This document shows positions 1 through 64,000 of a stretch of 64,000 nt of DNA, one piece after another. The notes under the pieces are model-generated. The model was not told the origin of the DNA. It was given only the letters and a program-made list of their open reading frames with translations, and did not search any database. The position numbers and the translations under genes are program-made. Origin of the DNA: Bacteroidota bacterium (GTDB lineage Bacteria; Bacteroidota; Bacteroidia; Chitinophagales; Chitinophagaceae); contig JAPLEH010000022.1 in the NCBI GenBank assembly GCA_026391455.1, forward strand, positions 1 through 64,000. The letters run 5' to 3'. Position 1 is the first letter of the stretch, and each line of letters opens with the position of its first letter.

Positions 1-175
1 TAAAAGGAGAATCTTTACGAAAGAAATAGTATAACCCTATTTTTGTACAACAGCTCTTCGAAATAATTACAGAAAACAACCCCAAATCTAAGGGATGGTC
101 AACATCGCAGGATTGGTGGTCAGCATCACAGGATTTTACAAATATTTCTATATCGTCCTCATTCGTTAATTCCAT
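1..175 (-). CDS. possible partial ORF of unknown function, running off the left edge
   Basis: Reading leftwards from an ATG at 175-173 there are 58 codons without a stop up to the window edge. The peptide begins MELTNEDDIEIF and contains the internally repeated stretch CDADHQ-SCDVDH, encoded by the direct repeat at 96-135. It would be divergent from the transposase gene. No family is recognised. An open frame of this length in AT-rich DNA can occur by chance, so this is a tentative call. Confidence 0.3.
   Translation of the reverse strand, partial: MELTNEDDIEIFVKSCDADHQSCDVDHPLDLGLFSVIISKSCCTKIGLYYFFRKDSPF
96..135. repeat. 19-bp imperfect tandem direct repeat
   Basis: TGGTCAACATCGCAGGATT (96-114) and TGGTCAGCATCACAGGATT (117-135) match at 17 of 19 positions with a 21-bp period. 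They lie 60 bp upstream of the transposase start. They could be iterated transposase-binding or terminal sequence, or simply a codon-level repeat in the leftward ORF (21 bp = 7 codons). No inverted copy was found downstream of the transposase. Confidence 0.5.
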
Positions 176-196
176 TAGCCCCCTAATATAATAAAT

Positions 197-1156
197 ATGA
201 CCCACTTCAAAAGCCTTGCAGACGTAGCCAACTACTTTAACCATGAGGATAAAGCCCGTACATTCTTAGAGAAATTGCGCTGGCCGGATGGCCGGATAAT
301 ATGCCCTATTTGCGGGGTTCGTGGTGCTTATCGCATGGGCGATTGCAAAACATATAAATGCAGGGATAAAGATTGCAAAGCCCGATTTTCAGTAACCAAA
401 GGCACTTACTTTGAAAATACAAAACTGCCCCTTGCTAAATGGTTCATGGCTATCTACCTTGTATCTGCACACCGTAAAGGTATTAGCTCCTGCCAGCTTG
501 CCCGTGATCTGAACATAGGACAGAAAGCCGCCTGGTTCGTCCTGCACCGTGTCCGTGAAATGCTCAAAGATGGCTCAGGCACATTCTTAACCGGACTGGT
601 CGAAATTGATGAAACTTATGTGGGCGGAAAGGTTGCCAATATGAGAAAGACAAAGCGCAAACAAATAACCGATGCCGGAATAGATAACAAAACCCCTGTA
701 ATGGGAATGGTGCAACGTGATGGCAAAGCCAAATTGCAGGTAATAGGCAAAAACTCATTTAAGACCGTAATCCACCAAAACGTAAAGAAAGAGGCTATTC
801 TTATCACTGATTCACATACAGGCTATCAGGGATTAGTAAATGAATATGCCGGACATGAAGCCGTAAACCACTCACAGCTTGAATTTAAACGGGGTATCTA
901 CTATACCAACTCCGTAGAAGGGTTTTTCAGCACCTTTAAACGTGGTATAATCGGAATTTACCACCAGATAAGCCCCAAGCATTTACAGCGGTATTGTGAA
1001 GAATTTAGTTATCGTTTCAACTTCCGCAAAATAAAGGACGGGGAAAGGTTTATTAACTGCTTTGAGAACATACAGGGAAGGCTTACCTACAAACAATTAA
1101 TCGGGGAAGGCAGGGAGCCAAAGACTAAGGGCATAGAGTTTATAAACGGGGAATAA
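197..1156 (+). CDS. IS1595-family (ISXO2-like) transposase
   Basis: A 319-residue DDE-type transposase. An N-terminal zinc ribbon carries CPIC (Cys36, Cys39) and Cys55/Cys60. It is followed by a helix-turn-helix-like segment (about residues 85-120) and the ISXO2-like catalytic domain, with VEIDETYVGGK (Asp138), ILITDSHTGY (Asp205) and NSVEGFFSTFKRG (Asn238/Glu241). Length and domain order are normal for the family and the frame is intact, so it could be active. The start at 197 follows an AT-rich stretch without a Shine-Dalgarno, as is common in Bacteroidota. It is followed by two overlapping small ORFs. Confidence 0.93.
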   Translation: MTHFKSLADVANYFNHEDKARTFLEKLRWPDGRIICPICGVRGAYRMGDCKTYKCRDKDCKARFSVTKGTYFENTKLPLAKWFMAIYLVSAHRKGISSCQLARDLNIGQKAAWFVLHRVREMLKDGSGTFLTGLVEIDETYVGGKVANMRKTKRKQITDAGIDNKTPVMGMVQRDGKAKLQVIGKNSFKTVIHQNVKKEAILITDSHTGYQGLVNEYAGHEAVNHSQLEFKRGIYYTNSVEGFFSTFKRGIIGIYHQISPKHLQRYCEEFSYRFNFRKIKDGERFINCFENIQGRLTYKQLIGEGREPKTKGIEFINGE

Positions 1157-1170
1157 TTTATCTTTATGGG

Positions 1171-1293
1171 ATGGCAACTAAAAAGAAAGCAGCTAAGAAA
1201 AAAGGGAAATACAATATTACCATCAAAACGGATTTATCCTTTGAACAGCTTATGCAGCTTGCTATAAATAAACCTCCCAAGAAAAAGAAATGA
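1171..1293 (+). CDS. 40-residue lysine-rich small protein, IS passenger
   Basis: ATG at 1171, 40 codons, TGA at 1291-1293. The peptide starts MATKKKAAKKKGKYNITIK, has a short hydrophobic-acidic middle (FEQLMQLAIN) and ends in PPKKKK; 15 of 40 residues are lysine. It begins 14 bp after the transposase stop and its stop overlaps the next start (ATGA at 1290-1293), suggesting translational coupling. The basic termini suggest nucleic-acid binding, but no function is known to me. It may be an accessory protein of the IS. Confidence 0.55.
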   Translation: MATKKKAAKKKGKYNITIKTDLSFEQLMQLAINKPPKKKK

Positions 1294-1853
1294 ATATACT
1301 CTGTATTGTTAAAACCTATGAACAACAAAACCAATTTGAGTATGAAAAGCTTTGCGAGGAATTAGAACACGTTCCAACGACCGGCTCTTTTATTAAAATA
1401 ATTTTCTGTAACAAGGAGACTGGCGGCAGCCATGAACAAGTGTTATTTCAAGTCAGTAAAAGAGCCATAATGAACCCAGTAGATTTAATTAACAATGAGT
1501 ATTTCACTAAAAGCAAATGCCATTTTACCTGTATATTAAATGCGGTTCCCGACAGTAAATTTTACCGAAATGTTGATTTATTGTTAAGCGGATATTTTGT
1601 AAACGGTTCACCAGATTTTAGGCAGAAGCTAAAAGAAGAAAATACATTTTATATTCAGCCATCACATAGAGACAGCCCGCCTATTGAATATGTATTAGGA
1701 ACGTCCCCGGTAAAAGGTGATGTAATAGAGTGGAAAGGCGGATGGGCATTAGTGGAAGCGATAGAACAAAGAGACAAGAAAACAATAGTGTTTATACAAC
1801 AGTGTAATTTACCGCTTTTGCAAGTTGAAAGTAAATACCCTACCAACTTTTAG
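1290..1853 (+). CDS. hypothetical protein (187 aa)
   Basis: No family recognised. It is a soluble-looking protein without signal peptide or membrane segment, with mixed alpha/beta character and a C-terminal region rich in beta-like segments (VIEWKGGWALVEAIEQRDKKTIVFI). Its start overlaps the stop of the lysine-rich ORF by 4 bp, so it is probably co-translated with it and belongs to the same inserted unit. Base composition is AT-rich compared with genes to the right, consistent with acquisition with the IS or with an older mobile element. Confidence 0.6.
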   Translation: MNILCIVKTYEQQNQFEYEKLCEELEHVPTTGSFIKIIFCNKETGGSHEQVLFQVSKRAIMNPVDLINNEYFTKSKCHFTCILNAVPDSKFYRNVDLLLSGYFVNGSPDFRQKLKEENTFYIQPSHRDSPPIEYVLGTSPVKGDVIEWKGGWALVEAIEQRDKKTIVFIQQCNLPLLQVESKYPTNF

Positions 1854-2070
1854 TATTGCTATCCAGTTTTTTATAGAAGTCCATGTGAGCCCTCACATAC
1901 AAGTCAGGGACTTGCATAAACTCCAATATATCAGACCAGCGGTATATTAATTCAGGATTTAAAACAGGAAGGCTTATTTCCTTTGGTTGACAAGCTATAA
2001 GCTGCTCTTTAAGGGCAAGCAATTCTTCCTTAGTTGCAAACCGCTTCCCCTCTACCCCTACTTCTACCAT
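1840..2070 (-). CDS. hypothetical small protein (76 aa)
   Basis: A 76-residue ORF starting MVEVGVEGKRFATKEELLALK, convergent with and overlapping the 3' end of the 187-residue gene by 14 bp. The composition is protein-like: a charged amphipathic helix around residues 12-28, then LPVLNPELIYRWSDILEFMQVPDLYVRAHMDFYKKLD. The pattern is reminiscent of small mobile-element helper or DNA-binding proteins, but no specific family can be named. It sits next to the IS1595 unit in the accessory patch. Confidence 0.45.
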   Translation of the reverse strand: MVEVGVEGKRFATKEELLALKEQLIACQPKEISLPVLNPELIYRWSDILEFMQVPDLYVRAHMDFYKKLDSNTKSW

Positions 2071-2200
2071 TTTTCAATTCAATTGAAGTTATTAGTCCTG
2101 ATTTTCGGATTCCCAGGATTACACTTGTTGTTGAATTTCAGACGCTTTGGAGTGTATTATTGAACTTGCGTATTATATATACACATTGATATGTGTACCC

Positions 2201-2244
2201 TACTTATATATTGAAATTGCGTTCCGCATGAAAATATATAAGTA
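2201..2244. repeat. perfect 12-bp inverted repeat with 20-bp spacer
   Basis: TACTTATATATT at 2201-2212 is the exact reverse complement of AATATATAAGTA at 2233-2244. It is preceded by another perfect short hairpin (2180-2197, 7-bp stem, TGAT loop). The arms are AT-only, so they may be a protein-binding dyad rather than an RNA terminator; there is no adjacent T-run. Confidence 0.6.
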
Positions 2245-2445
2245 GAAGCTTTCCAAATCTTTCTTTATTCACAACTAACTACGAAAAGCAAACCCCGCTA
2301 TGCAACAAGTGCAAAACGGGGTAAACTTTTCATTATCTTCGCTACGTCCTTTGCGAAGGATAGATTTAGGGGAGAAATGCTACTAAGGAGTAAGCAATCC
2401 AACACTGTAAATCTGATGACGGGCAAAGTATCAATCCTAAATCGG

Positions 2446-2478
2446 CGGTCAGGTGTTAACAGCACTTGACCGTTTTTT
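2446..2478 (+). terminator. rho-independent terminator-like hairpin
   Basis: CGGTCAGGTG - TTAACAG - CACTTGACCG (10-bp stem with one G-U pair, 7-nt loop) followed immediately by TTTTTT. It reads rightwards but no protein-coding gene lies just upstream on that strand, so it may end a small RNA transcribed from about 2280-2440. Confidence 0.7.
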
Positions 2479-2901
2479 AAAAATCCGCCGTGACACAGGT
2501 TAACGGTTTCCGAGACCGGGGCAGCAACTTTGCTGCCTTTCCTGTTTCTGCCCTAAAATTAGGAATAAATACATCAATTCCCAAATTTATGAACAAGTGA
2601 AGTTTGCCTGAAATTTTACTTTAAGTAATCCCGGTTGGCGCATTACAACTACATGGTTTTCACCTTTATACCAAACCCTATCACCTGTTAGCCTGTATTT
2701 TTCTTTAATACAACTCCTATTTAAAGGAATGATTAAGAGGGGATTGGTATATGTGGGAAGTAATGGCCACCTACCCTCCTGTTCTGCGCCCCCATTTATG
2801 CGCCTAACCTCCCCTCCCCCCCTATTCCCCTTCCATTGCTTTTTGTTATTACAAATGTTTTAACCCCGTCTCAACAACCCCTTTCTTATTTTGCACATCC
2901 G

Positions 2902-3378
2902 ATGAATATGATGAAAAAATTCAACCTGATCGCCCTCCCGCTCCTCCTGGTCATTTTCCTGAGCGCCTGCGGGCATATCCGGGAGCCCGAGTTCAAAGGG
3001 ATCAAAAACGTGAGCACCGACCACTTCAGTTTTCGAGACCCGCTGCTCCGGCTCGAACTGAGCTACTTCAACCCCAACCGCTCCGGCCTGAAGATCAAAT
3101 ACGCCGAAGGTGATGCCTGGGCCGACGGTGAATTCATCGGTCATTTTACCATGGACACCCTGGTTCGAATCAGCGGGGAAAGTGATTTCATCCTGCCCGT
3201 GCAGTTCAAACCCGACCTGAAGCCACTGCTCAAAAACTCGCTGCAGACACTGCTGGGTCAGGCCGCTCAGTTGAAGATTGAAGGGAAAGCCCGGGTGGGG
3301 AAAGGAATGATCTATGTGAACTACCCGATACGCTATGAAGGCAAGCATAGCCTCAGCGAACTGCTCGGCCACAGATGA
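2902..3378 (+). CDS. LEA type 2-like lipoprotein
   Basis: A lipoprotein with a hydrophobic signal (FNLIALPLLLVIFLSAC) whose lipobox LSAC places the lipidated cysteine about 20 residues in, followed by a water-stress/LEA2-like (WHy) beta domain. The domain carries the typical NPN-type segment (LSYFNPNRSGLKIKYAEGDAW) and the alternating strands of that fold. LEA2 domains are thought to stabilise envelope components or aid in desiccation, and the exact role here is unknown. The frame is open further upstream (to 2836), but ATG at 2902 or 2908 immediately precedes the basic MMKK signal start. It stands alone, and is GC-richer than the accessory patch to its left. Confidence 0.75.
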   Translation: MNMMKKFNLIALPLLLVIFLSACGHIREPEFKGIKNVSTDHFSFRDPLLRLELSYFNPNRSGLKIKYAEGDAWADGEFIGHFTMDTLVRISGESDFILPVQFKPDLKPLLKNSLQTLLGQAAQLKIEGKARVGKGMIYVNYPIRYEGKHSLSELLGHR

Positions 3379-3696
3379 ACACAGATAGACACAAATGAAT
3401 ACATTGCCTGCGGCAAGGATTTAAGCCACTAATGACACGAATGGCACAAATAAGGCAAATGCCTGCCTGGCGGCAGGGAATTTAGCCACGAATTACACTA
3501 ATTGCGCTAATGAATACAGCCGAAGGCTTTATTGCTCCCAAAGCTCCATTCCTCAGCGTGACCAAAAAATCCCCAATAAGCGCTGATTTAAAAAAATGAA
3601 ATGGCTCATCATAGCAAATAAAAAAGCGACAGGGTCACTATCGCTTATTAAATTCTATGTTTGAAAAATTGCCTTTGAGTCAATCTTTACCGCTTA
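3379..3696. repeat. intergenic dispersed-repeat region with GCC-ACxAATxxCAC motifs and short palindromes
   Basis: No gene. Two diverged copies of a repeat occur: GCCACTAATGACACGAATGG (about 3424-3443) and GCCACGAATTACACTAATTG (about 3485-3504). They alternate with small palindromes TTGCCTGCGGCAA (about 3405) and CCTGCCTGGCGGCAGG (about 3463-3478). A similar palindrome, CCTGACGGCGGTCAGG, occurs near 46037. These resemble low-complexity intergenic repeats common in Bacteroidota genomes. Their function is unknown. Confidence 0.55.
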
Positions 3697-4110
3697 TTAA
3701 TTCCCATTTGGAGCGGGAGCCGGGGCTGGCGGCGGAGGGGGTGGTGTTTTGGGTTTGGGATGTCCTCCCCCGTCCTCATACTTTTTACAGGTCTTCGGCA
3801 GGCGGTTATACGCATCTTCTGTAGCCGGCACATCATCTGCATCGTAGCCGCAGTTGGCAATCGCCGTCTTGATCTGCTCAATATCCGTACGGTCGGTGAG
3901 GTACTTTACTTTGGTCTCTCCCTTCCGGTAATTGACATTGATCTCAATCACCCCATCATAGCGCTTCAAATAGGTCTCGATCCTGGTCTTACAGTTTTCA
4001 CATAATGCATTGGGCGTTTTTATGGTCGCGGTAAGGATGGCCTTGGTCTGGGCCTGCGTAGCCACCGATAAACCCAACATGATAAATGCTGCTACAAGTA
4101 TTTTCTTCAT
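3697..4110 (-). CDS. secreted heavy-metal-associated (HMA) domain protein with proline-rich tail
   Basis: A 137-residue exported protein. A signal peptide (MKKILVAAFIMLGLSVATQAQ) precedes an HMA/ferredoxin-like fold with the metal-binding pair CENC (Cys37, Cys40), the beta strand GVIEINVNYRKGETKVKY and the closing NCGYDADD. HMA domains bind Cu(I), Hg(II) or similar soft metals through the two cysteines. The C-terminus is an unusual KPKTPPPPPPAPAPAP tail, possibly a spacer to the envelope. It lies downstream of pyrE with an 83-bp gap and probably has its own transcript. The substrate metal cannot be inferred. Confidence 0.85.
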   Translation of the reverse strand: MKKILVAAFIMLGLSVATQAQTKAILTATIKTPNALCENCKTRIETYLKRYDGVIEINVNYRKGETKVKYLTDRTDIEQIKTAIANCGYDADDVPATEDAYNRLPKTCKKYEDGGGHPKPKTPPPPPPAPAPAPNGN

Positions 4111-4193
4111 CCGGTACTATTTATGTCTGTAAAATTATGCCTTCCACTATTTCATTATTCCGGCGATACCCATTTTAGCCTTTTTTTAATCGC

Positions 4194-4829
4194 TCATTTT
4201 GGCCCCTGCCATCCACCGGGATCTTCCCGCCATTGCATCAGTAATTCCTGCTGCTCTCCGGTGATCATCCCTTTTTGCACGGCCAACGTGAGCAAGGATG
4301 GATAATCCGTAAGTGAATAATAAGCTAATGATGCAGCTTCAAAGGTTTCGGTTGCAACCGGGAATCCGTACGTAAAGATGGATACCATGCCCACCACTTC
4401 CAGCCCCGCAGCCTTCAGCACTTCCACCACCTGCATACTGCTCTTGCCGGTTGATACCAGGTCTTCCACCACCACCACTTTCTGACCGGCCTCATACGCC
4501 CCCTCTATCTGATTGCCCAGGCCATGTTCTTTGGGTTTGGGACGCACATAGATATATGGCAATTTCAACTGATCGGCTGCCATAGCCCCCCAGGCAATAC
4601 CGGCCGTAGCCACACCGGCCAATTTTTCCGCATCCGGAAATTTTTCAAAGATCACATTACACATTTCCGATTTAATATAATCCCGGATATAAGGAAAAGA
4701 CAGCACCTTACGATTATCACAATAGATCGGGCTCTTCCAGCCACTGGCCCAGGTAAAAGGCTGATCCGGACTCAATTTTACCGCATTGGCCTGCAATAAT
4801 TTTCCGGCTACAAGTGTTGCATCAGTCAT
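4194..4829 (-). CDS. pyrE: orotate phosphoribosyltransferase
   Basis: PyrE condenses orotate with PRPP to give OMP, the fifth step of de novo UMP synthesis. The type I PRTase signature VVVVEDLVSTGKSS spans residues 118-131. The N-terminal substrate-binding hood includes FTWASGWKSPIYCDNR, and RPKPKEHGLGNQIEG is the flexible catalytic loop with its lysines. The length of 211 residues is normal. The ATG at 4829 sits 4 bp downstream of a -7-like TACCTTCG element. Other pyrimidine genes (pyrB, pyrR) lie 3-4 kb away on the same strand but are separated by unrelated genes. Confidence 0.95.
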   Translation of the reverse strand: MTDATLVAGKLLQANAVKLSPDQPFTWASGWKSPIYCDNRKVLSFPYIRDYIKSEMCNVIFEKFPDAEKLAGVATAGIAWGAMAADQLKLPYIYVRPKPKEHGLGNQIEGAYEAGQKVVVVEDLVSTGKSSMQVVEVLKAAGLEVVGMVSIFTYGFPVATETFEAASLAYYSLTDYPSLLTLAVQKGMITGEQQELLMQWREDPGGWQGPK

Positions 4830-4833
4830 GCTG

Positions 4834-4841
4834 CGAAGGTA
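4834..4841 (-). promoter_or_regulatory. -7-like promoter element TACCTTCG upstream of pyrE
   Basis: On the minus strand TACCTTCG lies 4 bp before the pyrE ATG, one base from the Bacteroidetes -7 consensus TAnnTTTG. The same octamer occurs just upstream of prfB, nrnA and folP here. The distance suggests a very short or absent leader. No clear -33 TTTG. Confidence 0.45.
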
Positions 4842-4871
4842 GATAATTTGGTATATTGCTGGAGAAAAAGG

Positions 4872-5092
4872 ATGTACGGGGTACGAGGTACGGTGTTAGA
4901 TGTACGAGGTACGATGTTTGGTGTTTTCGGATTTCGGTTTTCGGTTTTAGATTGGCTTTGATTCAGAGAGGTAGCGTTGAAGCACCATTGACATTTCACT
5001 ATTGACTATTCACTACTCTATAACTATCGGGTCATCATTGACAATTCACAATTCACTATTCACTACCCGATAACTATCGGGTCACTATTCTC
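4872..5092. repeat. intergenic repeats: GTACGA(T/G)GT family and TTCACTATTCAC family
   Basis: 4872-4920 contains repeated GTACG(A/G)GGTACG and TAGATGTACGAGGTACGATG units, the same family as at 7278-7425. 4987-5092 contains repeated CATTGACAATTCACAATTC and ACTATTCACTAC units with two ATAACTATCGGGTCA copies, the second forming CCCGAT-AACT-ATCGGG. Related TTCACTATTCAC tracts recur near 37100-37220 and 53077-53165. No ORF. Confidence 0.65.
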
Positions 5093-5097
5093 TCAAT

Positions 5098-5724
5098 ATG
5101 CAAATAAAAATATTTTTCGGAGACAAGCCCCTTTTCCTTTGTGATGAAGTGGACAGCAGCATTGAGCCTTTTGTACACCATGATGATGCCATATTCATTG
5201 ACGAACTGGATGCACATACGGTCAAATCCATGATCCATGAAATGCAACTGGAAAAGATTCATGCCGGGGTATTCCTGCACCCGGACCTGGAGGAATTGAA
5301 AAAGGCTTTCTTTAAAAAGTTTACCCTTATTCAGGCAGCGGGCGGGCTCGTGTTCAATGAACACCAGGAGCTTTTATTAATCCATCGCATGGGTAAGTGG
5401 GACCTTCCCAAGGGAAAACTGGATAAAGGGGAAAAACTGGAAGCCTGCGCCATCCGCGAAGTGGAAGAAGAGACCGGTCTGCGCAATATCACTTTGCTGG
5501 CGCCCCTGCTCATCACCTGGCATACCTACCATGAAGGCACTAAATTCATATTGAAGGAATCACATTGGTATAAAATGTCCGTAAGCGGCCCTCAGGAACT
5601 GGTGCCCCAAACGGAAGAAGATATTCACCTGATCAAATGGGTGAAAAAAGAAGAACTTGCCCCCTACGCAGCGGAGGCCTTCCCTTCCATCAGAGATGTT
5701 TTAGAGGCTGGCCTTTACAAATGA
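5098..5724 (+). CDS. NUDIX hydrolase
   Basis: A 208-residue protein with an N-terminal domain of about 75 residues (unassigned) and a C-terminal Nudix domain. The Nudix box occupies residues 106-128 (GKLDKGEKLEACAIREVEEE, then TGL), with REVEEE supplying the metal-binding glutamates. Nudix enzymes hydrolyse nucleoside diphosphates linked to another moiety, and the substrate is not evident. The WDLPKGKLDKGE segment resembles diadenosine-polyphosphate/phosphohydrolase-type members. The start lies directly after the TTCACTATTCAC-type repeat. The 3' end overlaps the convergent thioesterase gene by 24 bp. Confidence 0.88.
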   Translation: MQIKIFFGDKPLFLCDEVDSSIEPFVHHDDAIFIDELDAHTVKSMIHEMQLEKIHAGVFLHPDLEELKKAFFKKFTLIQAAGGLVFNEHQELLLIHRMGKWDLPKGKLDKGEKLEACAIREVEEETGLRNITLLAPLLITWHTYHEGTKFILKESHWYKMSVSGPQELVPQTEEDIHLIKWVKKEELAPYAAEAFPSIRDVLEAGLYK

Positions 5725-6153
5725 TTCTTTGCGTGGTACCACCGCCACGGTAAGCCTGCTTACACATACCAGTTTATCCTGTTCATCATAAATTTTTATA
5801 TCCCACACATGGGTATTCGCTCCCAGGTGAAGAGGCTTCGCAATACCTGTTACAAATCCTTCGCGGGCACTGCGCACATGATTGGCATTGATCTCCATGC
5901 CTACACAATAGAACCGGTCGTGATCCACTACCATAGCGGCCGCCACACTCCCAATGGTTTCCGATAATACACAGGAAGCTCCGCCATGCAATAATCCATA
6001 CGGTTGACGGGTACGATGATCCACCGGCATTTTTGCCTTTAGATAATCTTCGCCCAGTTCTACCCATTCAATGCCAATATATTCCCCCATGGTTCCTTTG
6101 CCCAGATTGCCAAAATCGGATAAGGTAAGATCTTTCTTAAACCAGATATTCAT
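5701..6153 (-). CDS. hotdog-fold acyl-CoA thioesterase, YdiI/MenI-like
   Basis: A 150-residue PaaI-type hotdog thioesterase. PVDHRTRQPYGLLHGGA carries the conserved HGG, followed by SCVLSETIGSVAA with the catalytic acid region and EINANHVRSAREG. This closely follows the pattern of E. coli YdiI/MenI, which hydrolyses 1,4-dihydroxy-2-naphthoyl-CoA in menaquinone synthesis, a role that suits a Bacteroidota cell and the UbiD decarboxylase at the right edge. The assignment of substrate is inference. It overlaps the upstream phosphoesterase stop by 4 bp (6150-6153), indicating coupling in a coaD-led operon. Confidence 0.85.
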   Translation of the reverse strand: MNIWFKKDLTLSDFGNLGKGTMGEYIGIEWVELGEDYLKAKMPVDHRTRQPYGLLHGGASCVLSETIGSVAAAMVVDHDRFYCVGMEINANHVRSAREGFVTGIAKPLHLGANTHVWDIKIYDEQDKLVCVSRLTVAVVPRKESFVKASL

Positions 6154-6791
6154 AGTTCAGTTTTATTATATTCAAAAATCACCGGAGCATTCTCCAAACT
6201 GTACCGCTCATTCAGCACACTTGCATTAATATACGAAGTGTTGCCCTCTTTTATCAGACCATAACCTTCGTGTATATGCCCGAATATATGAAATGCGGGC
6301 TGAACTTCTTCCACCCGTTGCAAGAGATCAGCGCAACCGGTATGTAAACCACCCGCCACCTGATCCAGTTTACCCAACGGAGGTCCGTGTGTAACCAATA
6401 TATCCGTTTCGGCTGGAATCATATCCCAGTGCGTTCGGATATCCATCCCCCGGTTTCGGTTGAATGCCCAATTATTAAACCACGGGGTGATCGGTGACCC
6501 CCATATATGAATTCCTTCCAGCTCAATTCCGGTGTCATTGAGATAAATAATGCTATCCGGGATCAATTTAAATATTTCTGCGTCACTGTTTTTTTCAAAA
6601 TAAAAATCATGATTGCCTGCGATGAATAGTTTATACCGGTAAGGCAAACTTTCAAACCATTCTAGGAAATACAGAATTTCTGATCTGTTTCCTCTTCCGG
6701 ATATATCACCGGCATGAATAATCATATCAGCTTCCGGCAACCGGAGTGATGTATGCTTTCCGTGCGTATCGGAAATAGCCAGGAATTTCAA
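6150..6791 (-). CDS. metallophosphoesterase (calcineurin-like)
   Basis: A 213-residue phosphoesterase with the family's metal ligands: ISDTHG at the N-terminus, MIIHAGDISGRG, FIAGNHD, VTHGPP and FHIFGHIHEG. It resembles the UPF0046/MPPED class, and the substrate is unknown. The start codon is TTG at 6791-6789: there is an in-frame TAA three codons upstream, and any later start would delete the essential D-x-H motif. It begins 6 bp after coaD and overlaps the thioesterase start by 4 bp, so it is the middle gene of a three-gene operon. Confidence 0.88.
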   Translation of the reverse strand: MKFLAISDTHGKHTSLRLPEADMIIHAGDISGRGNRSEILYFLEWFESLPYRYKLFIAGNHDFYFEKNSDAEIFKLIPDSIIYLNDTGIELEGIHIWGSPITPWFNNWAFNRNRGMDIRTHWDMIPAETDILVTHGPPLGKLDQVAGGLHTGCADLLQRVEEVQPAFHIFGHIHEGYGLIKEGNTSYINASVLNERYSLENAPVIFEYNKTEL

Positions 6792-6797
6792 GGCTGA

Positions 6798-7265
6798 TTA
6801 CTTTAAAAGGGAATTAATGACCGCTTCCGGAAGAAAAGGGCTTGCATCGCCTCCGTTTTTAATGATATCGCGTACGATGGTGGATGCCACGGAAGTGTAT
6901 TTGGGTTCACCGGTGAGAAAAACGGTCTCTATCGTTTTATCTAACGTGCGGTTGGCATCCGCAATGGTTTTTTCATATTCAAAATCACTCACGTATCGGA
7001 TTCCCCGCAGTATGAAATTGGCCCCGATCTTTTTGCAGAAATTGATGGTGAGTCCTTCATACACGGCACCTTCCACCCGCTCTTCATCTTTATATATTTC
7101 TTTTATCCATAAGGCCCGCTGTTCGGGGGTAAACATGGGCGTTTTAGAAGTATTGATACCTATTCCCACCACGATCTTATCAAACAAAGGGAGGGCCCGG
7201 TTAATGATGTCCACGTGACCGAGTGTAACAGGATCAAATGTACCGGGGAAGAGACATATACGCAT
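6798..7265 (-). CDS. coaD: pantetheine-phosphate adenylyltransferase
   Basis: CoaD transfers AMP from ATP to 4'-phosphopantetheine, the penultimate step of coenzyme A synthesis. The nucleotidyltransferase motif FPGTFDPVTLGHVDII at residues 6-21 contains the T/HxGH signature. ILRGIRYVSDFEYE and SVASTIVRDIIKNGGD are the other family blocks. The length of 155 residues is typical. It heads the operon with the phosphoesterase and the hotdog thioesterase, which fits a link to CoA-ester metabolism. Confidence 0.95.
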   Translation of the reverse strand: MRICLFPGTFDPVTLGHVDIINRALPLFDKIVVGIGINTSKTPMFTPEQRALWIKEIYKDEERVEGAVYEGLTINFCKKIGANFILRGIRYVSDFEYEKTIADANRTLDKTIETVFLTGEPKYTSVASTIVRDIIKNGGDASPFLPEAVINSLLK

Positions 7266-7277
7266 AAAGTTATGTTA

Positions 7278-7425
7278 GATGAGCGATGTTAGATGTACGA
7301 TTTTAGAAGTACGATGTTATTTGTACGATGTTATTTGTACGATGTTGTTGTCGTATGAATGATGATTTCAGGCACCAGCCATTCTGGTCTGCCGGATATC
7401 GAACATCGTACATCAAACATCGTAC
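7278..7425. repeat. GTACGATGT-type intergenic repeats between pyrB and coaD
   Basis: GTACGAT(G/T)TTA units occur four to five times on the plus strand in 7278-7345. Reverse-complement copies (AACATCGTACATCAAACATCGTAC) lie at about 7402-7425, so the region can fold into a long imperfect hairpin separating pyrB from coaD. The same unit is found upstream of pyrE (4872-4920). Confidence 0.6.
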
Positions 7426-7429
7426 AATA

Positions 7430-8356
7430 TTAGTTATTTCTGCCCGACAAAAGATACAGCACGGCCATTCGCACGGCCACTCCATTTTCTACTTGTTGGA
7501 GAATAATGGATTGTTTGCTGTCTGCCACATCACTGTCGAGTTCCACGCCCCGGTTGATCGGCCCCGGGTGCATGATCACGATCTCTTTATGCAGACTATC
7601 GAGTAGCTTTCTGTTGATACCATAAGCCAGGCTGTATTCGCGTAGCGAGGAGAATAATACCTGGTTTTGACGCTCGAGTTGTATACGGAGTACATTGGCA
7701 ACATCGCACCATTCCAGTGTTTCCCGGAGATGATAACTCACATTTACTCCCAATGCCTGCTGTATATATTTGGGGATCAGTGTGGGAGGTCCGCATACCG
7801 TTACTTCTGCTCCCATTTTTTTGAGCAGGTAAATATTGCTTTGCGCCACCCGGCTGTGCATGATATCGCCGATGATTGCCACTTTCCGGCCTTCCAGTCC
7901 CCCGGTCTTTTCCTGTATAGAAAATGCGTCGAGTAAGCCTTGTGTCGGGTGTTCGTTGATTCCATCCCCGGCATTGATAATGGCTGCAGGGATATGCTGC
8001 GATAGAAAATGCGGGGCCCCGCTGGCACTGTGCCGCATCACCACCATATCCACTTTCATGGAGAGGATATTATTGACCGTGTCGAGCAGTGTTTCGCCTT
8101 TGGCTGCGGATGAACCGGATACCGCAAAATTGATAGTATCGGCACTCAATCTTTTTTCTGCCAGTTCAAAAGAAAAACGGGTTCGGGTGGAGTTTTCGTA
8201 AAACAGGTTAACAATTGTCACATCACGAAGGGATGGAACTTTTTTAACCGGACGCTGTAAAACTTCTTTGAATTGGCTGGCAGTGGACAGAATGATGGAA
8301 ATATCTTCCCTGGTGAGATTTTTAATGCCGAGCAGATGTCGAGTAGATAGTTGCAT
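7430..8356 (-). CDS. pyrB: aspartate carbamoyltransferase catalytic subunit
   Basis: It catalyses carbamoyl phosphate + aspartate to N-carbamoyl-aspartate, the second step of pyrimidine synthesis. FYENSTRTRFSFELAEKRL (carbamoyl-phosphate loop, residues 52-70), the HPTQGLLDAF segment and MHPGPINRGVELDSDV are diagnostic. The length of 308 residues is normal for the catalytic chain. No regulatory pyrI is adjacent, as expected where PyrR controls the pathway. It is downstream of pyrR with a 57-bp gap, so they are probably one transcript. Confidence 0.96.
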   Translation of the reverse strand: MQLSTRHLLGIKNLTREDISIILSTASQFKEVLQRPVKKVPSLRDVTIVNLFYENSTRTRFSFELAEKRLSADTINFAVSGSSAAKGETLLDTVNNILSMKVDMVVMRHSASGAPHFLSQHIPAAIINAGDGINEHPTQGLLDAFSIQEKTGGLEGRKVAIIGDIMHSRVAQSNIYLLKKMGAEVTVCGPPTLIPKYIQQALGVNVSYHLRETLEWCDVANVLRIQLERQNQVLFSSLREYSLAYGINRKLLDSLHKEIVIMHPGPINRGVELDSDVADSKQSIILQQVENGVAVRMAVLYLLSGRNN

Positions 8357-8413
8357 TAAAGGTCGAAGTTATGGGAATTTGGGCATGCGAACTGAAATTT
8401 CTTCCAACCGGGT

Positions 8414-8938
8414 TCAGGAAGGCAATAATACAACTTCCAGGTCACCGGTATCAGTTTGCCGGAGCTTCACTTTATCGGTTTTTTCTGTTTGAATGGTGGT
8501 GCCGACATAATCTGCCTGAATGGGAAACTGGCGGTGTTCCTTGCGGTCTACCAGTACACATAATTCAACCTTCGCCGGGCGTCCATAATCGAGTAACGCA
8601 TCCAGTGCTGCTTTAATGGTACGGCCAGTAAAGAGTACATCGTCGATAAGTATGATGGTTTTGTTTTCGATATCGAAGGGAATATTCATCCGGTCGGGTG
8701 CGAGGATCTCTTTGCGGATATCGTCCCGGTAGAAAGTAATATCCAGTTGACCGTAAAGAGGCTGTTTGCCGGTTAACTCCTCCTTCAATTGATCCATGAT
8801 CCGGTCGGCCACCACTACTCCACCCTGCTGGATGCCGATCAGGAGCAGGTCATTCGCAGATGCATGATGCAGTTTAATATCCTGTGCCAGCCTGCTGATG
8901 CAGTTGTTTAATTGTTCCCGGGTAAGCAGTACTTTCAC
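8414..8938 (-). CDS. pyrR: pyrimidine operon regulator / uracil phosphoribosyltransferase PyrR
   Basis: A 174-residue PRTase with the PRPP-binding motif TIILIDDVLFTGRTIKAA (about residues 94-111), the N-terminal LTREQLNNCISRLAQDI helix and LLIGIQQGGVVVADRI. This matches PyrR, which in Bacilli binds UMP and attenuates pyr mRNA and also has UPRTase activity. Immediate linkage to pyrB supports the call. No PyrR-type RNA anti-antiterminator could be recognised by eye upstream, so regulatory function in this organism is inferred. Confidence 0.92.
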   Translation of the reverse strand: MKVLLTREQLNNCISRLAQDIKLHHASANDLLLIGIQQGGVVVADRIMDQLKEELTGKQPLYGQLDITFYRDDIRKEILAPDRMNIPFDIENKTIILIDDVLFTGRTIKAALDALLDYGRPAKVELCVLVDRKEHRQFPIQADYVGTTIQTEKTDKVKLRQTDTGDLEVVLLPS

Positions 8939-8969
8939 TTTATAGTAGGTTTGATATTATTTATGTATA

Positions 8970-9000
8970 CAAATTTACAGTACAAATTACATAATTCGAA
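8970..9000 (-). promoter_or_regulatory. putative pyrRB promoter (TTCG-N19-TAAATTTG)
   Basis: On the minus strand TAAATTTG (8977-8970) fits TAnnTTTG and is preceded at 19 nt by TTCG (9000-8997), one base off the -33 TTTG. It lies 31 bp upstream of the pyrR ATG. Confidence 0.5.
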
Positions 9001-9028
9001 GGGATAAAATGCACCCGAAACCGGCTGA

Positions 9029-9063
9029 AAAAGAAAAAGCCACCGGAATAACCGGCAGCTTTC
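9029..9063 (-). terminator. rho-independent terminator downstream of the beta-barrel gene
   Basis: On the minus strand AAAGCTGCCGG - TTATT - CCGGTGGCTTT forms an 11-bp stem (one G-U and one mismatch) followed by TTTCTTTTT. It ends the 9087-9698 transcript before the pyrR promoter. Confidence 0.8.
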
Positions 9064-9086
9064 TTGATCATGACGTAAAATAATTA

Positions 9087-9698
9087 TCAGAATTTAATAG
9101 CAATACCACCCTGGAAATAAGAACCGGTTACATAACCGATCTCTGCATACAGGCCGATATTTGAAGTGAAATAATATTTAGCACCCAGTGCACCACTGTA
9201 AATGAAAGCAGAGGGAATGGATACAGCACTGTTGAAACTGTAATTCGCATCATTATCAGAGCTGTTCAATTTGAAGTTACCATACCCCAGACCGAGGCCC
9301 AGATAAGGGTCAAATTTTTCAGACTGACCGAAGTGATAGTTACCGCGTGCAAAGATCTGCAGCGATTTCAGTTCTTCTGTAGTGATCAGATCACCACCAT
9401 TTGAATTGGCACCGGGATCAGTAGATACGTTCTTTACAGAACCATATCCCAACTGTACCCCTACGCCGATTTTTTCGGAAACACCATACTCAAATCCTAC
9501 AGCATACGGACCTACCGCTGTGGTTTTGCTGTTAGTGAATCCTGCAGATAATTTAAAGAGAGTTTTCCAGATGCTTCCCACCCCGTATCCGAGGTTAACC
9601 ACCTTTGTACCCTGACCGGCCCAGGCGCCGTCGCCTTCCTGTGCCTTGGCAATCATCCCTGCGAATGCGAATACCGCTACTAGCATTACTTTTTTCAT
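9087..9698 (-). CDS. outer-membrane beta-barrel protein
   Basis: A 203-residue protein with a signal peptide (MKKVMLVAVFAFAGMIAKAQ). The rest is alternating amphipathic beta strands with aromatic girdles (VGFEYGVSEKIGVGVQLGYGS, FDPYLGLGLGYGNFKL) ending in GGIAIKF, the C-terminal phenylalanine typical of outer-membrane barrels. It fits the OmpA/OmpX-like outer membrane beta-barrel class with about eight strands. Specific function is unknown. It is monocistronic, with its own promoter and a terminator. Confidence 0.85.
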   Translation of the reverse strand: MKKVMLVAVFAFAGMIAKAQEGDGAWAGQGTKVVNLGYGVGSIWKTLFKLSAGFTNSKTTAVGPYAVGFEYGVSEKIGVGVQLGYGSVKNVSTDPGANSNGGDLITTEELKSLQIFARGNYHFGQSEKFDPYLGLGLGYGNFKLNSSDNDANYSFNSAVSIPSAFIYSGALGAKYYFTSNIGLYAEIGYVTGSYFQGGIAIKF

Positions 9699-9733
9699 AA
9701 TGTGAAGAGTTTAATTGTTAATCATGACCGCGG

Positions 9734-9765
9734 CAAAAATAAGTATTAAGCATTATTTATCCCAA
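9734..9765 (-). promoter_or_regulatory. Bacteroidetes-type promoter of the beta-barrel gene
   Basis: On the minus strand TATTTTTG (9741-9734) matches TAnnTTTG with TTG (9765-9763) 21 nt upstream. It lies 35 bp before the ATG at 9698. Confidence 0.55.
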
Positions 9766-9823
9766 TAAAGAGGCACTGATTATTATCACTGTTATAGGTG
9801 TATTTAACAAAATGTTTGCGAAA

Positions 9824-9868
9824 TAAAAAAGCGCGGAGACCTGTATTGATTACAGTTTCCGCGCTTAG
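9824..9868 (-). terminator. rho-independent terminator of pruA
   Basis: On the minus strand AAGCGCGGA ... TCCGCGCTT (9-bp perfect stem, with internal extra pairing CTGTAATCAATACAG) is followed by TTTTTATTT. It lies 19 bp past the pruA stop. Confidence 0.85.
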
Positions 9869-9886
9869 TTATTATGCCTAGTATTA

Positions 9887-11518
9887 CTATTTTTCCTGGA
9901 GGAAAGGATATCCGTAATGTAGCGGAGGATTGAATGTTTCTTTGATCGTGCGTGCGCTCAGCCAGCGGTACAGATTGAGTATAGAACCCGCTTTATCATT
10001 GGTGCCGCTGGCCCTTGCCCCACCGAAGGGTTGTTGTCCCACCACTGCACCGGTGGGTTTATCGTTGATATAAAAATTACCTGCTGCATTCCGAAGTTTG
10101 TCAGTAGCTAATTCTACAGCCGTTCTGTCCTGTGCGATGATGGCCCCTGTTAATGCGTAGGGGGATGTATCATTCACCAACTCCAGTGTTTTTTCAAAAC
10201 TGTTAGCAGGATATATATATACGGTGAGTACCGGCCCGAATATTTCTTCGCACATGGTTACATAATCGGGTTTCTTAGCTTCGATGATCGTGGGTTGTAC
10301 GAACCAGCCGTCTTTGCTGTCGCACTTCCCTCCCACCCATATCTCCGCTTTGGGATCTTTCTTCGCGTTGTCAATATACCGTTTGATATTGTTGAAACTT
10401 TTTTCATCAATTACCGCATTGATGAAATTGGTAAAATCTTCCACACTGCCCATTTTAAAACTCTTTACCCCGGCAATCAACTTTTTCTTTACTTCTTCTG
10501 CCATGTTTGACGGAATATATGCCCGTGAAGCTGCAGAACATTTTTGCCCCTGGAATTCGAATGCGCCACGCAGCAACGCCGTTACCACCACATCGGGGTC
10601 GGCACTCTTATGCGCAATCACAAAATCCTTACCCCCTGTTTCACCCACAATACGCGGGTAGGATTTATAGTTGGGCATATTCTTACCGATCGTCTCCCAC
10701 ATATTATTGAATACACCTGTAGAACCGGTGAAATGCACACCGGCAAAATCGCGGTGATTGAAACATACTTTTCCGATCGTGGGTCCGTCTACGTAAATCA
10801 AATTGATAACGCCATCAGGCAGACCTGCTTCTTTCAAAATACGCATGGTCATTTGCGCGGAATATACCTGTGTATTGGCGGGCTTCCATACCACTACGTT
10901 TCCACACATGGCTGCGGACGTTGGCAGATTTCCACCGATGGCGGTGAAATTGAATGGCGTTACAGCCAGTACAAATCCTTCCAGCGGGCGATACTCCATC
11001 CGGTTGTGCATGCCTGGTCCGCTGATGGGTTGTTGCTTGTATATTTCCGAAAGAAAATGCACATTGAAACGTAAAAAGTCGATCAGTTCACAAGCGGCGT
11101 CGATCTCCGCCTGAAATGCATTCTTACTCTGGCCCAGCATGGTGGTGCCGTTCATGTACGGGCGGTATTTGGTAGCCATCAGGTCAGCCGCTTTCAGGAA
11201 TATACCCGCCCTGTTTTCCCAGCTCATGGCTGCCCAGCTTTCTTTGGCTGCCAGTGCGGCTTCTATGGCCTGGTGTACATGTTTTTCTTCACCGGCATGA
11301 AAATAGCCAAGCGTATGTTTGGTTTCATGCGGCGGATGCATGGCCACTTTTTTACCGGTCCTTACTTCTTTGCTGCCGATATACATGGGCACATCCACTT
11401 CCGTTTTCTTCAATTCAGCCAGTACTTCTTTTAATCGTTTCTTTTCGGGCGATCCGGGGCCATAACTTAATACCGGCTCATTGACTGGCATGGGGTAAGA
11501 GAAGGTTCCGATGGACAT
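9887..11518 (-). CDS. pruA: L-glutamate gamma-semialdehyde (1-pyrroline-5-carboxylate) dehydrogenase
   Basis: It oxidises glutamate semialdehyde to glutamate with NAD+, the second step of proline catabolism. About 543 residues from the ATG at 11518. The aldehyde-dehydrogenase features are VVWKPANTQVYSA, VHFTGSTGVF, VGETGGKDFV (general base Glu) and FQGQKCSAASRAY (nucleophile Cys); FGGARASGTNDKAG is the P5CDH-type C-terminal block. The frame extends to 11560, but that extension would cross the -7 element at 11545-11538, so 11518 is preferred. No proline dehydrogenase gene is adjacent. Confidence 0.94.
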   Translation of the reverse strand: MSIGTFSYPMPVNEPVLSYGPGSPEKKRLKEVLAELKKTEVDVPMYIGSKEVRTGKKVAMHPPHETKHTLGYFHAGEEKHVHQAIEAALAAKESWAAMSWENRAGIFLKAADLMATKYRPYMNGTTMLGQSKNAFQAEIDAACELIDFLRFNVHFLSEIYKQQPISGPGMHNRMEYRPLEGFVLAVTPFNFTAIGGNLPTSAAMCGNVVVWKPANTQVYSAQMTMRILKEAGLPDGVINLIYVDGPTIGKVCFNHRDFAGVHFTGSTGVFNNMWETIGKNMPNYKSYPRIVGETGGKDFVIAHKSADPDVVVTALLRGAFEFQGQKCSAASRAYIPSNMAEEVKKKLIAGVKSFKMGSVEDFTNFINAVIDEKSFNNIKRYIDNAKKDPKAEIWVGGKCDSKDGWFVQPTIIEAKKPDYVTMCEEIFGPVLTVYIYPANSFEKTLELVNDTSPYALTGAIIAQDRTAVELATDKLRNAAGNFYINDKPTGAVVGQQPFGGARASGTNDKAGSILNLYRWLSARTIKETFNPPLHYGYPFLQEK

Positions 11519-11537
11519 ACAGGTAAATTTTGAAATG

Positions 11538-11545
11538 CAAAGGTA
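11538..11545 (-). promoter_or_regulatory. -7 element TACCTTTG of pruA
   Basis: Perfect TAnnTTTG on the minus strand, 19 bp upstream of the ATG at 11518 and just downstream of the terminator of the preceding gene. It decides against the longer ORF start at 11560. No clear -33 box. Confidence 0.55.
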
Positions 11546-11560
11546 GGTCTGATCGGGCAA

Positions 11561-11583
11561 TAAAAAAACCAGCTTACGCTGGC
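11561..11583 (-). terminator. rho-independent terminator of the 822-residue repeat protein gene
   Basis: On the minus strand CCAGC-GTAA-GCTGG followed by TTTTTTTATT. It is a short but GC-rich stem with a tetraloop, 26 bp after the stop codon. Confidence 0.75.
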
Positions 11584-11608
11584 TGGATTTTCACTGAAAT
11601 TCCGTTCA

Positions 11609-14077
11609 TTAATCTGCTTCATCCACCGTATAAGTGATACGTGCATTATATATCCTGAGATTTCCATTGAATTCAATCGTATTGAAACGTAAAAAGTAAT
11701 TCCGCAACTCATTTACTACAATATTCAATCCGGTAACGGCAATATTGGTATCTCCAAAGTTGGCCGCTGCACCGGTGCCGGGTACACTGGCCAACACGGA
11801 TGGTAAAAAACTACTTACCGATACCAGTTCGGCCGATACTTCGTAGGTACCAGAAGCGTCCCGCACATTCAATGAGATCCCTGTAATGATGGCACCGGCG
11901 GGTAAATATACCGGTGCTTCAAAAAAAGCAGCAACACCTGCTGTTCCGCTAACCAGGGTTTGACCGCCGGAAATGGTAGTGGAATTAATACCTGCGGTGG
12001 ACGTACCATTGACGGGCATTAATTGAAAAGCAGCAGCAGGCAATGAAAGGTTTCTGGTTTTAGGCGTCTGATAGGCAAACGTACTTGCATTGAATCTGGT
12101 GGCGTTCATTTGTGATGCATTAACAACGAAGAGATCAAGGTTATTATCCCAGGAGCCGTTGCCATCTGCATCGCTTACAAGTACTTTATTCAAACCGGCG
12201 CTACCGGTTATTTGCAATGATGTGGTTACCGTTTTACCACCTACTTTGAGCCGGGCGTTTAGTTCAGGCGGCACTCCGATACCGATACCGTTAATACCAT
12301 CGTCCCTAATCAAACCATTTACCAGACTGGTGCCATTCCAGCGGGGAACTGCATTTAAAACGGAAACTAGTACGGATGGATCTGACTCAGGAACGTTGAA
12401 TATAGAACTGCTTACCCAACTGGCATTTCCACTGCCATCGCAGCGCAGAATATAGCCATTCAAGGCACCATTGGTCATTTGAAAATTTGTAGTAGCCGTT
12501 TTACCATTTACTGATAGTTTATTTCCCAACACTGGTATTGTGCCGATACCAACATTGGTCGCATCATCCTGAATGATGCCGTTTACCAATGCGGTACCGT
12601 TCCACCGGGGTACAAAATCCTCCGTAGTTGACTGTACTTGCGGATCGGATTCAGTTATCGACAACGAAGTACTGTTTACCCAGCTCGCATTTCCCAGTGC
12701 ATCGGATTGTAATACCCTGTTGGTGCCGGCTCCTGTAATTATTTGGAGGCTGTTGACAGCAATCTTTCCATTTACGGTCAACCTGTTTGATGCCCCGGGT
12801 GCTGTGCCAATACCGATATTCGTGCCATCATCCTGTATCACTCCATTTATTAAAGCGGTTCCGTTCCACCGGGGTATATAATTGCCCAGGGAGGAAAGTA
12901 CTTTGGGATCTGATTCTGTAACTGCTAAAGAGGTACTGTTTACCCAGGTGGCATTGCCATCAATATCGCTTTGTAATACCCGGTTTGCAGCAGCACCGTT
13001 TGTTAGTTGAAAAGAAGTGGTAGCCGTTTTGCCATTTACAGTAAGTTTATTACCTGGCAGCGGAGCGGTACCAATTCCAATATTGGTGGCATCATCCCGT
13101 ATCACCCCGTTAGTCAGTGCTGTTCCATTCCACCGGGGAATAGCATGCTGTAGTGAAGAAAGTACTTTGGGATCATTCTCTGATATGGCCAATGATGTTG
13201 TAGTTACCCAGGTAGCGTTACCATCTGCATCACTTTGTAAAACCCGTCCTGCAGCCGCGCCATTGTATAACTGCAACCTGTTTGCCCTTACTGTATCGGT
13301 GAGTATATTTCCATTCACTTCCAGCAATTCGACCGGATTGGAAGTACCGATTCCTACTTTACCATTTTTCAATATGGTCATCGCGTTCTTACGGTTGCCC
13401 AATGAGGTGCCATTCCCAACCATAAACAAAGCGTCCCCACCCACCCAGTTAACCGGATCAGATATGCCGATATCTACTTCATTAAATCGGCCAATGGCAA
13501 GCGCAGCAAAACTTCTTGCTTCTGTGAAATGTCCCAACGCCGTAGCATTGTTAGCTGTAGCCATTGTCTGCGATCCTGCGGTAAAAGCAGATGCACCCGT
13601 AGCTGACGTATTATTACCTGTAGCCACTGCACTGTATCCCGCAGCCAGCGAACCATTGCCAAAAGCGGCGGAAGAACCACCGGAAGCGGTGGTAAATGAT
13701 CCCATCGCCACATCACTCGTACTTAATGCATTTGTACTGTTACCCATGGCCACTGAATATACGCCGATCGCTTTCACCTGTTGTCCTGTTGCCATGGAAT
13801 AAATACCGATACTATCTCTGTCCCATTCAGTATTCACCGCTCCGCCAGATCTGAATGCCGCTTTATCTGCATACCACATCATACGATGGCCGGCACCGGT
13901 TACAGGTGGAATACCAGGACTGATCGGTAAAACGGACGGAGCCGTAAACAATACGCTGCTGTCCTTTACATGCAGCATGGCGGCAGGATGAATCGTATTG
14001 ATACCTACTTTACCCGTTTGTGCGTGGGCGCTTGTCACTAATGCAATTATGAAGAAACTAAATAATACCTGTCTCAT
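11609..14077 (-). CDS. secreted repetitive protein with YadA-head-like and PRWNGT repeats
   Basis: An 822-residue exported protein (signal MRQVLFSFFIIALVTSAHAQ). Residues about 85-205 have short YadA/Hia-head-like repeats (SVAMGN, DVAMGS, SAAFGN, SAVATGN, NATALGH, LAIGR), which form left-handed beta rolls in trimeric adhesins. Residues about 250-660 contain four PRWNGT(A/S)L-NG(V/I/L)I blocks and five VLQSDxDGNAxWV blocks in tandem with a period near 83 residues, each with an NIGIGT segment. The C-terminal part (about 690-820) is a beta-rich domain. No YadA membrane anchor or peptidase-like sorting tag is visible. Probably surface-exposed or appendage-like; the function is unknown. Confidence 0.7.
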   Translation of the reverse strand: MRQVLFSFFIIALVTSAHAQTGKVGINTIHPAAMLHVKDSSVLFTAPSVLPISPGIPPVTGAGHRMMWYADKAAFRSGGAVNTEWDRDSIGIYSMATGQQVKAIGVYSVAMGNSTNALSTSDVAMGSFTTASGGSSAAFGNGSLAAGYSAVATGNNTSATGASAFTAGSQTMATANNATALGHFTEARSFAALAIGRFNEVDIGISDPVNWVGGDALFMVGNGTSLGNRKNAMTILKNGKVGIGTSNPVELLEVNGNILTDTVRANRLQLYNGAAAGRVLQSDADGNATWVTTTSLAISENDPKVLSSLQHAIPRWNGTALTNGVIRDDATNIGIGTAPLPGNKLTVNGKTATTSFQLTNGAAANRVLQSDIDGNATWVNSTSLAVTESDPKVLSSLGNYIPRWNGTALINGVIQDDGTNIGIGTAPGASNRLTVNGKIAVNSLQIITGAGTNRVLQSDALGNASWVNSTSLSITESDPQVQSTTEDFVPRWNGTALVNGIIQDDATNVGIGTIPVLGNKLSVNGKTATTNFQMTNGALNGYILRCDGSGNASWVSSSIFNVPESDPSVLVSVLNAVPRWNGTSLVNGLIRDDGINGIGIGVPPELNARLKVGGKTVTTSLQITGSAGLNKVLVSDADGNGSWDNNLDLFVVNASQMNATRFNASTFAYQTPKTRNLSLPAAAFQLMPVNGTSTAGINSTTISGGQTLVSGTAGVAAFFEAPVYLPAGAIITGISLNVRDASGTYEVSAELVSVSSFLPSVLASVPGTGAAANFGDTNIAVTGLNIVVNELRNYFLRFNTIEFNGNLRIYNARITYTVDEAD

Positions 14078-14233
14078 CTGAGTTTATGGTTTTATGTGTT
14101 TTCTGTTTCTGAAAAAACCTGGTGCGCTGGTTTATCTGAGCCGTTTGAATGTCAGGAATAGCAGTTGCAGATAAAGCAGATTGCACGGTGCATCAAAGCT
14201 GAAAAAATTATCGCGCCCCTGTATCCGCCAAAA

Positions 14234-14260
14234 GGATGATTTTAAAAATCAGCCAAAAGG
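14234..14260 (+). promoter_or_regulatory. dyad operator candidate with half-site AAAATCAKCC
   Basis: GGATGATTTT-A-AAAATCAGCC (14234-14254) is an inverted repeat of AAAATCA(T/G)CC, flanked by direct GCCAAAAGG copies at 14227-14235 and 14252-14260. The 16-mer AAAATCAGCCAAAAGG (14245-14260) recurs at 15/16 identity upstream of the histidine kinase gene (18568-18553, minus). It lies in the divergent promoter region of 11609-14077 (-) and 14321-15877 (+), 60 bp before the latter's ATG. Likely binding site of the adjacent LuxR-type regulator (inference). Confidence 0.6.
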
Positions 14261-14320
14261 TGGATAAAAACGGAAAAGACATAAAATAGCTTTACGGCAT
14301 TACTCACTCAACTTATTTAC

Positions 14321-15877
14321 ATGAAAAAAATAACACTTCTGTTGCTGCTGGTGGCACTGGCCGGCGCAGCCTTTTCTCAAACCCTTTCTCCGGAATCAAA
14401 GCTGGCAGTGAACACTATTTCCGGACTGCTGCCCCGCCTGTATATTAATGAGCAATATACCCGGCCCATTGGCATTGAGGAATTTGCCCGGGTAAGGCAG
14501 GACTGGGATATCTATATGGAGAATCATAATGCGGCTGTTGCGGCCTGGAATAAAATAGCCCGGCACGAATTACAACACCCGGAAGTGATCGCTATACGCA
14601 AACCGCTGGCAGACAGGATTACTTTCTTTCAGCAATGGACAGCACAGTTAAAAGCTACTCAGAAAATAATCAATGACAATCCGGCCGCTTTCAGTACGCC
14701 AGAAGCAGTATTATCCGAAACAAGCCGGGAAAAATTGAAACAAATAGGTCCATTACTTGCCGGCATTGAAATAAAACCGGAGTACAGCGGTGTGTTGCTG
14801 CCATCGCAATATGTACCAGCTGCCGAATGGTTTTTGAAGATAAAAGGCAATTATATTAAAGCCACAGGCCTGCTGGCATCACTGCAAAAGATCGAACGCC
14901 CCCACCCCGATGCCATGAAGGAGGAGGAGAAACTGCTGGCCATACAGGCTGTTTATTTGAATGTAGAGAAACAATTAAAGGCTGCAGGCAATGCCCAAAC
15001 AAATAGCGGTATCCGAAAAATGTGGGCCGATGATGTATCGAAATATAAAGACGCCGTACTTATTTTCGCCGATGTATTGGGTATTGATTTACCACAAAAC
15101 ACAAGTAATTCCAGAACATTATTTGAATTAACTCCCGACAACTATGACAAAACCCTCAAAGACCTGGAAGCTTTATCTATGCTGATGACTGGGAACTATA
15201 AAGATCTGGTTGATAATTTTTCCCATGTCTTTCCAACACTGGAAAACTCTCCCTGTGTATATCGTATGGTAGCAGTAAACCGGAAAGCGCTTATACCGGA
15301 AGTGGTAAAACTATCTGCTTCCCGTTTTATGGCCAATGCGATGCATGGAGCACCGGATATCACAGACCTGGAAAAACAGGAAGGCTGGATGGACGGAAGT
15401 TTCACCCCTGCTGAAAGTAAATTAAGATTGACCGAAATAAAATCCAGGTTCCTTCCTGTATTGAAGAAAGCCGGTATCAGTGAAAAAGAGGCCGGACTTG
15501 ACCAGTTAGATACTGCCTATAATACCTATTGGAGAAAAGCAGAAGAGTTGGCACCGCGATGGGCATTTCCAACTGATGCGAATGCGAGTGGAGATGCCAG
15601 GGCAAAACTTCTGTTTACGAATAATATTAAATCGGCCTATCCCGGTGTGCAGATCATTAAACTGGGTTTTGCCTATGATGCCAAATGGACCGTTTATATC
15701 AATGAATTCAACCAGCCCCGTCACCGTACCATCGGCACCACTGCATTGATCAAACTACCGGGAGAGAAATATTATACCGCCTGGCAATTACTGTTTAATG
15801 AAGACTATGCCGGAGGGGGCAAATTCTCGGGTGGTTCGATACAATGGTTAAAATGGAGATGGCAGACAAATAAATAA
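14321..15877 (+). CDS. secreted protein of unknown function (518 aa)
   Basis: Not recognised. The signal peptide MKKITLLLLLVALAGAAFSQ is followed by a long, mostly helical region (about residues 25-400, many charged helices such as YMENHNAAVAAWNKIARHELQ). A C-terminal part (about 430-515) has mixed strands and aromatic residues (VYINEFNQPRHRTIGTTALIK, GEKYYTAWQLLF). No catalytic motif was seen. It is preceded by the dyad operator candidate also present before the sensor kinase gene, and followed by a strong terminator. Convergent with the two-component operon, it may be that system's output. Confidence 0.7.
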   Translation: MKKITLLLLLVALAGAAFSQTLSPESKLAVNTISGLLPRLYINEQYTRPIGIEEFARVRQDWDIYMENHNAAVAAWNKIARHELQHPEVIAIRKPLADRITFFQQWTAQLKATQKIINDNPAAFSTPEAVLSETSREKLKQIGPLLAGIEIKPEYSGVLLPSQYVPAAEWFLKIKGNYIKATGLLASLQKIERPHPDAMKEEEKLLAIQAVYLNVEKQLKAAGNAQTNSGIRKMWADDVSKYKDAVLIFADVLGIDLPQNTSNSRTLFELTPDNYDKTLKDLEALSMLMTGNYKDLVDNFSHVFPTLENSPCVYRMVAVNRKALIPEVVKLSASRFMANAMHGAPDITDLEKQEGWMDGSFTPAESKLRLTEIKSRFLPVLKKAGISEKEAGLDQLDTAYNTYWRKAEELAPRWAFPTDANASGDARAKLLFTNNIKSAYPGVQIIKLGFAYDAKWTVYINEFNQPRHRTIGTTALIKLPGEKYYTAWQLLFNEDYAGGGKFSGGSIQWLKWRWQTNK

Positions 15878-15889
15878 ATGTAAATGAGC

Positions 15890-15930
15890 ATCCGTTAAAT
15901 AGTCTTCGGACTGTTTAGCGGATCTTTTTC
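15890..15930 (+). terminator. strong rho-independent terminator (UUCG tetraloop)
   Basis: ATCCGTTAAATAGTC-TTCG-GACTGTTTAGCGGAT forms a 15-bp stem with two G-U pairs and a TTCG loop, followed by CTTTTTCTTT. It ends the 14321-15877 transcript and separates it from the convergent response regulator gene. Confidence 0.88.
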
Positions 15931-15940
15931 TTTAGCTATT

Positions 15941-16561
15941 TCATCGCATCATTTCACGGATACGGGCTACCGCTCCTGTACGCGAATACACATCTAATTT
16001 CAGGTAAATATTCCGGATATGCGTTTTAACTGTACTTACAGCAATAAATAGTTGCGCAGCCATTTGTTTCGTGGTGAGTCCCTCAAATATTTTTTCGAGC
16101 ATTTCATATTCCCGTTCGCTCAATGGAGAAGCTAATTTTTGATTGATCCTGTTTATTTCAGGAAGCAGAAACACATGCTTCATTTTTTTTCCAAATGCAA
16201 GCAAACCGAGTTGTAAAGCGGCGAACAGGTTCTTTTCGGTAAAAGGTTTCACCAGGTACCCTGAAGGTTCGGTATGCTGAGCCATTTCAAGTGTGGCTTT
16301 ATCTGAATAGGCAGTAAGGTAAACAAAGGGAATATGATACAACCTGTTTATTTCTTCAGCAATATGAATCCCTTCATTTCCCTTTTTTAAGTTAATATCA
16401 AGTAATACGATATCAGGCCGGTTCTTTTCCAATTCTTCCAACGCCGCTTTTTCAGTGTACACTACTGCAGAAACCCTGAAGTCAATATTATTAAGTGCTT
16501 CCGCTATATCCTCGGCCACCATGGGTTCGTCTTCCACAATTAATACGTTTATTTCACTCAT
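15941..16561 (-). CDS. response regulator, receiver + LuxR-type HTH
   Basis: A 206-residue regulator. The receiver domain (residues 4-125) has the acidic triad EDE (10-12), phospho-acceptor Asp55 in IVLLDINLKKG, Thr in FVYLTAYS and Lys in LVKPF. The C-terminal LuxR/NarL HTH (about 143-205) contains LTTKQMAAQLFIAVSTVKTH. Its start overlaps the kinase gene stop by 4 bp (16558-16561), so kinase and regulator are translationally coupled. Targets probably include the dyad at 14234-14260 and the kinase promoter. Confidence 0.93.
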   Translation of the reverse strand: MSEINVLIVEDEPMVAEDIAEALNNIDFRVSAVVYTEKAALEELEKNRPDIVLLDINLKKGNEGIHIAEEINRLYHIPFVYLTAYSDKATLEMAQHTEPSGYLVKPFTEKNLFAALQLGLLAFGKKMKHVFLLPEINRINQKLASPLSEREYEMLEKIFEGLTTKQMAAQLFIAVSTVKTHIRNIYLKLDVYSRTGAVARIREMMR

Positions 16562-18510
16562 ACGGTTTCGTTTTTTGTGGCCGGAATGTACAATGAAACC
16601 ACCGTCCCGTTTTCAATATCAATGGTCAGTTTACCTTCCAGTTTTTCTGTAAATGCCCGGATCATCCGGTACCCGAATGAACGACTTTTCTCAAGCGTAA
16701 GTGCTTCAGACATACCGGCCCCGTTGTCGGCAACGCGTAACAGATAACCACCTGTATCCGCTTGCCGGGTGAAACTTACCCGGATTATGCCTTCTGATCG
16801 ATCCGCAAAAGCATATTTGTAAGCATTCGTTACCAATTCGTTGATGATGAGACCGAGTGGTACTACAGTGTCAATATCCAGTTCCACATCTTCCACCTGC
16901 TGGATTATACTCACTGAAAGCGTTTCCTTACTATTGGTATCTTCCAGATAAGCCAGCAATTCCCTGATATAATCTTTAATGCGGAGCGAAGTAAGGTTGC
17001 TAACATCCCGGTACAAAAACTGGTGGATCAGCGCCATGGATTGAACACGGCTCTTTCCCGCCTGTACAGCCGAATATGCTTTTTCATCACTAATATAATG
17101 CGATTGCAGGTTAAGCAGGCTGGTCACCACCTGCAAATTATTTTTTACACGGTGGTGAATTTCCCGCATCAGCACTTCTTTTTCTTTTAATGCATTTTCA
17201 ATATCCTGCTTTTGCGTAATGAGTATTGCGTTTTTACGTTTATTGATCACATAGGTATAAAAAATCACTCCGGCGAGCAATAGTCCCAGTACCGTGGATA
17301 ATAAAAAGAAAACCAATAACTGTCTGTTTTTTTCGGCTTTTTGTTCGGTAGTGGAAACCTGGTTGGTGAGCATGCCTATTTGCTGTTGTTGCTTTTCTTT
17401 TTCGTAAACAGCATTCATTTCATTTATCTGTCGGCTGTTCTCTTCATTGAGGAGGCTGTCTTTCAGCAGTTCATACCGGCTACTGAATTGATAGGCTTTA
17501 TCGAAATCATTTTGCCGGGCGAATGTTTCTGCTAATAATTTATAAAAAGCGGCCACACTTTCTCTGTCATTATACCGCCGCGCATATTCCGCCCCTTTTG
17601 TAAACCATTCGATGGCCTGTTGTATTTTCTTTTCAGCACTGGCTATCATGCCTAAGCCCTGATGGCAACTGATATAAGCAGCCTGCTCTTCTGCGGTATT
17701 TAATTGTGGTAACAATTCATTGAAAATAACTTTTGCCTCATCAAACCGCCTGAGTCCCAGTAATGCGGTGGCGAGATTTGCTTTCCCTTCATGAATATCC
17801 TGTGGAACAAATGCATCCTTTTCCACTTTAACAGCATAATGCAATGCACTGTCGTAATTGCCCATATACTGATAGCAGGACCCGATATTGATACTGGAAT
17901 TGATGATGCCCTGTTTATTATTCAATTCGGTTTTGATCTGCAGGGATAGCTGGTTGTATTTTACTGCGGCTGCATATTCTTTTCGGGAACGATATATCAA
18001 CGCAATATTGTTATATGACTGCGCTATTTCCTTTCTGGCTTTGTATCCCTCTCTTAATTGCAGTGCTTCAAAATGGTTACGCAGGGCCAGTTCATATATA
18101 CCAGCTGCATACCATGCATTGCCAATATCGGTAAGAATGTTTGCCTGAGAAGGATGTAATTGATGCTTTCTGGCCAATACCAGTGCTTCCGTAAGGTATA
18201 ATATGGCTGAGTCTGTCTTCCCCCAGATATCATAGCAAATTCCAATATTTTTTATTGCCCTTGCTTCCTGCCGTACACTTCCTGCTTTGATAGCCATTTT
18301 TCGGGCTTGTGTGGCGAGTAAAACGGAGGAATCCACATTATAATCAAACATATAAAAAGCCAGCTCATTTAAGGCATCGCTTTTTACAGAATCTGGTACG
18401 GAAGAGCTGATTACAAGTAGTAATGAATCTTTTTCATTTTCCTGCGATTTCGCGGGGGAAGAAAAGGACAGGCAGCCTAATAGTATGAATAAGCATCTCA
18501 AAAGAATCAT
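16558..18510 (-). CDS. TPR-containing sensor histidine kinase (HisKA_2 type)
   Basis: A 650-residue membrane kinase. After a signal peptide/hydrophobic N-terminus, residues about 45-365 form tandem tetratricopeptide repeats (NIALIYRSRKEYAAAVKYNQ and similar), probably periplasmic, then a coiled coil. One membrane segment follows (about 398-422, LLVFFLLSTVLGLLLAGVIFY). The cytoplasmic part has a HisKA_2 dimerisation domain with the phospho-acceptor in REIHHRVKNNLQVVTSLLNL and an HATPase domain (GLIINELVTNAYKYAF N-box, VADNGAGM G1 box). Co-translated with the LuxR-type regulator. The stimulus is unknown. Confidence 0.92.
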   Translation of the reverse strand: MILLRCLFILLGCLSFSSPAKSQENEKDSLLLVISSSVPDSVKSDALNELAFYMFDYNVDSSVLLATQARKMAIKAGSVRQEARAIKNIGICYDIWGKTDSAILYLTEALVLARKHQLHPSQANILTDIGNAWYAAGIYELALRNHFEALQLREGYKARKEIAQSYNNIALIYRSRKEYAAAVKYNQLSLQIKTELNNKQGIINSSINIGSCYQYMGNYDSALHYAVKVEKDAFVPQDIHEGKANLATALLGLRRFDEAKVIFNELLPQLNTAEEQAAYISCHQGLGMIASAEKKIQQAIEWFTKGAEYARRYNDRESVAAFYKLLAETFARQNDFDKAYQFSSRYELLKDSLLNEENSRQINEMNAVYEKEKQQQQIGMLTNQVSTTEQKAEKNRQLLVFFLLSTVLGLLLAGVIFYTYVINKRKNAILITQKQDIENALKEKEVLMREIHHRVKNNLQVVTSLLNLQSHYISDEKAYSAVQAGKSRVQSMALIHQFLYRDVSNLTSLRIKDYIRELLAYLEDTNSKETLSVSIIQQVEDVELDIDTVVPLGLIINELVTNAYKYAFADRSEGIIRVSFTRQADTGGYLLRVADNGAGMSEALTLEKSRSFGYRMIRAFTEKLEGKLTIDIENGTVVSLYIPATKNETV

Positions 18511-18552
18511 CTTAGCAACAAAACTATTGATAATAGCTGTTCCTAAGATAGT

Positions 18553-18568
18553 CCTTTTGGATGATTTT
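18553..18568 (-). promoter_or_regulatory. operator candidate AAAATCATCCAAAAGG upstream of the kinase gene
   Basis: The 16-mer on the minus strand differs by one base from that at 14245-14260, has the same orientation relative to its downstream gene, and lies 42 bp upstream of the kinase ATG. Consistent with autoregulation of the two-component operon. Confidence 0.6.
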
Positions 18569-18642
18569 AGTGTTTGAAAAGGTTGGTTCTGCGGCTGTCA
18601 GTCACCGTACTTGTGCGGAGAGGTTTGATTCAGTGAATGGAT

Positions 18643-19738
18643 TTATCCGGCTTCGCTTTCTTTCTCACTCATCAAATAGGCTTTAATAAATCCATCCAGT
18701 TCTCCATCCATTACGGGTTGAACATTACCCACTTCAAAATCGGTACGATGGTCTTTGATCATTTTATAGGGATGGAATACATAAGAACGTATCTGGCTGC
18801 CCCATTCTATTTTTTTCTTTTTGGCATTGTTCGCGTCTTTGATCGCGTTACGTTTTTGCAATTCCATTTCGTACAACCGGCTGCGGAGCATTTGCATGGC
18901 CAGTTCCCGGTTGCCGAGCTGGCTCCGATCCTGCTGACACACCACCACGATACCGGTGGGAATATGCGTTAACTGCACTTTGGTCTCTACTTTATTTACG
19001 TTCTGACCACCCGCACCCCCGCTTCGTGAAGTTTCCATTTTTACATCGGCGGGGTTGATCTCAATTTGAATCGTATCATCTACCATGGGATAGGCATACA
19101 CACTTACAAAAGAGGTATGTCGCCGGGCATTACTGTCGAAGGGAGAAATGCGTACAAGGCGGTGTACCCCGCTTTCGGCTTTCAGGAAGCCATAGGCAAA
19201 TGGACCTTCAAACTGGAGGGTACAGGTTTTGATACCGGCACCATCACCCCATTGCCAATCCATTTCGGTTACTTTCCAACCCTGTTTCTCACCATACATG
19301 CGGTACATACGGGCGAGCATTTCGGCCCAGTCCTGGCTTTCCGTACCGCCGGCGCCGGAGTTGATCTGCAACACAGCGGGCAATTCATCTTCGGGTTCGT
19401 TGAGGGTGGCTTTGAATTCGGCTTCATCCAATTGGGCAATTGCCTTTTCGTATGCCTCTTTGGTTTCCTCTTCGGAGGCATCGCCCCCTTTCCAGAACTC
19501 AAATAGCACAGCAAAGTCCTCTACGGCCGTTTCAGTGGTCTCATAGAGTTTCACCCAATATTCATTAACCTTGGCGTTTTTGAGAATTTCGGTAGCCCTT
19601 TTGTTGTCATCCCAGAAACCGGGACTTAACGAAAGCTGCTTGTCTTCTTCGATTTTATATCGTCGGTTCTCGACGTCAAAGAAACCTCCTTATCCCGGCA
19701 ATGCGGGACCGCATATCCTGTAATTTTTCGATTGTCAT
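18643..19738 (-). CDS. prfB: peptide chain release factor 2, with programmed +1 frameshift
   Basis: RF2 terminates translation at UGA and UAA. The first 20 codons (19738-19679, M-T-I-E-K-L-Q-D...) end at CTT followed by in-frame TGA (19678-19676). The preceding AGGAGG and the CTT-TGA-C slippery site are the classical RF2 autoregulatory frameshift. Skipping the T at 19678 continues with [15 protein letters not shown] down to 18643, giving about 364 residues, the normal length. The SPF anticodon-like motif ([15 protein letters not shown]) and GGQ ([13 protein letters not shown]) are intact. Without the frameshift the gene would look like a 5'-truncated ORF. A TACCTTCG -7-like element lies just upstream. 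Confidence 0.97.
19676..19692 (-). promoter_or_regulatory. prfB recoding site (AGGAGG ... CTT TGA C)
   Basis: On the minus strand AGGAGG-TTT-CTT-TGA: an internal Shine-Dalgarno-like hexamer 3 nt upstream of the CTT shift codon, and a UGA stop followed by C. When RF2 is scarce, ribosomes slip +1 on CUU and make full-length RF2. Confidence 0.95.
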
Positions 19739-19742
19739 GCTG

Positions 19743-19750
19743 CGAAGGTA
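19743..19750 (-). promoter_or_regulatory. -7-like element TACCTTCG upstream of prfB
   Basis: Minus-strand TACCTTCG only 4 bp before the ATG, in the same arrangement (TACCTTCGCAGCATG) as upstream of pyrE. This implies a leaderless or near-leaderless transcript if functional. Confidence 0.45.
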
Positions 19751-19850
19751 ATGAAAATAAAGGAGAATAATTTCAACTACCTGTCAACTGATTTATCCTA
19801 TTTTACAGGCAGACAATTGACCAGATCAAGATCAAGCTCAACATTCATAC

Positions 19851-20675
19851 ATGTATACACCAAAAAAATCGCTCCTTCTGCTTCTAAAAGCATCGTTGTT
19901 CATTGCGTGTTTTATCGGAGCCTATTATTTGTTTTCGGCAGTGTTCTCATTGGCACATTTGCCACAAACGAAATGGGTGCAGGCCATTTCGGGTACCACG
20001 GGTGCCTGGCTGGTGACCTGGGCATTCCTCCGGTTTGATAAAAAGAATTTCGCTTCGATCGAACTCTGCTGGGCGCCCACTACCCTTCGGGATTTCTTCA
20101 GAGGAACGGTTGCAGGTCTCATTGGCATGGGTATTTTATCTGTCGGGGTCATTTATTTATCCGGTTTTCATCTGTTGCTCAATCCCCGCTTTAATATTGG
20201 TGCCTTTGCAGCCACAAGCCTGGTCATCTGGTTTCTTGCCTGGCTGGAAGAGATCAGCTTCCGGGGTTATCCGCTTCAGTTGCTTAAAAACAAACTACAC
20301 CCCCGGTTGGTAATCTGTTATATCGCTTTGCAATTCGCATTGTATCACCTTGTTTTTGGATGGCCATTGCAAACAGCGCTGCTGGGGGCCGGGTCATGGG
20401 GCATCATTTTCACCACAGCGGCCTGGTATTCAAATGGAATTGCGATGGCTACCGGTTTACATTTTGCCGTCAACCTGGTGCCGGGAATGTTTGGCACCGC
20501 TTCTGCCGAAACGAATATCTGGGTATTTTCGATAGATAAACTTCCATTCAGTGCTAATCCCGCATTGGAAAAAGCGCTGATCTGGGTTCCGCAGGTAATC
20601 GTGCTGGCTACCGGTATTTTTTTAATGGAGTGGTTGGTGAAAAAGAACCGGCGTAAATCAAACACATCTGTATAA
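19851..20675 (+). CDS. CPBP-family intramembrane glutamic protease
   Basis: A 274-residue polytopic membrane protein with about seven hydrophobic segments. The CPBP/Abi motifs are EEISFRG (Glu133-Glu134-x3-Arg138), FALYHLVFGW (second-motif histidine) and ATGLHFAVNLVPG (third motif). Family members include Rce1-like CAAX proteases and bacteriocin-immunity proteins, and the substrate here is unknown. It is followed by a VOC protein gene starting 10 bp downstream, so the two may be co-transcribed. Confidence 0.85.
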   Translation: MYTPKKSLLLLLKASLFIACFIGAYYLFSAVFSLAHLPQTKWVQAISGTTGAWLVTWAFLRFDKKNFASIELCWAPTTLRDFFRGTVAGLIGMGILSVGVIYLSGFHLLLNPRFNIGAFAATSLVIWFLAWLEEISFRGYPLQLLKNKLHPRLVICYIALQFALYHLVFGWPLQTALLGAGSWGIIFTTAAWYSNGIAMATGLHFAVNLVPGMFGTASAETNIWVFSIDKLPFSANPALEKALIWVPQVIVLATGIFLMEWLVKKNRRKSNTSV

Positions 20676-20685
20676 TTTGCAAGTC

Positions 20686-21057
20686 ATGACCATTCAATAC
20701 AAAGGCATCATCTTATTTGTTCAGCAAGTACAAGAACTGGCCCTGTTTTATACCCGGTACTTTGGGTATCAAATTACTTCACCGCAGGATGATAATTGGA
20801 TGTTATTAACAAATGGAAATGCAGAACTGGGCCTTCATCGTATGGGTGAAGATTTTCTTTCGCCGGAACTTACGAATAGTGAAACCAATACCAAGCTCTT
20901 GTTTGAGATCAATGACGGAATTGAAGACCTGCATACGATACTGCTGCAATCTAATACTGAGATTGGTGCGATCAAGAGCTGGGATAACTACCCCTATCTC
21001 CTTTTTGACGGAAAAGACCCTGAAGGAAATGTATTCCAGGTACGACAACCGAAATAA
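20686..21057 (+). CDS. VOC (glyoxalase/bleomycin-resistance) family protein
   Basis: A 123-residue single VOC module: ILFVQQVQELALFYTRYFGY at the N-terminus, ELGLHRMG in the middle and the C-terminal LLFDGKDPEGNVFQVRQP, which supplies the metal-ligand-type glutamate/glutamine positions. Lyase, dioxygenase and antibiotic-binding roles exist in the family and cannot be told apart here. The frame can be extended to a TTG at 20677, but ATG at 20686 gives the usual N-terminus. It follows the CPBP gene closely. Confidence 0.82.
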   Translation: MTIQYKGIILFVQQVQELALFYTRYFGYQITSPQDDNWMLLTNGNAELGLHRMGEDFLSPELTNSETNTKLLFEINDGIEDLHTILLQSNTEIGAIKSWDNYPYLLFDGKDPEGNVFQVRQPK

Positions 21058-21114
21058 TTAACGGCACAAGTGAAGCCGTACAACTAACTTACAGCCTCAA
21101 ACAAAAACCATCGT

Positions 21115-21843
21115 ATGTGTTTTTCTGCAACTGCAAGTTTTGCGGCCGGCGCTGTATTGGGAACGGTTGGTCTGATAACTGTTTCAAAAGCTAAAACTGG
21201 TCCGCAACGGGCTTTCGCTTCCATCCCATTGATCTTTGCGGTGCAGCAATGTACAGAAGGGTTGCTTTGGCTATCGTTGCATCATTCAACACTTGCTTCG
21301 TGGCAATCGTTACTGACCTATCTCTTCCTGATTTTTGCAATGGCTGTCTGGCCATTTTGGATTCCCTTTACGATACATCAACTGGAAAAGGACAAGCGGA
21401 GAAAAAAGCGTTTACAGTATTTTGTATGGACAGGCGCAACGGTAGCGATAGGTGTACTGATCATTTTATTCAGTTACCCGGTAGAAGTGATTACCCCCTA
21501 TTGTCCCACCTGCCCTTCGCCGCGTACACCGGCGCCCCTGCATCACCTGCATTATGAATTTGCCATACCGCTCTTTGTGAAAAAGCTGATAGCGGTATTC
21601 AGTGTTCTTTATATTGCGGCCACGATCATTACTCCGTTTCTTTCTGGTATCACTAAAATGAAATGGCTGGGGGTGGTATTTCTGGCTTCTTATCTTTTTG
21701 CCGTACTGTTTTACCAGGGATTTGTAATTTCTGTCTGGTGTTTCTTTGCAGCTATCCTGAGCTTTGTGGTATGGTGGATTATAGCAGACGAAACCAAATC
21801 GAAAATGGGGCGGTACAATAATTTTTATAATAACCTGCCCTGA
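21115..21843 (+). CDS. DUF6629-like integral membrane protein
   Basis: A 242-residue membrane protein with about six to seven transmembrane helices. The N-terminus MCFSATASFAAGAVLGTVG followed by PLIFAVQQCTEGLLWL is the recognisable pattern of an uncharacterised membrane family (DUF6629, named from memory). A short Cys-Pro-rich loop CPTCPSPRTPAPLHH lies around residue 130. Function unknown. A small membrane-protein gene starts 5 bp downstream. Confidence 0.75.
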   Translation: MCFSATASFAAGAVLGTVGLITVSKAKTGPQRAFASIPLIFAVQQCTEGLLWLSLHHSTLASWQSLLTYLFLIFAMAVWPFWIPFTIHQLEKDKRRKKRLQYFVWTGATVAIGVLIILFSYPVEVITPYCPTCPSPRTPAPLHHLHYEFAIPLFVKKLIAVFSVLYIAATIITPFLSGITKMKWLGVVFLASYLFAVLFYQGFVISVWCFFAAILSFVVWWIIADETKSKMGRYNNFYNNLP

Positions 21844-21848
21844 TCAGT

Positions 21849-22139
21849 ATGGCGCCTGCTTATAACCGGTCTGTCAGTAATCCTGGGAAATCACTACTGG
21901 TTTGCGCCAGTGTCATCATATGTTCTTTCTGGTGCTGCGCTTCCTGGTTGAATATGTACGCTTACCAATTGACCGGTGTATTCGCAGAAATAGCCTGGTT
22001 TCCATCTATTATTATTTCCCTCTGGCTGGTGATAACATGCTGTATCCGCTGGGCCCATCAAAAATTCAAGTTGGCATCCCTTTACCTGTTCTGTATCTTA
22101 CTGTTTACAGCTACTATTCTTTCTATCGTATTATTATAA
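21849..22139 (+). CDS. small membrane protein (96 aa), unknown
   Basis: Three hydrophobic segments (about residues 15-35, 43-62 and 72-95) with no recognisable domain. The 5-bp spacing to the DUF6629-like gene indicates one operon. It may be a partner of that protein. No further function is inferred. Confidence 0.6.
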   Translation: MAPAYNRSVSNPGKSLLVCASVIICSFWCCASWLNMYAYQLTGVFAEIAWFPSIIISLWLVITCCIRWAHQKFKLASLYLFCILLFTATILSIVLL

Positions 22140-22174
22140 TAAAAACGGGCCTTATCATGCCTGATAAAGCCCGT
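22139..22174 (-). terminator. rho-independent terminator of the desaturase gene
   Basis: On the minus strand AACGGGCTTTATC-AGGCAT-GATAAGGCCCGTT (13-bp stem, one weak pair) followed by TTTTATTA. It lies 19 bp after the stop and also abuts the end of the convergent small membrane gene. Confidence 0.82.
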
Positions 22175-22192
22175 TGAAAATAGATAAATGCG

Positions 22193-22951
22193 TTATTCCA
22201 GTTCGACGTTGCTATTCTTATTGATCTTATTTACTTTGATTACGCCGGTCCAGTTTAAAAACAGGATCACCGGATAAGTCGGATCAAATTCATACCAACG
22301 TTTGCCGAAATTGATCGCGGACGGTGTTTTGTGGTGATTATTATGATAGGCTTCCCCCATCAGCAAGAGGTCCATGGGATATAAATTCTTAGACGTATTG
22401 TTCATGGCAAAATTCACGCTGCCATATTTATGTGCAAACCAGTTGATCACAGCACCATGCAAAGGCATCATCACGATGTGGATGGGTATAAGCAGGTACC
22501 ACCAGGCCGATGGCGCAAACAGTACATAGAACGTAATATAAAAGGCGATCCAGCCCACCCTCGATAACCAGTTATGGGCAATACGGTCAAGCGCCGGCCA
22601 ATCAGGAAGGTTTTTTAAGAAGCGTTCTTCGATTTCAATTTTGTTGTTGAACACTCCGGAAGTGAAGAGGCGGCTGCGCCACATCATAATCCAGAGATTA
22701 TCATCAAACTTTGGTGAATGGGGATCTTTTTCTGTATCCGTATAGGCATGGTGCATGCGGTGCATGATGGCATACACTCTCGGACTTACATAGGAAGACC
22801 CCTGACCGATATAGGCAATCAGGTAAAAAAATCGTTCCCAAAATTTACTCATACTGAAGGCAGCATGAGATGCGTAACGGTGTTGGAGAAAAGTTTGTGA
22901 AAAGATCGCCAGGTACCAGTGACACACAAAGAACAAAAGTATTATAAGCAT
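22193..22951 (-). CDS. acyl-CoA desaturase (membrane fatty acid desaturase)
   Basis: A 252-residue integral membrane diiron desaturase of the delta-9/OLE1 type. The three histidine boxes are HRYASH (24-29), HRMHH (64-68) and HNNHH (203-207), with membrane segments between them. It introduces a cis double bond into saturated acyl chains and so adjusts membrane fluidity. It is somewhat shorter at the N-terminus than eukaryotic homologues but normal for Bacteroidota. Monocistronic, with a terminator. Confidence 0.92.
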   Translation of the reverse strand: MLIILLFFVCHWYLAIFSQTFLQHRYASHAAFSMSKFWERFFYLIAYIGQGSSYVSPRVYAIMHRMHHAYTDTEKDPHSPKFDDNLWIMMWRSRLFTSGVFNNKIEIEERFLKNLPDWPALDRIAHNWLSRVGWIAFYITFYVLFAPSAWWYLLIPIHIVMMPLHGAVINWFAHKYGSVNFAMNNTSKNLYPMDLLLMGEAYHNNHHKTPSAINFGKRWYEFDPTYPVILFLNWTGVIKVNKINKNSNVELE

Positions 22952-23058
22952 TAAATCAGAGCGGGGATGAATAAAGAACTACGATGTTGACCTGAAAGAT
23001 AGGTTTAATACTTCATATGTAAGCCATATTCTTTGTTAATGCTCATAACTATTTAGTT

Positions 23059-23081
23059 GTAATTGTAACAGTTGCAATTAC
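23059..23081. repeat. 7-bp inverted repeat downstream of pullulanase
   Basis: GTAATTG (23059-23065) and CAATTAC (23075-23081) flank an 9-bp spacer directly after the pulA stop codon. There is no T-run, so it is a weak terminator or RNA-stabilising hairpin at best. Confidence 0.3.
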
Positions 23082-23082
23082 T

Positions 23083-25056
23083 TTATTTCATGTATACGAT
23101 TGTACAACTATATGGTTTCATGGTGATGGAACCGTTCAACGGAATATCCTGCATCCATTGATTGTTCTGAATGGCCACCTTCCAGATTCCCTTGCCAGGT
23201 GATATTATTCTTGATTGTCCGGTACCATTAAAATACACGTTGATCCTTTTCCAGCTATCACCTGTCTTTTTACCATCGAGTGTATAAGCGACCAATCCTT
23301 CGCCTGTAGTCTCATCAAAATGCAGATATCTGGCAATTGATTTCGCAAGAGTAAGCCGGAAAGCCGGATGTGCTTTCCTGAGTTGAATCAGTCCTTTTAC
23401 ATATTCAAATACATCGTAGTGCTGTGTCTTCAGATCCCAATCAATGGCATTGATGCTGTCAGCCGATTCAAAAGAATTCTCCACTCCTTTTTTTGTCCGT
23501 AAAAATTCGGTACCGGCGTGTATAAAGCTGATACCCTGCGACGTGAGTACGATGGATAATGCCAGCTTGTGCATATTCGTTCTTTCTTCAAGGGTGGCAT
23601 CCGGCGCTGAAATACGGAGTTTATCCCATAATACGTGGTTATCATGACATTCACAATAACTGATCGTTTGCCAGGGCTCTTTGGCGTAAGGCTTTTTGGA
23701 ATAATTGACTTTTGCATAATCCACCTGCGGATGTTTACAAGCCGCCACTACGCCAAAACGGATGCTTTGTTCCATACCCGGTTTACCGCTGGCAAATCCC
23801 CTGTCTTTATGATCGAATACGCTCCCTTTGATCCCATCCCGAATATCATCGCTGAATACCGCAATACGGTCCAATTTGGAAACGTTTGCTTTAATAGCCC
23901 GCAATGAATCAGGCAATGGCGATGCCCCGGCCGTCCACCCTTCCCCATAAATCAGGATATCTGGCTTTATCTTATGCAGTTCTTTCGTAATAAGATTCAT
24001 CGTTTCTATATCATGTATACCCATCAGATCTACCCGGAACCCGTCGATATGATATTCCTTTACCCAAAAGCGCATCGACTCCAGCATAAACTTCCGGAAC
24101 ATGGCCCGCTCACTGGCTGTTTCATTGCCGCAAGCAGATGCGTTAGAGAATTTACCTTCTTTGTTTTGCCTGTAATAATATCCGGGCACCAGTTGGTTGA
24201 AATAGGAAGAATCCGTAAGCGCTGTATGGTTATACACCACATCCATCACCACCCGCAAACCATGCCGGTGAAATTTATTTACCAGTTCTTTGAATTCACG
24301 GATTCGTGTAATTCCATCATAGGCATTCGTTGCATATGAGCCTTCCGGCACGTTATAGTTGAGCGGGTCATATCCCCAATTGTATTTCAGATCCGGTTTG
24401 GTTTCATCTACCGAGTTATAATCAAATACGGGCAACAGGTGTACATGCGTAACGCCCAGTTCTTTAAGATGGCTGAGGCCTGTACTGTGTCCGGCAGTAT
24501 TTCGTGTATTCAGCTCCGTTAGTCCGATGAATTTGCCTTTAGCCCTGATGCCCGAACTGGCCGATATGCTTGCATCCCGTACATGGAGTTCATATATAAT
24601 GGCATCTGTTTTATGTTGAAACGGTGGGCTTTTGTCTTCGCTCCAGCCCGGTGGATTGGTGAGTGAAAGGTCGGCGATCATCCCTCTTTTTCCATTGATG
24701 CCGGTCAGTTTCACATATGGATCGGCTACGGCAGCCGACCATTTACCCGTATTCATGGTTCGAAAGGTATAAAACTTACCGCTGAAATTTCCAGCAATTA
24801 CCGACAGCCATGTACCCGATACAGACTGTTTCATTTCATAGGTGGCAAAAGGATCACCTCCCATGCCTGCTTCATATAAAAGCAGTTGTGCCCTTTCGGC
24901 ATAGGGCGCCCAGATACGGAAACGACAACTGGTATCACTGTATACCAAACCGAGGTCATCCCCTTTGTATTCCGGATACCGGTCGTACAAGCCCTCCTGC
25001 CCTTTCCCTGAAAAAAATTGTGCGAGGAAACTAAACAGCATCATCATACGCTTCAT
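23083..25056 (-). CDS. pulA: type I pullulanase (GH13)
   Basis: It hydrolyses alpha-1,6 branch links of pullulan, amylopectin or glycogen. It is 657 residues with a probable signal peptide (MKRMMMLFSFLAQFFSGKGQ), so it acts in the periplasm or outside. An N-terminal CBM48-like beta domain (about 35-130) includes FRIWAPYAERAQLLLY. The GH13 barrel has the pullulanase signature YNWGYDP, then VVMDVVYNHT, GFRVDLMG (nucleophile Asp), LIYGEGW (acid Glu) and CECHDNHVLWDK (third carboxylate). The C-terminal beta domain ends in SCTIVYMK. No other glycan genes are adjacent. The 845-bp repeat array lies directly upstream. Confidence 0.94.
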   Translation of the reverse strand: MKRMMMLFSFLAQFFSGKGQEGLYDRYPEYKGDDLGLVYSDTSCRFRIWAPYAERAQLLLYEAGMGGDPFATYEMKQSVSGTWLSVIAGNFSGKFYTFRTMNTGKWSAAVADPYVKLTGINGKRGMIADLSLTNPPGWSEDKSPPFQHKTDAIIYELHVRDASISASSGIRAKGKFIGLTELNTRNTAGHSTGLSHLKELGVTHVHLLPVFDYNSVDETKPDLKYNWGYDPLNYNVPEGSYATNAYDGITRIREFKELVNKFHRHGLRVVMDVVYNHTALTDSSYFNQLVPGYYYRQNKEGKFSNASACGNETASERAMFRKFMLESMRFWVKEYHIDGFRVDLMGIHDIETMNLITKELHKIKPDILIYGEGWTAGASPLPDSLRAIKANVSKLDRIAVFSDDIRDGIKGSVFDHKDRGFASGKPGMEQSIRFGVVAACKHPQVDYAKVNYSKKPYAKEPWQTISYCECHDNHVLWDKLRISAPDATLEERTNMHKLALSIVLTSQGISFIHAGTEFLRTKKGVENSFESADSINAIDWDLKTQHYDVFEYVKGLIQLRKAHPAFRLTLAKSIARYLHFDETTGEGLVAYTLDGKKTGDSWKRINVYFNGTGQSRIISPGKGIWKVAIQNNQWMQDIPLNGSITMKPYSCTIVYMK

Positions 25057-25901
25057 GAATAAATCGATTATATCCTAAATATAATGAATTGCTCGCACCT
25101 TTATTTTCAATGGCCTGAAGGCCATTGCTATGCATGAATTGGGGAAGGTGCGGGATTGATTTCGGGAATACTTGTTTTGCTTATAGCCATACTGCAAACT
25201 ACGCTAGCCATCAACCATTCCGCAGGTTAATGCATAGCAATAGGTTTCAAACTATTGTCCAATGATAAACGGCGATGCGGAACCCTTTAATTTGGGGCGG
25301 TGCGTGATTGAATTTGGTAGTACCCGTATTTCGACAGCACTAATGAAGCATGCTTATCAATCAACCTTTCCGCAGTTTAATGCATAGCAATAGGTTTCAA
25401 CCTATTTAAAAAAAAAACGGCGATACAGAACGATTTCTTTTCAATGGCATGAAGGCCATTGCTAGGCATGAAATTGCGGCGATGCGGGATTGAATATGTT
25501 ATTTCCTGTATTTCGACAGCACTAATGAAGCTTGCTTATCAATCAACCTTCAATGGCCTGAAGGCCATTGCTAGGCATGAATTGGGGGCGGTGCGTGATT
25601 GAATTTGGTAGTACCTGTATTTCGACAGCACTAATAAAGCATGCTGATCAATCAACCTTTCCGCAGTTTAATGCATAGCAATAGGTTTCAACCTATTGTC
25701 CAATGATAAACGGCGATGCGGAACCCTTTAATTTGGGGCGGTGCGGAATTGAATTTGGTAATACCTGTATTTCGACAGCAAAATGAAGCATGCTGATCAA
25801 TCAACCTTTCCGCAGATTAATGCATAGCAATAGGTTTCAACCTATTGCCAAAAAAATGCAATAACATGAAACACCGATAAATCAATCAAGTACCGGGAAA
25901 T
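25057..25901. repeat. 845-bp non-coding array of REP-like hairpins in imperfect tandem units
   Basis: Seven hairpins of two classes. Class A, AATGGCC-TGAA-GGCCATT followed by GCTA(T/G)GCATG, occurs at 25109-25126, 25443-25460 (one mismatch) and 25552-25569. Class B, in the opposite orientation, AATAGGT-TTCA-ACCTATT preceded by TTAATGCATAGC, occurs at 25239-25256 (one mismatch), 25389-25406, 25680-25697 and 25829-25846. Read from the other strand, class B is AATAGGT-TGAA-ACCTATT-GCTATGCATTAA, so both share loop and tail while the stems differ by paired changes. Between hairpins are diverged copies of a spacer containing TTTCGACAGCACTAATGAAG and ATCAATCAACC. Unit lengths are about 109-150 bp. 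Confidence 0.85.
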
Positions 25902-27374
25902 TTATTGAATCGTTGCCCCCACCAATTCCAAACCACGGGCTGCCAGCAAAAAGATTTTGCCGTCTTTATAGCCGGAAGCCGTTGAAGGAATGAAAAAGTA
26001 TTCCCCCCTTTTACCGCCTATACGCTGATCGGTAATTACCGATTCTGATTTGAATTTGCCATCCATACCAATGGTATAAATCAGGTTGATCCAGCGGGTG
26101 CCAAACTCCACAAATTGTCTCCTTCCATCATGGCGTGACCATTCATCGAGGAAAAGCAATTGAATTTCGTTGCCTTTCAACCAGGTAAAAGAACCGAGGA
26201 AGCGGCCACCGTCGCCGGCAGATTTCATATCTCTTTCGGCTTTATAATTCCATTGTAAGGCTCCGGCCGCATCCATTTTGGTATAATGAATATTGCCGCT
26301 TTTATAATCGTAGTTATATTCAAAAGGTGTCCCGGGCTTGGCTGTGGAATTGGTGATTAACGACTCCCCCACCAGCAATAATCCATTGTCAGGCATACGC
26401 AGCAATTGTGTGGCGCGAATCGTAGCCGACCGTACCATATTCGATTTTGAAGCGAGGAGATCACCGTTAGCAGCTTTTACATCAAGGAAAAATGTTCCAT
26501 CGGGTGTTTCCACATTGATGCCTACTTTTTTATCCATATAAAAATAGCCGGCAATTTGCAGGTCACCAGCAGTGGTGAAAAGATTCTTCCAGGTTGAGAT
26601 GGTAAAACCGTTTTCGAGCTCAATTTTCTTTTCTATCACTTGTGCGCCATTGTTACCGAATGTAAACACCGAAAACTGATCGAATGCTTTTTTAACGGCA
26701 ATGCGTTTCAGAATAAATGCGACTCCTTCATTATTGACAAATATTTCGTTTTTGGGTGCTTTTGCCGATTCATATGGGAACGTGTATTCTTTCTTCCAAA
26801 CTTGTTTAAAGGATTGATCGAAAACAGTAATCACACATTTTTCCATTCCTTCTTTCTCGTATGGCAATTCACTGATCACGGCTACTTTGGTTCCATCCGG
26901 ACTTACATTCACCCCGAAATTACCTGAGTTGGCTGCTGACTCCGCATTGATAGTCAGCAAGGATTGCTTTTTCTGACGTTTTCCGGTCACATCGAAGGGA
27001 TAGTACCAGAGATAGCTCATTTTACTACCGGATGCTTTGCTGAATTCGGACTTGAACATGACCAGTTTATCCTTCAATGGGAAAATACCTTCATAGATAT
27101 TGGCATCGCCCATTTCTAATGTCTTATCCAGTGTATTGGAGCCGATTGGTTTGCGGGCCGCATCATAGGCATCCAGTTGCAGATCGTACATGACGGGCGC
27201 CATCAAACGAAACCGTTTTTGCAACACATAATAATGATCCCCTACTGTGAAAGTGGAGAACTCTGCTTCCGGCACATTCTGTACATTCCGGGGTTCAATG
27301 AATTCGATGGTTTGTGAACGAAGAAACAGGACTTGCATCAATGCAAGACAGAAGAGAATACCTTTTGTTTTCAT
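25902..27374 (-). CDS. secreted protein of unknown function (490 aa)
   Basis: Not recognised. A signal peptide (MKTKGILFCLALMQVLFLRSQ) is followed by about 470 residues rich in short beta strands with repeated hydrophobic-aromatic patterns (GDHYYVLQKRFRL, KVAVISELPYEKEG, EIQLLFLDEWSRHDGRRQFV), suggestive of a beta-propeller. No motif defines the class. It begins 3 bp after the 202-residue gene, so they form a two-gene operon, and its 3' side faces the hairpin repeat array. Confidence 0.65.
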   Translation of the reverse strand: MKTKGILFCLALMQVLFLRSQTIEFIEPRNVQNVPEAEFSTFTVGDHYYVLQKRFRLMAPVMYDLQLDAYDAARKPIGSNTLDKTLEMGDANIYEGIFPLKDKLVMFKSEFSKASGSKMSYLWYYPFDVTGKRQKKQSLLTINAESAANSGNFGVNVSPDGTKVAVISELPYEKEGMEKCVITVFDQSFKQVWKKEYTFPYESAKAPKNEIFVNNEGVAFILKRIAVKKAFDQFSVFTFGNNGAQVIEKKIELENGFTISTWKNLFTTAGDLQIAGYFYMDKKVGINVETPDGTFFLDVKAANGDLLASKSNMVRSATIRATQLLRMPDNGLLLVGESLITNSTAKPGTPFEYNYDYKSGNIHYTKMDAAGALQWNYKAERDMKSAGDGGRFLGSFTWLKGNEIQLLFLDEWSRHDGRRQFVEFGTRWINLIYTIGMDGKFKSESVITDQRIGGKRGEYFFIPSTASGYKDGKIFLLAARGLELVGATIQ

Positions 27375-27377
27375 GGT

Positions 27378-27986
27378 TTATTTTTTATGTTTGGCGGCAT
27401 ACCAATCGTTGTACTCAGCAATAATGGCCTGGAGGTTCAGCATGCCATAGCCTTTTTCTTTACCGGTTACTTTAGCAGATAGTTCAGGATAATCCGCCAG
27501 GTAACCACCCAGCTTCTTTGCAAAGGCCAGCCCAAAATAGGTAATGGAAATGGGTTTGCTGTTCTCCGGATCATGCGGTTTGTGATAAACAGGCTCCGGT
27601 GTTGCATTTCCATCTTCCGAATAAAACACATATTCCGTGATGGCACCGTCTTTGGTGACGAGATTGAACCGAAGGGGTTTAGCCATCAAACCACCACTGT
27701 AGTTGATCGAACGGTACAATTTATCTGCCACTTTATAACTCTTGATATCTTCGGGTTTGAACTCAGCGGAAGGCTTTCGGTCCATTTCATTGGTATAAAA
27801 GAAACATTTTTTCTGATTACCGGCCTGTGTGCCATGCTGAAAATAGCCATACACGGTATCATTACTGTTTTTTACATAATAGCCAGGGTATATTTTACCC
27901 ACCTGATACACCTGCCCGGTCCAATCCTGTGCGGAGGACTGCAATCCCATGGCAAAAAGACAAACAAGCAAACTGATTCGGATCAT
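27378..27986 (-). CDS. secreted protein of unknown function (202 aa)
   Basis: Signal peptide MIRISLLVCLFAMGLQSSAQ, then a domain starting GYYVKNSNDTVYGYFQHG, a pattern common in uncharacterised Bacteroidota envelope proteins, followed by alternating strands and a helical C-terminus. It is the first gene of an operon with the 490-residue secreted protein (3-bp gap). A TACATTTG -7-like element lies 43-50 bp upstream. Function unknown. Confidence 0.65.
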   Translation of the reverse strand: MIRISLLVCLFAMGLQSSAQDWTGQVYQVGKIYPGYYVKNSNDTVYGYFQHGTQAGNQKKCFFYTNEMDRKPSAEFKPEDIKSYKVADKLYRSINYSGGLMAKPLRFNLVTKDGAITEYVFYSEDGNATPEPVYHKPHDPENSKPISITYFGLAFAKKLGGYLADYPELSAKVTGKEKGYGMLNLQAIIAEYNDWYAAKHKK

Positions 27987-28028
27987 GTTGAATAGTTAGA
28001 GCGTAATAAAAAAATCGGTTACAGAGGG

Positions 28029-28036
28029 CAAATGTA
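28029..28036 (-). promoter_or_regulatory. -7-like element TACATTTG for the 202/490-residue operon
   Basis: Matches TAnnTTTG on the minus strand, 42 bp upstream of the ATG at 27986. No convincing -33 element. Confidence 0.35.
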
Positions 28037-28143
28037 CAAATATTACGGCTTGTGATGATATGGAAAGTATGTTAAGATTTTTTTGGTAAAGCACTGATTT
28101 TCTAACTCCGATTGCAGTATATTGAACATTCATTTATAACCAT

Positions 28144-29892
28144 ATGGGAGATATTCAGATCAAAAAAAACAGTAAGAAATACGATGCCGTGATCGTGGGT
28201 TCGGGCGCAGGGGGTGGTATGGCTGCATATATGCTGGCAAAAGCCGGAATGAAAGTGTGCCTGATAGAAGCGGGCTATATGTACGACCCGCAAAAGAATA
28301 TCACGCAATTGAAAAATCCATGGGATTCTCCGCGTCGGGGCGCCAGTACCAAGATCCGCCCCTTTGGGGATTTTGATGCCTGTTATGGTGGCTGGTCGGT
28401 AGAAGGCGAACCTTTTACCAAAGAGGAAGGTACCGACTGGATGTGGTGGCGGGCCCGTATGCTGGGGGGACGTACCAATCACTGGGGACGGATCTCCCTC
28501 CGCTTCGGACCAAAAGATTTCAAACGTAAAAGTATTGATGGCCTGGGCGATGACTGGCCGATCGGGTATGATGATGTAAAGCCATATTACGACCGCGTGG
28601 ATAAACTCATTGGTGTATTTGGCACCAATGAAGGACTCGAAAACGATCCGGATGGTTTCTTTTTAAAACCACCAAAGCCCCGCCTGCATGAACTATTCAT
28701 TAAAAATGCGGCTGGTCAGGCTGGGGTAAAAGTGATCCCTTCCCGTTTGTCGATCCTTACGCAGCCGATACAAAATGACGCGGGCCGCGGTGCCTGTTTC
28801 TTCTGCGGACAATGTAACCGTAATTGCAGCGTGGCCAAAGCGGATTTTTCTTCTACCAATGTGCTGATCTACCCGGCTATGAAAACCGGAAATATTGATG
28901 TGGTGGCCAATGCCATGGCGCGTGAAGTGCTGACCAATAGTGAAGGGTTGGCTACAGGTGTATCCTATATCAGCAAAGATGATATGATGGAATACCAGGT
29001 GGAAGGCCGTGTGGTGATTGTGGCTGCCAGTGCCTGCGAAAGTGCCCGCTTATTGCTCAATTCAAAATCACCTCGCCACCCCAACGGGCTGGCCAACAGC
29101 AGCGATGTGGTGGGCCGCTACCTGCATGATTCCACCGGTGCTGCATTGGGTGGAGTGCTGCCAGAACTCTTCGACCGCAAACGATACAATGAAGATGGCG
29201 TGGGCGGTATGCATATCTATTCACCCTGGTGGCTGGATAATAAAAAACTGGATTTCCCCCGCGGCTACCATATTGAATATTGGGGCGGCATGAGCCAGCC
29301 TTCCTATGGTTTTAGCTGGGGTATTGAAAACCTCAATGGCAAATACCTGGTAAAAGGCAAACAGAAAGAAGGTGGTGGCTATGGGGCTTCACTCAAAGAA
29401 GATTACCGTTATTTCTATGGCTGTGGTGTAGGTATGGCCGGTCGCGGCGAAGCCATTCCGTTGGCAGATAACCGCTGTACCATTGATCCCAAAGCGGTGG
29501 ACAAATACGGCATCCCCGTACTTAAGTTTAATGTAAAATGGAGCGAACATGAAGTGAACCAGGCCAAACACATGAAGGAGACCTTTAAAGAAATCATGCA
29601 CAATATGGGTGCGGTAATCACCTGGGGTGGAGATGATGATGAAAAGAATCAATGGGGCCTTTCCAAACCCGGCGAGATTATTCATGAAGCCGGTACCGTT
29701 CGCATGGGCGATGATCCGAAAAAATCCGCACTGAATAAATGGAGCCAGGCTCATGATTGTAAAAACCTGTTCTGTGTGGATGGCGGACAATTTGTAAGCC
29801 AGGCGGATAAGAATATTACCTGGACCATTCTTGCATTGAGTATGCGGGCCAGTGAATATATTATGGAAGAAATGAAAAAGCAGAATTTGTAA
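28144..29892 (+). CDS. GMC-family FAD dehydrogenase, gluconate/glucose dehydrogenase alpha-type
   Basis: A 582-residue flavoprotein. The FAD-binding loop is VGSGAGGGMAAYM (residues 18-30) with Glu42 for ribose binding, then GGRTNHWGRISLRF. A cysteine cluster C218-x2-C-x2-C-x3-C228 resembles the iron-sulfur site of FAD-glucose dehydrogenase alpha subunits. The catalytic region HEAGTVRMGDD is followed by FCVDGGQFVSQADKNITWT. It oxidises an alcohol or sugar hydroxyl, passing electrons to the respiratory chain. No signal peptide: it would be exported with the Tat-type gamma subunit encoded 103 bp downstream. No cytochrome c subunit gene is nearby. The natural substrate is unknown. Confidence 0.88.
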   Translation: MGDIQIKKNSKKYDAVIVGSGAGGGMAAYMLAKAGMKVCLIEAGYMYDPQKNITQLKNPWDSPRRGASTKIRPFGDFDACYGGWSVEGEPFTKEEGTDWMWWRARMLGGRTNHWGRISLRFGPKDFKRKSIDGLGDDWPIGYDDVKPYYDRVDKLIGVFGTNEGLENDPDGFFLKPPKPRLHELFIKNAAGQAGVKVIPSRLSILTQPIQNDAGRGACFFCGQCNRNCSVAKADFSSTNVLIYPAMKTGNIDVVANAMAREVLTNSEGLATGVSYISKDDMMEYQVEGRVVIVAASACESARLLLNSKSPRHPNGLANSSDVVGRYLHDSTGAALGGVLPELFDRKRYNEDGVGGMHIYSPWWLDNKKLDFPRGYHIEYWGGMSQPSYGFSWGIENLNGKYLVKGKQKEGGGYGASLKEDYRYFYGCGVGMAGRGEAIPLADNRCTIDPKAVDKYGIPVLKFNVKWSEHEVNQAKHMKETFKEIMHNMGAVITWGGDDDEKNQWGLSKPGEIIHEAGTVRMGDDPKKSALNKWSQAHDCKNLFCVDGGQFVSQADKNITWTILALSMRASEYIMEEMKKQNL

Positions 29893-29995
29893 ATGATACT
29901 TTCTGAAAACTAAAGTACCGTGTTGTAAAATTTCAATTGTTTTACTCACACACTTTAAATAGTTCAACAAACGAATAAAAGTCAAAACCTGCAAT

Positions 29996-30661
29996 ATGGA
30001 CAGACGTAAATCCTTAAAACTTATCGCCACCGGTGCCATTGCCACTCCTATTGCCATTGCTGCCTGCAAAACAGGTGATAAAAAAGAAGGTGCGCAAGGA
30101 AGTGATGCCACTTTCAATCTCGACCGTAACCCGGACGAATTGAAATATGAAAAGAAATTACTGGCGGAGGAAAAATTCTTCAGCCCGCATGAAATGGCTA
30201 CCATTACTGTGCTGGCGGATATCATCATACCCAAAGATGAAGTAAGCGGCAGTGCCAGTGAAGCCAAAGTACCCGAATTCATCGAGTTCATTGTGCATGA
30301 TATGCCTGCACACCAGATACCGATGAAAGGAGGTCTTCGCTGGCTGGATATGCAATGCCTGAAGAAATACGAAAAAGCCTTTAAAGATTGTACACCAGCC
30401 CAGCAAATCGAACTGGTGGACCAGATCGCCTACCCCAAAAAAGCCAAACCCGAAATGAGCCAGGGAGTGGAGTTTTTCAGTCTCATGCGCAACCTTACTG
30501 CCACGGGTTTTTATACGTCGGAGATCGGCATTAAGGATATTGGCTATGCGGGCAATCAGGCAAATCAATGGAATGGTGTACCTGCTGAAGTGTTAGCACA
30601 GTACAAACAATCTTATTCCGAGAAAGATCTGCAGGATTGTGTGAGCTTTGACAGTAAATAA
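29996..30661 (+). CDS. gluconate 2-dehydrogenase subunit 3 (gamma) family protein
   Basis: A 221-residue partner of the upstream GMC dehydrogenase. The N-terminus MDRRKSLKLIATGAIATP has the twin-arginine pattern, then AIAAC could be a lipobox. The Gluconate_2-dh3 domain spans about residues 50-210 (FFSPHEMATITVLADIIIPKD is diagnostic). Gamma subunits act as chaperones and carry the catalytic subunit through the Tat pathway. Gene order and strand support a functional pair. Confidence 0.88.
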   Translation: MDRRKSLKLIATGAIATPIAIAACKTGDKKEGAQGSDATFNLDRNPDELKYEKKLLAEEKFFSPHEMATITVLADIIIPKDEVSGSASEAKVPEFIEFIVHDMPAHQIPMKGGLRWLDMQCLKKYEKAFKDCTPAQQIELVDQIAYPKKAKPEMSQGVEFFSLMRNLTATGFYTSEIGIKDIGYAGNQANQWNGVPAEVLAQYKQSYSEKDLQDCVSFDSK

Positions 30662-30714
30662 ACCTGCAAATTTCACTACCTTACAGGCGATTATACACCA
30701 CTAACCTTTTTACC

Positions 30715-31917
30715 ATGTACAGAAAATTATTTCTTCTGTTTAGTCTGGTATGTATGACTGCATTCGTACAGGCACAGAGCTACGTTACCCTTCATGAGCA
30801 TTGTAACTATAGTGGCAAGAGTTACACACTCGCACCCGGCACCTATGCCATGTACCAGATGCGCATCGGAAACGATCAGCTTTCGTCGCTACAGATGCCT
30901 GACGGGTTTAAAGTAACGCTATACGAACACGATAATTTCAAAGGGAAATCCAAAACATTTACCGGCAATATTACTTGTCTGGAGGCTGAGTGGAATGATA
31001 TGGCCACTTCCATCGTTGTAGAAAGCAGTTTTAACCCTGGCTATGGGCAAAATGATTATGTTACGTTTTACAACGACAGTTATCATCGCGGTTATTCCAA
31101 AAGCCTGCGCATCGGAAATTATAACGGTGCCCAGTTGGGAGACCTTCGTTATAATATTTCCTCATTGAAGATAAGTGGCAATGTACGAGTACGGGCCTAT
31201 ATCAACAATGAAAACATGAATGGGTATTATGTAACCTATGATGCCAGCCAGAGCTCGCTGCCTGATAACCAGAATGATAAAATAGGTTCACTGGTGGTGG
31301 AATATTATAATGGCCCCATTACGAATCCCGGCGGTGGTAATACCGGCAATGGAAGCTTTGCCACTTTCTTTACCGATTGCAGTTATGATGGCAATTCCAT
31401 CCGCCTCATGCCCGGCTATTATGACGGGCAAAAACTCGGACTCTTCAAATACGGGATTGCTTCCATGCAAATTCCCTCTAACCTACGGGTAAAAGTATTC
31501 AGCAATGATAACCTGTATGGCTCTTCTTCCCTGCTTACCGATAATATTTCCTGTCTCAATTATGACATGAAAAACAAGATTGGATCGCTGGTAGTAGAAG
31601 AAAGAGGTGGCTGGGGAGGCGGTGGTGGTGGAAATAATCCGCCGGGTGGAAATGAAGCCGTGATTATTTATGCGGATGATAATTACCGGGGGCAAGCTGC
31701 TACTCTACTCCCCGGTACGTATAGCACCATGGCCCAGGCAAGTGGTTTCCCGGACAATGCACTCAGTTCTCTGCAGGTGCCCGCCGGCTACCGGGTAGTA
31801 TTGTATGAGTTTGAAAATTTTGGAGGCAAATCATATACCGTGACTGCATCCAAAAGCGGGTTCAGCTTTTCCGGATGGAATGACAAAGCTTCGTCTGTGA
31901 AAGTATACAGGGATTAA
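30715..31917 (+). CDS. secreted beta/gamma-crystallin-repeat protein
   Basis: A 400-residue exported protein (signal MYRKLFLLFSLVCMTAFVQAQ) built of four beta/gamma-crystallin-like domains at about residues 22-105, 112-198, 218-300 and 320-400. Each has the aromatic Y/F-x-x-x-F/Y-x-G corner (VTLYEHDNFKGKSKTFTG, VVLYEFENFGGKSYTVT) and LSSLQ(M/V)P strands. Many such domains bind Ca2+ through N/D-N/D-x-S/T-S motifs (DQLSSL, DNALSSL). Gly/Pro-rich linkers, NPGGGN and a run around residue 300-312, separate the domains. An envelope, matrix or calcium-binding role is likely but unproven. Confidence 0.85.
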   Translation: MYRKLFLLFSLVCMTAFVQAQSYVTLHEHCNYSGKSYTLAPGTYAMYQMRIGNDQLSSLQMPDGFKVTLYEHDNFKGKSKTFTGNITCLEAEWNDMATSIVVESSFNPGYGQNDYVTFYNDSYHRGYSKSLRIGNYNGAQLGDLRYNISSLKISGNVRVRAYINNENMNGYYVTYDASQSSLPDNQNDKIGSLVVEYYNGPITNPGGGNTGNGSFATFFTDCSYDGNSIRLMPGYYDGQKLGLFKYGIASMQIPSNLRVKVFSNDNLYGSSSLLTDNISCLNYDMKNKIGSLVVEERGGWGGGGGGNNPPGGNEAVIIYADDNYRGQAATLLPGTYSTMAQASGFPDNALSSLQVPAGYRVVLYEFENFGGKSYTVTASKSGFSFSGWNDKASSVKVYRD

Positions 31918-31956
31918 ATAGTTTATTTACATATTTTTGATAGAACCCCAAATACA

Positions 31957-32709
31957 TTAAGGAGACCGTTTCAGCCATTGTGTTTCAGCTGCGGAAAGCC
32001 CTCGCAGCTTATAAACCATTTTTTTTACAATAAAATCTTTCAGCATACCCGATGAAAAATCAGGCTGTTCATTGTTGTCAGTCTTTAACAAAACGAGGAG
32101 CTCTCTACCCTTTTTCACAGAAGTCGCTGCTTTTTCCTTCAAAACTTGTTTAACCTTTTTGGCTGCCATCGGGAGTACAGGATGTAGCATTGACTCATTA
32201 CTTATTCCTCCATTTATCAGGTAAAAATGATGCGTGTTTGTAACGCATACAGTAACCGTATCATACTGCTGGATAGTTTTTGACCGATAATAGATATCAT
32301 TATTCTGCTGAATCTCCCGTTGCATCAGATAAGCTTTATATTCGTCAGGTGGCCGGGCCGACATAAGGCTAAGATTGAGCAAAGAGCAGGTTTTAAACAA
32401 CCGGAATTCCTCAATATTGAATTTATTCATCAAATAGATGGCCAGACTTATGGTGACTGGATCTTTACGCCCTTTTACAAAACCCGGATATACCGCCCAA
32501 CCAGAATAAACATTTTTATTATGGATATCATGATACGAAAGAAACCGGTGTACCAAAAGATAACGGGCCGTATCCTCTCCCAGTACGCAGGTATCATATT
32601 GATCGATAGTAATCGATTTACAATTAAGATTAATTATTGTATCCTGTATGTCCTGTGCCCGGGACTGTAAAACCACCAAAAAGAGAAAAAGTAGTAATCG
32701 AAAGTGCAT
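31957..32709 (-). CDS. secreted protein of unknown function (about 250 aa)
   Basis: The signal peptide MHFRLLLFLFLVVLQSRAQ argues for the ATG at 32709 rather than the upstream ATG at 32742. The mature part is unrecognised: mixed alpha/beta with DTVTVCVTNTHHFYLINGGISN in the middle and a basic C-terminal helical region rich in lysine (KKVKQVLKEKAATSVKKGRELL). Convergent with the crystallin gene. Function unknown. Confidence 0.6.
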   Translation of the reverse strand: MHFRLLLFLFLVVLQSRAQDIQDTIINLNCKSITIDQYDTCVLGEDTARYLLVHRFLSYHDIHNKNVYSGWAVYPGFVKGRKDPVTISLAIYLMNKFNIEEFRLFKTCSLLNLSLMSARPPDEYKAYLMQREIQQNNDIYYRSKTIQQYDTVTVCVTNTHHFYLINGGISNESMLHPVLPMAAKKVKQVLKEKAATSVKKGRELLVLLKTDNNEQPDFSSGMLKDFIVKKMVYKLRGLSAAETQWLKRSP

Positions 32710-32788
32710 ATGATAATAATTCAGATGAAAATTACAAATCATTCTTGATTAATACTGCCCATGCGGAGACAAGGTTATCTTTTAGCTT

Positions 32789-33790
32789 TTATCTTTTCAC
32801 TTTTTTCCTGGTCTCTCTGTTCGTCGTCAGGTTAATTCCAAGATCAAAAAACAGCAGGTGACTGTAATTCAGTTGTAATGGCCCTTTATACCAACCGGCC
32901 AGGGAAGGATAATAATGCAGGCCAAGATGGAAGGTATTGGACACCCGAAAGTATCCGGAGAATGCAAACCCAATGGAGTGCTGGTATGTATTGAAAGAAA
33001 CCGTATCGTTGAGTGTTGGTGAAATGGGTGTGATTGTTTGCTCAAAATAATTGGTTCGCGTAAACTGCAGTCCCAGGTTGTATTGAAATCTTTTGTACGT
33101 GGTACCAATCTGAATGTCGGTAAAGAAAGCCCGCGTGCGGTCGTAACTGCCACCGTAATCCACCGTTGCCGGCAATGGAATAAGATTATCGATCAGCAAT
33201 CCGGCATCCATATTTATACAATGTTTGTTACTAAAAAAATAATCGAACCCGCCGGTGATACCGAAAAACCCGGCGGCCGGCCCGTACTTATTCCCTTTCT
33301 TCACATAAAAATGATTGCCCTCCGGAATAGATAATTTCACAGCGAAATATCCTTTTGATGGAGAAAGATAACGTTTGAAATTCCGGTTGGTTTTGCGAAC
33401 CGTATCCGTCAGCGGTACCATCAGGTCGTAGGGATACGAGAACCGTTTGGGGCTTCTCAGGTCAATGATATAGCCGATAATTCCGGCACCAGAAAATAAA
33501 TTTCCCAGCCAAAATCCAGACGACAAATGGCTTTTAATGGAAACCGTCCGGTTGAGGCTATCTTTTTGTAACGTTACCATCAACGGTTTCTCAGAACGGG
33601 GCACGCGAACGGTTTCGGGTGTGGTATGCCAGCCCGCGCTATCATATTGTGTTTTGAATTTTACTGAATCTGTATCGGAATGCACCCTTACCGCTACTGT
33701 TTTTTGATGAACAATCGTAGCACAGGAAGAAAGCAGGAATGTACCGGTGATGATGACAATAAGATATCTAAATGGCTTACTGATTAACAT
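32789..33790 (-). CDS. lipoprotein with beta-barrel-like C-terminal half (333 aa)
   Basis: N-terminal lipoprotein signal with lipobox LLSSC (Cys23). The first part (about 25-145) resembles a PEGA-like extracytoplasmic domain (PRSEKPLMVTLQKDSLNRTVS). The second half (about 150-333) is alternating amphipathic strands rich in Y/F (FFTDIQIGTTYKRFQYNLGLQ) like a small outer-membrane barrel. An unnamed group of Bacteroidota envelope proteins. Upstream of it, on the same strand, is the TonB receptor operon, 113 bp away, so it may be separate. Confidence 0.65.
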   Translation of the reverse strand: MLISKPFRYLIVIITGTFLLSSCATIVHQKTVAVRVHSDTDSVKFKTQYDSAGWHTTPETVRVPRSEKPLMVTLQKDSLNRTVSIKSHLSSGFWLGNLFSGAGIIGYIIDLRSPKRFSYPYDLMVPLTDTVRKTNRNFKRYLSPSKGYFAVKLSIPEGNHFYVKKGNKYGPAAGFFGITGGFDYFFSNKHCINMDAGLLIDNLIPLPATVDYGGSYDRTRAFFTDIQIGTTYKRFQYNLGLQFTRTNYFEQTITPISPTLNDTVSFNTYQHSIGFAFSGYFRVSNTFHLGLHYYPSLAGWYKGPLQLNYSHLLFFDLGINLTTNRETRKKVKR

Positions 33791-33903
33791 GGCTATAAAG
33801 AAAGCATTCGTTAAGATACGAAATACCGTTGAAAAGATACTACAGGTGCAGGATGCAATCGGATGTTGTTGGCCTGATAATACCAGCAGATCAGAACGCC
33901 TGC

Positions 33904-36285
33904 TTAAAATTTAAAATTCCAGGTTACCGCCGGCAATACCGGGAATAATGACACCTGTCTCGCTTCCACCTTCAAATCACCATTGAGGGGGCTTCCGGTC
34001 TGATCAAAATAAATGAAGTAAGGGTTGAGACGACTATATACATTATACACGCTGAATACCCAATAGCTGCTCACCTTACGTTTCTTCTTCGGCACCGGTG
34101 TATAGGTAGCAGAAAGATCGAGGCGGTGATAGGGTTTCATCCGGTATTGATTCAACCGGCTGTATTCCTGCGTCAATACGCCATTGATCACATAAAAGCG
34201 CTCCGGAAGGGTAATGGCATTACCGGTGCCATACACAAAAACACCTCCGAGTTTCCATTTGCGGTTTAGTTCATAATTGCCCACGACAGAAAGATCATGC
34301 CGGCGGTCATATTTGACCGGGTATCTTTCGCCTTCATTCAGCAAGGGAAACTTCCGCCAGGTCCAGGATAAGGTGTAGCCCACCCAACCCGTGAATCGTC
34401 CCTTCAGTTTACTAACGAGTAATTCTGCACCGTAGCTCCACCCTCTACCAAATACAAATTCCTCCTCGGGGTCGGCCAGCGAAGGCGTGTATCCTTCTTT
34501 ATACTCCACCTGGTTCTGCATGTCTTTATAATACACTTCCAGCGAGGTTTCGTAGGTATTGTCCTTAAAGTTTTTAAACAAACCCGCTGCATACAACCAA
34601 CTGATCTGCGGCTTTACAAGATAGGTACTGGGTACCCAGAGGTCGGTAGGCAACGTGGTTCCGGCATTGCTCACCAGGTGAATATATTGCAGGTTTCTGG
34701 TTACGGCAGCTTTAATGGAAGTTTCATCATTTACCGCATAGCGGATGGTGACCCGGGGTTCAAACCCGCCATATCTTTTTACTGCCTGAAAGCTTTTGTA
34801 CGCTGTACTATCCAATTTATTACCGTCGGCATCACGGGTGAATAAATTATAAGGGCCTATCTGTGTAAAACTGCTGTAACGAAGCCCATAATTCACTTTC
34901 CATTTGCTGCCGATCTCCCAATCATCCTGCAGGTAAACCGCTGTTTCCATCGCATATTTGCTTCCTTCGTTATTGGGTGTAAATATGATGGAATCCTGAC
35001 GGCCGCTTACCACGTTGGGTACGAACTTATGATAGGTAACGAGCCCGCCAAACTTTAATTTATGATCGGGCAAGGGGTAATAATCAAAATCAGATTTGAG
35101 CGTAATATCGCGGATACCAGAAGATAATCCAATTTGAAAACTCTCCTGGGTGGCGTTGAATTTAAAATTATAATCGTTGTACACCGCTGTGGTATTGGCA
35201 AACAGTCTGCGGTTGAATACGTGATTCCAGCGCAGCGTACCGGTGGCATTGCCCCATGGCACATTGGTTTTAAAAGAGCGTTTACTATTGGCAAAATCAA
35301 ATACATCGCGGCCAAAATATCCACTGAGGTACAACCGGTCTTTTTCGGAAAAACGATAATTGATCTTGGCATTTACATCATAGAAATAATATCCGGAACC
35401 ATAAAAGCTGCTTGATTTCTTAATGGCCGGCTTCACCAATGCATCGATATAGGTGCGGCGTGCAGATAAAATGAAAGAGGCTTTATTCTTTTTCAACGGT
35501 CCCTGTATGGAAAAACGGGACGCGATCAATCCAATACCGCCATCCATCTGAAACTTATTCATGTTGCCCTCCTTCATGGTTACATCCACTACAGAAGATA
35601 AGCGGCCCCCATACTGCGCAGGCATACCCCCTTTAATGAGGGATACGTTTTTAATGGCATCTGAATTAAAAATGGAAAAGAAACCGAACAGATGCCCGGT
35701 ATTATACACCACCGCATCATCAAGCATAATCAGGTTTTGATCCGGCCCTCCTCCCCTTACATAAAAACCGGCATTGCCCTCTCCGGCATTGCGCACACCG
35801 GGCAGTAATTGTATGGCCTTAAGCAGGTCTACCTCGCCCATAAAGGCCGGAATATTGCGGATCTGCGTCATGGAAAGATCCACTTTACCCATTTGGGCAT
35901 TCTTTACATTCCCGTCGCGGCGCTTGCTGTACACCACCACTTCGCTGATGGCGGATGATTTTGAATAGAGGTCGAAATTAATGGACTGGTTACTGTCGAG
36001 GGCTACGCTCAGCGTTTTGCCAAAATAGGAAATATGCGAAACATTGATCGTGTAGCTGCCTTTGTCAAGGGTAAGGGAAAAGAAGCCATATTGGTTGCTC
36101 ATCACACTGCGGGCCGCGCCTCCGGGCATATTTACCGATACGGTGGCCCCAATGATGGATTCACCGGAAAGGCTGTCTTTTACATATCCATTGATGGTGG
36201 CACGTCCGGCTTTATCAGCATTGGATTGTGCCATACCGGCCATGGTCAACAATAACGAAAAGGTAATGGCTATAAACTTTCCCAT
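33904..36285 (-). CDS. TonB-dependent receptor with carboxypeptidase-regulatory-like domain
   Basis: About 793 residues from ATG 36285 (the frame also allows TTG at 36294). Signal peptide, then a CarboxypepD_reg-like beta domain (about 30-115, GYVKDSLSGESIIGATV), a plug domain (about 125-235, with LLPGVRNAGEGNAGFYVRGG and VVYNTGHLFGFFSIFN) and a 22-strand-type barrel ending in AVTWNFKF. It imports a large or scarce ligand through the outer membrane using TonB energy. It is not SusC-length and no SusD follows, so a siderophore, cobalamin or peptide ligand is as likely as a glycan. It follows the 241-residue membrane protein gene by about 23 bp. Confidence 0.92.
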   Translation of the reverse strand: MGKFIAITFSLLLTMAGMAQSNADKAGRATINGYVKDSLSGESIIGATVSVNMPGGAARSVMSNQYGFFSLTLDKGSYTINVSHISYFGKTLSVALDSNQSINFDLYSKSSAISEVVVYSKRRDGNVKNAQMGKVDLSMTQIRNIPAFMGEVDLLKAIQLLPGVRNAGEGNAGFYVRGGGPDQNLIMLDDAVVYNTGHLFGFFSIFNSDAIKNVSLIKGGMPAQYGGRLSSVVDVTMKEGNMNKFQMDGGIGLIASRFSIQGPLKKNKASFILSARRTYIDALVKPAIKKSSSFYGSGYYFYDVNAKINYRFSEKDRLYLSGYFGRDVFDFANSKRSFKTNVPWGNATGTLRWNHVFNRRLFANTTAVYNDYNFKFNATQESFQIGLSSGIRDITLKSDFDYYPLPDHKLKFGGLVTYHKFVPNVVSGRQDSIIFTPNNEGSKYAMETAVYLQDDWEIGSKWKVNYGLRYSSFTQIGPYNLFTRDADGNKLDSTAYKSFQAVKRYGGFEPRVTIRYAVNDETSIKAAVTRNLQYIHLVSNAGTTLPTDLWVPSTYLVKPQISWLYAAGLFKNFKDNTYETSLEVYYKDMQNQVEYKEGYTPSLADPEEEFVFGRGWSYGAELLVSKLKGRFTGWVGYTLSWTWRKFPLLNEGERYPVKYDRRHDLSVVGNYELNRKWKLGGVFVYGTGNAITLPERFYVINGVLTQEYSRLNQYRMKPYHRLDLSATYTPVPKKKRKVSSYWVFSVYNVYSRLNPYFIYFDQTGSPLNGDLKVEARQVSLFPVLPAVTWNFKF

Positions 36286-36308
36286 ACGCTGCAATTACAA
36301 TCAACTGA

Positions 36309-37034
36309 TTAATTTGTTGGCGCTGCTGCCGGCTTCTGCGTGGTATCAGCAGGTATATGATCGATCTTATCTTTCATTTCAGTACAATCTTCCTGTCCGT
36401 AAGGATTGGTACCTTTTTCGGTTTTACTGATCCAGTTGCCCGGTTTGTCTTCACCAAATGCCCGGGTACATTCCAGCCAGAATAAACGGGCCTGGTCGTA
36501 GCGGGAAGCACTTAGCAGGGCGAATAATTCATTCGAGAAAATATTCAGCGAACTTCTCTTTTCAGCCAGGGATGGGTCACTAAGAATGGAGACCAGTTCC
36601 GATTTGGTATTGGAATAAGGCTGTAAAGCAGTTTCATAAATAAGCGTATCTGCTTTCAGTTCTTCAATTTTAAAGCTGTCGAGGGCGGTTTTCAGTTGAT
36701 TGCCCTGCTGACCGATGGCAGCAGTATCCCCTTTGGCAAAGGCTTCCGTCATGCTGAAATAAGAGGTCAGCACTTTTTCAATCGATTCGTTGAAAAGGGC
36801 GCTGTGCTTGCTTACCGAAAGTGGCGGAGGCTTGGGGCCGCTATTGTTGGAGCCACCGCCCCCCCAGGGGACGTAAAAGCGCACCAGCCCGATCAGGAGC
36901 AACAGGATGGCAAAAAGCATGGTCAACCCGTTGACACCTTTTGTCTTTTTCACAAAAACACGGATAATGCCCAGAAGAATAATCAGCGCAGGCAGCAGAA
37001 TGGCCAGTAGGTCGACTATTTTCTTAAAATTCAT
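36309..37034 (-). CDS. membrane protein of unknown function upstream of TonB receptor
   Basis: About 241 residues. Two N-terminal transmembrane helices (IVDLLAILLPALIILLGII and LTMLFAILLLLIGLVRFYV) are followed by a glycine-rich linker and a soluble helical domain (about 75-210). The frame begins earlier (37049), but ATG at 37034 is preferred because a TATCTTTG -7 element at 37054-37047 overlaps the longer start. Only about 23 bp separate it from the receptor ATG, so the two are probably co-transcribed. Function unknown; the architecture would allow a role in envelope sensing or transport support. Confidence 0.65.
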   Translation of the reverse strand: MNFKKIVDLLAILLPALIILLGIIRVFVKKTKGVNGLTMLFAILLLLIGLVRFYVPWGGGGSNNSGPKPPPLSVSKHSALFNESIEKVLTSYFSMTEAFAKGDTAAIGQQGNQLKTALDSFKIEELKADTLIYETALQPYSNTKSELVSILSDPSLAEKRSSLNIFSNELFALLSASRYDQARLFWLECTRAFGEDKPGNWISKTEKGTNPYGQEDCTEMKDKIDHIPADTTQKPAAAPTN

Positions 37035-37046
37035 AAAAAGTTTTCG

Positions 37047-37054
37047 CAAAGATA
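37047..37054 (-). promoter_or_regulatory. -7 element TATCTTTG for the membrane protein / TonB receptor operon
   Basis: Perfect TAnnTTTG on the minus strand, 12 bp before ATG 37034. It decides the start of that gene. Confidence 0.5.
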
Positions 37055-37096
37055 ATCGCTGGCATCGGCAACTGGTAATACATTATTTTTGCAAAA

Positions 37097-37220
37097 TGTG
37101 AATTGTGACAGGTGAATTGTGAATGGCGTGTTAATTTGAAGTATACAATGGCCTTGCAGTTACCCTGAAAACAGTTCATAGCATTACGGCATTATTGACT
37201 ATTCACCATTCACTATTCAC
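37097..37220. repeat. TTCACTATTCAC / GTGAATTGTGA repeat tracts
   Basis: GTGAATTGTGACAGGTGAATTGTGAA at about 37098-37123 and ATTGACTATTCACCATTCAC... at 37193-37220 are opposite-orientation members of the repeat family at 4987-5092 and 53077-53165. The right tract ends 5 bp before the ABC-F start codon. Confidence 0.6.
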
Positions 37221-37225
37221 GAATC

Positions 37226-39211
37226 ATGCTCGCGGGATTTCAAAACGTAACATTCGAATTTGGCGCAAGAGCCATTGTGGAAGATGCCACCTGGCATATA
37301 CAACCCGGGGAACGGATCGGCCTCATCGGCTATAACGGTACCGGTAAATCCACCCTCCTGAAACTATTAGTAGGCCAGTATGTGCCCTCCGCCGGCACGG
37401 TGGAGCGCAGCCGCACCACCTCTATCGGGTACCTTCACCAGGACCTCCTCAGTTTCGATACCGAAGAATCCATTTTGCAGGTAGCCATGGGTGCTTTTGA
37501 GCGGGTATTACAACTCGAAAAAGAGATCGAAGAGATCGGCAAAGAACTGGAACGTACGGGCGATGAAAAGACCCTGATCGAATATACCGACCGCCTCCAC
37601 GAACTGGAAACGCTGGGCGGGTACAATATCCATCACAAAACGGAGGAAGTATTACAGGGGCTTGGCTTTTCCAATGCCGACCTGCAGCGGCCTTATAAAG
37701 AATTCAGCGGAGGCTGGCGTATGCGGGTATTGCTTGCTAAAATGATCCTGCAGCAACCCGACCTGCTCCTGCTCGATGAGCCGACCAACCACCTGGATCT
37801 TCCCTCTATCGAATGGTTGGAGAAATACCTGCAGCACTACCAGGGCTCGGTGGTGATTGTGAGCCATGATAAATATTTCCTCAACCGGATGGTGACCAAG
37901 ATCGTGGAAGTATATCAGCAGCAATTGCACCAGTACAGTGGCAATTACGATTATTACGAAAAGGAAAAGGCCATTCGGGTGGAAATGCAGCAAAAGGCCT
38001 ATGAGAACCAGCAGGATTATATCCGCCAGAATGAAAGGCTGGTAGAGCGGTTCAGGGCTAAGGCCAGCAAGGCCGCCATGGCCCAGAGTATTATGAAAAA
38101 GCTGGACAAACTGGAGCGGATCGAAGAAGCCGAAATAGAAAGACCCGATATACGGATCAATTTCCGGGTGGATAAAACGCCCGGTAAAGTGCTGGTGGAA
38201 CTGAACAATGTGTCGAAGGCTTTCGGCGATAATGTGATCATTGAAAATTCCTCAATAGAAATCGACCGGGGAGATAAGATCGCGCTGATCGGGGCCAATG
38301 GTAAGGGAAAGACCACCCTGTTGCGGATCATTGCCGGTATTGAAAATTTTTCGCAGGGCGAACGTAAATGGGGACACAACGTAGAAGAGAGTTTTTATGC
38401 CCAGCACCAACTCGAAGCACTGAACCTGAATAATACCATTCTCGATGAAATGCGGGAATGCGGCAGCCAGATGACCGATTTGGAACTGCGCGGCCTGCTC
38501 GGATGTTTTTTATTCAGCGGAGATGATGCTGATAAAAAGATCAAAATATTAAGCGGAGGTGAAAAAGCCCGAGTGGCATTGGCAAAAGTAATTGTGAGCA
38601 AAGCTAATTTCCTGATGCTGGACGAACCGACCAACCACCTGGATATGCACAGTTGCGACCTGCTGATTGATTCGTTGACGAAATACGAAGGCAGTATTAT
38701 CCTTGTAAGTCACGACCGTTATTTTGTAGCCAAAACGGCGAATAAGATCTGGGAGATTGTAGACAAACAGATCAAAGAATTCAAAGGCGGGTATGAAGAA
38801 TGGGTGGCCTGGAAAGAACGCATGGCCAAACAGGAAGCCGACCGGCAAAAAGAAGCCGCCAGAGCGGAAAAGCAGGATGGTAAAGAAAAGAATAATCCCC
38901 CGGTAAAAGCAGAGAAAAAAGAAACAGCACCTCCCCCGCCCAAAGCGGTAACCGGTACGCCGGTAAATAAAGAACAGAAAAAAGAATTGCAGAAAGTGCA
39001 ACGCCAGTTTCAGCAGGTGGAAGAAAAGATTGCAGCGTTGAATAAGCGTATCGTAGAACTGGAAGCGGCATTGATCGATCCGGCGGTGTATTCAGATAAA
39101 GGAAAATTCGTAGCCGCCGAACAGGACTTTAAGAAGGCAGATGCGGAACGGAAGCAATTGAATGCAGAATACGAAAAACTATTTGAAAAGATCATGGAGC
39201 TGGAGCAGTAG
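37226..39211 (+). CDS. ABC-F family ATPase (Uup/YdiF-like)
   Basis: A 661-residue soluble protein with two ABC domains and no membrane part. First cassette: Walker A GYNGTGKST, signature FSGGWRMR, Walker B LLLLDEPTNHLDL. An interdomain linker with charged helices (YENQQDYIRQNERLVERFRAK) follows. Second cassette: GANGKGKTT, LSGGEKARVA, LMLDEPTNHLDM. The C-terminus has a Lys/Pro-rich linker (about 545-590) and a coiled-coil domain typical of Uup. ABC-F proteins act on ribosomes (translation factors, antibiotic protection) or, for Uup, DNA structures. The linker looks housekeeping rather than resistance-type, but this cannot be decided by eye. Confidence 0.93.
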   Translation: MLAGFQNVTFEFGARAIVEDATWHIQPGERIGLIGYNGTGKSTLLKLLVGQYVPSAGTVERSRTTSIGYLHQDLLSFDTEESILQVAMGAFERVLQLEKEIEEIGKELERTGDEKTLIEYTDRLHELETLGGYNIHHKTEEVLQGLGFSNADLQRPYKEFSGGWRMRVLLAKMILQQPDLLLLDEPTNHLDLPSIEWLEKYLQHYQGSVVIVSHDKYFLNRMVTKIVEVYQQQLHQYSGNYDYYEKEKAIRVEMQQKAYENQQDYIRQNERLVERFRAKASKAAMAQSIMKKLDKLERIEEAEIERPDIRINFRVDKTPGKVLVELNNVSKAFGDNVIIENSSIEIDRGDKIALIGANGKGKTTLLRIIAGIENFSQGERKWGHNVEESFYAQHQLEALNLNNTILDEMRECGSQMTDLELRGLLGCFLFSGDDADKKIKILSGGEKARVALAKVIVSKANFLMLDEPTNHLDMHSCDLLIDSLTKYEGSIILVSHDRYFVAKTANKIWEIVDKQIKEFKGGYEEWVAWKERMAKQEADRQKEAARAEKQDGKEKNNPPVKAEKKETAPPPPKAVTGTPVNKEQKKELQKVQRQFQQVEEKIAALNKRIVELEAALIDPAVYSDKGKFVAAEQDFKKADAERKQLNAEYEKLFEKIMELEQ

Positions 39212-39740
39212 CACCGGGTGTTTTGCCTCTTATTTCCAGTGTAAAATAGTATTTATTCCCCTGGGGAAATTCGGATATACGGAAGAGTGCGGTCTTCTTA
39301 TCGGTATCCGTTTCTTTTTCAAAAAACCAGGTGTCGGTATATACATCATTCCCCACTACGCGTGTTTCCGTTTTGGTGAATAATATTTTCCCATAAGCGG
39401 TACCGATAGCCTCCCGCAACCCGAGGGCCCGCTGATCAGACTTTAACCGGGATTTGGCGGGTTCAAAATAATAAAGGGCATAAGGCAGATTATTATTCTT
39501 TGGAAATACAACTCTGCCTGAATCAGCCTGCGGCAAATTCAGTTTTGCTTTGTATACATCTGTCAATTCCGGAAAATCAGACAACGTTTTGGCACCTTTA
39601 TTCAGCATAAATCCCTTTTGTGCATCGGCATATATTTTTTTGAATTGATTATAAAATGCAGTGGCGGCAAATTCATTGTCGCCCTGGGCAAATAATCTTG
39701 TACTGTAAAATAAGATGATCGCAATAAACCCTGCTTTCAT
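39192..39740 (-). CDS. secreted protein of unknown function (182 aa)
   Basis: Signal peptide MKAGFIAIILFYSTRLFAQ, then a compact domain (FAATAFYNQFKKIYADAQKGF ... ALYYFEPAKSRLKSDQRALG ... TDTWFFEKETDTDKKTALFRI) with alternating strands near the C-terminus, where KYYFTLEIRGKTPG ends the fold. Widespread-looking in Bacteroidota but without a recognised function. It overlaps the convergent ABC-F gene by 20 bp. Confidence 0.65.
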   Translation of the reverse strand: MKAGFIAIILFYSTRLFAQGDNEFAATAFYNQFKKIYADAQKGFMLNKGAKTLSDFPELTDVYKAKLNLPQADSGRVVFPKNNNLPYALYYFEPAKSRLKSDQRALGLREAIGTAYGKILFTKTETRVVGNDVYTDTWFFEKETDTDKKTALFRISEFPQGNKYYFTLEIRGKTPGATAPAP

Positions 39741-39979
39741 ACTGGAATAAGTTTATAGAATCCGCCGAATCCTGCTCAGGTTATGAATGCGGATATGTAT
39801 TCGATTGATTTCTTGTAGTTAAGATACACAAAAAGCCTGATTCGGGGTTATTAATCTGTAGAAACTGTTTACCAAAATTTAATTCGGAAAAATCGCAAAC
39901 GGAGGCCCAAAAACGCTTTGGCATGGATATATCAATTACCTTTAACACATAACAGTTTTCATCACTTAAATAAAAACGT

Positions 39980-40474
39980 ATGAAGAAACATTTCACATTC
40001 CTCTTAATGATTGCTGCTATTACGATCGGCTTTACCGCTTGTAAAAGCAAACCCAAAGATGCTGATATTAAAGCAGCCGTAGAAAAAGCGCTGTCTGCTG
40101 ATCCCATGTCGGCTGGCACTACAGTAGCCGTGGACAAAGGTGTTGTTACGCTGTCCGGCGAATGTAAAGATGAAATGTGCAAAAAACATTGTGAAGAAAT
40201 GACCGCAGCAATTAAGGATGTAAAATCGGTAGTAAACAATTGTACCGTTGCGGCTCCTCCTCCCCCACCCTCACAGGAAGCTAATCCGGTAGTGGCCAAT
40301 GAACAGGCTATTATGGATGCATTAAAAGATCAGCCCGGATTGAAAGGCATGATGAAAGATGGCAAAATTGTACTGAGTGGTGAAATCGCCAAAGCCAAAT
40401 GGCAGATGCTGAAACAAACATTGGACAAACTGAAACCTGCCGGATACGATCTTACCGGATTAAAAATTAAATAA
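39980..40474 (+). CDS. BON-domain lipoprotein
   Basis: A 164-residue lipoprotein (signal ending IGFTAC, Cys21). One BON domain lies at about residues 27-92 (DADIKAAVEKALSADP ... VAVDKGVVTLSGECKDE). A Pro-rich linker APPPPPPS follows, then a second degenerate BON-like unit (about 105-164, IMDALKDQPGLKGMMKDGKI). BON domains bind phospholipid in stress proteins such as OsmY. The next gene, 24 bp downstream, encodes a BON/SH3 protein, so the pair probably forms an envelope-stress operon. Confidence 0.82.
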   Translation: MKKHFTFLLMIAAITIGFTACKSKPKDADIKAAVEKALSADPMSAGTTVAVDKGVVTLSGECKDEMCKKHCEEMTAAIKDVKSVVNNCTVAAPPPPPSQEANPVVANEQAIMDALKDQPGLKGMMKDGKIVLSGEIAKAKWQMLKQTLDKLKPAGYDLTGLKIK

Positions 40475-40498
40475 TAAACGCTTATCAACTGAATAACT

Positions 40499-40930
40499 AT
40501 GCCAGTACAAGATAAATACCAGGAATTGTTAACTGCCGCCACTCAGGCCGGTGTAACAGATTTAAAAGTAAATGAAGAAAACGGCGTATTGCACATTGAA
40601 GGTGTGGCACCAAGCGGCACGGTAAAAGATATGCTCTGGGCCACTTACGATAAAATAGATCCCAACTATCTCTCCGGTGATCTCGTAATGAATATCTATG
40701 TAGATGCCGCTGTACCTGTTACCTCAGCGCTGGTAACAACCGAAACATCTAACCTGAATATCCGCAAAGGACCGGGAACGGATCAGGCGATTGTTGGCAA
40801 AGCCGCCCATCACGAAATTGTGACCGTAATCAGCCAGACCAACGAACTCTGGTGGCTGATCAAAACAAAAGACGGTGAGGAAGGCTATGCGTATGCGCAA
40901 TACCTTACGCCGCAAACAGAAGTGAATTAA
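40499..40930 (+). CDS. SH3-domain (SH3b) protein with BON-like N-terminus
   Basis: 143 residues without a signal peptide. The N-terminal part (about 4-68) follows the BON pattern (LLTAATQAGVTDLKVNEENGVLHIEGVAP is one strand-helix-strand half), then a bacterial SH3b domain (about 80-140: SNLNIRKGPGTDQAIVGKA, ELWWLIKTKDGEEGYAYAQYL). SH3b domains bind peptidoglycan or peptides. It is co-transcribed with the BON lipoprotein and followed by a large hairpin terminator. The lack of an export signal is odd for an SH3b protein. Confidence 0.8.
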   Translation: MPVQDKYQELLTAATQAGVTDLKVNEENGVLHIEGVAPSGTVKDMLWATYDKIDPNYLSGDLVMNIYVDAAVPVTSALVTTETSNLNIRKGPGTDQAIVGKAAHHEIVTVISQTNELWWLIKTKDGEEGYAYAQYLTPQTEVN

Positions 40931-40953
40931 TTCGCTTTTTGTTCTTATACATT

Positions 40954-41043
40954 ACACGGATCAGACGGGTGAATAGCCGATTTTACCGGATGAAAACATT
41001 CGGGAATCAAACCGGCAAACCTGTCTGATTCGTGTTCTTTTTT
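40954..41043 (+). terminator. long-stem terminator with structured 48-nt loop
   Basis: ACACGGATCAGACGGGT (40954-40970) pairs over 17 bp (two G-U) with ACCTGTCTGATTCGTGT (41019-41035), followed by TCTTTTTTCCC. The loop can form an inner CCGxxxxxxCCGG-type hairpin. It ends the BON/SH3 operon. Confidence 0.75.
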
Positions 41044-41171
41044 CCCGCTCATATAAGGACTGCGAAAAATACTTTACTACCAGATTAACTTTCGTTTTGC
41101 AAACAGCTACATGGTTTGCAAGCAATCTTACTTACAAAACGCTAATCGGAAAAACTGGCTCACGTTGTTTT

Positions 41172-42254
41172 CTATCCTTCCGTGTTTCTCGCTTTTATAA
41201 AATCGGTAACCAGATAGCTGATCAGTTTACCACTGGTAGCATCCGTACGACCATCGCTGAGGCGGGTGGCACCTTCACAGATATGCAGGTAGGCGGGCTT
41301 GGTATCAGCAGCCGCAAAGCTTACATATTGGCGGGCATGTACGGGCGTTATGCCCACCGGGGTCATGGCGCTGCTGAGCGTATTTTGAATGGCGTCGAGG
41401 TCAAGGTCTATACCGGTGAGGGTATCTTCGGTAAAACCGGTGGCATGGGCTACGGATTGCAGGAAGGTCCTTTTTTCGTGTACGAAAATATCTTCAAACG
41501 TGATGCAGTCAATAAAGGGGTTGTTTACTATATCGATCCATACGTTTTGCGGCAGATAGTTTTCGTGCAGGCCCACCACACAATATTTCTGCAGGTAGCC
41601 ATCCTCTTCGGCATAGCGAAAAGCATTACCACTGTGTCGTCCTTCCATGGGTCGGTAGTCTGCATGGGCATCCAGGTTGATGCAATTGATCTGAGCCAGT
41701 TGGGTAACGCCCGCCTTATGCCAGCCCTTGGCGGCCCCTTTTATCAGCGGATAGGAATTATTATGTCCGCCACCGATAGCAATAGGAATCTTTTTGGCCG
41801 ACGTAATGATCTTCACCAGGTGCTCCACTTCATCGTCTACCGTATTTACGGCATGGCGATAGGCTTCGGTGCGTTCTTCATCGCTTTTGGCGGTGGTATC
41901 GATCAGGTATTGAATATCTCCAAAATCAAAATGGCCCAACAGGAGTACATTGGAGCCATCGAAAAAGTCGTTGCTCTGGATATTGAGAAAGCTTTGCAGG
42001 AAAGGGATCCAGAGGGTATCTGCCCCGCCGAGGCCGAAATTGCCCCGGGCTCCCAGGTCTTCCGGAATGCCAAACAACACGTATTGGGCATTGGATTGGG
42101 TGATCATTTCTTCCAGGGCGGGTTCTTCTTTTATGTATTGTACCTGCTCCCCTGCCTTGGTTTCGAAGCGGCGGAGTTTGGTCAGGGAGAGGATATCCTG
42201 TTTGGAATAAACTTTGAGGTGTTGCATGACGGTAGCAATCGCGGGTGATTCCAT
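41172..42254 (-). CDS. arginase/agmatinase/formimidoylglutamase family hydrolase
   Basis: A 360-residue ureohydrolase-fold enzyme with the binuclear manganese motifs GGGHNNSYP (first His), NLDAHADYR (Asp-x-His-x-Asp) and GIDLDLDAI (paired Asp). These hydrolyse guanidino or formimidoyl compounds; Bacteroidota members of this shape are usually annotated as formimidoylglutamase, but no other histidine-utilisation genes are adjacent, so the substrate is open. The N-terminal 60 residues are longer than in arginase. A long rightward ORF over the same DNA is an antisense shadow. Confidence 0.88.
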   Translation of the reverse strand: MESPAIATVMQHLKVYSKQDILSLTKLRRFETKAGEQVQYIKEEPALEEMITQSNAQYVLFGIPEDLGARGNFGLGGADTLWIPFLQSFLNIQSNDFFDGSNVLLLGHFDFGDIQYLIDTTAKSDEERTEAYRHAVNTVDDEVEHLVKIITSAKKIPIAIGGGHNNSYPLIKGAAKGWHKAGVTQLAQINCINLDAHADYRPMEGRHSGNAFRYAEEDGYLQKYCVVGLHENYLPQNVWIDIVNNPFIDCITFEDIFVHEKRTFLQSVAHATGFTEDTLTGIDLDLDAIQNTLSSAMTPVGITPVHARQYVSFAAADTKPAYLHICEGATRLSDGRTDATSGKLISYLVTDFIKARNTEG

Positions 42255-42396
42255 ATTGGTTTTTTTTTGGATGGTTGGTTTAAAGCTAGGGAAAATATGG
42301 GATTATCGGATAGGGGGAACTTAATATTTATTTCATAAAAACACAGGTTAAAACCGGAAGCAGGAAATCATGTCATAAACGAACAACATCGCCGGA

Positions 42397-42747
42397 TCAG
42401 ATTTCCAGTGTATCAATAAGTACGGAATGGATTTTCAGGATTTCTGTATGATCTAACCGGTTGCGTTTACCTTTTATCCTGTCAAACGAAATTGTTCTGA
42501 TCTGGTGACAGAGCGCATAGCTGTCTGCCGTAAGGCCAGCCGTGCCTTTCGGAATTTTTACAATCGTATAAAGGCTGTATTTGGGTTCTTTACTCGTAAG
42601 AGGAACAACAATAGCCAGTTCAAGATTATTGAATGATCTGATTACGATACATGGCCTTTCCATACCCTGTTCGTGGCCTTTTACTTCTTTAGGGGGATTG
42701 CCAAGGTTGACATCAAGGATGTCTCCTTTGCTGAAATTTTGCACCAT
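42397..42747 (-). CDS. type II toxin, PemK/MazF family (endoribonuclease-like)
   Basis: 116 residues. The MazF/PemK beta-barrel pattern is visible: GDILDVNLGNPPKEVKGHEQ, RPCIVIRSFN, LAIVVPLTSKEPKYS (conserved VPLTS), YALCHQIRTISFDRI and a C-terminal helix. MazF toxins cleave mRNA at short motifs. The ATG follows directly, with zero spacing, on the TAA of the upstream 258-residue gene, so the pair is translationally coupled as in toxin-antitoxin operons. The usual catalytic Arg and Ser/Thr positions (RPCIV and PLTS) are kept, so it could be active. Confidence 0.85.
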   Translation of the reverse strand: MVQNFSKGDILDVNLGNPPKEVKGHEQGMERPCIVIRSFNNLELAIVVPLTSKEPKYSLYTIVKIPKGTAGLTADSYALCHQIRTISFDRIKGKRNRLDHTEILKIHSVLIDTLEI

Positions 42748-43521
42748 TTAATTAGAGAAATTTAAAGCAAAATCATCCAGGCCCAAATCCGCTATGTTTT
42801 TTTGTTCCCTGATAAAGCTATTGTCAAAAGAAAGATTAGTAGAAGAGGCATTCCCTGAGTTGGACTTTAGAAAACCCAATTCAGCAGCCAATGCTGAATA
42901 CTCCTGTGCAGCATCGGCCACCATAAATGCAAGCTGGCGGATCGTATTGTCAGTTACTTTTAATTTTTCATCAAAGATGATATCTGCAGCTACCAATACA
43001 AATTCAATATGCAGGGAAGCGTTGGTCCAGTCAACTAATTTGTGAACGGTTTCGTTTCCAAGATTGGCATAATTCAGTGCTGCAATGAACTGCGGGTAGG
43101 TAATATCCGGCAGTTGTGTGAAGTCAATATCCTTTGTGTTAAGCCCAAATTCTTTATTATTAATAACCGAATCTAATACCCTTTGGTTGCAACGAAGGGC
43201 AAAGAGGATATTTTCAGTTAACACTTCAAGCCTTATATCTGATTTTAATTCTTCTACACGCACGAGTATCTCCCTGAGCATAGCATTGATATCAAGATGA
43301 GTATCTGCCGACAACCATTTCACGGCCTTAATGCGCAAATTAAATACCTGGCTAAGCAGTTCGTTCGAAGGAGTTTTTACTTTTTCGCCGGATAAGATAA
43401 GCGCCCTGATATCTTCAGAAAGACGATTCAGTTCTTTTTTCATGGGGCTTTTCAGTTGAGTGTAAAGGTTCTTTCTCAACTGGAAGCAGATTGCATCAAA
43501 ATTTTTGGGGGCCGCTACCAT
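42748..43521 (-). CDS. MazF partner protein, candidate non-canonical antitoxin (about 257 aa)
   Basis: No family recognised. Largely alpha-helical (LRKNLYTQLKSPMKKELNRLS, IRLEVLTENILFALRCNQRVL, IRQLAFMVADAAQEYSALAAE) with a flexible Ser/Asn-rich linker and an acidic C-terminal peptide (NIADLGLDDFALNFSN), like the toxin-wrapping tails of MazE. It lacks an AbrB, RHH or Phd domain pattern and is three times the usual antitoxin length. Start choice: ATG 43521 follows a TAAATTTG -7-like element; ATG 43443 or TTG 43530 are alternatives. It directly abuts the toxin gene. Confidence 0.65.
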   Translation of the reverse strand: MVAAPKNFDAICFQLRKNLYTQLKSPMKKELNRLSEDIRALILSGEKVKTPSNELLSQVFNLRIKAVKWLSADTHLDINAMLREILVRVEELKSDIRLEVLTENILFALRCNQRVLDSVINNKEFGLNTKDIDFTQLPDITYPQFIAALNYANLGNETVHKLVDWTNASLHIEFVLVAADIIFDEKLKVTDNTIRQLAFMVADAAQEYSALAAELGFLKSNSGNASSTNLSFDNSFIREQKNIADLGLDDFALNFSN

Positions 43522-43665
43522 TTGAAGCAAATTTAGAACAAATTTTCAGCAATTTCGAACCGCAAATGGTTAATTTATTGTCAGTTAGCGCTGGCCGGGA
43601 GGCAACGGCGGGCTACACTATCTGGAATACGGGCAAAGACAAAAAAAGTATTATAAACCGAGTTT

Positions 43666-44478
43666 TTATCTTTCATAGTTAAAAGTGGTATCCACCCGCT
43701 TAAGTGTATGATAGTTGAAAAGCCTATTCAGAAACCCGGTTAATGGCCGGCTGATGATGGGCACACAGGGAGCATTCATCTTAAAATAGTAACACGTATC
43801 ATGTTGGTAGAGTATCAGCGTCAGGTCTGGCGCGTCGAAACATTTACGATGATATGGCCATTCAAGCGTTTTTAATTGCGAGTACTTCAAAATGTTTTTG
43901 AGCCTCTCCAGATCGTTAAACGATACTTTTCCAAAGTAATTATTGTTGCGGGTGGTATCCTGACACCCTGGTGCCCAGCCGGGACCATTGTCTGTAACTT
44001 TCAGATTGCCGGAATAGTCGAGTTCCAGATGCAGATCATGACAGCAACCATAACAATGGCCTGAGTGAAAAATAATTTTTGTAAAAATATTCGTCGGATC
44101 AGCAAATTGATATTTGTTTTTAAAAACAATACTGTCCCTCCCTTTAAAATAGCTTTTTGCTTCGCGGGATTTGGGCGAAACCATAAAACTGTCTTCCGTT
44201 TTATATAAAATCGTAAACGTGTATTTATTAATATTTCTTTTGAATAGTTGTCTGATTAACCCATGCGTTTTTCTACGAAACTTCAGCTTGTCCTTCTTCT
44301 GTTTCAGGATCAGATTTTCATCAATATAGCTTTGTTTGTTTTCAATACCGCCTTCCTTGTCATCTATCACCAAACAGTCTTGCTGAGCAGAAAAATAAGT
44401 ACCGTCCAATTTGGTATATGTTGAACAGGAAACGAGCAAAAGCAAAAAGAAGATAGTTAGCAATCGCATACGGGTCAT
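43666..44478 (-). CDS. lipoprotein with DUF6438-like domain
   Basis: About 270 residues. Start at ATG 44478 (or 44469) because the lipoprotein signal MRLLTIFFLLLLVSCSTY begins there; the open frame extends to 44607. Lipobox LVSC. The C-terminal half (about 165-260) has HSGHCYGCCHDLHLELDYSG, VSFNDLERLKNILKYSQLKTLEW and DLTLILYQHD, the pattern of an uncharacterised domain I remember as DUF6438. The cysteine cluster C-x2-CC may be disulfide- or metal-related. Its upstream extension overlaps the 3' end of the next lipoprotein gene, suggesting co-transcription. Confidence 0.65.
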   Translation of the reverse strand: MTRMRLLTIFFLLLLVSCSTYTKLDGTYFSAQQDCLVIDDKEGGIENKQSYIDENLILKQKKDKLKFRRKTHGLIRQLFKRNINKYTFTILYKTEDSFMVSPKSREAKSYFKGRDSIVFKNKYQFADPTNIFTKIIFHSGHCYGCCHDLHLELDYSGNLKVTDNGPGWAPGCQDTTRNNNYFGKVSFNDLERLKNILKYSQLKTLEWPYHRKCFDAPDLTLILYQHDTCYYFKMNAPCVPIISRPLTGFLNRLFNYHTLKRVDTTFNYER

Positions 44479-44566
44479 CTGCAATACAATGTAAGAATCC
44501 TGAATAAATATTATAAAAGCAATGCTAAAATTAAAAAACAACACAGCATTGAAAAAAAATATCTGG

Positions 44567-45103
44567 TCAAGGGTAATAACTGGTTGTAATAACTGCATTG
44601 GGAGCAATTCTTTTTCCTTCTGGAATTGTTTGCCATTCGCTTGAAAACATCATAATACCCCGGTATGTAACATCCCGCGCAAACATACCGTTGTTATCCG
44701 GTTTATGAACAAAGAAGACCCCGCTGCTACGGGCAGATACATATTTATAGGCCGACCGTTCAAATTCTTTTAATAAACTGACCGGAACCTGAAAAGAATC
44801 TGTAATGGGATTGTTACTGGGCTGTCGCTGAAACAGCGAATCATAAAAGACCTGATAATAAGTAGCATCCTTTGCCACCAGCATATTGACATTTAAACCC
44901 TGGTTTCGATGCACATCATCGGAGAACCTCGTTATATAGAAAACAGTTTGGTAACGTTTACAAAATTGTGTCATTTCGGTATAGATGCTGTCGTGTAAAC
45001 CGGTGTTCTCTTCAAAATAATTTTCCAGAAAACTGTTTTTATCATGGCAGGATGAAAATAAAATGAGAAAAAAAGACAGGATGAAGAAATGATATTTTTT
45101 CAT
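44567..45103 (-). CDS. lipoprotein of unknown function (178 aa)
   Basis: Start at ATG 45103 (MKKYHFFILSFFLILFSSC, lipobox FSSC); the frame is open to 45133. The mature domain is unrecognised, with VFYITRFSDDVHRNQGLNVN and SSGVFFVHKPDNNGMFARDVTYRG as strand-rich parts. It lies 89 bp before the DUF6438-like lipoprotein on the same strand, with which it may form an operon. Function unknown. Confidence 0.6.
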   Translation of the reverse strand: MKKYHFFILSFFLILFSSCHDKNSFLENYFEENTGLHDSIYTEMTQFCKRYQTVFYITRFSDDVHRNQGLNVNMLVAKDATYYQVFYDSLFQRQPSNNPITDSFQVPVSLLKEFERSAYKYVSARSSGVFFVHKPDNNGMFARDVTYRGIMMFSSEWQTIPEGKRIAPNAVITTSYYP

Positions 45104-45214
45104 GGCGTTACAAAATACAAAATTATTATACAACTATCTCTGATCGAAATGCGAAAATCATTTTATTGCTTATTTTGTGGCAATACGATTCCTGAAATAA
45201 AAGAAAGACCAGGG

Positions 45215-45901
45215 TCATTGAGTCAGCATTTCTTTCTTCACCTCCCGTATCCGCTCCACCATCTGCATACACTGTTGAAAATGAGTTCTTGTACTTTCGA
45301 GACTCCAATTTTCCTTATCTGCTACAAATGCCTCCCATAGATCAAGTAAACCGGCCGCCCGTGCAGGACTGATGTATTCGAGCGCGCAAAAGGCATCACC
45401 CTGATCGTACCAAAGGTCTTTTCGGGTGAGATAATACTGGAGGTACGAGTACAGGTAGTCTGCTGCTTTTTCCGTACCCATACTGGCCAAAGCCAGGCAA
45501 TAACCAGAACCTGCATATACGACTTCGCTTTTCAATAAATGGTTGCCAATGATTTCCTCCAGGGATGCATATTGGTTGATGGCAGTAAAATATGCACCCG
45601 TGATCCGGCATCGCCAGTCGAAATAGCCCAGCAGTTGCCTTACCACTTCGACATCTATCTCCATGGCAGCCGTTGCAAATGAATGGATAGCTGATTCTGA
45701 CAAATTCCCCAAGCCTTCTAAATAAAACGGCGCCACCCATTTATCTGCAAATTCCTGCGTGATCTCTTCATCGTTTCTCGGCACCTCGATCTGTTCAAAT
45801 GGATTCCGGTGGCGTGTTGTGGCCCCGGCTGTATGCATCGCTATTTCATCCTCTTCACTATTTCGTCTGAATAATTTTTTCCAAAGTTTCTTCATGGGCA
45901 T
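45215..45901 (-). CDS. DUF6000-like protein (about 228 aa)
   Basis: Start chosen at ATG 45901 (MPMKKLWKKLFRR, basic N-terminus); an in-frame ATG at 45946 also exists. The core (about 55-200) is helical with the conserved-looking blocks KWVAPFYLEGLG, LLGYFDWRCRITGAYFTAI and HLLKSEVVYAGSGYCLALA, then WYDQGDAFCALEYI. This resembles an uncharacterised HEAT-like family (DUF6000, from memory). Soluble, no signal peptide. Monocistronic. Confidence 0.6.
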   Translation of the reverse strand: MPMKKLWKKLFRRNSEEDEIAMHTAGATTRHRNPFEQIEVPRNDEEITQEFADKWVAPFYLEGLGNLSESAIHSFATAAMEIDVEVVRQLLGYFDWRCRITGAYFTAINQYASLEEIIGNHLLKSEVVYAGSGYCLALASMGTEKAADYLYSYLQYYLTRKDLWYDQGDAFCALEYISPARAAGLLDLWEAFVADKENWSLESTRTHFQQCMQMVERIREVKKEMLTQ

Positions 45902-45993
45902 ATTGCTATGACTATGCTTAAAGATACTATAAACAAACACAATCATAAATCTCCCACAGTTCTACGATGAACAAATTAACTTCCAACTTACCC

Positions 45994-46020
45994 AAAAGAA
46001 AAAGCCGCATCACTGCGGCC
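45994..46020 (-). terminator. rho-independent terminator of the TPR protein gene
   Basis: On the minus strand GCCGCA-GTGA-TGCGGC followed by TTTTTCTTTT. It lies about 70 bp after the stop of 46089-47441. A second palindrome, CCTGACGGCGGTCAGG, is at 46037-46052. Confidence 0.85.
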
Positions 46021-46088
46021 CTTCTCTTATAAACTTCCTGACGGCGGTCAGGCTTAAAACTTATAACCTATAACTTAAAACCTACAAC

Positions 46089-47441
46089 TTACTTAATTCC
46101 CTCATATATATCATTCCACTTCTTCGCTTCCGCAGCCCATTTTGTAAACTCAGGGCTGTTGGGCTTTGACTGTGAACGTTTGTATTCGAAAATATTGGCG
46201 AGGTAGCTGGTCGCTTTTTTGTATTGCTGTTTGTCGCGCATTTCCTGTCCCTTCGATTCACCGGCATGTGATTTTGTTGACAGAATGCCTGCAGCTTTTT
46301 CATAGGGTTCGCGGGCACCTTCCATCGCATCGCCGTATTGTTTTTCGAGCATATCGCGTTTAGCCACATCTTCAGCAGTGGGCTTTACGCCGGGTTTAGC
46401 TTTTGCCTTCATTTCTTTGGCATGTGCATCACGCAGTTCGCCCACTTTCGCGGCTTTGTTGATGAAGTGATCGCCCAGGTAGAGATAAGGCATTTCGAGG
46501 CCGGGGTTGGCTGCTGCTGCTTTATTGAAAGCTGTTACCATTTTGGCTTCCCATTCGGCAGCATTGGGAGGTAATACGGGTTTTTCTGCTGATGAATTCA
46601 GGGTGTCATAATACAATTCACCCATGATCTCATTTGCTTTGAAATTATTGGGATCGGTGGCCAGTATTTCTTCCAGTGCTTTCAGTTTATCGGTAAATGT
46701 TTCTACCAGACCTACGGCAAAATCCACTTTATCGAATTTGAAGAACTCGCTCTTGGGATACAATTCACCACCCGTGGCTTTGTATTTTTCAAACGCAGCC
46801 ATATCTTTTTTGGCAAAATAATGTCCTACCAGAAAGCGGTATACGGATTCAAATCCATCTCCGCTCAGTTTATTGTCAGCCAGACGTCCGTAAAATTTTG
46901 CGGCATCGTCTTTATTTCCACTGTTCTCTGCGGTAATACCGGCCAGAATCAGCACGTTAGTATCTAATGTAGCTGTGAGTAATTTTTTAGAGATCAGCAG
47001 GTCGGAGAACTCCACTGCTTTTTTCAATTTTTCAAAACCGGCCTGCCATTTTTTATCGGCATAGTCGTTGTAACCGGAGGAGTAAAAACTGGAATAAATA
47101 TTAATGGGAGCACTCTGATATACCAGATCCGTTACCAACTCCATGGTGGGATCCATTTCCTTGTATTTGTTGAAAGCCACTACTGCATCATTGTTCAACT
47201 GATCACCGGTGGGGGTGCCTTTATTTACATCCGACATGGCGATGGTGGAATAGATGGCTGATTTGAGCAGGTGTGCTTCGGCTTTGCCGGTTATTTTACC
47301 ATTGGCAAATGCTTTATCCACGTCTGCTTTCGCTTTATCGTATTGCTGCAGGGTGAATTCATTTTTGATGACATCAATAGACTGGGCCTTTGACATCAGG
47401 GCTGACAAGCTGATCGTTAGTACCAAAAAGAGTCTTTTCAT
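46089..47441 (-). CDS. secreted TPR-like protein (450 aa)
   Basis: Signal peptide MKRLFLVLTISLSALMSKAQ, then tetratricopeptide-like helical hairpins throughout (EFTLQQYDKAKADVDKAFANG, AGITAENSGNKDDAAKFYGRL, KYKATGGELYPKSEFFKFD, LEEILATDPNNFKANEIMGEL). A charged helical C-terminus ends WAAEAKKWNDIYEGIK. TPR proteins scaffold protein assemblies; no partner is evident. It lies 30 bp downstream of gyrA on the same strand, so read-through from gyrA is possible. Confidence 0.8.
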   Translation of the reverse strand: MKRLFLVLTISLSALMSKAQSIDVIKNEFTLQQYDKAKADVDKAFANGKITGKAEAHLLKSAIYSTIAMSDVNKGTPTGDQLNNDAVVAFNKYKEMDPTMELVTDLVYQSAPINIYSSFYSSGYNDYADKKWQAGFEKLKKAVEFSDLLISKKLLTATLDTNVLILAGITAENSGNKDDAAKFYGRLADNKLSGDGFESVYRFLVGHYFAKKDMAAFEKYKATGGELYPKSEFFKFDKVDFAVGLVETFTDKLKALEEILATDPNNFKANEIMGELYYDTLNSSAEKPVLPPNAAEWEAKMVTAFNKAAAANPGLEMPYLYLGDHFINKAAKVGELRDAHAKEMKAKAKPGVKPTAEDVAKRDMLEKQYGDAMEGAREPYEKAAGILSTKSHAGESKGQEMRDKQQYKKATSYLANIFEYKRSQSKPNSPEFTKWAAEAKKWNDIYEGIK

Positions 47442-47471
47442 CTGTGTTTATTTTAATTAATACTGGTTCTG

Positions 47472-50120
47472 TTATACTGTACCAGGCGTTTCGCCTTCGT
47501 TAGATGTATTTTCATCCGGAGGGGTTGCGTTGTCATTTTCCCCGGGTGTGGCCCCTTCTTCCGCTACCGGAAGGGAAGGGTCGTTGTCACCGATACCATT
47601 TTCCCCGTTTCCATGCTGACCTGCCTGGTCGTCCAGTTGGGTAATGGCCGCAATTTCATCTCCTTCATCCAGTCTTATCAGTTTTACCCCCTGTGTGGCC
47701 CTGCCCTGTTCGCTGATTCCGCTTACCGGCATACGAATGGTAACACCACTCTTACAAGTGATCATGATATCTTCATTCTGTGCTACGTCCAAGATACCTA
47801 CCAGCGCTCCGGTCTTATCGGTTACACTGATTGTTTTCACGCCTTTTCCACCGCGATTGGTATAGCGGTATTCATCCACCGGTGTGCGTTTACCAAATCC
47901 TTTTTCGCTCACTACCAATACCGTACGGGATGCATCGGTAGAAGGATTTACACAAATCATGCCTACTACTTCGTCCTGATAACTTCCATCGCTTTCTGCA
48001 TCCACTTCTATACCGGCTACTCCAATGGCTCCGCGTCCGGTAGGCCGTACATTCTTTTCGGAGAAACGTATCGCCCGGCCGCTTTTTACCGCCATCATGA
48101 TCTCACAGTTACCGTCTGTCATGCGTGCCGATATCAGTTCATCCCCTTCCACGATATTGATCGCATTCACACCTGTCTGGCGGGGGCGGCTGAAGTCTTC
48201 CAGTGCCGTCTTCTTGATGATTCCTTTTTTGGTGCAGAGTACGATATTGTGATTATTAACAAATTCTTCGTCTTTCAGGTCTTTTACATCCAATATCGCG
48301 CGCACTTTATCGTCTGGTGGCAATTGGATAAGGTTTTGAATGGCGCGTCCCTTTCCGGTTTTTTCTCCTTCCGGAATTTCGTACACATTCAGCCAGTATA
48401 CCCTTCCCTTTTCGGTAAAGAAAAGCATGGTATGGTGGGTGGATGCCACAAACAGGTGTTCAATATAATCCTCGTCGCGTGTTTTACCGCCCAATACGCC
48501 TCTTCCGCCCCTTTTCTGTGCGCGGTATTCATCGGCGGGTGTGCGTTTGATATAACCCAGGTGGGAGATTGTGATTACCACATCTTCTTCCTTGATCAGA
48601 TCTTTGATCTTTACTTCATCATCGAGGTAAGTGATTTCTGTTTTGCGGGCATCACCAAATTTCTCTTTGATCTCTGCCAGTTCCGTTTTGATGATATCGA
48701 AACGCATGCCTTCGTTGGACAATATCTCATTGAGATGTGCGATCAGCTTCATCAGTTCCTCGTACTCTTCTTTGATCTTATCTCTTTCCATGCCGGTGAG
48801 GCGCTGGAGTCGGAGGTCGAGTATGGCTTTGGCCTGAATTTCATCCAATCCCCAGCCTGCATTGATCAGGTTGTCTTTGGCAATCTCCGGTGTGGAAGAT
48901 GAACGAATCAGGGCAATCACTTCATCGAGGTGATCGAGCGCAATGAGATAGCCTCTGAGTATATGCGCTCTTTTCTCTGCTTCACGTAATTCAAATTGTG
49001 TACGGCGCACTACCACCTCATGACGAAACTCCACAAACTCACTGATCAGTTCTTTCAGATTGAGTGTACGGGGGCGGCCCTTTACGATTGTCACATTGTT
49101 GATACCGTAAGAGGTCTGCAGATCGGTGAGTTTATAGAGCTGATTAATGATGACATTTGCGATAGCATCTTTTTTCAGGTCTATCACCACACGGGTGCCT
49201 TCTTTATTGTTTGATTCGTTATTAACATGTGCAATGCCTTCTATGATCTTTTCATTCACCAGTTCACCAATGCGGTTGGTCAGTGCATCGCGGTTCACCT
49301 GATAAGGCACTTCCGTAATGATGATCTGTTCACGGCCACTGGGTTTGGCTTCCACGGAGAGCTTGCCACGAACCACCACACGACCACGTCCGAGGTGCAT
49401 GGCAGCCTTTACCCCTTCCATACCGTAGATAACGCCGCCTGTAGGAAAATCAGGTGCTTTTACATGCTGCATCAGTTCATCAACGGTGATCTCCCGGTTA
49501 TCGATGAAGGCGGTACATCCGTCTATGACTTCCGTTAAATTGTGCGGCATCATATTCGTGGCCATACCTACCGCGATACCACTCGATCCATTGATCAGTA
49601 ATTGTGGAATGCGGGCGGGTAATACGGTGGGTTCTTTTTCGGAGTCGTCGAAGTTGAGCTGGAAATCAACCGTATCTTTTTCGATATCATCCAGCATATG
49701 CTCTGCCAAACGCTCAAGTCTTGCTTCCGTATAACGCATGGCCGCGGGACCATCACCATCCTGGTTTCCAAAGTTACCCTGTCCATCTACCAGTGTGTAG
49801 CGCATGCTCCACTCCTGTGCCATACGCACCATGGCATCGTACACCGATGAGTCTCCATGCGGGTGATATTTACCCAGCACTTCCCCTACGAGACGTGCGG
49901 ATTTTTTATAGGGTTTGTTGTAATGAAGCCCCAGTTGATTCATGGCAAACAGGATACGGCGGTGTACGGGCTTTAATCCATCACGTACATCTGGAAGGGC
50001 GCGGCCCACGATTACAGACATCGAGTAATCAATGTAAGCCGTCTTCATCTGTTCTTCGATATTCACGGGAATGATCCGGTTATGATCATTGGTTTCTTGT
50101 GGCACTATGTTCTCTTCCAT
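47472..50120 (-). CDS. gyrA: DNA gyrase subunit A
   Basis: The breakage-reunion subunit of gyrase (A2B2), introducing negative supercoils. 882 residues. Catalytic Tyr130 is in [10 protein letters not shown], the quinolone-determining region [17 protein letters not shown] keeps Ser91 and Asp95 (equivalents of E. coli Ser83 and Asp87), so the sensitive-type residues are present. The GyrA-box AQKRGGRG in the C-terminal beta-pinwheel distinguishes it from ParC. The acidic Gly/Asn/Glu-rich tail (about 830-882) is species-specific. Confidence 0.97.
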
Positions 50121-50395
50121 CGTTGTTGTTGAGCTGCTTTTTTAAAGGGTTTTCCCGGTAGCATAAACACCTGAAAATCGCGCTTTTCCGGGGTTGGCAA
50201 ATTTACTTTTTTCCAATCGGTAAACCTGATAAATATCCATGTTTTTCGGGTTGTTTTTTCCACGATTGTGGATTAAAAAAGATAATTAGGACAGACTTTC
50301 GATAACTCGCAAAATAATCCTTCCCTCCACGGATTTTTACCTGTTGATTCTGGTTTTTTCGTCCTAATTTTCCGCTTTTACAACCCCGAAATTGT

Positions 50396-51925
50396 ATGAA
50401 GACCATCCTGCTGTTTGGAGCCGGCAAATCCGCTACCGTACTGATCAATTACCTGCTGGAAAATGCTATTACTGAAAACTGGAAAGTGATCGTAGCTGAT
50501 GCGGATCTCAAACTGGCTCAATCTAAAATTGGTATCTCCAAACTCGGTACTGCTGTTTCATTCGATATCAATGATACATCTGAACGCGACCGCTATATTC
50601 AACAGGCCAATATCGTTATTTCCCTGCTACCCCCCGCCTTACATGCAAAAGTGGCTGCCTCCTGTCTCGAATGGGGCAAAAACCTGCTCACGGCTTCGTA
50701 TGTGGATGAGGAAATGCGAAAGATGAAGCCCTTATTGGAACAGAAAAAACTGCTTTTCCTCTGCGAAATGGGGCTCGACCCCGGCATCGATCATATGAGC
50801 GCCATGCAACTGGTGGATGATATCCGCAAAAAAGGTGGACATATTCATTCCTTTACTTCGCATTGCGGCGGCCTGGTAGCTCCGGAAAGCGATGATAACC
50901 CCTGGCATTATAAGATCAGTTGGAATCCCCGCAATATCATCATGGCGGGAAAATCCGGTGCCCATTACCGCGAAAATGGGCAGGAAGTAACCTTACCTTA
51001 CGAAGAACTCTTTACGCCTGAAAGAATCGTCGAGATCCCCGGCATCGGGCCACTCAGTTGGTACCCCAACCGGGATTCACTGAGCTATACGCATCTGTAC
51101 GGGTTGGAAGATACTGCTACCTTTATCCGCACCACCCTCCGCCACCCCGACTTCATGTATGGCTGGAAAAACATTATCGAACTGAAACTGGTGGATGAAC
51201 AGCTTCAATACGAAACGGATGGTAAATCCCTGCAGGTCGCCTTTAAAGAGCATATGGATAAACACGGGTTCAGCGAATGGCTCAATGAAAAACTCACCCA
51301 GCGTTTTTCTGAAACCCGCCAGATGATGGAAAACCTGATGAAACTGATGGAAGCTGAAGATGAAGCCATTAAAGACGGATCGCCCATGCCCGAATCCTTT
51401 ATGACCGCCGATGAATCCGGTAATCTCGAAGAAGTGGCACTGGATGATGTAAAAGATAAAGCAGCTTCCTATCTCGCACATAAAATGCATGAAGCCAATC
51501 TGACCCTCAAACAATTATTCTTCCTCGGCCTCGATGATAATGATACACTGGTAAACCGTGGTCTTTGCAGTGCCGCAGATATTTTACAATTTGCCGTAGA
51601 ACGTAAACTGGCCTTACGCCCTTACGATAAGGACATGATCGTAATGCTGCATGAAATAGGCTATTCTGAAGAAAATAAAAATGAAACCGGAGCCGCCACT
51701 AAACTGATCCGTAGCTCCCTGGTGGTAAAAGGAGAAAATAACCTGCATACCGCTATGGCTAAAACGGTGGGCTTGCCCCTGGGCATTGCGGCCAAACTCA
51801 TATTAAACGGCAAACTGAAACTAACCGGATTACATATACCCACTTCCAAAGAAATCTATACACCCGTATTGAAAGAACTCGAAACCTACGGAGTGAAATT
51901 CGAAGAAGAACATATCAACTTGTAA
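50396..51925 (+). CDS. saccharopine dehydrogenase family protein (saccharopine reductase-like)
   Basis: A 509-residue NAD(P)-dependent oxidoreductase. Rossmann loop ILLFGAGKSATVLINYL at the N-terminus, then IVISLLPPALHAKVAASCLE and CEMGLDPGIDHMSAMQLVDDI, matching LYS9-type saccharopine dehydrogenases (forming L-glutamate). The C-terminal domain includes GPLSWYPNRDSLSYTHLYG. It links lysine and glutamate/2-aminoadipate semialdehyde metabolism, probably in lysine degradation; the direction is inferred. Divergent from gyrA with a 275-bp gap without other features. Confidence 0.88.
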   Translation: MKTILLFGAGKSATVLINYLLENAITENWKVIVADADLKLAQSKIGISKLGTAVSFDINDTSERDRYIQQANIVISLLPPALHAKVAASCLEWGKNLLTASYVDEEMRKMKPLLEQKKLLFLCEMGLDPGIDHMSAMQLVDDIRKKGGHIHSFTSHCGGLVAPESDDNPWHYKISWNPRNIIMAGKSGAHYRENGQEVTLPYEELFTPERIVEIPGIGPLSWYPNRDSLSYTHLYGLEDTATFIRTTLRHPDFMYGWKNIIELKLVDEQLQYETDGKSLQVAFKEHMDKHGFSEWLNEKLTQRFSETRQMMENLMKLMEAEDEAIKDGSPMPESFMTADESGNLEEVALDDVKDKAASYLAHKMHEANLTLKQLFFLGLDDNDTLVNRGLCSAADILQFAVERKLALRPYDKDMIVMLHEIGYSEENKNETGAATKLIRSSLVVKGENNLHTAMAKTVGLPLGIAAKLILNGKLKLTGLHIPTSKEIYTPVLKELETYGVKFEEEHINL

Positions 51926-51945
51926 CCCGTTATTGCCAATTAAAT

Positions 51946-52632
51946 TTATTTGTATTCCTGTAAAAGCGTTTGCAATTCCGCCACCCCTTCGGTGGCCGGC
52001 TTTTCAATGAGCTGCAGGAAAGGCATTGGCGATGTGTACGGTATCTTTTTATCCACGATGAATTTGGGTACCGTAACCTCCACATAATTCAGCAAGCCGG
52101 CAGCAGGATACACCACCAGCGAAGTACCCACCACCACAAAAATATCGGCATTCATTACCAGCCTCATGGCTTTTTCGATCATGGGTACCGGCTCTTCAAA
52201 CCATACAATGAAAGGACGAAGCTGGGCCCCGTCTTCGGCTTTATCACCCAATTCAATATCGCCGCGGATATCATAGATGAGCGACTTATTTTTCTCACTG
52301 CACATTTTAAAAATTTCTCCATGCAGGTGCAGTACATTGGAACTGCCTCCCCGCTCGTGCAGGTCATCTATATTCTGTGTAATGATCGTCACATCAAAAT
52401 CCTTTTCCAGTTGTGCAAGTCCGGTATGTGCAGCATTTGGCTGCGCATCCAATACATTTTTCCTGCGCTCATTGTAAAATCGCAGTACCATTTGCGGGTC
52501 TTTTTTCCAGGCACGGGGTGTAGCCACATCGGTTACCTTATACCCTTCCCAAAGACCATCGCTATCGCGAAACGTGCGGAGTCCGCTTTCGGCACTGATG
52601 CCTGCACCAGTTAATACCACTAATTTTTTCAT
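51946..52632 (-). CDS. SIR2-family NAD-dependent deacylase, zinc-cysteine-less
   Basis: 228 residues with the sirtuin motifs LTGAGISAESGLRTFRD, TQNIDDLHERGG, HLHGEIFKM (catalytic His) and VVGTSLVVYPAAG. YNERRKN supplies the Y-x-x-R pair used by SIRT5/CobB-like enzymes to recognise succinyl or malonyl lysine. The protein contains only one cysteine (KMCSEK), so the usual CxxC...CxxC zinc site is absent, a recognised variation in some bacterial sirtuins. Convergent with the saccharopine dehydrogenase gene, 20-bp gap. Confidence 0.9.
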   Translation of the reverse strand: MKKLVVLTGAGISAESGLRTFRDSDGLWEGYKVTDVATPRAWKKDPQMVLRFYNERRKNVLDAQPNAAHTGLAQLEKDFDVTIITQNIDDLHERGGSSNVLHLHGEIFKMCSEKNKSLIYDIRGDIELGDKAEDGAQLRPFIVWFEEPVPMIEKAMRLVMNADIFVVVGTSLVVYPAAGLLNYVEVTVPKFIVDKKIPYTSPMPFLQLIEKPATEGVAELQTLLQEYK

Positions 52633-52784
52633 AGCCCCATTTTTTCACAAATTAATGGAAGCAAATAAATAAACAATTGGAATCTTTCCCGATCATTCAT
52701 GGTGATAACTGTTTATGGGAATCGCGAAACAAGCAGGGAATTATCTGAATGAATATACAGGCACAATACCATTTTCCTTTTGGT

Positions 52785-52792
52785 TATCTTTG
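52785..52792 (+). promoter_or_regulatory. -7 element TATCTTTG, implying a leaderless DUF721 mRNA
   Basis: Perfect TAnnTTTG ending 4 bp before ATG 52797. With the usual -7 spacing, transcription would start at or next to the A of the ATG. Confidence 0.5.
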
Positions 52793-52796
52793 CCCC

Positions 52797-53078
52797 ATGG
52801 GCGAATATTCTATCGGCGATGCAATGAAAAAATTTCTCGAAAGCAGCCGCCTTCGGGGAGATATTCAGGCATTGCAGATAGGAGATGCCTGGGAAGCCAT
52901 TATGGGTAAAACTGTGGCCCGCTACACCGACAAGATCCAGATCATCGGCGACAAACTCCTCATCACCACCCAGGTGGCCCCGTTGAAAAACGAATTAAAA
53001 TTTCAAAAAGAAAAAATCAAACAACGGGTAAATGAAGCACTGGGGCAAAAAATCGTTAACGAAGTAATTATACAGTGA
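52797..53078 (+). CDS. DUF721 (DciA-like) protein
   Basis: 93 residues from ATG 52797 (MGEYSIGDAMKKFLESSRL), the usual N-terminus of Bacteroidota DUF721 proteins; the frame is open to 52749 but that start lies upstream of the -7 element. Core blocks: LQIGDAWEAIMGKTVARYT and KLLITTQVAPLKNELKFQK. DUF721/DciA domains resemble KH folds, and DciA loads the replicative helicase DnaB in many bacteria, so a replication role is likely. The stop codon lies inside a TTCACTATTCAC-type repeat. Confidence 0.82.
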   Translation: MGEYSIGDAMKKFLESSRLRGDIQALQIGDAWEAIMGKTVARYTDKIQIIGDKLLITTQVAPLKNELKFQKEKIKQRVNEALGQKIVNEVIIQ

Positions 53079-53165
53079 ATGGTGAATAGTGAATGAAGCC
53101 GAAATCCGTCGGATTATCATTGACAATTCACAATTGACAATGTCACTTTTCACTATTCACTCTTC
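53077..53165. repeat. TTCACTATTCAC-family repeats spanning two stop codons
   Basis: GAATGGTGAATAGTGAATGA (53077-53096) and, in the opposite orientation, GACAATTCACAATTGACAATG ... TTTTCACTATTCACTCTTCAC (about 53121-53165). The left copy contains the TGA stop of the DUF721 gene and the right copy contains the TAG stop of the convergent ABC permease, so the repeats encroach on both 3' ends. Family members are also at 4987-5092 and 37097-37220. Confidence 0.65.
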
Positions 53166-54217
53166 ACCCTCGGATCTACCACCCCATATAAAATATCTGC
53201 CAGAATATTGATGAGAATAAAAAATGCCGCAGCTACCAATACCGCTCCCATTACCACCGGATAATCCAGTTTTTCCAAAGCATCCACCGTTACTTTTCCG
53301 ATACCCTGCCAGCCAAAAATATATTCTACAAAGAATGCCCCTGCCAATAATTCGGCAAACCATCCGGTAATGGCCGTAATAACAGGGTTGAGCGCATTGC
53401 GCAATCCATGTTTCCAGATGACTTGTCGCCGGCTAAGCCCCTTGGCATAAGCTGTACGGATATAATCCTGATCCAATACATCAAGCATGGAACTGCGGGT
53501 GAGTTGGGTAATGATGGCCAACGGGCGAATACCCAAAGTAATAGCAGGTAAAATGAGATTTTGCAAGGTCAGCCGGCGATGCCCTTCGCTGTCGATGGCA
53601 AACCAACTGCCTGCGATATGCAGACCCGTCCAACTGCTGAGTACAAACCCAAACAGGTATACCATGATAATCCCCATAAAAAAAGAGGGTGCCGATATAC
53701 CCACGATGCTCGAGAATACCGCTGAAGTATCCATCCAGGTATTTTGTTTCACTGCGGCCATTACACCCAGTGGTACACCGATCAATACGGCAATGAACAT
53801 AGCGGCCAGTGCCAGCATGAGCGTACCTGGTAAGGCCTGCATGAGTATACTCCAGACTTCACGTTTACTTTGATAGGATTTGCGGAGATACGGCACTTTC
53901 AACCCCAGCTTAGTATGGCCACCCACAAAAAAGCCTTTGAGTTTTTTCTTACTTATTTCCTCCGCTGTATGAAAACCAACCGGTGACACATCGTTGAGAT
54001 AATGGAGAAATTGTTTGAATTTGGAAACCGGCGCTCCTTTGTCATCAATCAGGTATAATTCCTTTTTGATATTGGCCTGTGTGGCCGAGTCGCTGGTTTG
54101 GCCCATTACCAGTCTTGACGGATCTCCAAAACCCTGGAATAAAAAGAATACCAGTATGATCACTCCCAGCAACACCAGGATGCCATAAAGACTTTTTCGG
54201 AGTATATAGCGCAGCAA
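53153..54217 (-). CDS. ABC transporter permease, dipeptide/oligopeptide (DppB) type
   Basis: 354 residues, six membrane helices. MLRYILRKSLYGILVLLGVI is the typical DppB/OppB N-terminus, so the TTG at 54217 is the likely start. The permease EAA-like loop is DYIRTAYAKGLSRRQVIWKH, and the C-terminus is ILADILYGVVDPRVK. An insertion of about 75 soluble residues (about 45-120) separates helix 1 from the rest, as in some Bacteroidota members. No DppC, ATPase or binding protein is adjacent; it is an orphan. It lies 63 bp after the DoxX-like gene, perhaps the same transcript. Confidence 0.9.
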   Translation of the reverse strand: MLRYILRKSLYGILVLLGVIILVFFLFQGFGDPSRLVMGQTSDSATQANIKKELYLIDDKGAPVSKFKQFLHYLNDVSPVGFHTAEEISKKKLKGFFVGGHTKLGLKVPYLRKSYQSKREVWSILMQALPGTLMLALAAMFIAVLIGVPLGVMAAVKQNTWMDTSAVFSSIVGISAPSFFMGIIMVYLFGFVLSSWTGLHIAGSWFAIDSEGHRRLTLQNLILPAITLGIRPLAIITQLTRSSMLDVLDQDYIRTAYAKGLSRRQVIWKHGLRNALNPVITAITGWFAELLAGAFFVEYIFGWQGIGKVTVDALEKLDYPVVMGAVLVAAAFFILINILADILYGVVDPRVKSE

Positions 54218-54280
54218 AGTGCTTGGTTTGGTGAATGAATAGGTTTTGTATTCAATTTACAGGCATACTCCACCGCAACA

Positions 54281-55471
54281 TCAATTACCGACACGGATCG
54301 AAGGGGTATCAACAGCCGGCATAGTCGGTGGAAAAATTTCCTCCTGCTCCGGAAGGCCTTCAATAATTTTCTTCAACTGTTGCATATCAGCTCCGCTGTA
54401 TTTGGCTTCCACCACCCCTGCTTTGAGTAAATAAATGCAGGGGTTGGTACGAGCTGCTGTTTCAATGACTTTATAATCGGTTTTATATACCGTAATGTCG
54501 TTGAATTTTGTACCCGCGATCTCTTTAGCGGCCAGTGAAGGTTCAGCAGTAACCAGATAAGCCGGTATGTTTTTAGCATTCAGGGCAGCATAAATCTCTT
54601 CCATTTTGGACTTCCATTTACTGCCTGCATCGCTGAATTTTTCGATAAATAATACTACCGCATACGGACTTTGCAACACAAATTGTGTGGAGTCTACCCC
54701 AGTTTCACCAGATAATACAAACCCTTTAATGGGAGGTTCATTGTTCTTTCCGGGTCGGATGAGTTTGTCGTACCGTTTTACAAACTGGTAGGTGGTGGAA
54801 CTGAAATCCGCCGGGAATTTATCAGCGGTGAATTCAATTTCCTTTCCGTCTTTTTTATACACGAATGTTATAACCGTACTGTCCGGAATAGCATTGGCCG
54901 GCATTTTCATTTTCTCCGACAGATTGTTTCCTTTTTTAAAGGGCAAACAATCCACCAACGGCAGGTAGGTAAGCGTGTACCATTGAAATACAAAACTGAA
55001 CGTAGTAATGGCCAGCATCGCCCACCAGTTGAGCTTTTCGGGCAACAGAGGTTTGATCCATTTTCTATTGGCAAAGATGAAAGCGATCAGGATGGTCAGC
55101 ACCACATCTTTCAGGAACGATGTTTTGGAAGTGATCGGGAGACAATCGCCAAAGCAGCCGCAGTTTTTGGGCATGCCGGTAATGTAGGTATAGCCCGTAA
55201 GGAAAGTAAAGAACACGATCAGCAATAGTAATAACCAACTGAATAATTTGATGCGCCATCCCAGCAACAGTGCAAAACCCGCAATGATCTCAAACGCATT
55301 CATGAGTACTGATACCAGCAAGGTCCAGTTGTTGAATCCATGCAGGCCCCAAATTTCAAAAAACTCCTGCATTTTATAACTCAGCCCGAGCGGGTCATTG
55401 GCTTTCACCAGGCCGGAAAAAATGAACAGGAGTCCAACAATGATACGTGCAATTGAAACGGTGATCTTCAT
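54281..55471 (-). CDS. BT_3928-like DoxX family membrane protein
   Basis: 396 residues. The N-terminal half has four membrane helices of the DoxX/MauE type (IARIIVGLLFIFSGLVKAND, WTLLVSVLMNAFEIIAGFAL) and the cysteine motif CGCFGDC between helices 3 and 4. The C-terminal half (about 215-390) is a soluble thioredoxin-like domain without CxxC (YAVVLFIEKFSDAGSKWKSK). The family is suspected of redox or electron-transfer roles at the membrane. It follows the DUF1599 gene with a 1-bp gap, so they form an operon. Confidence 0.85.
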   Translation of the reverse strand: MKITVSIARIIVGLLFIFSGLVKANDPLGLSYKMQEFFEIWGLHGFNNWTLLVSVLMNAFEIIAGFALLLGWRIKLFSWLLLLLIVFFTFLTGYTYITGMPKNCGCFGDCLPITSKTSFLKDVVLTILIAFIFANRKWIKPLLPEKLNWWAMLAITTFSFVFQWYTLTYLPLVDCLPFKKGNNLSEKMKMPANAIPDSTVITFVYKKDGKEIEFTADKFPADFSSTTYQFVKRYDKLIRPGKNNEPPIKGFVLSGETGVDSTQFVLQSPYAVVLFIEKFSDAGSKWKSKMEEIYAALNAKNIPAYLVTAEPSLAAKEIAGTKFNDITVYKTDYKVIETAARTNPCIYLLKAGVVEAKYSGADMQQLKKIIEGLPEQEEIFPPTMPAVDTPSIRVGN

Positions 55472-55472
55472 A

Positions 55473-56000
55473 TTAAATAAGGATTAAGGCGAAAACAGCA
55501 TAATTGATTATATCGAAATAATTGGCATCTATACCTTCACTGATCAGGGTCTTCCCTTCATTGTTCAATATCTGGCGGATGCGCTGCAGTTTCATCAGGA
55601 TGAGGTCGGTGAAACTTTCCTGACTCATACTTCGCCAGGCTTCTCCATAGTCGTGGTTCTTATCTTCCATCAGCCGTTTGGCCATGGCGATGTATTTATC
55701 GTACAACGGTGATATACCGGCAATATCCATTTCTTCCGGTGCATCGGCAGGTAACTCAAGTTGTATAAGACCGATCACCCCATAATTGATGATGCCTTTA
55801 AATTCGGACGCAATACCCTCCGATACTTTTTGTTCTTTCTTTTCCTGAATGGTGCGTATGCGCTGGGCTTTGATAAAAATCTGGTCCACGATGGAAATGG
55901 TGCGTAACACCCTCCAGGCTGTACCATAGTCACGGGCCTTCTTTAAAAAGATATCCTTGCAACCTGTAATTACCTGGTCGTATTGTTGATTCGTATTCAT
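55473..56000 (-). CDS. DUF1599 domain protein
   Basis: 175 residues made of two similar halves: KKARDYGTAWRVLR ... DQIFIKAQRIRTIQ ... IINYGVIGLIQLE and EDKNHDYGEAWRSMS ... DLILMKLQRIRQIL ... IINYAVFALILI. This duplication is typical of DUF1599, restricted mainly to Bacteroidota, with an all-helical fold resembling nucleotide pyrophosphohydrolases (MazG-like). Function unknown. It is the first gene in an operon with the DoxX-like gene. Confidence 0.88.
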   Translation of the reverse strand: MNTNQQYDQVITGCKDIFLKKARDYGTAWRVLRTISIVDQIFIKAQRIRTIQEKKEQKVSEGIASEFKGIINYGVIGLIQLELPADAPEEMDIAGISPLYDKYIAMAKRLMEDKNHDYGEAWRSMSQESFTDLILMKLQRIRQILNNEGKTLISEGIDANYFDIINYAVFALILI

Positions 56001-56106
56001 TGTTTACTTTTTCGGAATCGGAAGCAAAGGTTACTGTGGCCTGTGAAGCAACGTACTTTTTGCAATCCAGTATCGGGTCACTGCGCCACCACTGAACCAT
56101 CCTGCC

Positions 56107-56114
56107 TACCTTCG
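56107..56114 (+). promoter_or_regulatory. -7-like element TACCTTCG of folP
   Basis: The same octamer as before pyrE, prfB and nrnA, 25 bp upstream of the folP ATG. No clear -33. Confidence 0.4.
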
Positions 56115-56139
56115 CTTCAAAATTAACGAACTACCGCTA

Positions 56140-56973
56140 ATGTACACGCTTAATTGTAAGGGCAGGTTGCTGGCAATTGAAAAACCGGTGGTGATGGGCA
56201 TCCTCAATATTACCCCGGATTCTTTCTATAAAGGAAGTCGTGTGGTTACGCTGGATGCCATCGCAGAGCAGGCAGGCAATATGCTTGAAGCGGGAGCCAC
56301 CATTTTGGATATAGGCGGACAGAGTACCCGCCCCGGGAGTGAGCGGATAACAGCAAAAGAAGAAGCAGCCCGTGTACTGCCGGCCATGGAAGCAGTACGC
56401 CGTCAATTTCCGGATGCCTTTCTCTCCATTGATACTTTTTATGCAGATGTGGCGCGGGATGCTGTATCGGCCGGTGCTGATATCGTGAATGATATCAGTG
56501 CAGGCTCCATTGATCCCGGCATGATCAGTACAGTTGCGCAGTTGAATGTGCCGTATGTATTGATGCATATGAAAGGTACACCCCAAACGATGCAGCAGGA
56601 AGCAGGATATACCAATGTTACAACGGAAGTGCTGGATTTTCTTTTGCAACAGCAGGTAAATTTGCAGCAACAGGGGATCCGTGATATCGTGATTGATCCG
56701 GGATTTGGTTTTGGCAAAACGATCACGCATAATTTCTCTTTATTGAAAAATCTGGAAGTGTTTCAACTGTTGAAGGCCCCGCTCCTGCTGGGCATCTCCC
56801 GTAAATCCTTTATCTGGAAAACACTGAACTGCACGCCCGCCGATGCGTTGAATGGCACCACGGCATTGCATAGTATCGGTCTGGAGAAAGGCGCTGCTAT
56901 TTTACGTGTACACGATGTAAAGGAAGCGGTAGAAACCATTTCCTTATACGAGGCTTTGCAGTTGGCCCCATAA
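56140..56973 (+). CDS. folP: dihydropteroate synthase
   Basis: It joins p-aminobenzoate to 7,8-dihydropterin pyrophosphate in folate synthesis and is the target of sulfonamides. 277 residues. VMGILNITPDSFYKGSR, GATILDIGGQSTRPGSE, DIVNDISAG, DPGFGFGKT and the C-terminal LRVHDVKEAVE are all diagnostic of the TIM-barrel enzyme, including the Arg in STRPGSE that binds pterin pyrophosphate. Divergent from the DUF1599 operon. Confidence 0.96.
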   Translation: MYTLNCKGRLLAIEKPVVMGILNITPDSFYKGSRVVTLDAIAEQAGNMLEAGATILDIGGQSTRPGSERITAKEEAARVLPAMEAVRRQFPDAFLSIDTFYADVARDAVSAGADIVNDISAGSIDPGMISTVAQLNVPYVLMHMKGTPQTMQQEAGYTNVTTEVLDFLLQQQVNLQQQGIRDIVIDPGFGFGKTITHNFSLLKNLEVFQLLKAPLLLGISRKSFIWKTLNCTPADALNGTTALHSIGLEKGAAILRVHDVKEAVETISLYEALQLAP

Positions 56974-56996
56974 AAAAACAGCCCGCGGGGGGCTGT
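56972..56996. terminator. hairpin directly after folP stop
   Basis: ACAGCCC-GCGGG-GGGCTGT (56978-56996) immediately follows the folP TAA, which is itself followed by an A-run. The T-run lies on the minus strand, so the terminator pattern reads leftward. It may still stop the folP transcript as a stable 3' hairpin. Orientation ambiguous. Confidence 0.5.
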
Positions 56997-57146
56997 TCAG
57001 GCATACGAATATGTTAATTGTACTTCACACGGGCTATACTTTCCTCTCATAATCAATCTGGAAAAGTACTTGGATTTTAGTACGGTATGTATTTCAGGAG
57101 TACGAACGGGCCTTAAATCAGATGCTGGACTAAAAACGGAGCCATT

Positions 57147-57181
57147 CAAAAAAATACCCGTCACATGGATAGTGACGGGTA
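57147..57181 (-). terminator. rho-independent terminator of the nrnA-FKBP operon
   Basis: On the minus strand TACCCGTCAC-TATCCAT-GTGACGGGTA (10-bp perfect stem) followed by TTTTTTTGAA, 33 bp past the FKBP gene stop. Confidence 0.9.
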
Positions 57182-57213
57182 CAAAGTTGCGACATTATTC
57201 GCAATATGCGGAA

Positions 57214-58161
57214 TTATTTTTTCGGTTTTTCTTCCTGAGGCATTTCCTGCACGTTCATATTTGGGGGCATTCGCATAGTTGGATTTGCCGGTGCCTTTTC
57301 CATAACATCGTGGATTTTGATATCAAAAACCAGATGTTCATAGGGTTTGATCAGTGGTGAAGTGGGCTGTCCGGCGTATGCGAGCATGGACGGAATATAT
57401 ACTTTAGCATTGCCTCCTTTTTTCAGGAATTGAACGCCTTCATCAAAACCTTTGATCATGGAACCGGTACCCACTACGAAGGGGTAAGGATCGGTATGGT
57501 GGAAACTGGTATCGGTATTGCTGTCAAATTTTTTGCCGGAGAAAGAAGTACCGGTGTAAAAGACAGAAACATATTTACCTGAATCGGCCTGCATGCCTTC
57601 TCCGGGGTTGATTACCTCTACAAAGGAACCTGAAGGTGTTTTTTGCGCCTTGATATTTTTCGAAGCGAGGTAGGCTTCCAGTTCTTTTACTTCCCCGGCG
57701 AGCAATTCTTTTCTTGATTTTTCATCATCCAGACGAGCCAGTGAATCGTTGGCAAAAATACCTACCACTTTAGCATACGTGATGATCTTATCCCCTCTTT
57801 TAAATTGCGGGGGTACCGAGTTGGGTGAACGGGTGATAAAGGTATCCATCATTTGCGTGGCAATGATACTGTCGCCCACTTTCAGGGATGACCAGATCTC
57901 ACCAATGTCATACGGATTGGGCGTGGGAGCCACATGTAAGTAGATGGCCAGTTTTCCACCAGTAGAGAAATACACACTGTCCTGTATTTTTTGAGTGAGC
58001 TGTACTTTGATATAGTCACCTAACTTCACTTTCTCCTTACCATTTCCGGAGATCACCTGATAAGGCATTCCCCCCGGGGTTTTACGGTAGGATTTTTTGG
58101 TGCAGGATGCAAGCGCTGCGATTCCTGCCATGACCAGCAACAGATTTTTGATTGTTTTCAT
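57214..58161 (-). CDS. FKBP-type peptidyl-prolyl cis-trans isomerase lipoprotein
   Basis: A 315-residue envelope lipoprotein (MKTIKNLLLVMAGIAALASC, lipobox LASC). Two FKBP-like modules: a degenerate first one (about 35-135, GYIxVQLTQKIQDSVYFST-like pattern) and a canonical second (about 195-295, YVSVFYTGTSFSGKKFDSN, FVVGTGSMIKGFDEGVQFL, VFDIKIHDVME). PPIases of this type help fold outer-membrane and periplasmic proteins. The C-terminal tail is Pro/Met/Glu/Lys-rich. It starts 10 bp after nrnA, in one operon with a shared terminator. Confidence 0.92.
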   Translation of the reverse strand: MKTIKNLLLVMAGIAALASCTKKSYRKTPGGMPYQVISGNGKEKVKLGDYIKVQLTQKIQDSVYFSTGGKLAIYLHVAPTPNPYDIGEIWSSLKVGDSIIATQMMDTFITRSPNSVPPQFKRGDKIITYAKVVGIFANDSLARLDDEKSRKELLAGEVKELEAYLASKNIKAQKTPSGSFVEVINPGEGMQADSGKYVSVFYTGTSFSGKKFDSNTDTSFHHTDPYPFVVGTGSMIKGFDEGVQFLKKGGNAKVYIPSMLAYAGQPTSPLIKPYEHLVFDIKIHDVMEKAPANPTMRMPPNMNVQEMPQEEKPKK

Positions 58162-58171
58162 TTTACTTTAT

Positions 58172-59179
58172 TTATGATAAAAGATTTGCGTTTTCCTTGA
58201 TTACTTCTTTGAAGCGTTCCACTGTTTTTTCAATGGAGTCGCTGCTCCGGCCGCCGGCGGCGTTGAAATGACCGCCCCCTTCAAAATATTTTCGGGCAAA
58301 GGTATTGCAGTCAAAGTCTCCTTTACTTCTGAAACTCCATTTTCTTTCCTCATCCCGGTCGATTACCAGCGCCACCAGTTTTATTCCCTGAATGGATTGC
58401 GGGTAATTCACCAACCCTTCTGTATCCCCTGTTTTGATATGATAACGGAGCAAGTCCGATTTGGGAATCGAAATCAGAGCTGTATTGTATTCATAAAACA
58501 CTTCCATCCGGTTCAATAAAACATGCCCTAAAAACCGAAGGCGGTTCTCTAAAAAGTTATCGTAAAGCAGGTCATGTACTTTTCCATGATTAAGCCCCCG
58601 GCCTTTAAGGTCGGCCACCAATGTATGTACACCGGCATGGGTGGATGAGAAACGGAAAGATCCCGTATCTCCGATCACGCCTGCATAGATACATTCTCCG
58701 ATTTCAAAGCTGATCAGGTCTGCATGTCCCGAACCGGTGATCAGATCATAGATCATTTCACAGGTGGAGCTTTTAGAAGTATCACTGATGCCATAATCGA
58801 ATGAAGGAATATCTGGTTCCTGGTGATGATCGATCAGGATCTTCACACAGTTCATATTAGCCAGAGGTTGGGCCAGGTTTTTGGTACGGTGAAATATGTT
58901 GAAATCGAGACAGAATAGCCATTCTGCTTTGTCAAGGACGGCCTGAGCGCGGCCCCTGTCCGATTCATAATCGAGCACATCCCGGCTGCCCGGCATCCAG
59001 TTTACCCAGCCTGCCCAATTGGTAGGTGAGATCACGGTAACGCGGTGACCAAGAGCCGTTAAAAACTGCTTCAACGCCAGCGAAGAACCCATCGCATCCG
59101 CATCGGGTTTTTGATGTGTGGTAATTACCACCTCCCGTGGTGAACTCAGTAATGGGTATATATCCTGTATCGGTTTCAT
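58172..59179 (-). CDS. DHH-family phosphoesterase (NrnA-like oligoribonuclease/pAp phosphatase)
   Basis: 335 residues. DHH domain motifs: THQKPDADAMGSSLALK, LIDHHQEPDIPSFDYG, GVIGDTGSFRFSSTH; DHHA1 C-terminal GGGHFNAAGG. NrnA enzymes degrade nano-RNA and pAp (3'-phosphoadenosine 5'-phosphate). The family typing within DHH phosphoesterases is strong, the exact substrate an inference. First gene of the operon with the FKBP isomerase; TACCTTCG -7-like element 11-18 bp upstream. Confidence 0.9.
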   Translation of the reverse strand: MKPIQDIYPLLSSPREVVITTHQKPDADAMGSSLALKQFLTALGHRVTVISPTNWAGWVNWMPGSRDVLDYESDRGRAQAVLDKAEWLFCLDFNIFHRTKNLAQPLANMNCVKILIDHHQEPDIPSFDYGISDTSKSSTCEMIYDLITGSGHADLISFEIGECIYAGVIGDTGSFRFSSTHAGVHTLVADLKGRGLNHGKVHDLLYDNFLENRLRFLGHVLLNRMEVFYEYNTALISIPKSDLLRYHIKTGDTEGLVNYPQSIQGIKLVALVIDRDEERKWSFRSKGDFDCNTFARKYFEGGGHFNAAGGRSSDSIEKTVERFKEVIKENANLLS

Positions 59180-59189
59180 AAAACGGTGG

Positions 59190-59197
59190 CGAAGGTA
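59190..59197 (-). promoter_or_regulatory. -7-like element TACCTTCG of the DHH phosphoesterase operon
   Basis: On the minus strand, 10 bp before the ATG at 59179; the fourth occurrence of the octamer just upstream of a start codon in this window. Confidence 0.4.
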
Positions 59198-59274
59198 ATG
59201 TAATTGGGCTGATGTGCCAATTGTAACATAGGCCGACCGTGAAGTTTTTGTCTGATTATCAGATGTTTATCAAA

Positions 59275-59305
59275 TTGGATGGTTGAGAATTTGGGTGTAC
59301 CTTTG
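59275..59305 (+). promoter_or_regulatory. Bacteroidetes-type promoter of ndk (TTG-N20-TACCTTTG)
   Basis: TTG (59275-59277), 20-nt spacer, TACCTTTG (59298-59305), a good fit to TTTG-N19/20-TAnnTTTG, 26 bp upstream of the ndk ATG. Just upstream is the palindrome CTGATTATCAG around 59251. Confidence 0.65.
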
Positions 59306-59331
59306 CGGCCGAAAAAACAAATATACGTACT

Positions 59332-59748
59332 ATGAGTAATCGCACATTTACCATGATCAAACCGGATGCATTCAAAAATGGACATGCCGGCGCGATCCTG
59401 GATCGGATCATTAAGGAAGGTTTTTCTGTGAAAGCCATGAAAATGCTGAAATTATCCCCTGAAAAAGCGGGTGAGTTTTATGCTGTTCACAAAGAAAGGC
59501 CCTTTTATGGTGAGCTGGTAGAGTTCATGAGCAGCGGCCCTATTGTTGCGGCCATCCTGGAAAAAGAAAATGCGGTGGAAGATTTCCGCAAACTGATCGG
59601 TGCCACCAATCCTGCCAATGCGGAAGATGGTACCATCCGTAAATTATATGCTGCTTCTGTAGGTGAAAACGCTATCCATGGAAGCGACAGCGATGCAAAT
59701 GCAAAGATCGAAGGTGACTTTATGTTCTCCGGTCTGGAAACATTCTGA
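59332..59748 (+). CDS. ndk: nucleoside-diphosphate kinase
   Basis: It exchanges gamma phosphates between nucleoside tri- and diphosphates through a phospho-histidine. 138 residues. [42 protein letters not shown] and active-site [15 protein letters not shown] (His116) are all present. Monocistronic, with a clear promoter and a strong bidirectional terminator. Confidence 0.97.
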
Positions 59749-59770
59749 TCAATTGCAATACTAACATATT

Positions 59771-59806
59771 AAAAAAGGTTGTCTCCATCCAGAGACAACC
59801 TTTTTT
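59771..59806. terminator. bidirectional rho-independent terminator of ndk
   Basis: AAAAAAGGTTGTCTC-CATCCA-GAGACAACCTTTTTT: 15-bp perfect stem including the A/T ends. It serves ndk (+) and can also stop leftward transcripts from the DUF2141 operon. Confidence 0.92.
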
Positions 59807-59887
59807 ATTGTTGACAATTGGCTGTATCTATAAGGTTTTCTGCCTTGGGTTTAAAACGGACAATTGTATTAGCCAAACCAGAAATGA

Positions 59888-60328
59888 TCAATACCTTGTT
59901 TTGATATCCACCACCGTGATATTTTTGGCGGCATAGGCAAAGCTTGCCCGGCTGAAAGCAGGCGGACCGAATGTGCCCATAACATTGTTGGAAAAACCGT
60001 AGCCTTCATTGGGAAGCCCCAGCATGGTCTTATTCATTTTCTGGTCATCGTTCTCATCATGCAGGATCGCTATTGCATATTCGCCGGCCGGCAAACCAGT
60101 AAACACTACCCAGGCGGTATTATTTTTAATAGAGATCCGCGCTTTTCGGATGGCTTTTTCCGGATCATCAGGATACCCGTTTCCATCTCGGTACAGGCTG
60201 ATCAGTACATGACCGTTACTGTTGCGGAGCTTGCTGATCTCCACCCGGATACCTTCCGTTTGTGCCCTGGTATGTACGGAAAAAAATAGTAAGGCTGTTA
60301 ATGTGCTGAATATTTTGAATACGCCCAT
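59888..60328 (-). CDS. DUF2141 domain secreted protein
   Basis: 146 residues with a signal peptide (ending in ...FFSVHTRAQ). The DUF2141 beta domain is recognisable from IRVEISKLRNSNGHVLISLYRD, FTGLPAGEYAIAILHDENDDQKMN and GYGFSNNVMGTFGPPAFSRASF. The family is a small extracytoplasmic beta-sandwich without known function. It begins 6 bp after the LprI-like gene, so they form an operon. Confidence 0.88.
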   Translation of the reverse strand: MGVFKIFSTLTALLFFSVHTRAQTEGIRVEISKLRNSNGHVLISLYRDGNGYPDDPEKAIRKARISIKNNTAWVVFTGLPAGEYAIAILHDENDDQKMNKTMLGLPNEGYGFSNNVMGTFGPPAFSRASFAYAAKNITVVDIKTRY

Positions 60329-60334
60329 TCCTTT

Positions 60335-60874
60335 TTATTCTTTTATAATTTCATCGTAATAATTGAATATCGCTATCGCCCGCTCTTCGACCATACTTGC
60401 ATATAAGCCGGTAAAAATATTACTTTGAATGGTTCCTCCGCCGGAATATTCCTCTTTTCTCGTAACACCAATCAGTTTTTTTTCAGCATCACGGAATACC
60501 AGCCAGGCCCGCTGTGCCGCCACTAATACTTTTTTATCTTCCGGTTGCAACAGGCCCATCAGCTTGTTATAATACTTATTCATCAACAGGTCGTAAGCAT
60601 CTGTTGTAGCCATCACCGTTTGGTTCATCCCCTGCGTGGAAAAATCAACATCCATTCGTTTATCATTTATGCGGTTGATCCGGAAGGTGTCGGCTGAAAA
60701 CTCAATCCAGGCCGCACTATGTCCATCATCTTCTTTTAATGTCTTCTTATAAGCGGCTGCTTCTGAATCGGCCTCTGCAATGATCTTTTTCAGTTTTGCT
60801 GGGGTCAGTATCTCCTGGCTTTGCGCCAAAAGACCCATACATAATATGGAAGTGAGAAAAAGAAAGGTGCGCAT
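60335..60874 (-). CDS. secreted LprI-like (DUF1311) protein
   Basis: 179 residues with a signal peptide (MRTFLFLTSILCMGLLAQSQ). The C-terminal part (about 90-175: LLMNKYYNKLMGLLQPEDKKVLVAAQRAW split as YNKLMGLLQPEDKK, AQRAWLVFRDAEKKLIG) is the DUF1311/LprI pattern known from lysozyme inhibitors. It lacks the usual disulfide cysteines, so an inhibitor role is uncertain. First gene of an operon with the DUF2141 protein. Confidence 0.78.
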   Translation of the reverse strand: MRTFLFLTSILCMGLLAQSQEILTPAKLKKIIAEADSEAAAYKKTLKEDDGHSAAWIEFSADTFRINRINDKRMDVDFSTQGMNQTVMATTDAYDLLMNKYYNKLMGLLQPEDKKVLVAAQRAWLVFRDAEKKLIGVTRKEEYSGGGTIQSNIFTGLYASMVEERAIAIFNYYDEIIKE

Positions 60875-61004
60875 GGTTATGATGTTTTTATAAGCGTAAT
60901 ATCCAGCTCCTTCAAAAAAGCAGGAGCAATCATTGCAGATATACCACTTTTCATTAACTGCGATACTTGTGTTAGTTGCATTCCCAATTTTTACTGCTGC
61001 TTAA

Positions 61005-61916
61005 TCATATCTCTTTCACTGGCTTACTCATTTTATTCTCCACGGGTGTTACCGTATACCCTGCTTTTCTCAACAGGTTGATTACGCCTTTTTCTCCGGG
61101 CAAATGTCCGGCACCCACTGCCACCACTACTGCTTGTTGCGGCATAATGGTCTTGAGTTTTTCCACCCAATTCAGATTGCGGTTATTGAGTAATATATCC
61201 TGGTATTGCATCATCCCTTCCTCTTCGGATGTAATGAGTGCTCCCAGTTTATCGAGGTTTTGTTCCCGGTACGCATCCATCATTTCTTTAAATTCCTTAT
61301 CTCCGTCGGTATCTTTATTACCCGCATTAATGGATTTCAACAGATCCTGCGCCTGTATTTTGTAAGGGATACTATCGAAAATACTCATCTGGTAGGCCAT
61401 TGTCTCAAGGCCCAATACCGTTTTCCCTTTTTTCTTCGCCTCATCCATAATGAGTTGTTCCATGGCCACCTGCTCCTCACAGGCAGAGAAATTGGCTTCC
61501 ATCAGCAGCGAGGATGCGATCATGGGTTTATACGTTTCTACCATAGAAAAAGGAAGCATGGAGTTCTTTTCAGCAAAATAGGCTTTGATCTGCTGGTATT
61601 CTTCCTTGGATACCAGATCCGCCAGCGTGGTATCACCCCGCATCTTCATTTTGCTCATCGCCCCCAGCATTTCAAAGAGGTTGTCCATGTCCAGTTCCAG
61701 GTATACCTTATCGGATTTTTCAATGGCTTCCACCAGTTTTGCACCGAGAAAAGCATCTTCTTTACAAAGCATATGGATAGTACCAAAGAGATAGGATGGC
61801 TTTTCCAACCCGTTACCGGTCACTTTCCACAAGAGGGTATTCATGGGTTTGCCATTCTGGGCAAAGCTGGTCATAGCTAGAAGGCTCATGATAAGCCCGG
61901 CACTGAGTCGTTTCAT
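61005..61916 (-). CDS. TraB/GumN family protein
   Basis: About 303 residues. The start is taken at ATG 61916 (MKRLSAGLIMSLLAMTSFAQ signal peptide); the frame extends to 61934. TraB/GumN features: NTLLWKVTGNGLEKPSYLFG, GTIHML with the conserved histidine, DKVYLELDMDN, LGLETMAYQ and the C-terminal VVVAVGAGHLPGEKGV (metal-binding GAGH). The family resembles a metalloprotease fold (TIKI-like), function in bacteria largely unknown. Exported, monocistronic. Confidence 0.9.
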   Translation of the reverse strand: MKRLSAGLIMSLLAMTSFAQNGKPMNTLLWKVTGNGLEKPSYLFGTIHMLCKEDAFLGAKLVEAIEKSDKVYLELDMDNLFEMLGAMSKMKMRGDTTLADLVSKEEYQQIKAYFAEKNSMLPFSMVETYKPMIASSLLMEANFSACEEQVAMEQLIMDEAKKKGKTVLGLETMAYQMSIFDSIPYKIQAQDLLKSINAGNKDTDGDKEFKEMMDAYREQNLDKLGALITSEEEGMMQYQDILLNNRNLNWVEKLKTIMPQQAVVVAVGAGHLPGEKGVINLLRKAGYTVTPVENKMSKPVKEI

Positions 61917-62047
61917 TCCGTGTTTTTTTAGCAAATTAGGTAAAAGACGTAATTATCCAGCCTGCGGCTGCATGGTATCCTGTCCATCAAAAATCTTTCC
62001 GGATAAAATTAATGACGATGTGACATAAATAAAGAAGATGGCGGTCG

Positions 62048-63103
62048 CTATTCAGGGTCCCGGTAAAATACTTCTTGCCAATACCGCTCAAATTTAGTTC
62101 CCCATTTTACCTGCAAGGTTGCCGGATCGACCGGTTTCCCCATTGCCTGCTGTATGGCCAGGAACGGCAGATTAACTCCAGCACCCAAGGCAGCAGAAAT
62201 AGTACCCTGCACCCGTGGATTGATCTCGAGTAGCAGGCATTGGCCATTTGCAGCACGTTTTACCTGTATGCCTATATTACCATGCAATTGCAACGATGCG
62301 ATGATCCCCCTGCAATAATCGATTATGGAATCATCATTTACAAATTCCCCTTTTACACTGATACCCTGCAACATCTTCGTTCGAATACGGGGTAAAGCAA
62401 TTACCAATTCTCCATTATTAGCCAGGCAATCGACCGAGTATTCTTCGCCCGGCAAATATTCGCTGACCAATAATTCGGGGAAAGGTGTTGCACCCAGTAT
62501 GCGAATGGCTGCTTCACTGCGGATATAACAATGCCCGGGTTTTTCGTTAAACAATAACCGGGACTCATTAATCCGGTCATCAATGATCCGAAAACCCCTG
62601 CTTCCATTCGATACCGAAGGTTTAAAACATACCGGTTTTTCCGGAAAGCCCAACGCCTGGAGGGCTTCTTCGAATTGAGTGATGGTTTCCACCACCCGAA
62701 AATCGGGCACTGCAATATCTCTCCACTGGAGAAACTGGTACAACTGACTTTTGTTATTAGCGATTTCCAATGCAGAAGCCGGTGAGACCATAACAATTAC
62801 ACCCGCTGTGCGAAATGCATCCGCCAAGCGGGCCAGTGGCAACAATTCTTTTGTTACCAGCGGTAGTACCACCCGAATATTCTTTTGCTTGCACAAGGAC
62901 AGTATCGAAGGAATAAATGCCGGTTCATCACCTCCAGGTATGGTTGCAAAATCGGAAGCCAGGTATTTTCCAATGGCATCGGGCCTTGCATCTGCCACCG
63001 TAATACGAATAGATGGTTCCTGTTGCAGGCAATGTAAGATACCCGCAGCACCGGGAGCTCCCCCGCCAGTCATCAACACATGTATCGGCTCATTCGTTTG
63101 CAT
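62048..63103 (-). CDS. ATP-grasp domain protein (carbamoyl-phosphate synthase-like)
   Basis: 351 residues. N-terminal Rossmann-like preATP-grasp domain (HVLMTGGGAPGAAGILHCLQ), then an ATP-grasp fold (about 115-330): PVCFKPSVSNGSRGFRIIDD, LVSEYLPGEEYSVDCLANNG, CLLLEINPRVQGTIS (metal-binding E-I-N-P-R). It ligates a carboxylate to an amine or similar nucleophile, substrate unknown. It lacks the tandem second half of carbamoyl-phosphate synthase, so it resembles small peptide- or metabolite-ligase proteins. The gap to the UbiD gene is 68 bp, same strand. Confidence 0.85.
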   Translation of the reverse strand: MQTNEPIHVLMTGGGAPGAAGILHCLQQEPSIRITVADARPDAIGKYLASDFATIPGGDEPAFIPSILSLCKQKNIRVVLPLVTKELLPLARLADAFRTAGVIVMVSPASALEIANNKSQLYQFLQWRDIAVPDFRVVETITQFEEALQALGFPEKPVCFKPSVSNGSRGFRIIDDRINESRLLFNEKPGHCYIRSEAAIRILGATPFPELLVSEYLPGEEYSVDCLANNGELVIALPRIRTKMLQGISVKGEFVNDDSIIDYCRGIIASLQLHGNIGIQVKRAANGQCLLLEINPRVQGTISAALGAGVNLPFLAIQQAMGKPVDPATLQVKWGTKFERYWQEVFYRDPE

Positions 63104-63171
63104 GATCGCTAAGATATGGGAAGCCGGTCTGATTCAGTAATCTATCCTTATCGATTTCCAATTGGGGATAA

Positions 63172-64000
63172 TTAGTTCACCACAGCTTCCTCCCCATACA
63201 TTTGCCCTTTGAACTTTAAGGAGGGCGATGGTATGAAGGGACCAATGCCGAGTGCATTCCATTTCTCATCCACCGAACGGATGGTTTCCTCATTGGCAAC
63301 AATGATATTGGGCCAGTCCCGTTGAAAATTATCCAGCTCTTTGGTCTTGCGGGTTCCGTCGAGCCCCATACAGGCCTGGTATTGATGCGGCGATGCGGAA
63401 TTCGGCCATTTAGCGAGATAATGATCCCGTTTGGGATCGAGATTATTACAAAAGCGCCAGAGCGCTGTGGCCAGATCATTGGCATCTACTGTATGCTCCA
63501 CATACAAAACCAGTTTTATCGATGCCATTTCCGGCAGTTTGCAAAGAGCAGTATGTAATTCACCGATATGTCCGGGCCTGTTTTTTTGCACTGCAATGAT
63601 CAGCACCGGTATGTTTAATGCAGGCAATGAACTATTTACAGCAGCGATTTCAGGAAAAGAACGACGGATGTTTTCTGATGAAAGAGCGGACTGACTGATG
63701 GGTGCATCCCATACATAACTATCATCCATTTCTTCCGGCATTTTGGCTGTACCATCGATGCACATTTTACCGCCAAAGCCCAGTTTGCTGCAACTGTGAT
63801 CGAGTACATCCATAGGGCCCGTGGAAAAATAGATATCCGTGGCCGGATTGAGGTTGCGGAATACCTGCTGTGATAATGGGAGATAATCACTGATCTTCCA
63901 GCCGGAAGTAGCTGTTGTTTCTTTACTGGTAAGTACCAGAATTTTATTGAACATCATTTGGCCCGCCCCCCACATCGCATTCATTACTTTTTGGCCCTGG
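63172..64000 (-). CDS. UbiD-family decarboxylase, C-terminal part (truncated by window edge)
   Basis: The open frame continues off the right edge (codons for G-Q-K-V before Met at 63984), so only the C-terminal about 276 residues are seen. GAGQMMFNKILVLTS, DIYFSTGPMDVLDHS, FGGKMCIDGTAKMPEE, YQACMGLDGTRKT and the terminal DLATALWRFCNNLDPKRD pattern place it in the UbiD/menaquinone-type prenyl-aromatic acid decarboxylase family (prFMN-dependent). It fits menaquinone biosynthesis together with the MenI-like thioesterase at 5701-6153. Confidence 0.88.
   Translation of the reverse strand, partial: QGQKVMNAMWGAGQMMFNKILVLTSKETTATSGWKISDYLPLSQQVFRNLNPATDIYFSTGPMDVLDHSCSKLGFGGKMCIDGTAKMPEEMDDSYVWDAPISQSALSSENIRRSFPEIAAVNSSLPALNIPVLIIAVQKNRPGHIGELHTALCKLPEMASIKLVLYVEHTVDANDLATALWRFCNNLDPKRDHYLAKWPNSASPHQYQACMGLDGTRKTKELDNFQRDWPNIIVANEETIRSVDEKWNALGIGPFIPSPSLKFKGQMYGEEAVVN

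Follow-up and report, generated by a model that had tools for sequence, protein, structure and literature searches.

REP, BIME and REPIN elements go with the TnpA_REP (RAYT) proteins, which make up subclasses 2.2, 2.4, 2.5, 2.7 and 2.8 of the TnpA_Y1 transposases in two published accounts (Quentin 2018, PMC6006769; Corneloup 2021, PMC8266576). The second of these describes IS608, ISDra2 and the TnpA_REP of E. coli as acting on single-stranded hairpins. In the 2018 survey, subclass 1.2 is listed with REP 'no'; the automatic search there accepted only candidates with a GT[AG]G foot, and inspection by hand is reported for subclasses 2.6 and 3. Here, we describe an intergenic hairpin array which is probably a REPIN/BIME-like cluster of non-autonomous elements of a Y1 (HuH) transposase bearing the subclass 1.2 signature; the likeliest partner is encoded on contig C32 of the same genome and would have mobilised them. 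This reading draws on the observed association of the hairpins with the gene, their structure and covariation, the layout of the units, and the joint presence or absence of gene and hairpins. A literature search, with preprints and most subscription papers outside its reach, returned no published account of this hairpin family.

The array fills exactly the gap between two minus-strand ORFs (23083-25056 and 25902-27374) of the window, by which we mean the whole 64-kb stretch of DNA analysed. The preliminary description, made from sequence, placed seven hairpins of two stem classes in opposite orientations at 25057-25901, and this array is real: all seven are present, three of class A on the plus strand and four of class B on the minus strand. 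The stems, initially read as 7 bp, proved to be 8 bp long, each hairpin consisting of 8 bp, TGAA and 8 bp followed by a CTATGCAT or CTAGGCAT tail. The arms are CAATGGCC/GGCCATTG in class A and CAATAGGT/ACCTATTG in class B, with one mismatched pair in three of the seven copies (25238, 25388 and 25442). A common loop and tail had also been proposed; the TGAA loop is indeed shared, but the tail reads GCTATGCAT five times and, in two class A copies, GCTAGGCAT. All five exact copies of GCTATGCAT in the window lie inside the array, and matches with up to one mismatch are not enriched across the window (19 found, 17.7 expected). The feet (5' of the hairpin, with the tail read the other way) are ATAG in five copies and CTAG in two. 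Folded as ssDNA, six hairpins reach -3.8 to -7.3 kcal/mol (the last of them with a one-base offset), and the copy at 25238 is weak at -1.7 kcal/mol. Spacers are repeated in tandem, as had been noticed, with a 118-nt copy at 97% identity and a 130-nt copy at 95%, such that the array comprises two complete A-spacer-inverted-B units and partial tandem copies (Table 1). At E<=0.001, neither of two minus-strand ORFs beside the array (25902-27374 and 27378-27986) had a match in Pfam or NCBIfam. Among 20 pulA loci compared in order to trace the orthologous locus, two, our own and that of G010, have the neighbour gene inside the flank; hairpins of this kind are absent from the G010 gap, which is weak evidence given flanks about 70% identical.

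We built a covariance model, R1, from hairpins beside transposase relatives in other genomes, with no copy from the source genome. It was trained on 75 of 98 elements, at most two per stem, leaving out L097 and 22 elements of L182-L202. All training elements had been picked as perfect 8-bp stems, and pair counts in R1-type elements are therefore circular; tests on sites defined by loop and tail are non-circular. Applied to the window, R1 gave eight matches, of which the top seven are exactly the seven hairpins (E 2.7e-6 to 0.021) and the eighth is the first hairpin on the opposite strand. Since a model built with no source-genome copies ranks all seven on top, the window hairpins are not a product of chance.

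Table 1. Hairpins and composite units of the array, in window coordinates, with strand and supporting evidence.
Feature	Positions	Strand	Evidence
Hairpin array between genes, made of tandem units with two ends, of which some have lost one	25057..25901	.	Sequence, repeats, R1 matches
Class A hairpin CAATGGCC-TGAA-GGCCATTG, then tail CTATGCAT	25108..25127	+	R1 32.8 bits; -7.3 kcal/mol as ssDNA
Class B hairpin with a single mismatch (CAATAGTT/ACCTATTG), tail CTATGCAT	25238..25257	-	R1 20.1 bits; weak fold, -1.7 kcal/mol
Class B hairpin without outermost pair (AAATAGGT/ACCTATTG), tail CTATGCAT	25388..25407	-	R1 18.4 bits
Class A hairpin with a single mismatch (CAATGGCA/GGCCATTG), tail CTAGGCAT	25442..25461	+	R1 18.1 bits
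Class A hairpin, tail CTAGGCAT	25551..25570	+	R1 30.2 bits
Class B hairpin CAATAGGT-TGAA-ACCTATTG, tail CTATGCAT	25679..25698	-	R1 30.7 bits
Class B hairpin CAATAGGT-TGAA-ACCTATTG, tail CTATGCAT	25828..25847	-	R1 30.7 bits
Complete unit of A hairpin, spacer and inverted B hairpin with inward-pointing tails	25108..25257	.	Sequence, R1; relatives with equal layout
Second complete unit, A-spacer-inverted-B	25551..25698	.	Sequence, repeats, R1

Further copies are found across the source genome, where R1 identifies 37 sites on 11 contigs and TGAANNNNATTGCTATGCAT with up to two mismatches has 27 matches against none for a reversed control. The pattern TGAA-N8-CTATGCAT, in which the stem letters are free, has 13 exact matches, pairing at 8/8 positions in nine, 7/8 in three and 6/8 in one. 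Loci were available for 17 of its 47 one-mismatch sites; with L334 and L338, which are close to contig ends and were misread, set aside, the remaining 15 comprise seven sites with 7-8 pairs and eight with 0-4. Stems vary by locus, both with the TGAA loop (CCATGTGT, CCATCCCA, CTTTGGGA, ACATGGGT) and with a TAAA loop (CCATTCCA, GTGTGGAA, CCGGTACA, CCAACACA), and compensated one-pair variants occur inside single arrays: CTCCGGGT/CTCCGGGC on C2, CCCGGAGT/CCCGGGGT on C62, CCTCCGGC/CCTCTGGC on C60 and CTTTGGGA/CTTTGGGC on C68. None of 50 source-genome hairpins overlaps an ORF of at least 120 aa. Stem mismatches in this genome fall in the arm away from the tail in ten cases and in the other arm in one, with one both ways and one unresolved; a general polarity of stem mutations was rejected on the count from other genomes, 17 against 15 (116 unresolved).

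The elements thus neither occur only once in this genome nor carry stems that fail to covary, the two outcomes on which the preliminary description had said its reading would fall. Ordinary local duplication, in which one hairpin unit was copied in tandem with no transposase, would agree with the tandem copies in the array, which are 95-97% identical. Loop, stem length and tail, however, recur unchanged alongside unrelated stems on many contigs and in many genera, and because of these copies elsewhere duplication is refuted as a full explanation; it accounts for the growth of the array, not its origin, and as an alternative to a transposase it is scarcely credible.

The source genome has four PF01797 (Y1 transposase) genes, on contigs C32, C52, C9 and C19, of which the first three carry a Y...Q..HH signature. 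The product of the C32 gene, P0001, is a protein of 147 aa with YIRNQETHH and DHVH motifs, and the genome's Y...Q..HH genes are 33-49% identical to it. Five hairpins of the window family lie 3' of the C32 gene, among them two whose tails read CTATACAT and CTATGCAT; the preliminary description had suggested looking for a transposase gene flanked by the same hairpin, and here it is found with the same tail. The C52 gene has CCCGGGGT hairpins in its flanks, but their tails differ, and for this reason the CTATGCAT tail assigns the window array to C32, to whose gene it most likely belongs on this sequence comparison. Directly upstream of the third Y...Q..HH gene, at about 1920-2100 of the C9 locus L003, there are 24-bp tandem hairpins of another type (GCTCC-TAAC/TATC-GGAGC). 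P0001 scores 32 bits against the NCBI REP-associated tyrosine transposase model, below its cut-off of 80, but passes the IS200 TnpA model with 75.1 bits (cut-off 55), and its profile matches the IS608 and ISDra2 TnpA proteins in the PDB. Given these two scores and the subclass 1.2 signature, the C32 transposase is not, as judged from its sequence, a canonical RAYT. The C19 gene is the only one in the source genome to pass the REP-associated model (NF047646, 107.7 bits), and another repeat family lies on both sides of it (locus L004, about 960-1340 and 1970-2130). A PADLOC search for anti-phage defence had no match for two proteins, and a defence reading was dropped.

Relatives of the transposase were taken as the best 80 of 554 loci from a scan of named genomes, and a survey of the order matched the gene at E<=1e-35 in 74 of 396 genomes. 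Near-duplicate loci L094, L132 and L176 are included in the 113-locus hairpin, loop-and-tail, foot and 88-pair counts given here, and were removed from the all-pairs stem comparison and from the mismatch-polarity, tandem-iteration and Mantel counts. At 99 of 113 loci, at least one TRAA-loop hairpin is present no more than 1 kb from the gene; the remaining 14 have none in that distance. Of the 279 perfect 4-nt-loop hairpins of at least 7 bp within 1 kb of the gene at these 113 loci, the stem length is exactly 8 bp in 185, and in 241 the loop is T[A/G]AA or its complement. This amounts to 241 in 217 kb near the gene versus eight in 319 kb beyond 2.5 kb. Orientation at the gene ends is mixed, TRAA and TTYA counting 83 and 42 downstream, and 56 and 60 upstream. 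Outside the source genome, 198 distinct elements have 92 stems, and their commonest feet are ATTG (84), ATAG (31), CTTG (16), TTTG (8) and CTAG (7), GTAG being absent from the twelve commonest. The hallmarks of the family are the 8-bp stem, the T[A/G]AA loop and a CWATTCA-type tail (CTATGCAT in the window array). Compensation of stem changes, which had been claimed from the two window classes, extends to sites found by loop and tail alone: near the gene there are 141, with 7-8 of 8 stem positions paired in 123, and far from the gene there are two, with 3 and 5 pairs. Because these sites were defined without reference to their stems, and the free-stem sites of the source genome pair at 6-8 of 8, the covariation is genuine.

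Comparison of G043 with G009, 88% identical over 5 kb, reveals one hairpin (loop TTAA) in G043 only and another that has decayed in G009. Tandem iterations of the 3' arm and tail follow full hairpins in 23 of 372 cases at 19 loci (including L064, L096, L110, L115, L121, L128, L149, L160, L172 and L177), and the mirror image, a 5' arm copy upstream, was seen three times; slippage or strand transfer at the tail may underlie these iterations.

The opposite orientations of the two window classes follow a rule that is also evident in the relatives. Within a locus, hairpins of the same orientation are alike (in 234 of 335 pairs the tail-side arms show no more than one base difference), whereas those of opposite orientation are unlike (298 of 382 pairs differ at three or more positions). 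Among the 88 neighbour pairs with tails inward, the stems differ at three or more positions in 67 and at none or one in 10. The window classes fit this pattern, being the left and right ends of a unit multiplied in tandem.

The type of hairpin tracks transposase phylogeny. A quick tree built from 131 proteins separates clade A (106 rows) from clade B (25 rows) with SH-aLRT support of 99, and TRAA hairpins accompany 92 of 106 clade A loci and none of 25 in clade B. Hairpins with 3-nt loops are found at 15 of 106 clade A loci (16 in all) and 15 of 25 in clade B (49 in all). The latter group includes CAACCCC-gaa-GGGGTTG hairpins adjoining L087, L091 and other clade B genes, and two clade B loci also lie beside CCCCGGGT-tggc-ACCCGGGG with tail CTATGAA. 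All 106 clade A proteins have H-x-H and Y...Q..HH. Across 83 loci, the tails diverge further as the proteins do (Mantel r 0.62, with none of 2000 permutations as high), and stem divergence rises early and is then flat (r 0.40); common descent alone could be the source of the tail-protein correlation. R1 hairpins are present in 15 of 42 genomes of the genus, where gene and hairpins are both found in 12, the gene only in five, hairpins only in three and neither in 22. Across the order, with only 18 candidates scored per genome and the gene called at E<=1e-35, the corresponding numbers are 39, 35, 40 and 282 (Fisher p 8e-13, uncontrolled for genome size and number of candidates scored). Four genomes of genus g141 (G296, G352, G364 and G374) have up to 11 R1 matches each with no gene match at E<=1e-35; these hairpins are either served by another gene or relics.

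The C32 gene lies between umuD and umuC. The order umuD-tnpA-umuC on one strand, with hairpins in the gaps, recurs at 17 of 139 loci: L002 (the C32 locus of the source genome), L064, L065, L093, L094, L096-L099, L105, L131, L175-L178, L185 and L186. In a survey of the family, 94 of 195 genomes have a umuC relative and 77 of these have umuD directly upstream (17, in which umuD was not found, were set aside). The transposase gene separates the two in seven of the 77 loci, and hairpins are found in the umuD-umuC gap in six of the seven with tnpA versus none of the 70 without it. At matching positions, CCCTGGGC/GCCCAGGG of L064 corresponds to CCCCGGGC/GCCCGGGG of L065, a compensated change. The hairpin before umuC in the same two loci has the loop TGAA in one and TTCA in the other, as if its centre had been inverted. 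At L237 and L238 a hairpin begins in the 3' end of umuD, and the stop codon of that gene, TGA or TAA, lies in the TRAA loop. The distance correlation between tnpA and umuC over 18 loci is weak (r 0.39, 64 of 5000 permutations as high; r 0.31 and 223 of 5000 minus two outliers), that between umuC and umuD being 0.56, and both vertical descent of tnpA in umuDC and repeated insertion are compatible with it.

These gaps bear on two other explanations. The hairpins might be RNA-level elements, such as terminators or other structured RNA, that lie near transposase genes only through a common intergenic location; they are indeed intergenic with short paired stems, and a loop that doubles as a stop codon would suit such a role. 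Against this, neither reading has a T-run after the stem (one side is the CWATTCA tail; the other, seen on the TRAA strand, is rich in T and hence rich in A on the opposite one), Rfam has nothing near gathering score in 24500-26500 (one sub-threshold chance match), and the hairpins crowd beside the gene and are absent from the 70 gene-free umuD-umuC gaps. We regard an RNA-level origin as highly improbable. A somewhat better case, though still an unlikely one, can be made that the hairpins represent the termini of an ordinary IS200/IS605-type insertion sequence consisting of gene and ends, with the window array as a miniature derivative. The model score and structural matches of P0001 agree with this idea, as does the joint gain or loss of gene and hairpins between umuD and umuC, which is seen within one genus where G410 is occupied and G414 empty with flanks 90-94% identical. 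Several near-identical full copies per genome, however, would be expected of such elements, and copy number is instead low: 62 of the 74 gene-bearing genomes of the order have a single match at E<=1e-35, and the source genome's own genes are as divergent as described above. Neighbouring hairpins are moreover often inverted with unlike stems, and gene-free arrays are common.

We favour a REPIN/BIME-like cluster, in which the hairpins are probably substrates for a small single-strand DNA transposase. The transposase would bind hairpins exposed on single strands, either on the lagging strand or during repair, and recognition would depend on loop, foot and stem length rather than on stem sequence. 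Cleavage near the foot and strand transfer would then move or copy two-ended units, and arrays would expand through tandem duplication. Stems could drift yet stay paired either if only foldable copies remain substrates or if hairpin-templated repair restores pairing. More speculatively, and with appreciably less confidence, this may be a REP system addressed by shape, in which one transposase lineage reads the 8-bp stem length, the T[A/G]AA loop and a short foot, leaving the sequence of the stem unconstrained, such that a single genome can contain many different stems as substrates side by side. In some Chitinophagaceae, the umuDC position might on this tentative view couple hairpin processing to DNA damage, and a link of the transposase to the SOS response could follow from it. 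The family spans many Bacteroidota and records labelled Acidobacteria and Ignavibacteria, and would give a cognate hairpin to a subclass listed without one in the 2018 survey (PMC6006769). The fact that stems vary while pairing is kept makes it a natural covariation experiment on the reading of folded ssDNA by HuH enzymes, in which shape versus sequence as the address becomes directly testable.

The preliminary description likened the array to REP/BIME elements with a RAYT, and much of this comparison stands. In both systems, a low-copy HuH Y1 gene is flanked by short palindromes in intergenic DNA, these form inverted pairs whose tails point inward, the hairpin has a tetranucleotide foot on its 5' side, and one genome carries several types. 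The REPtron-like layout of a Y1 gene flanked by the repeat is seen in the C32 gene with its array and at 99 of 113 loci; the multiple intergenic copies expected of a REP are represented by the 37 R1 sites; and inverted BIME/REPIN pairs by the two full units in the window and the 88 neighbour pairs. Layout, genome copies, covariation and the Y1 gene were thus borne out, but the transposase is not a canonical RAYT and the hairpin lacks a GT[AG]G foot: the foot is mostly ATTG, ATAG, CTTG or CTAG, the stem is fixed at 8 bp with a T[A/G]AA loop and a sequence that varies by locus, and the protein is nearer IS200 TnpA. With TnpA_Y1 subclass 1.2 the family shares Y...Q..HH, a WQ motif, a length of about 147 aa, low copy number and a mostly Bacteroidota distribution, and clade A would be placed there by signature motifs alone. 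It differs in that hairpins lie beside most clade A genes, against the REP 'no' of PMC6006769, and in that the DH[IV]H motif given there occurs in 38 of 106 clade A proteins, DHCH being commoner (49). IS608 and ISDra2 of the IS200/IS605 group provide the closest TnpA proteins of known structure by sequence profile and likewise have hairpins near the gene ends, whereas here the gene copies are few and divergent, the hairpins form inverted pairs, and many hairpin arrays stand apart from any gene.
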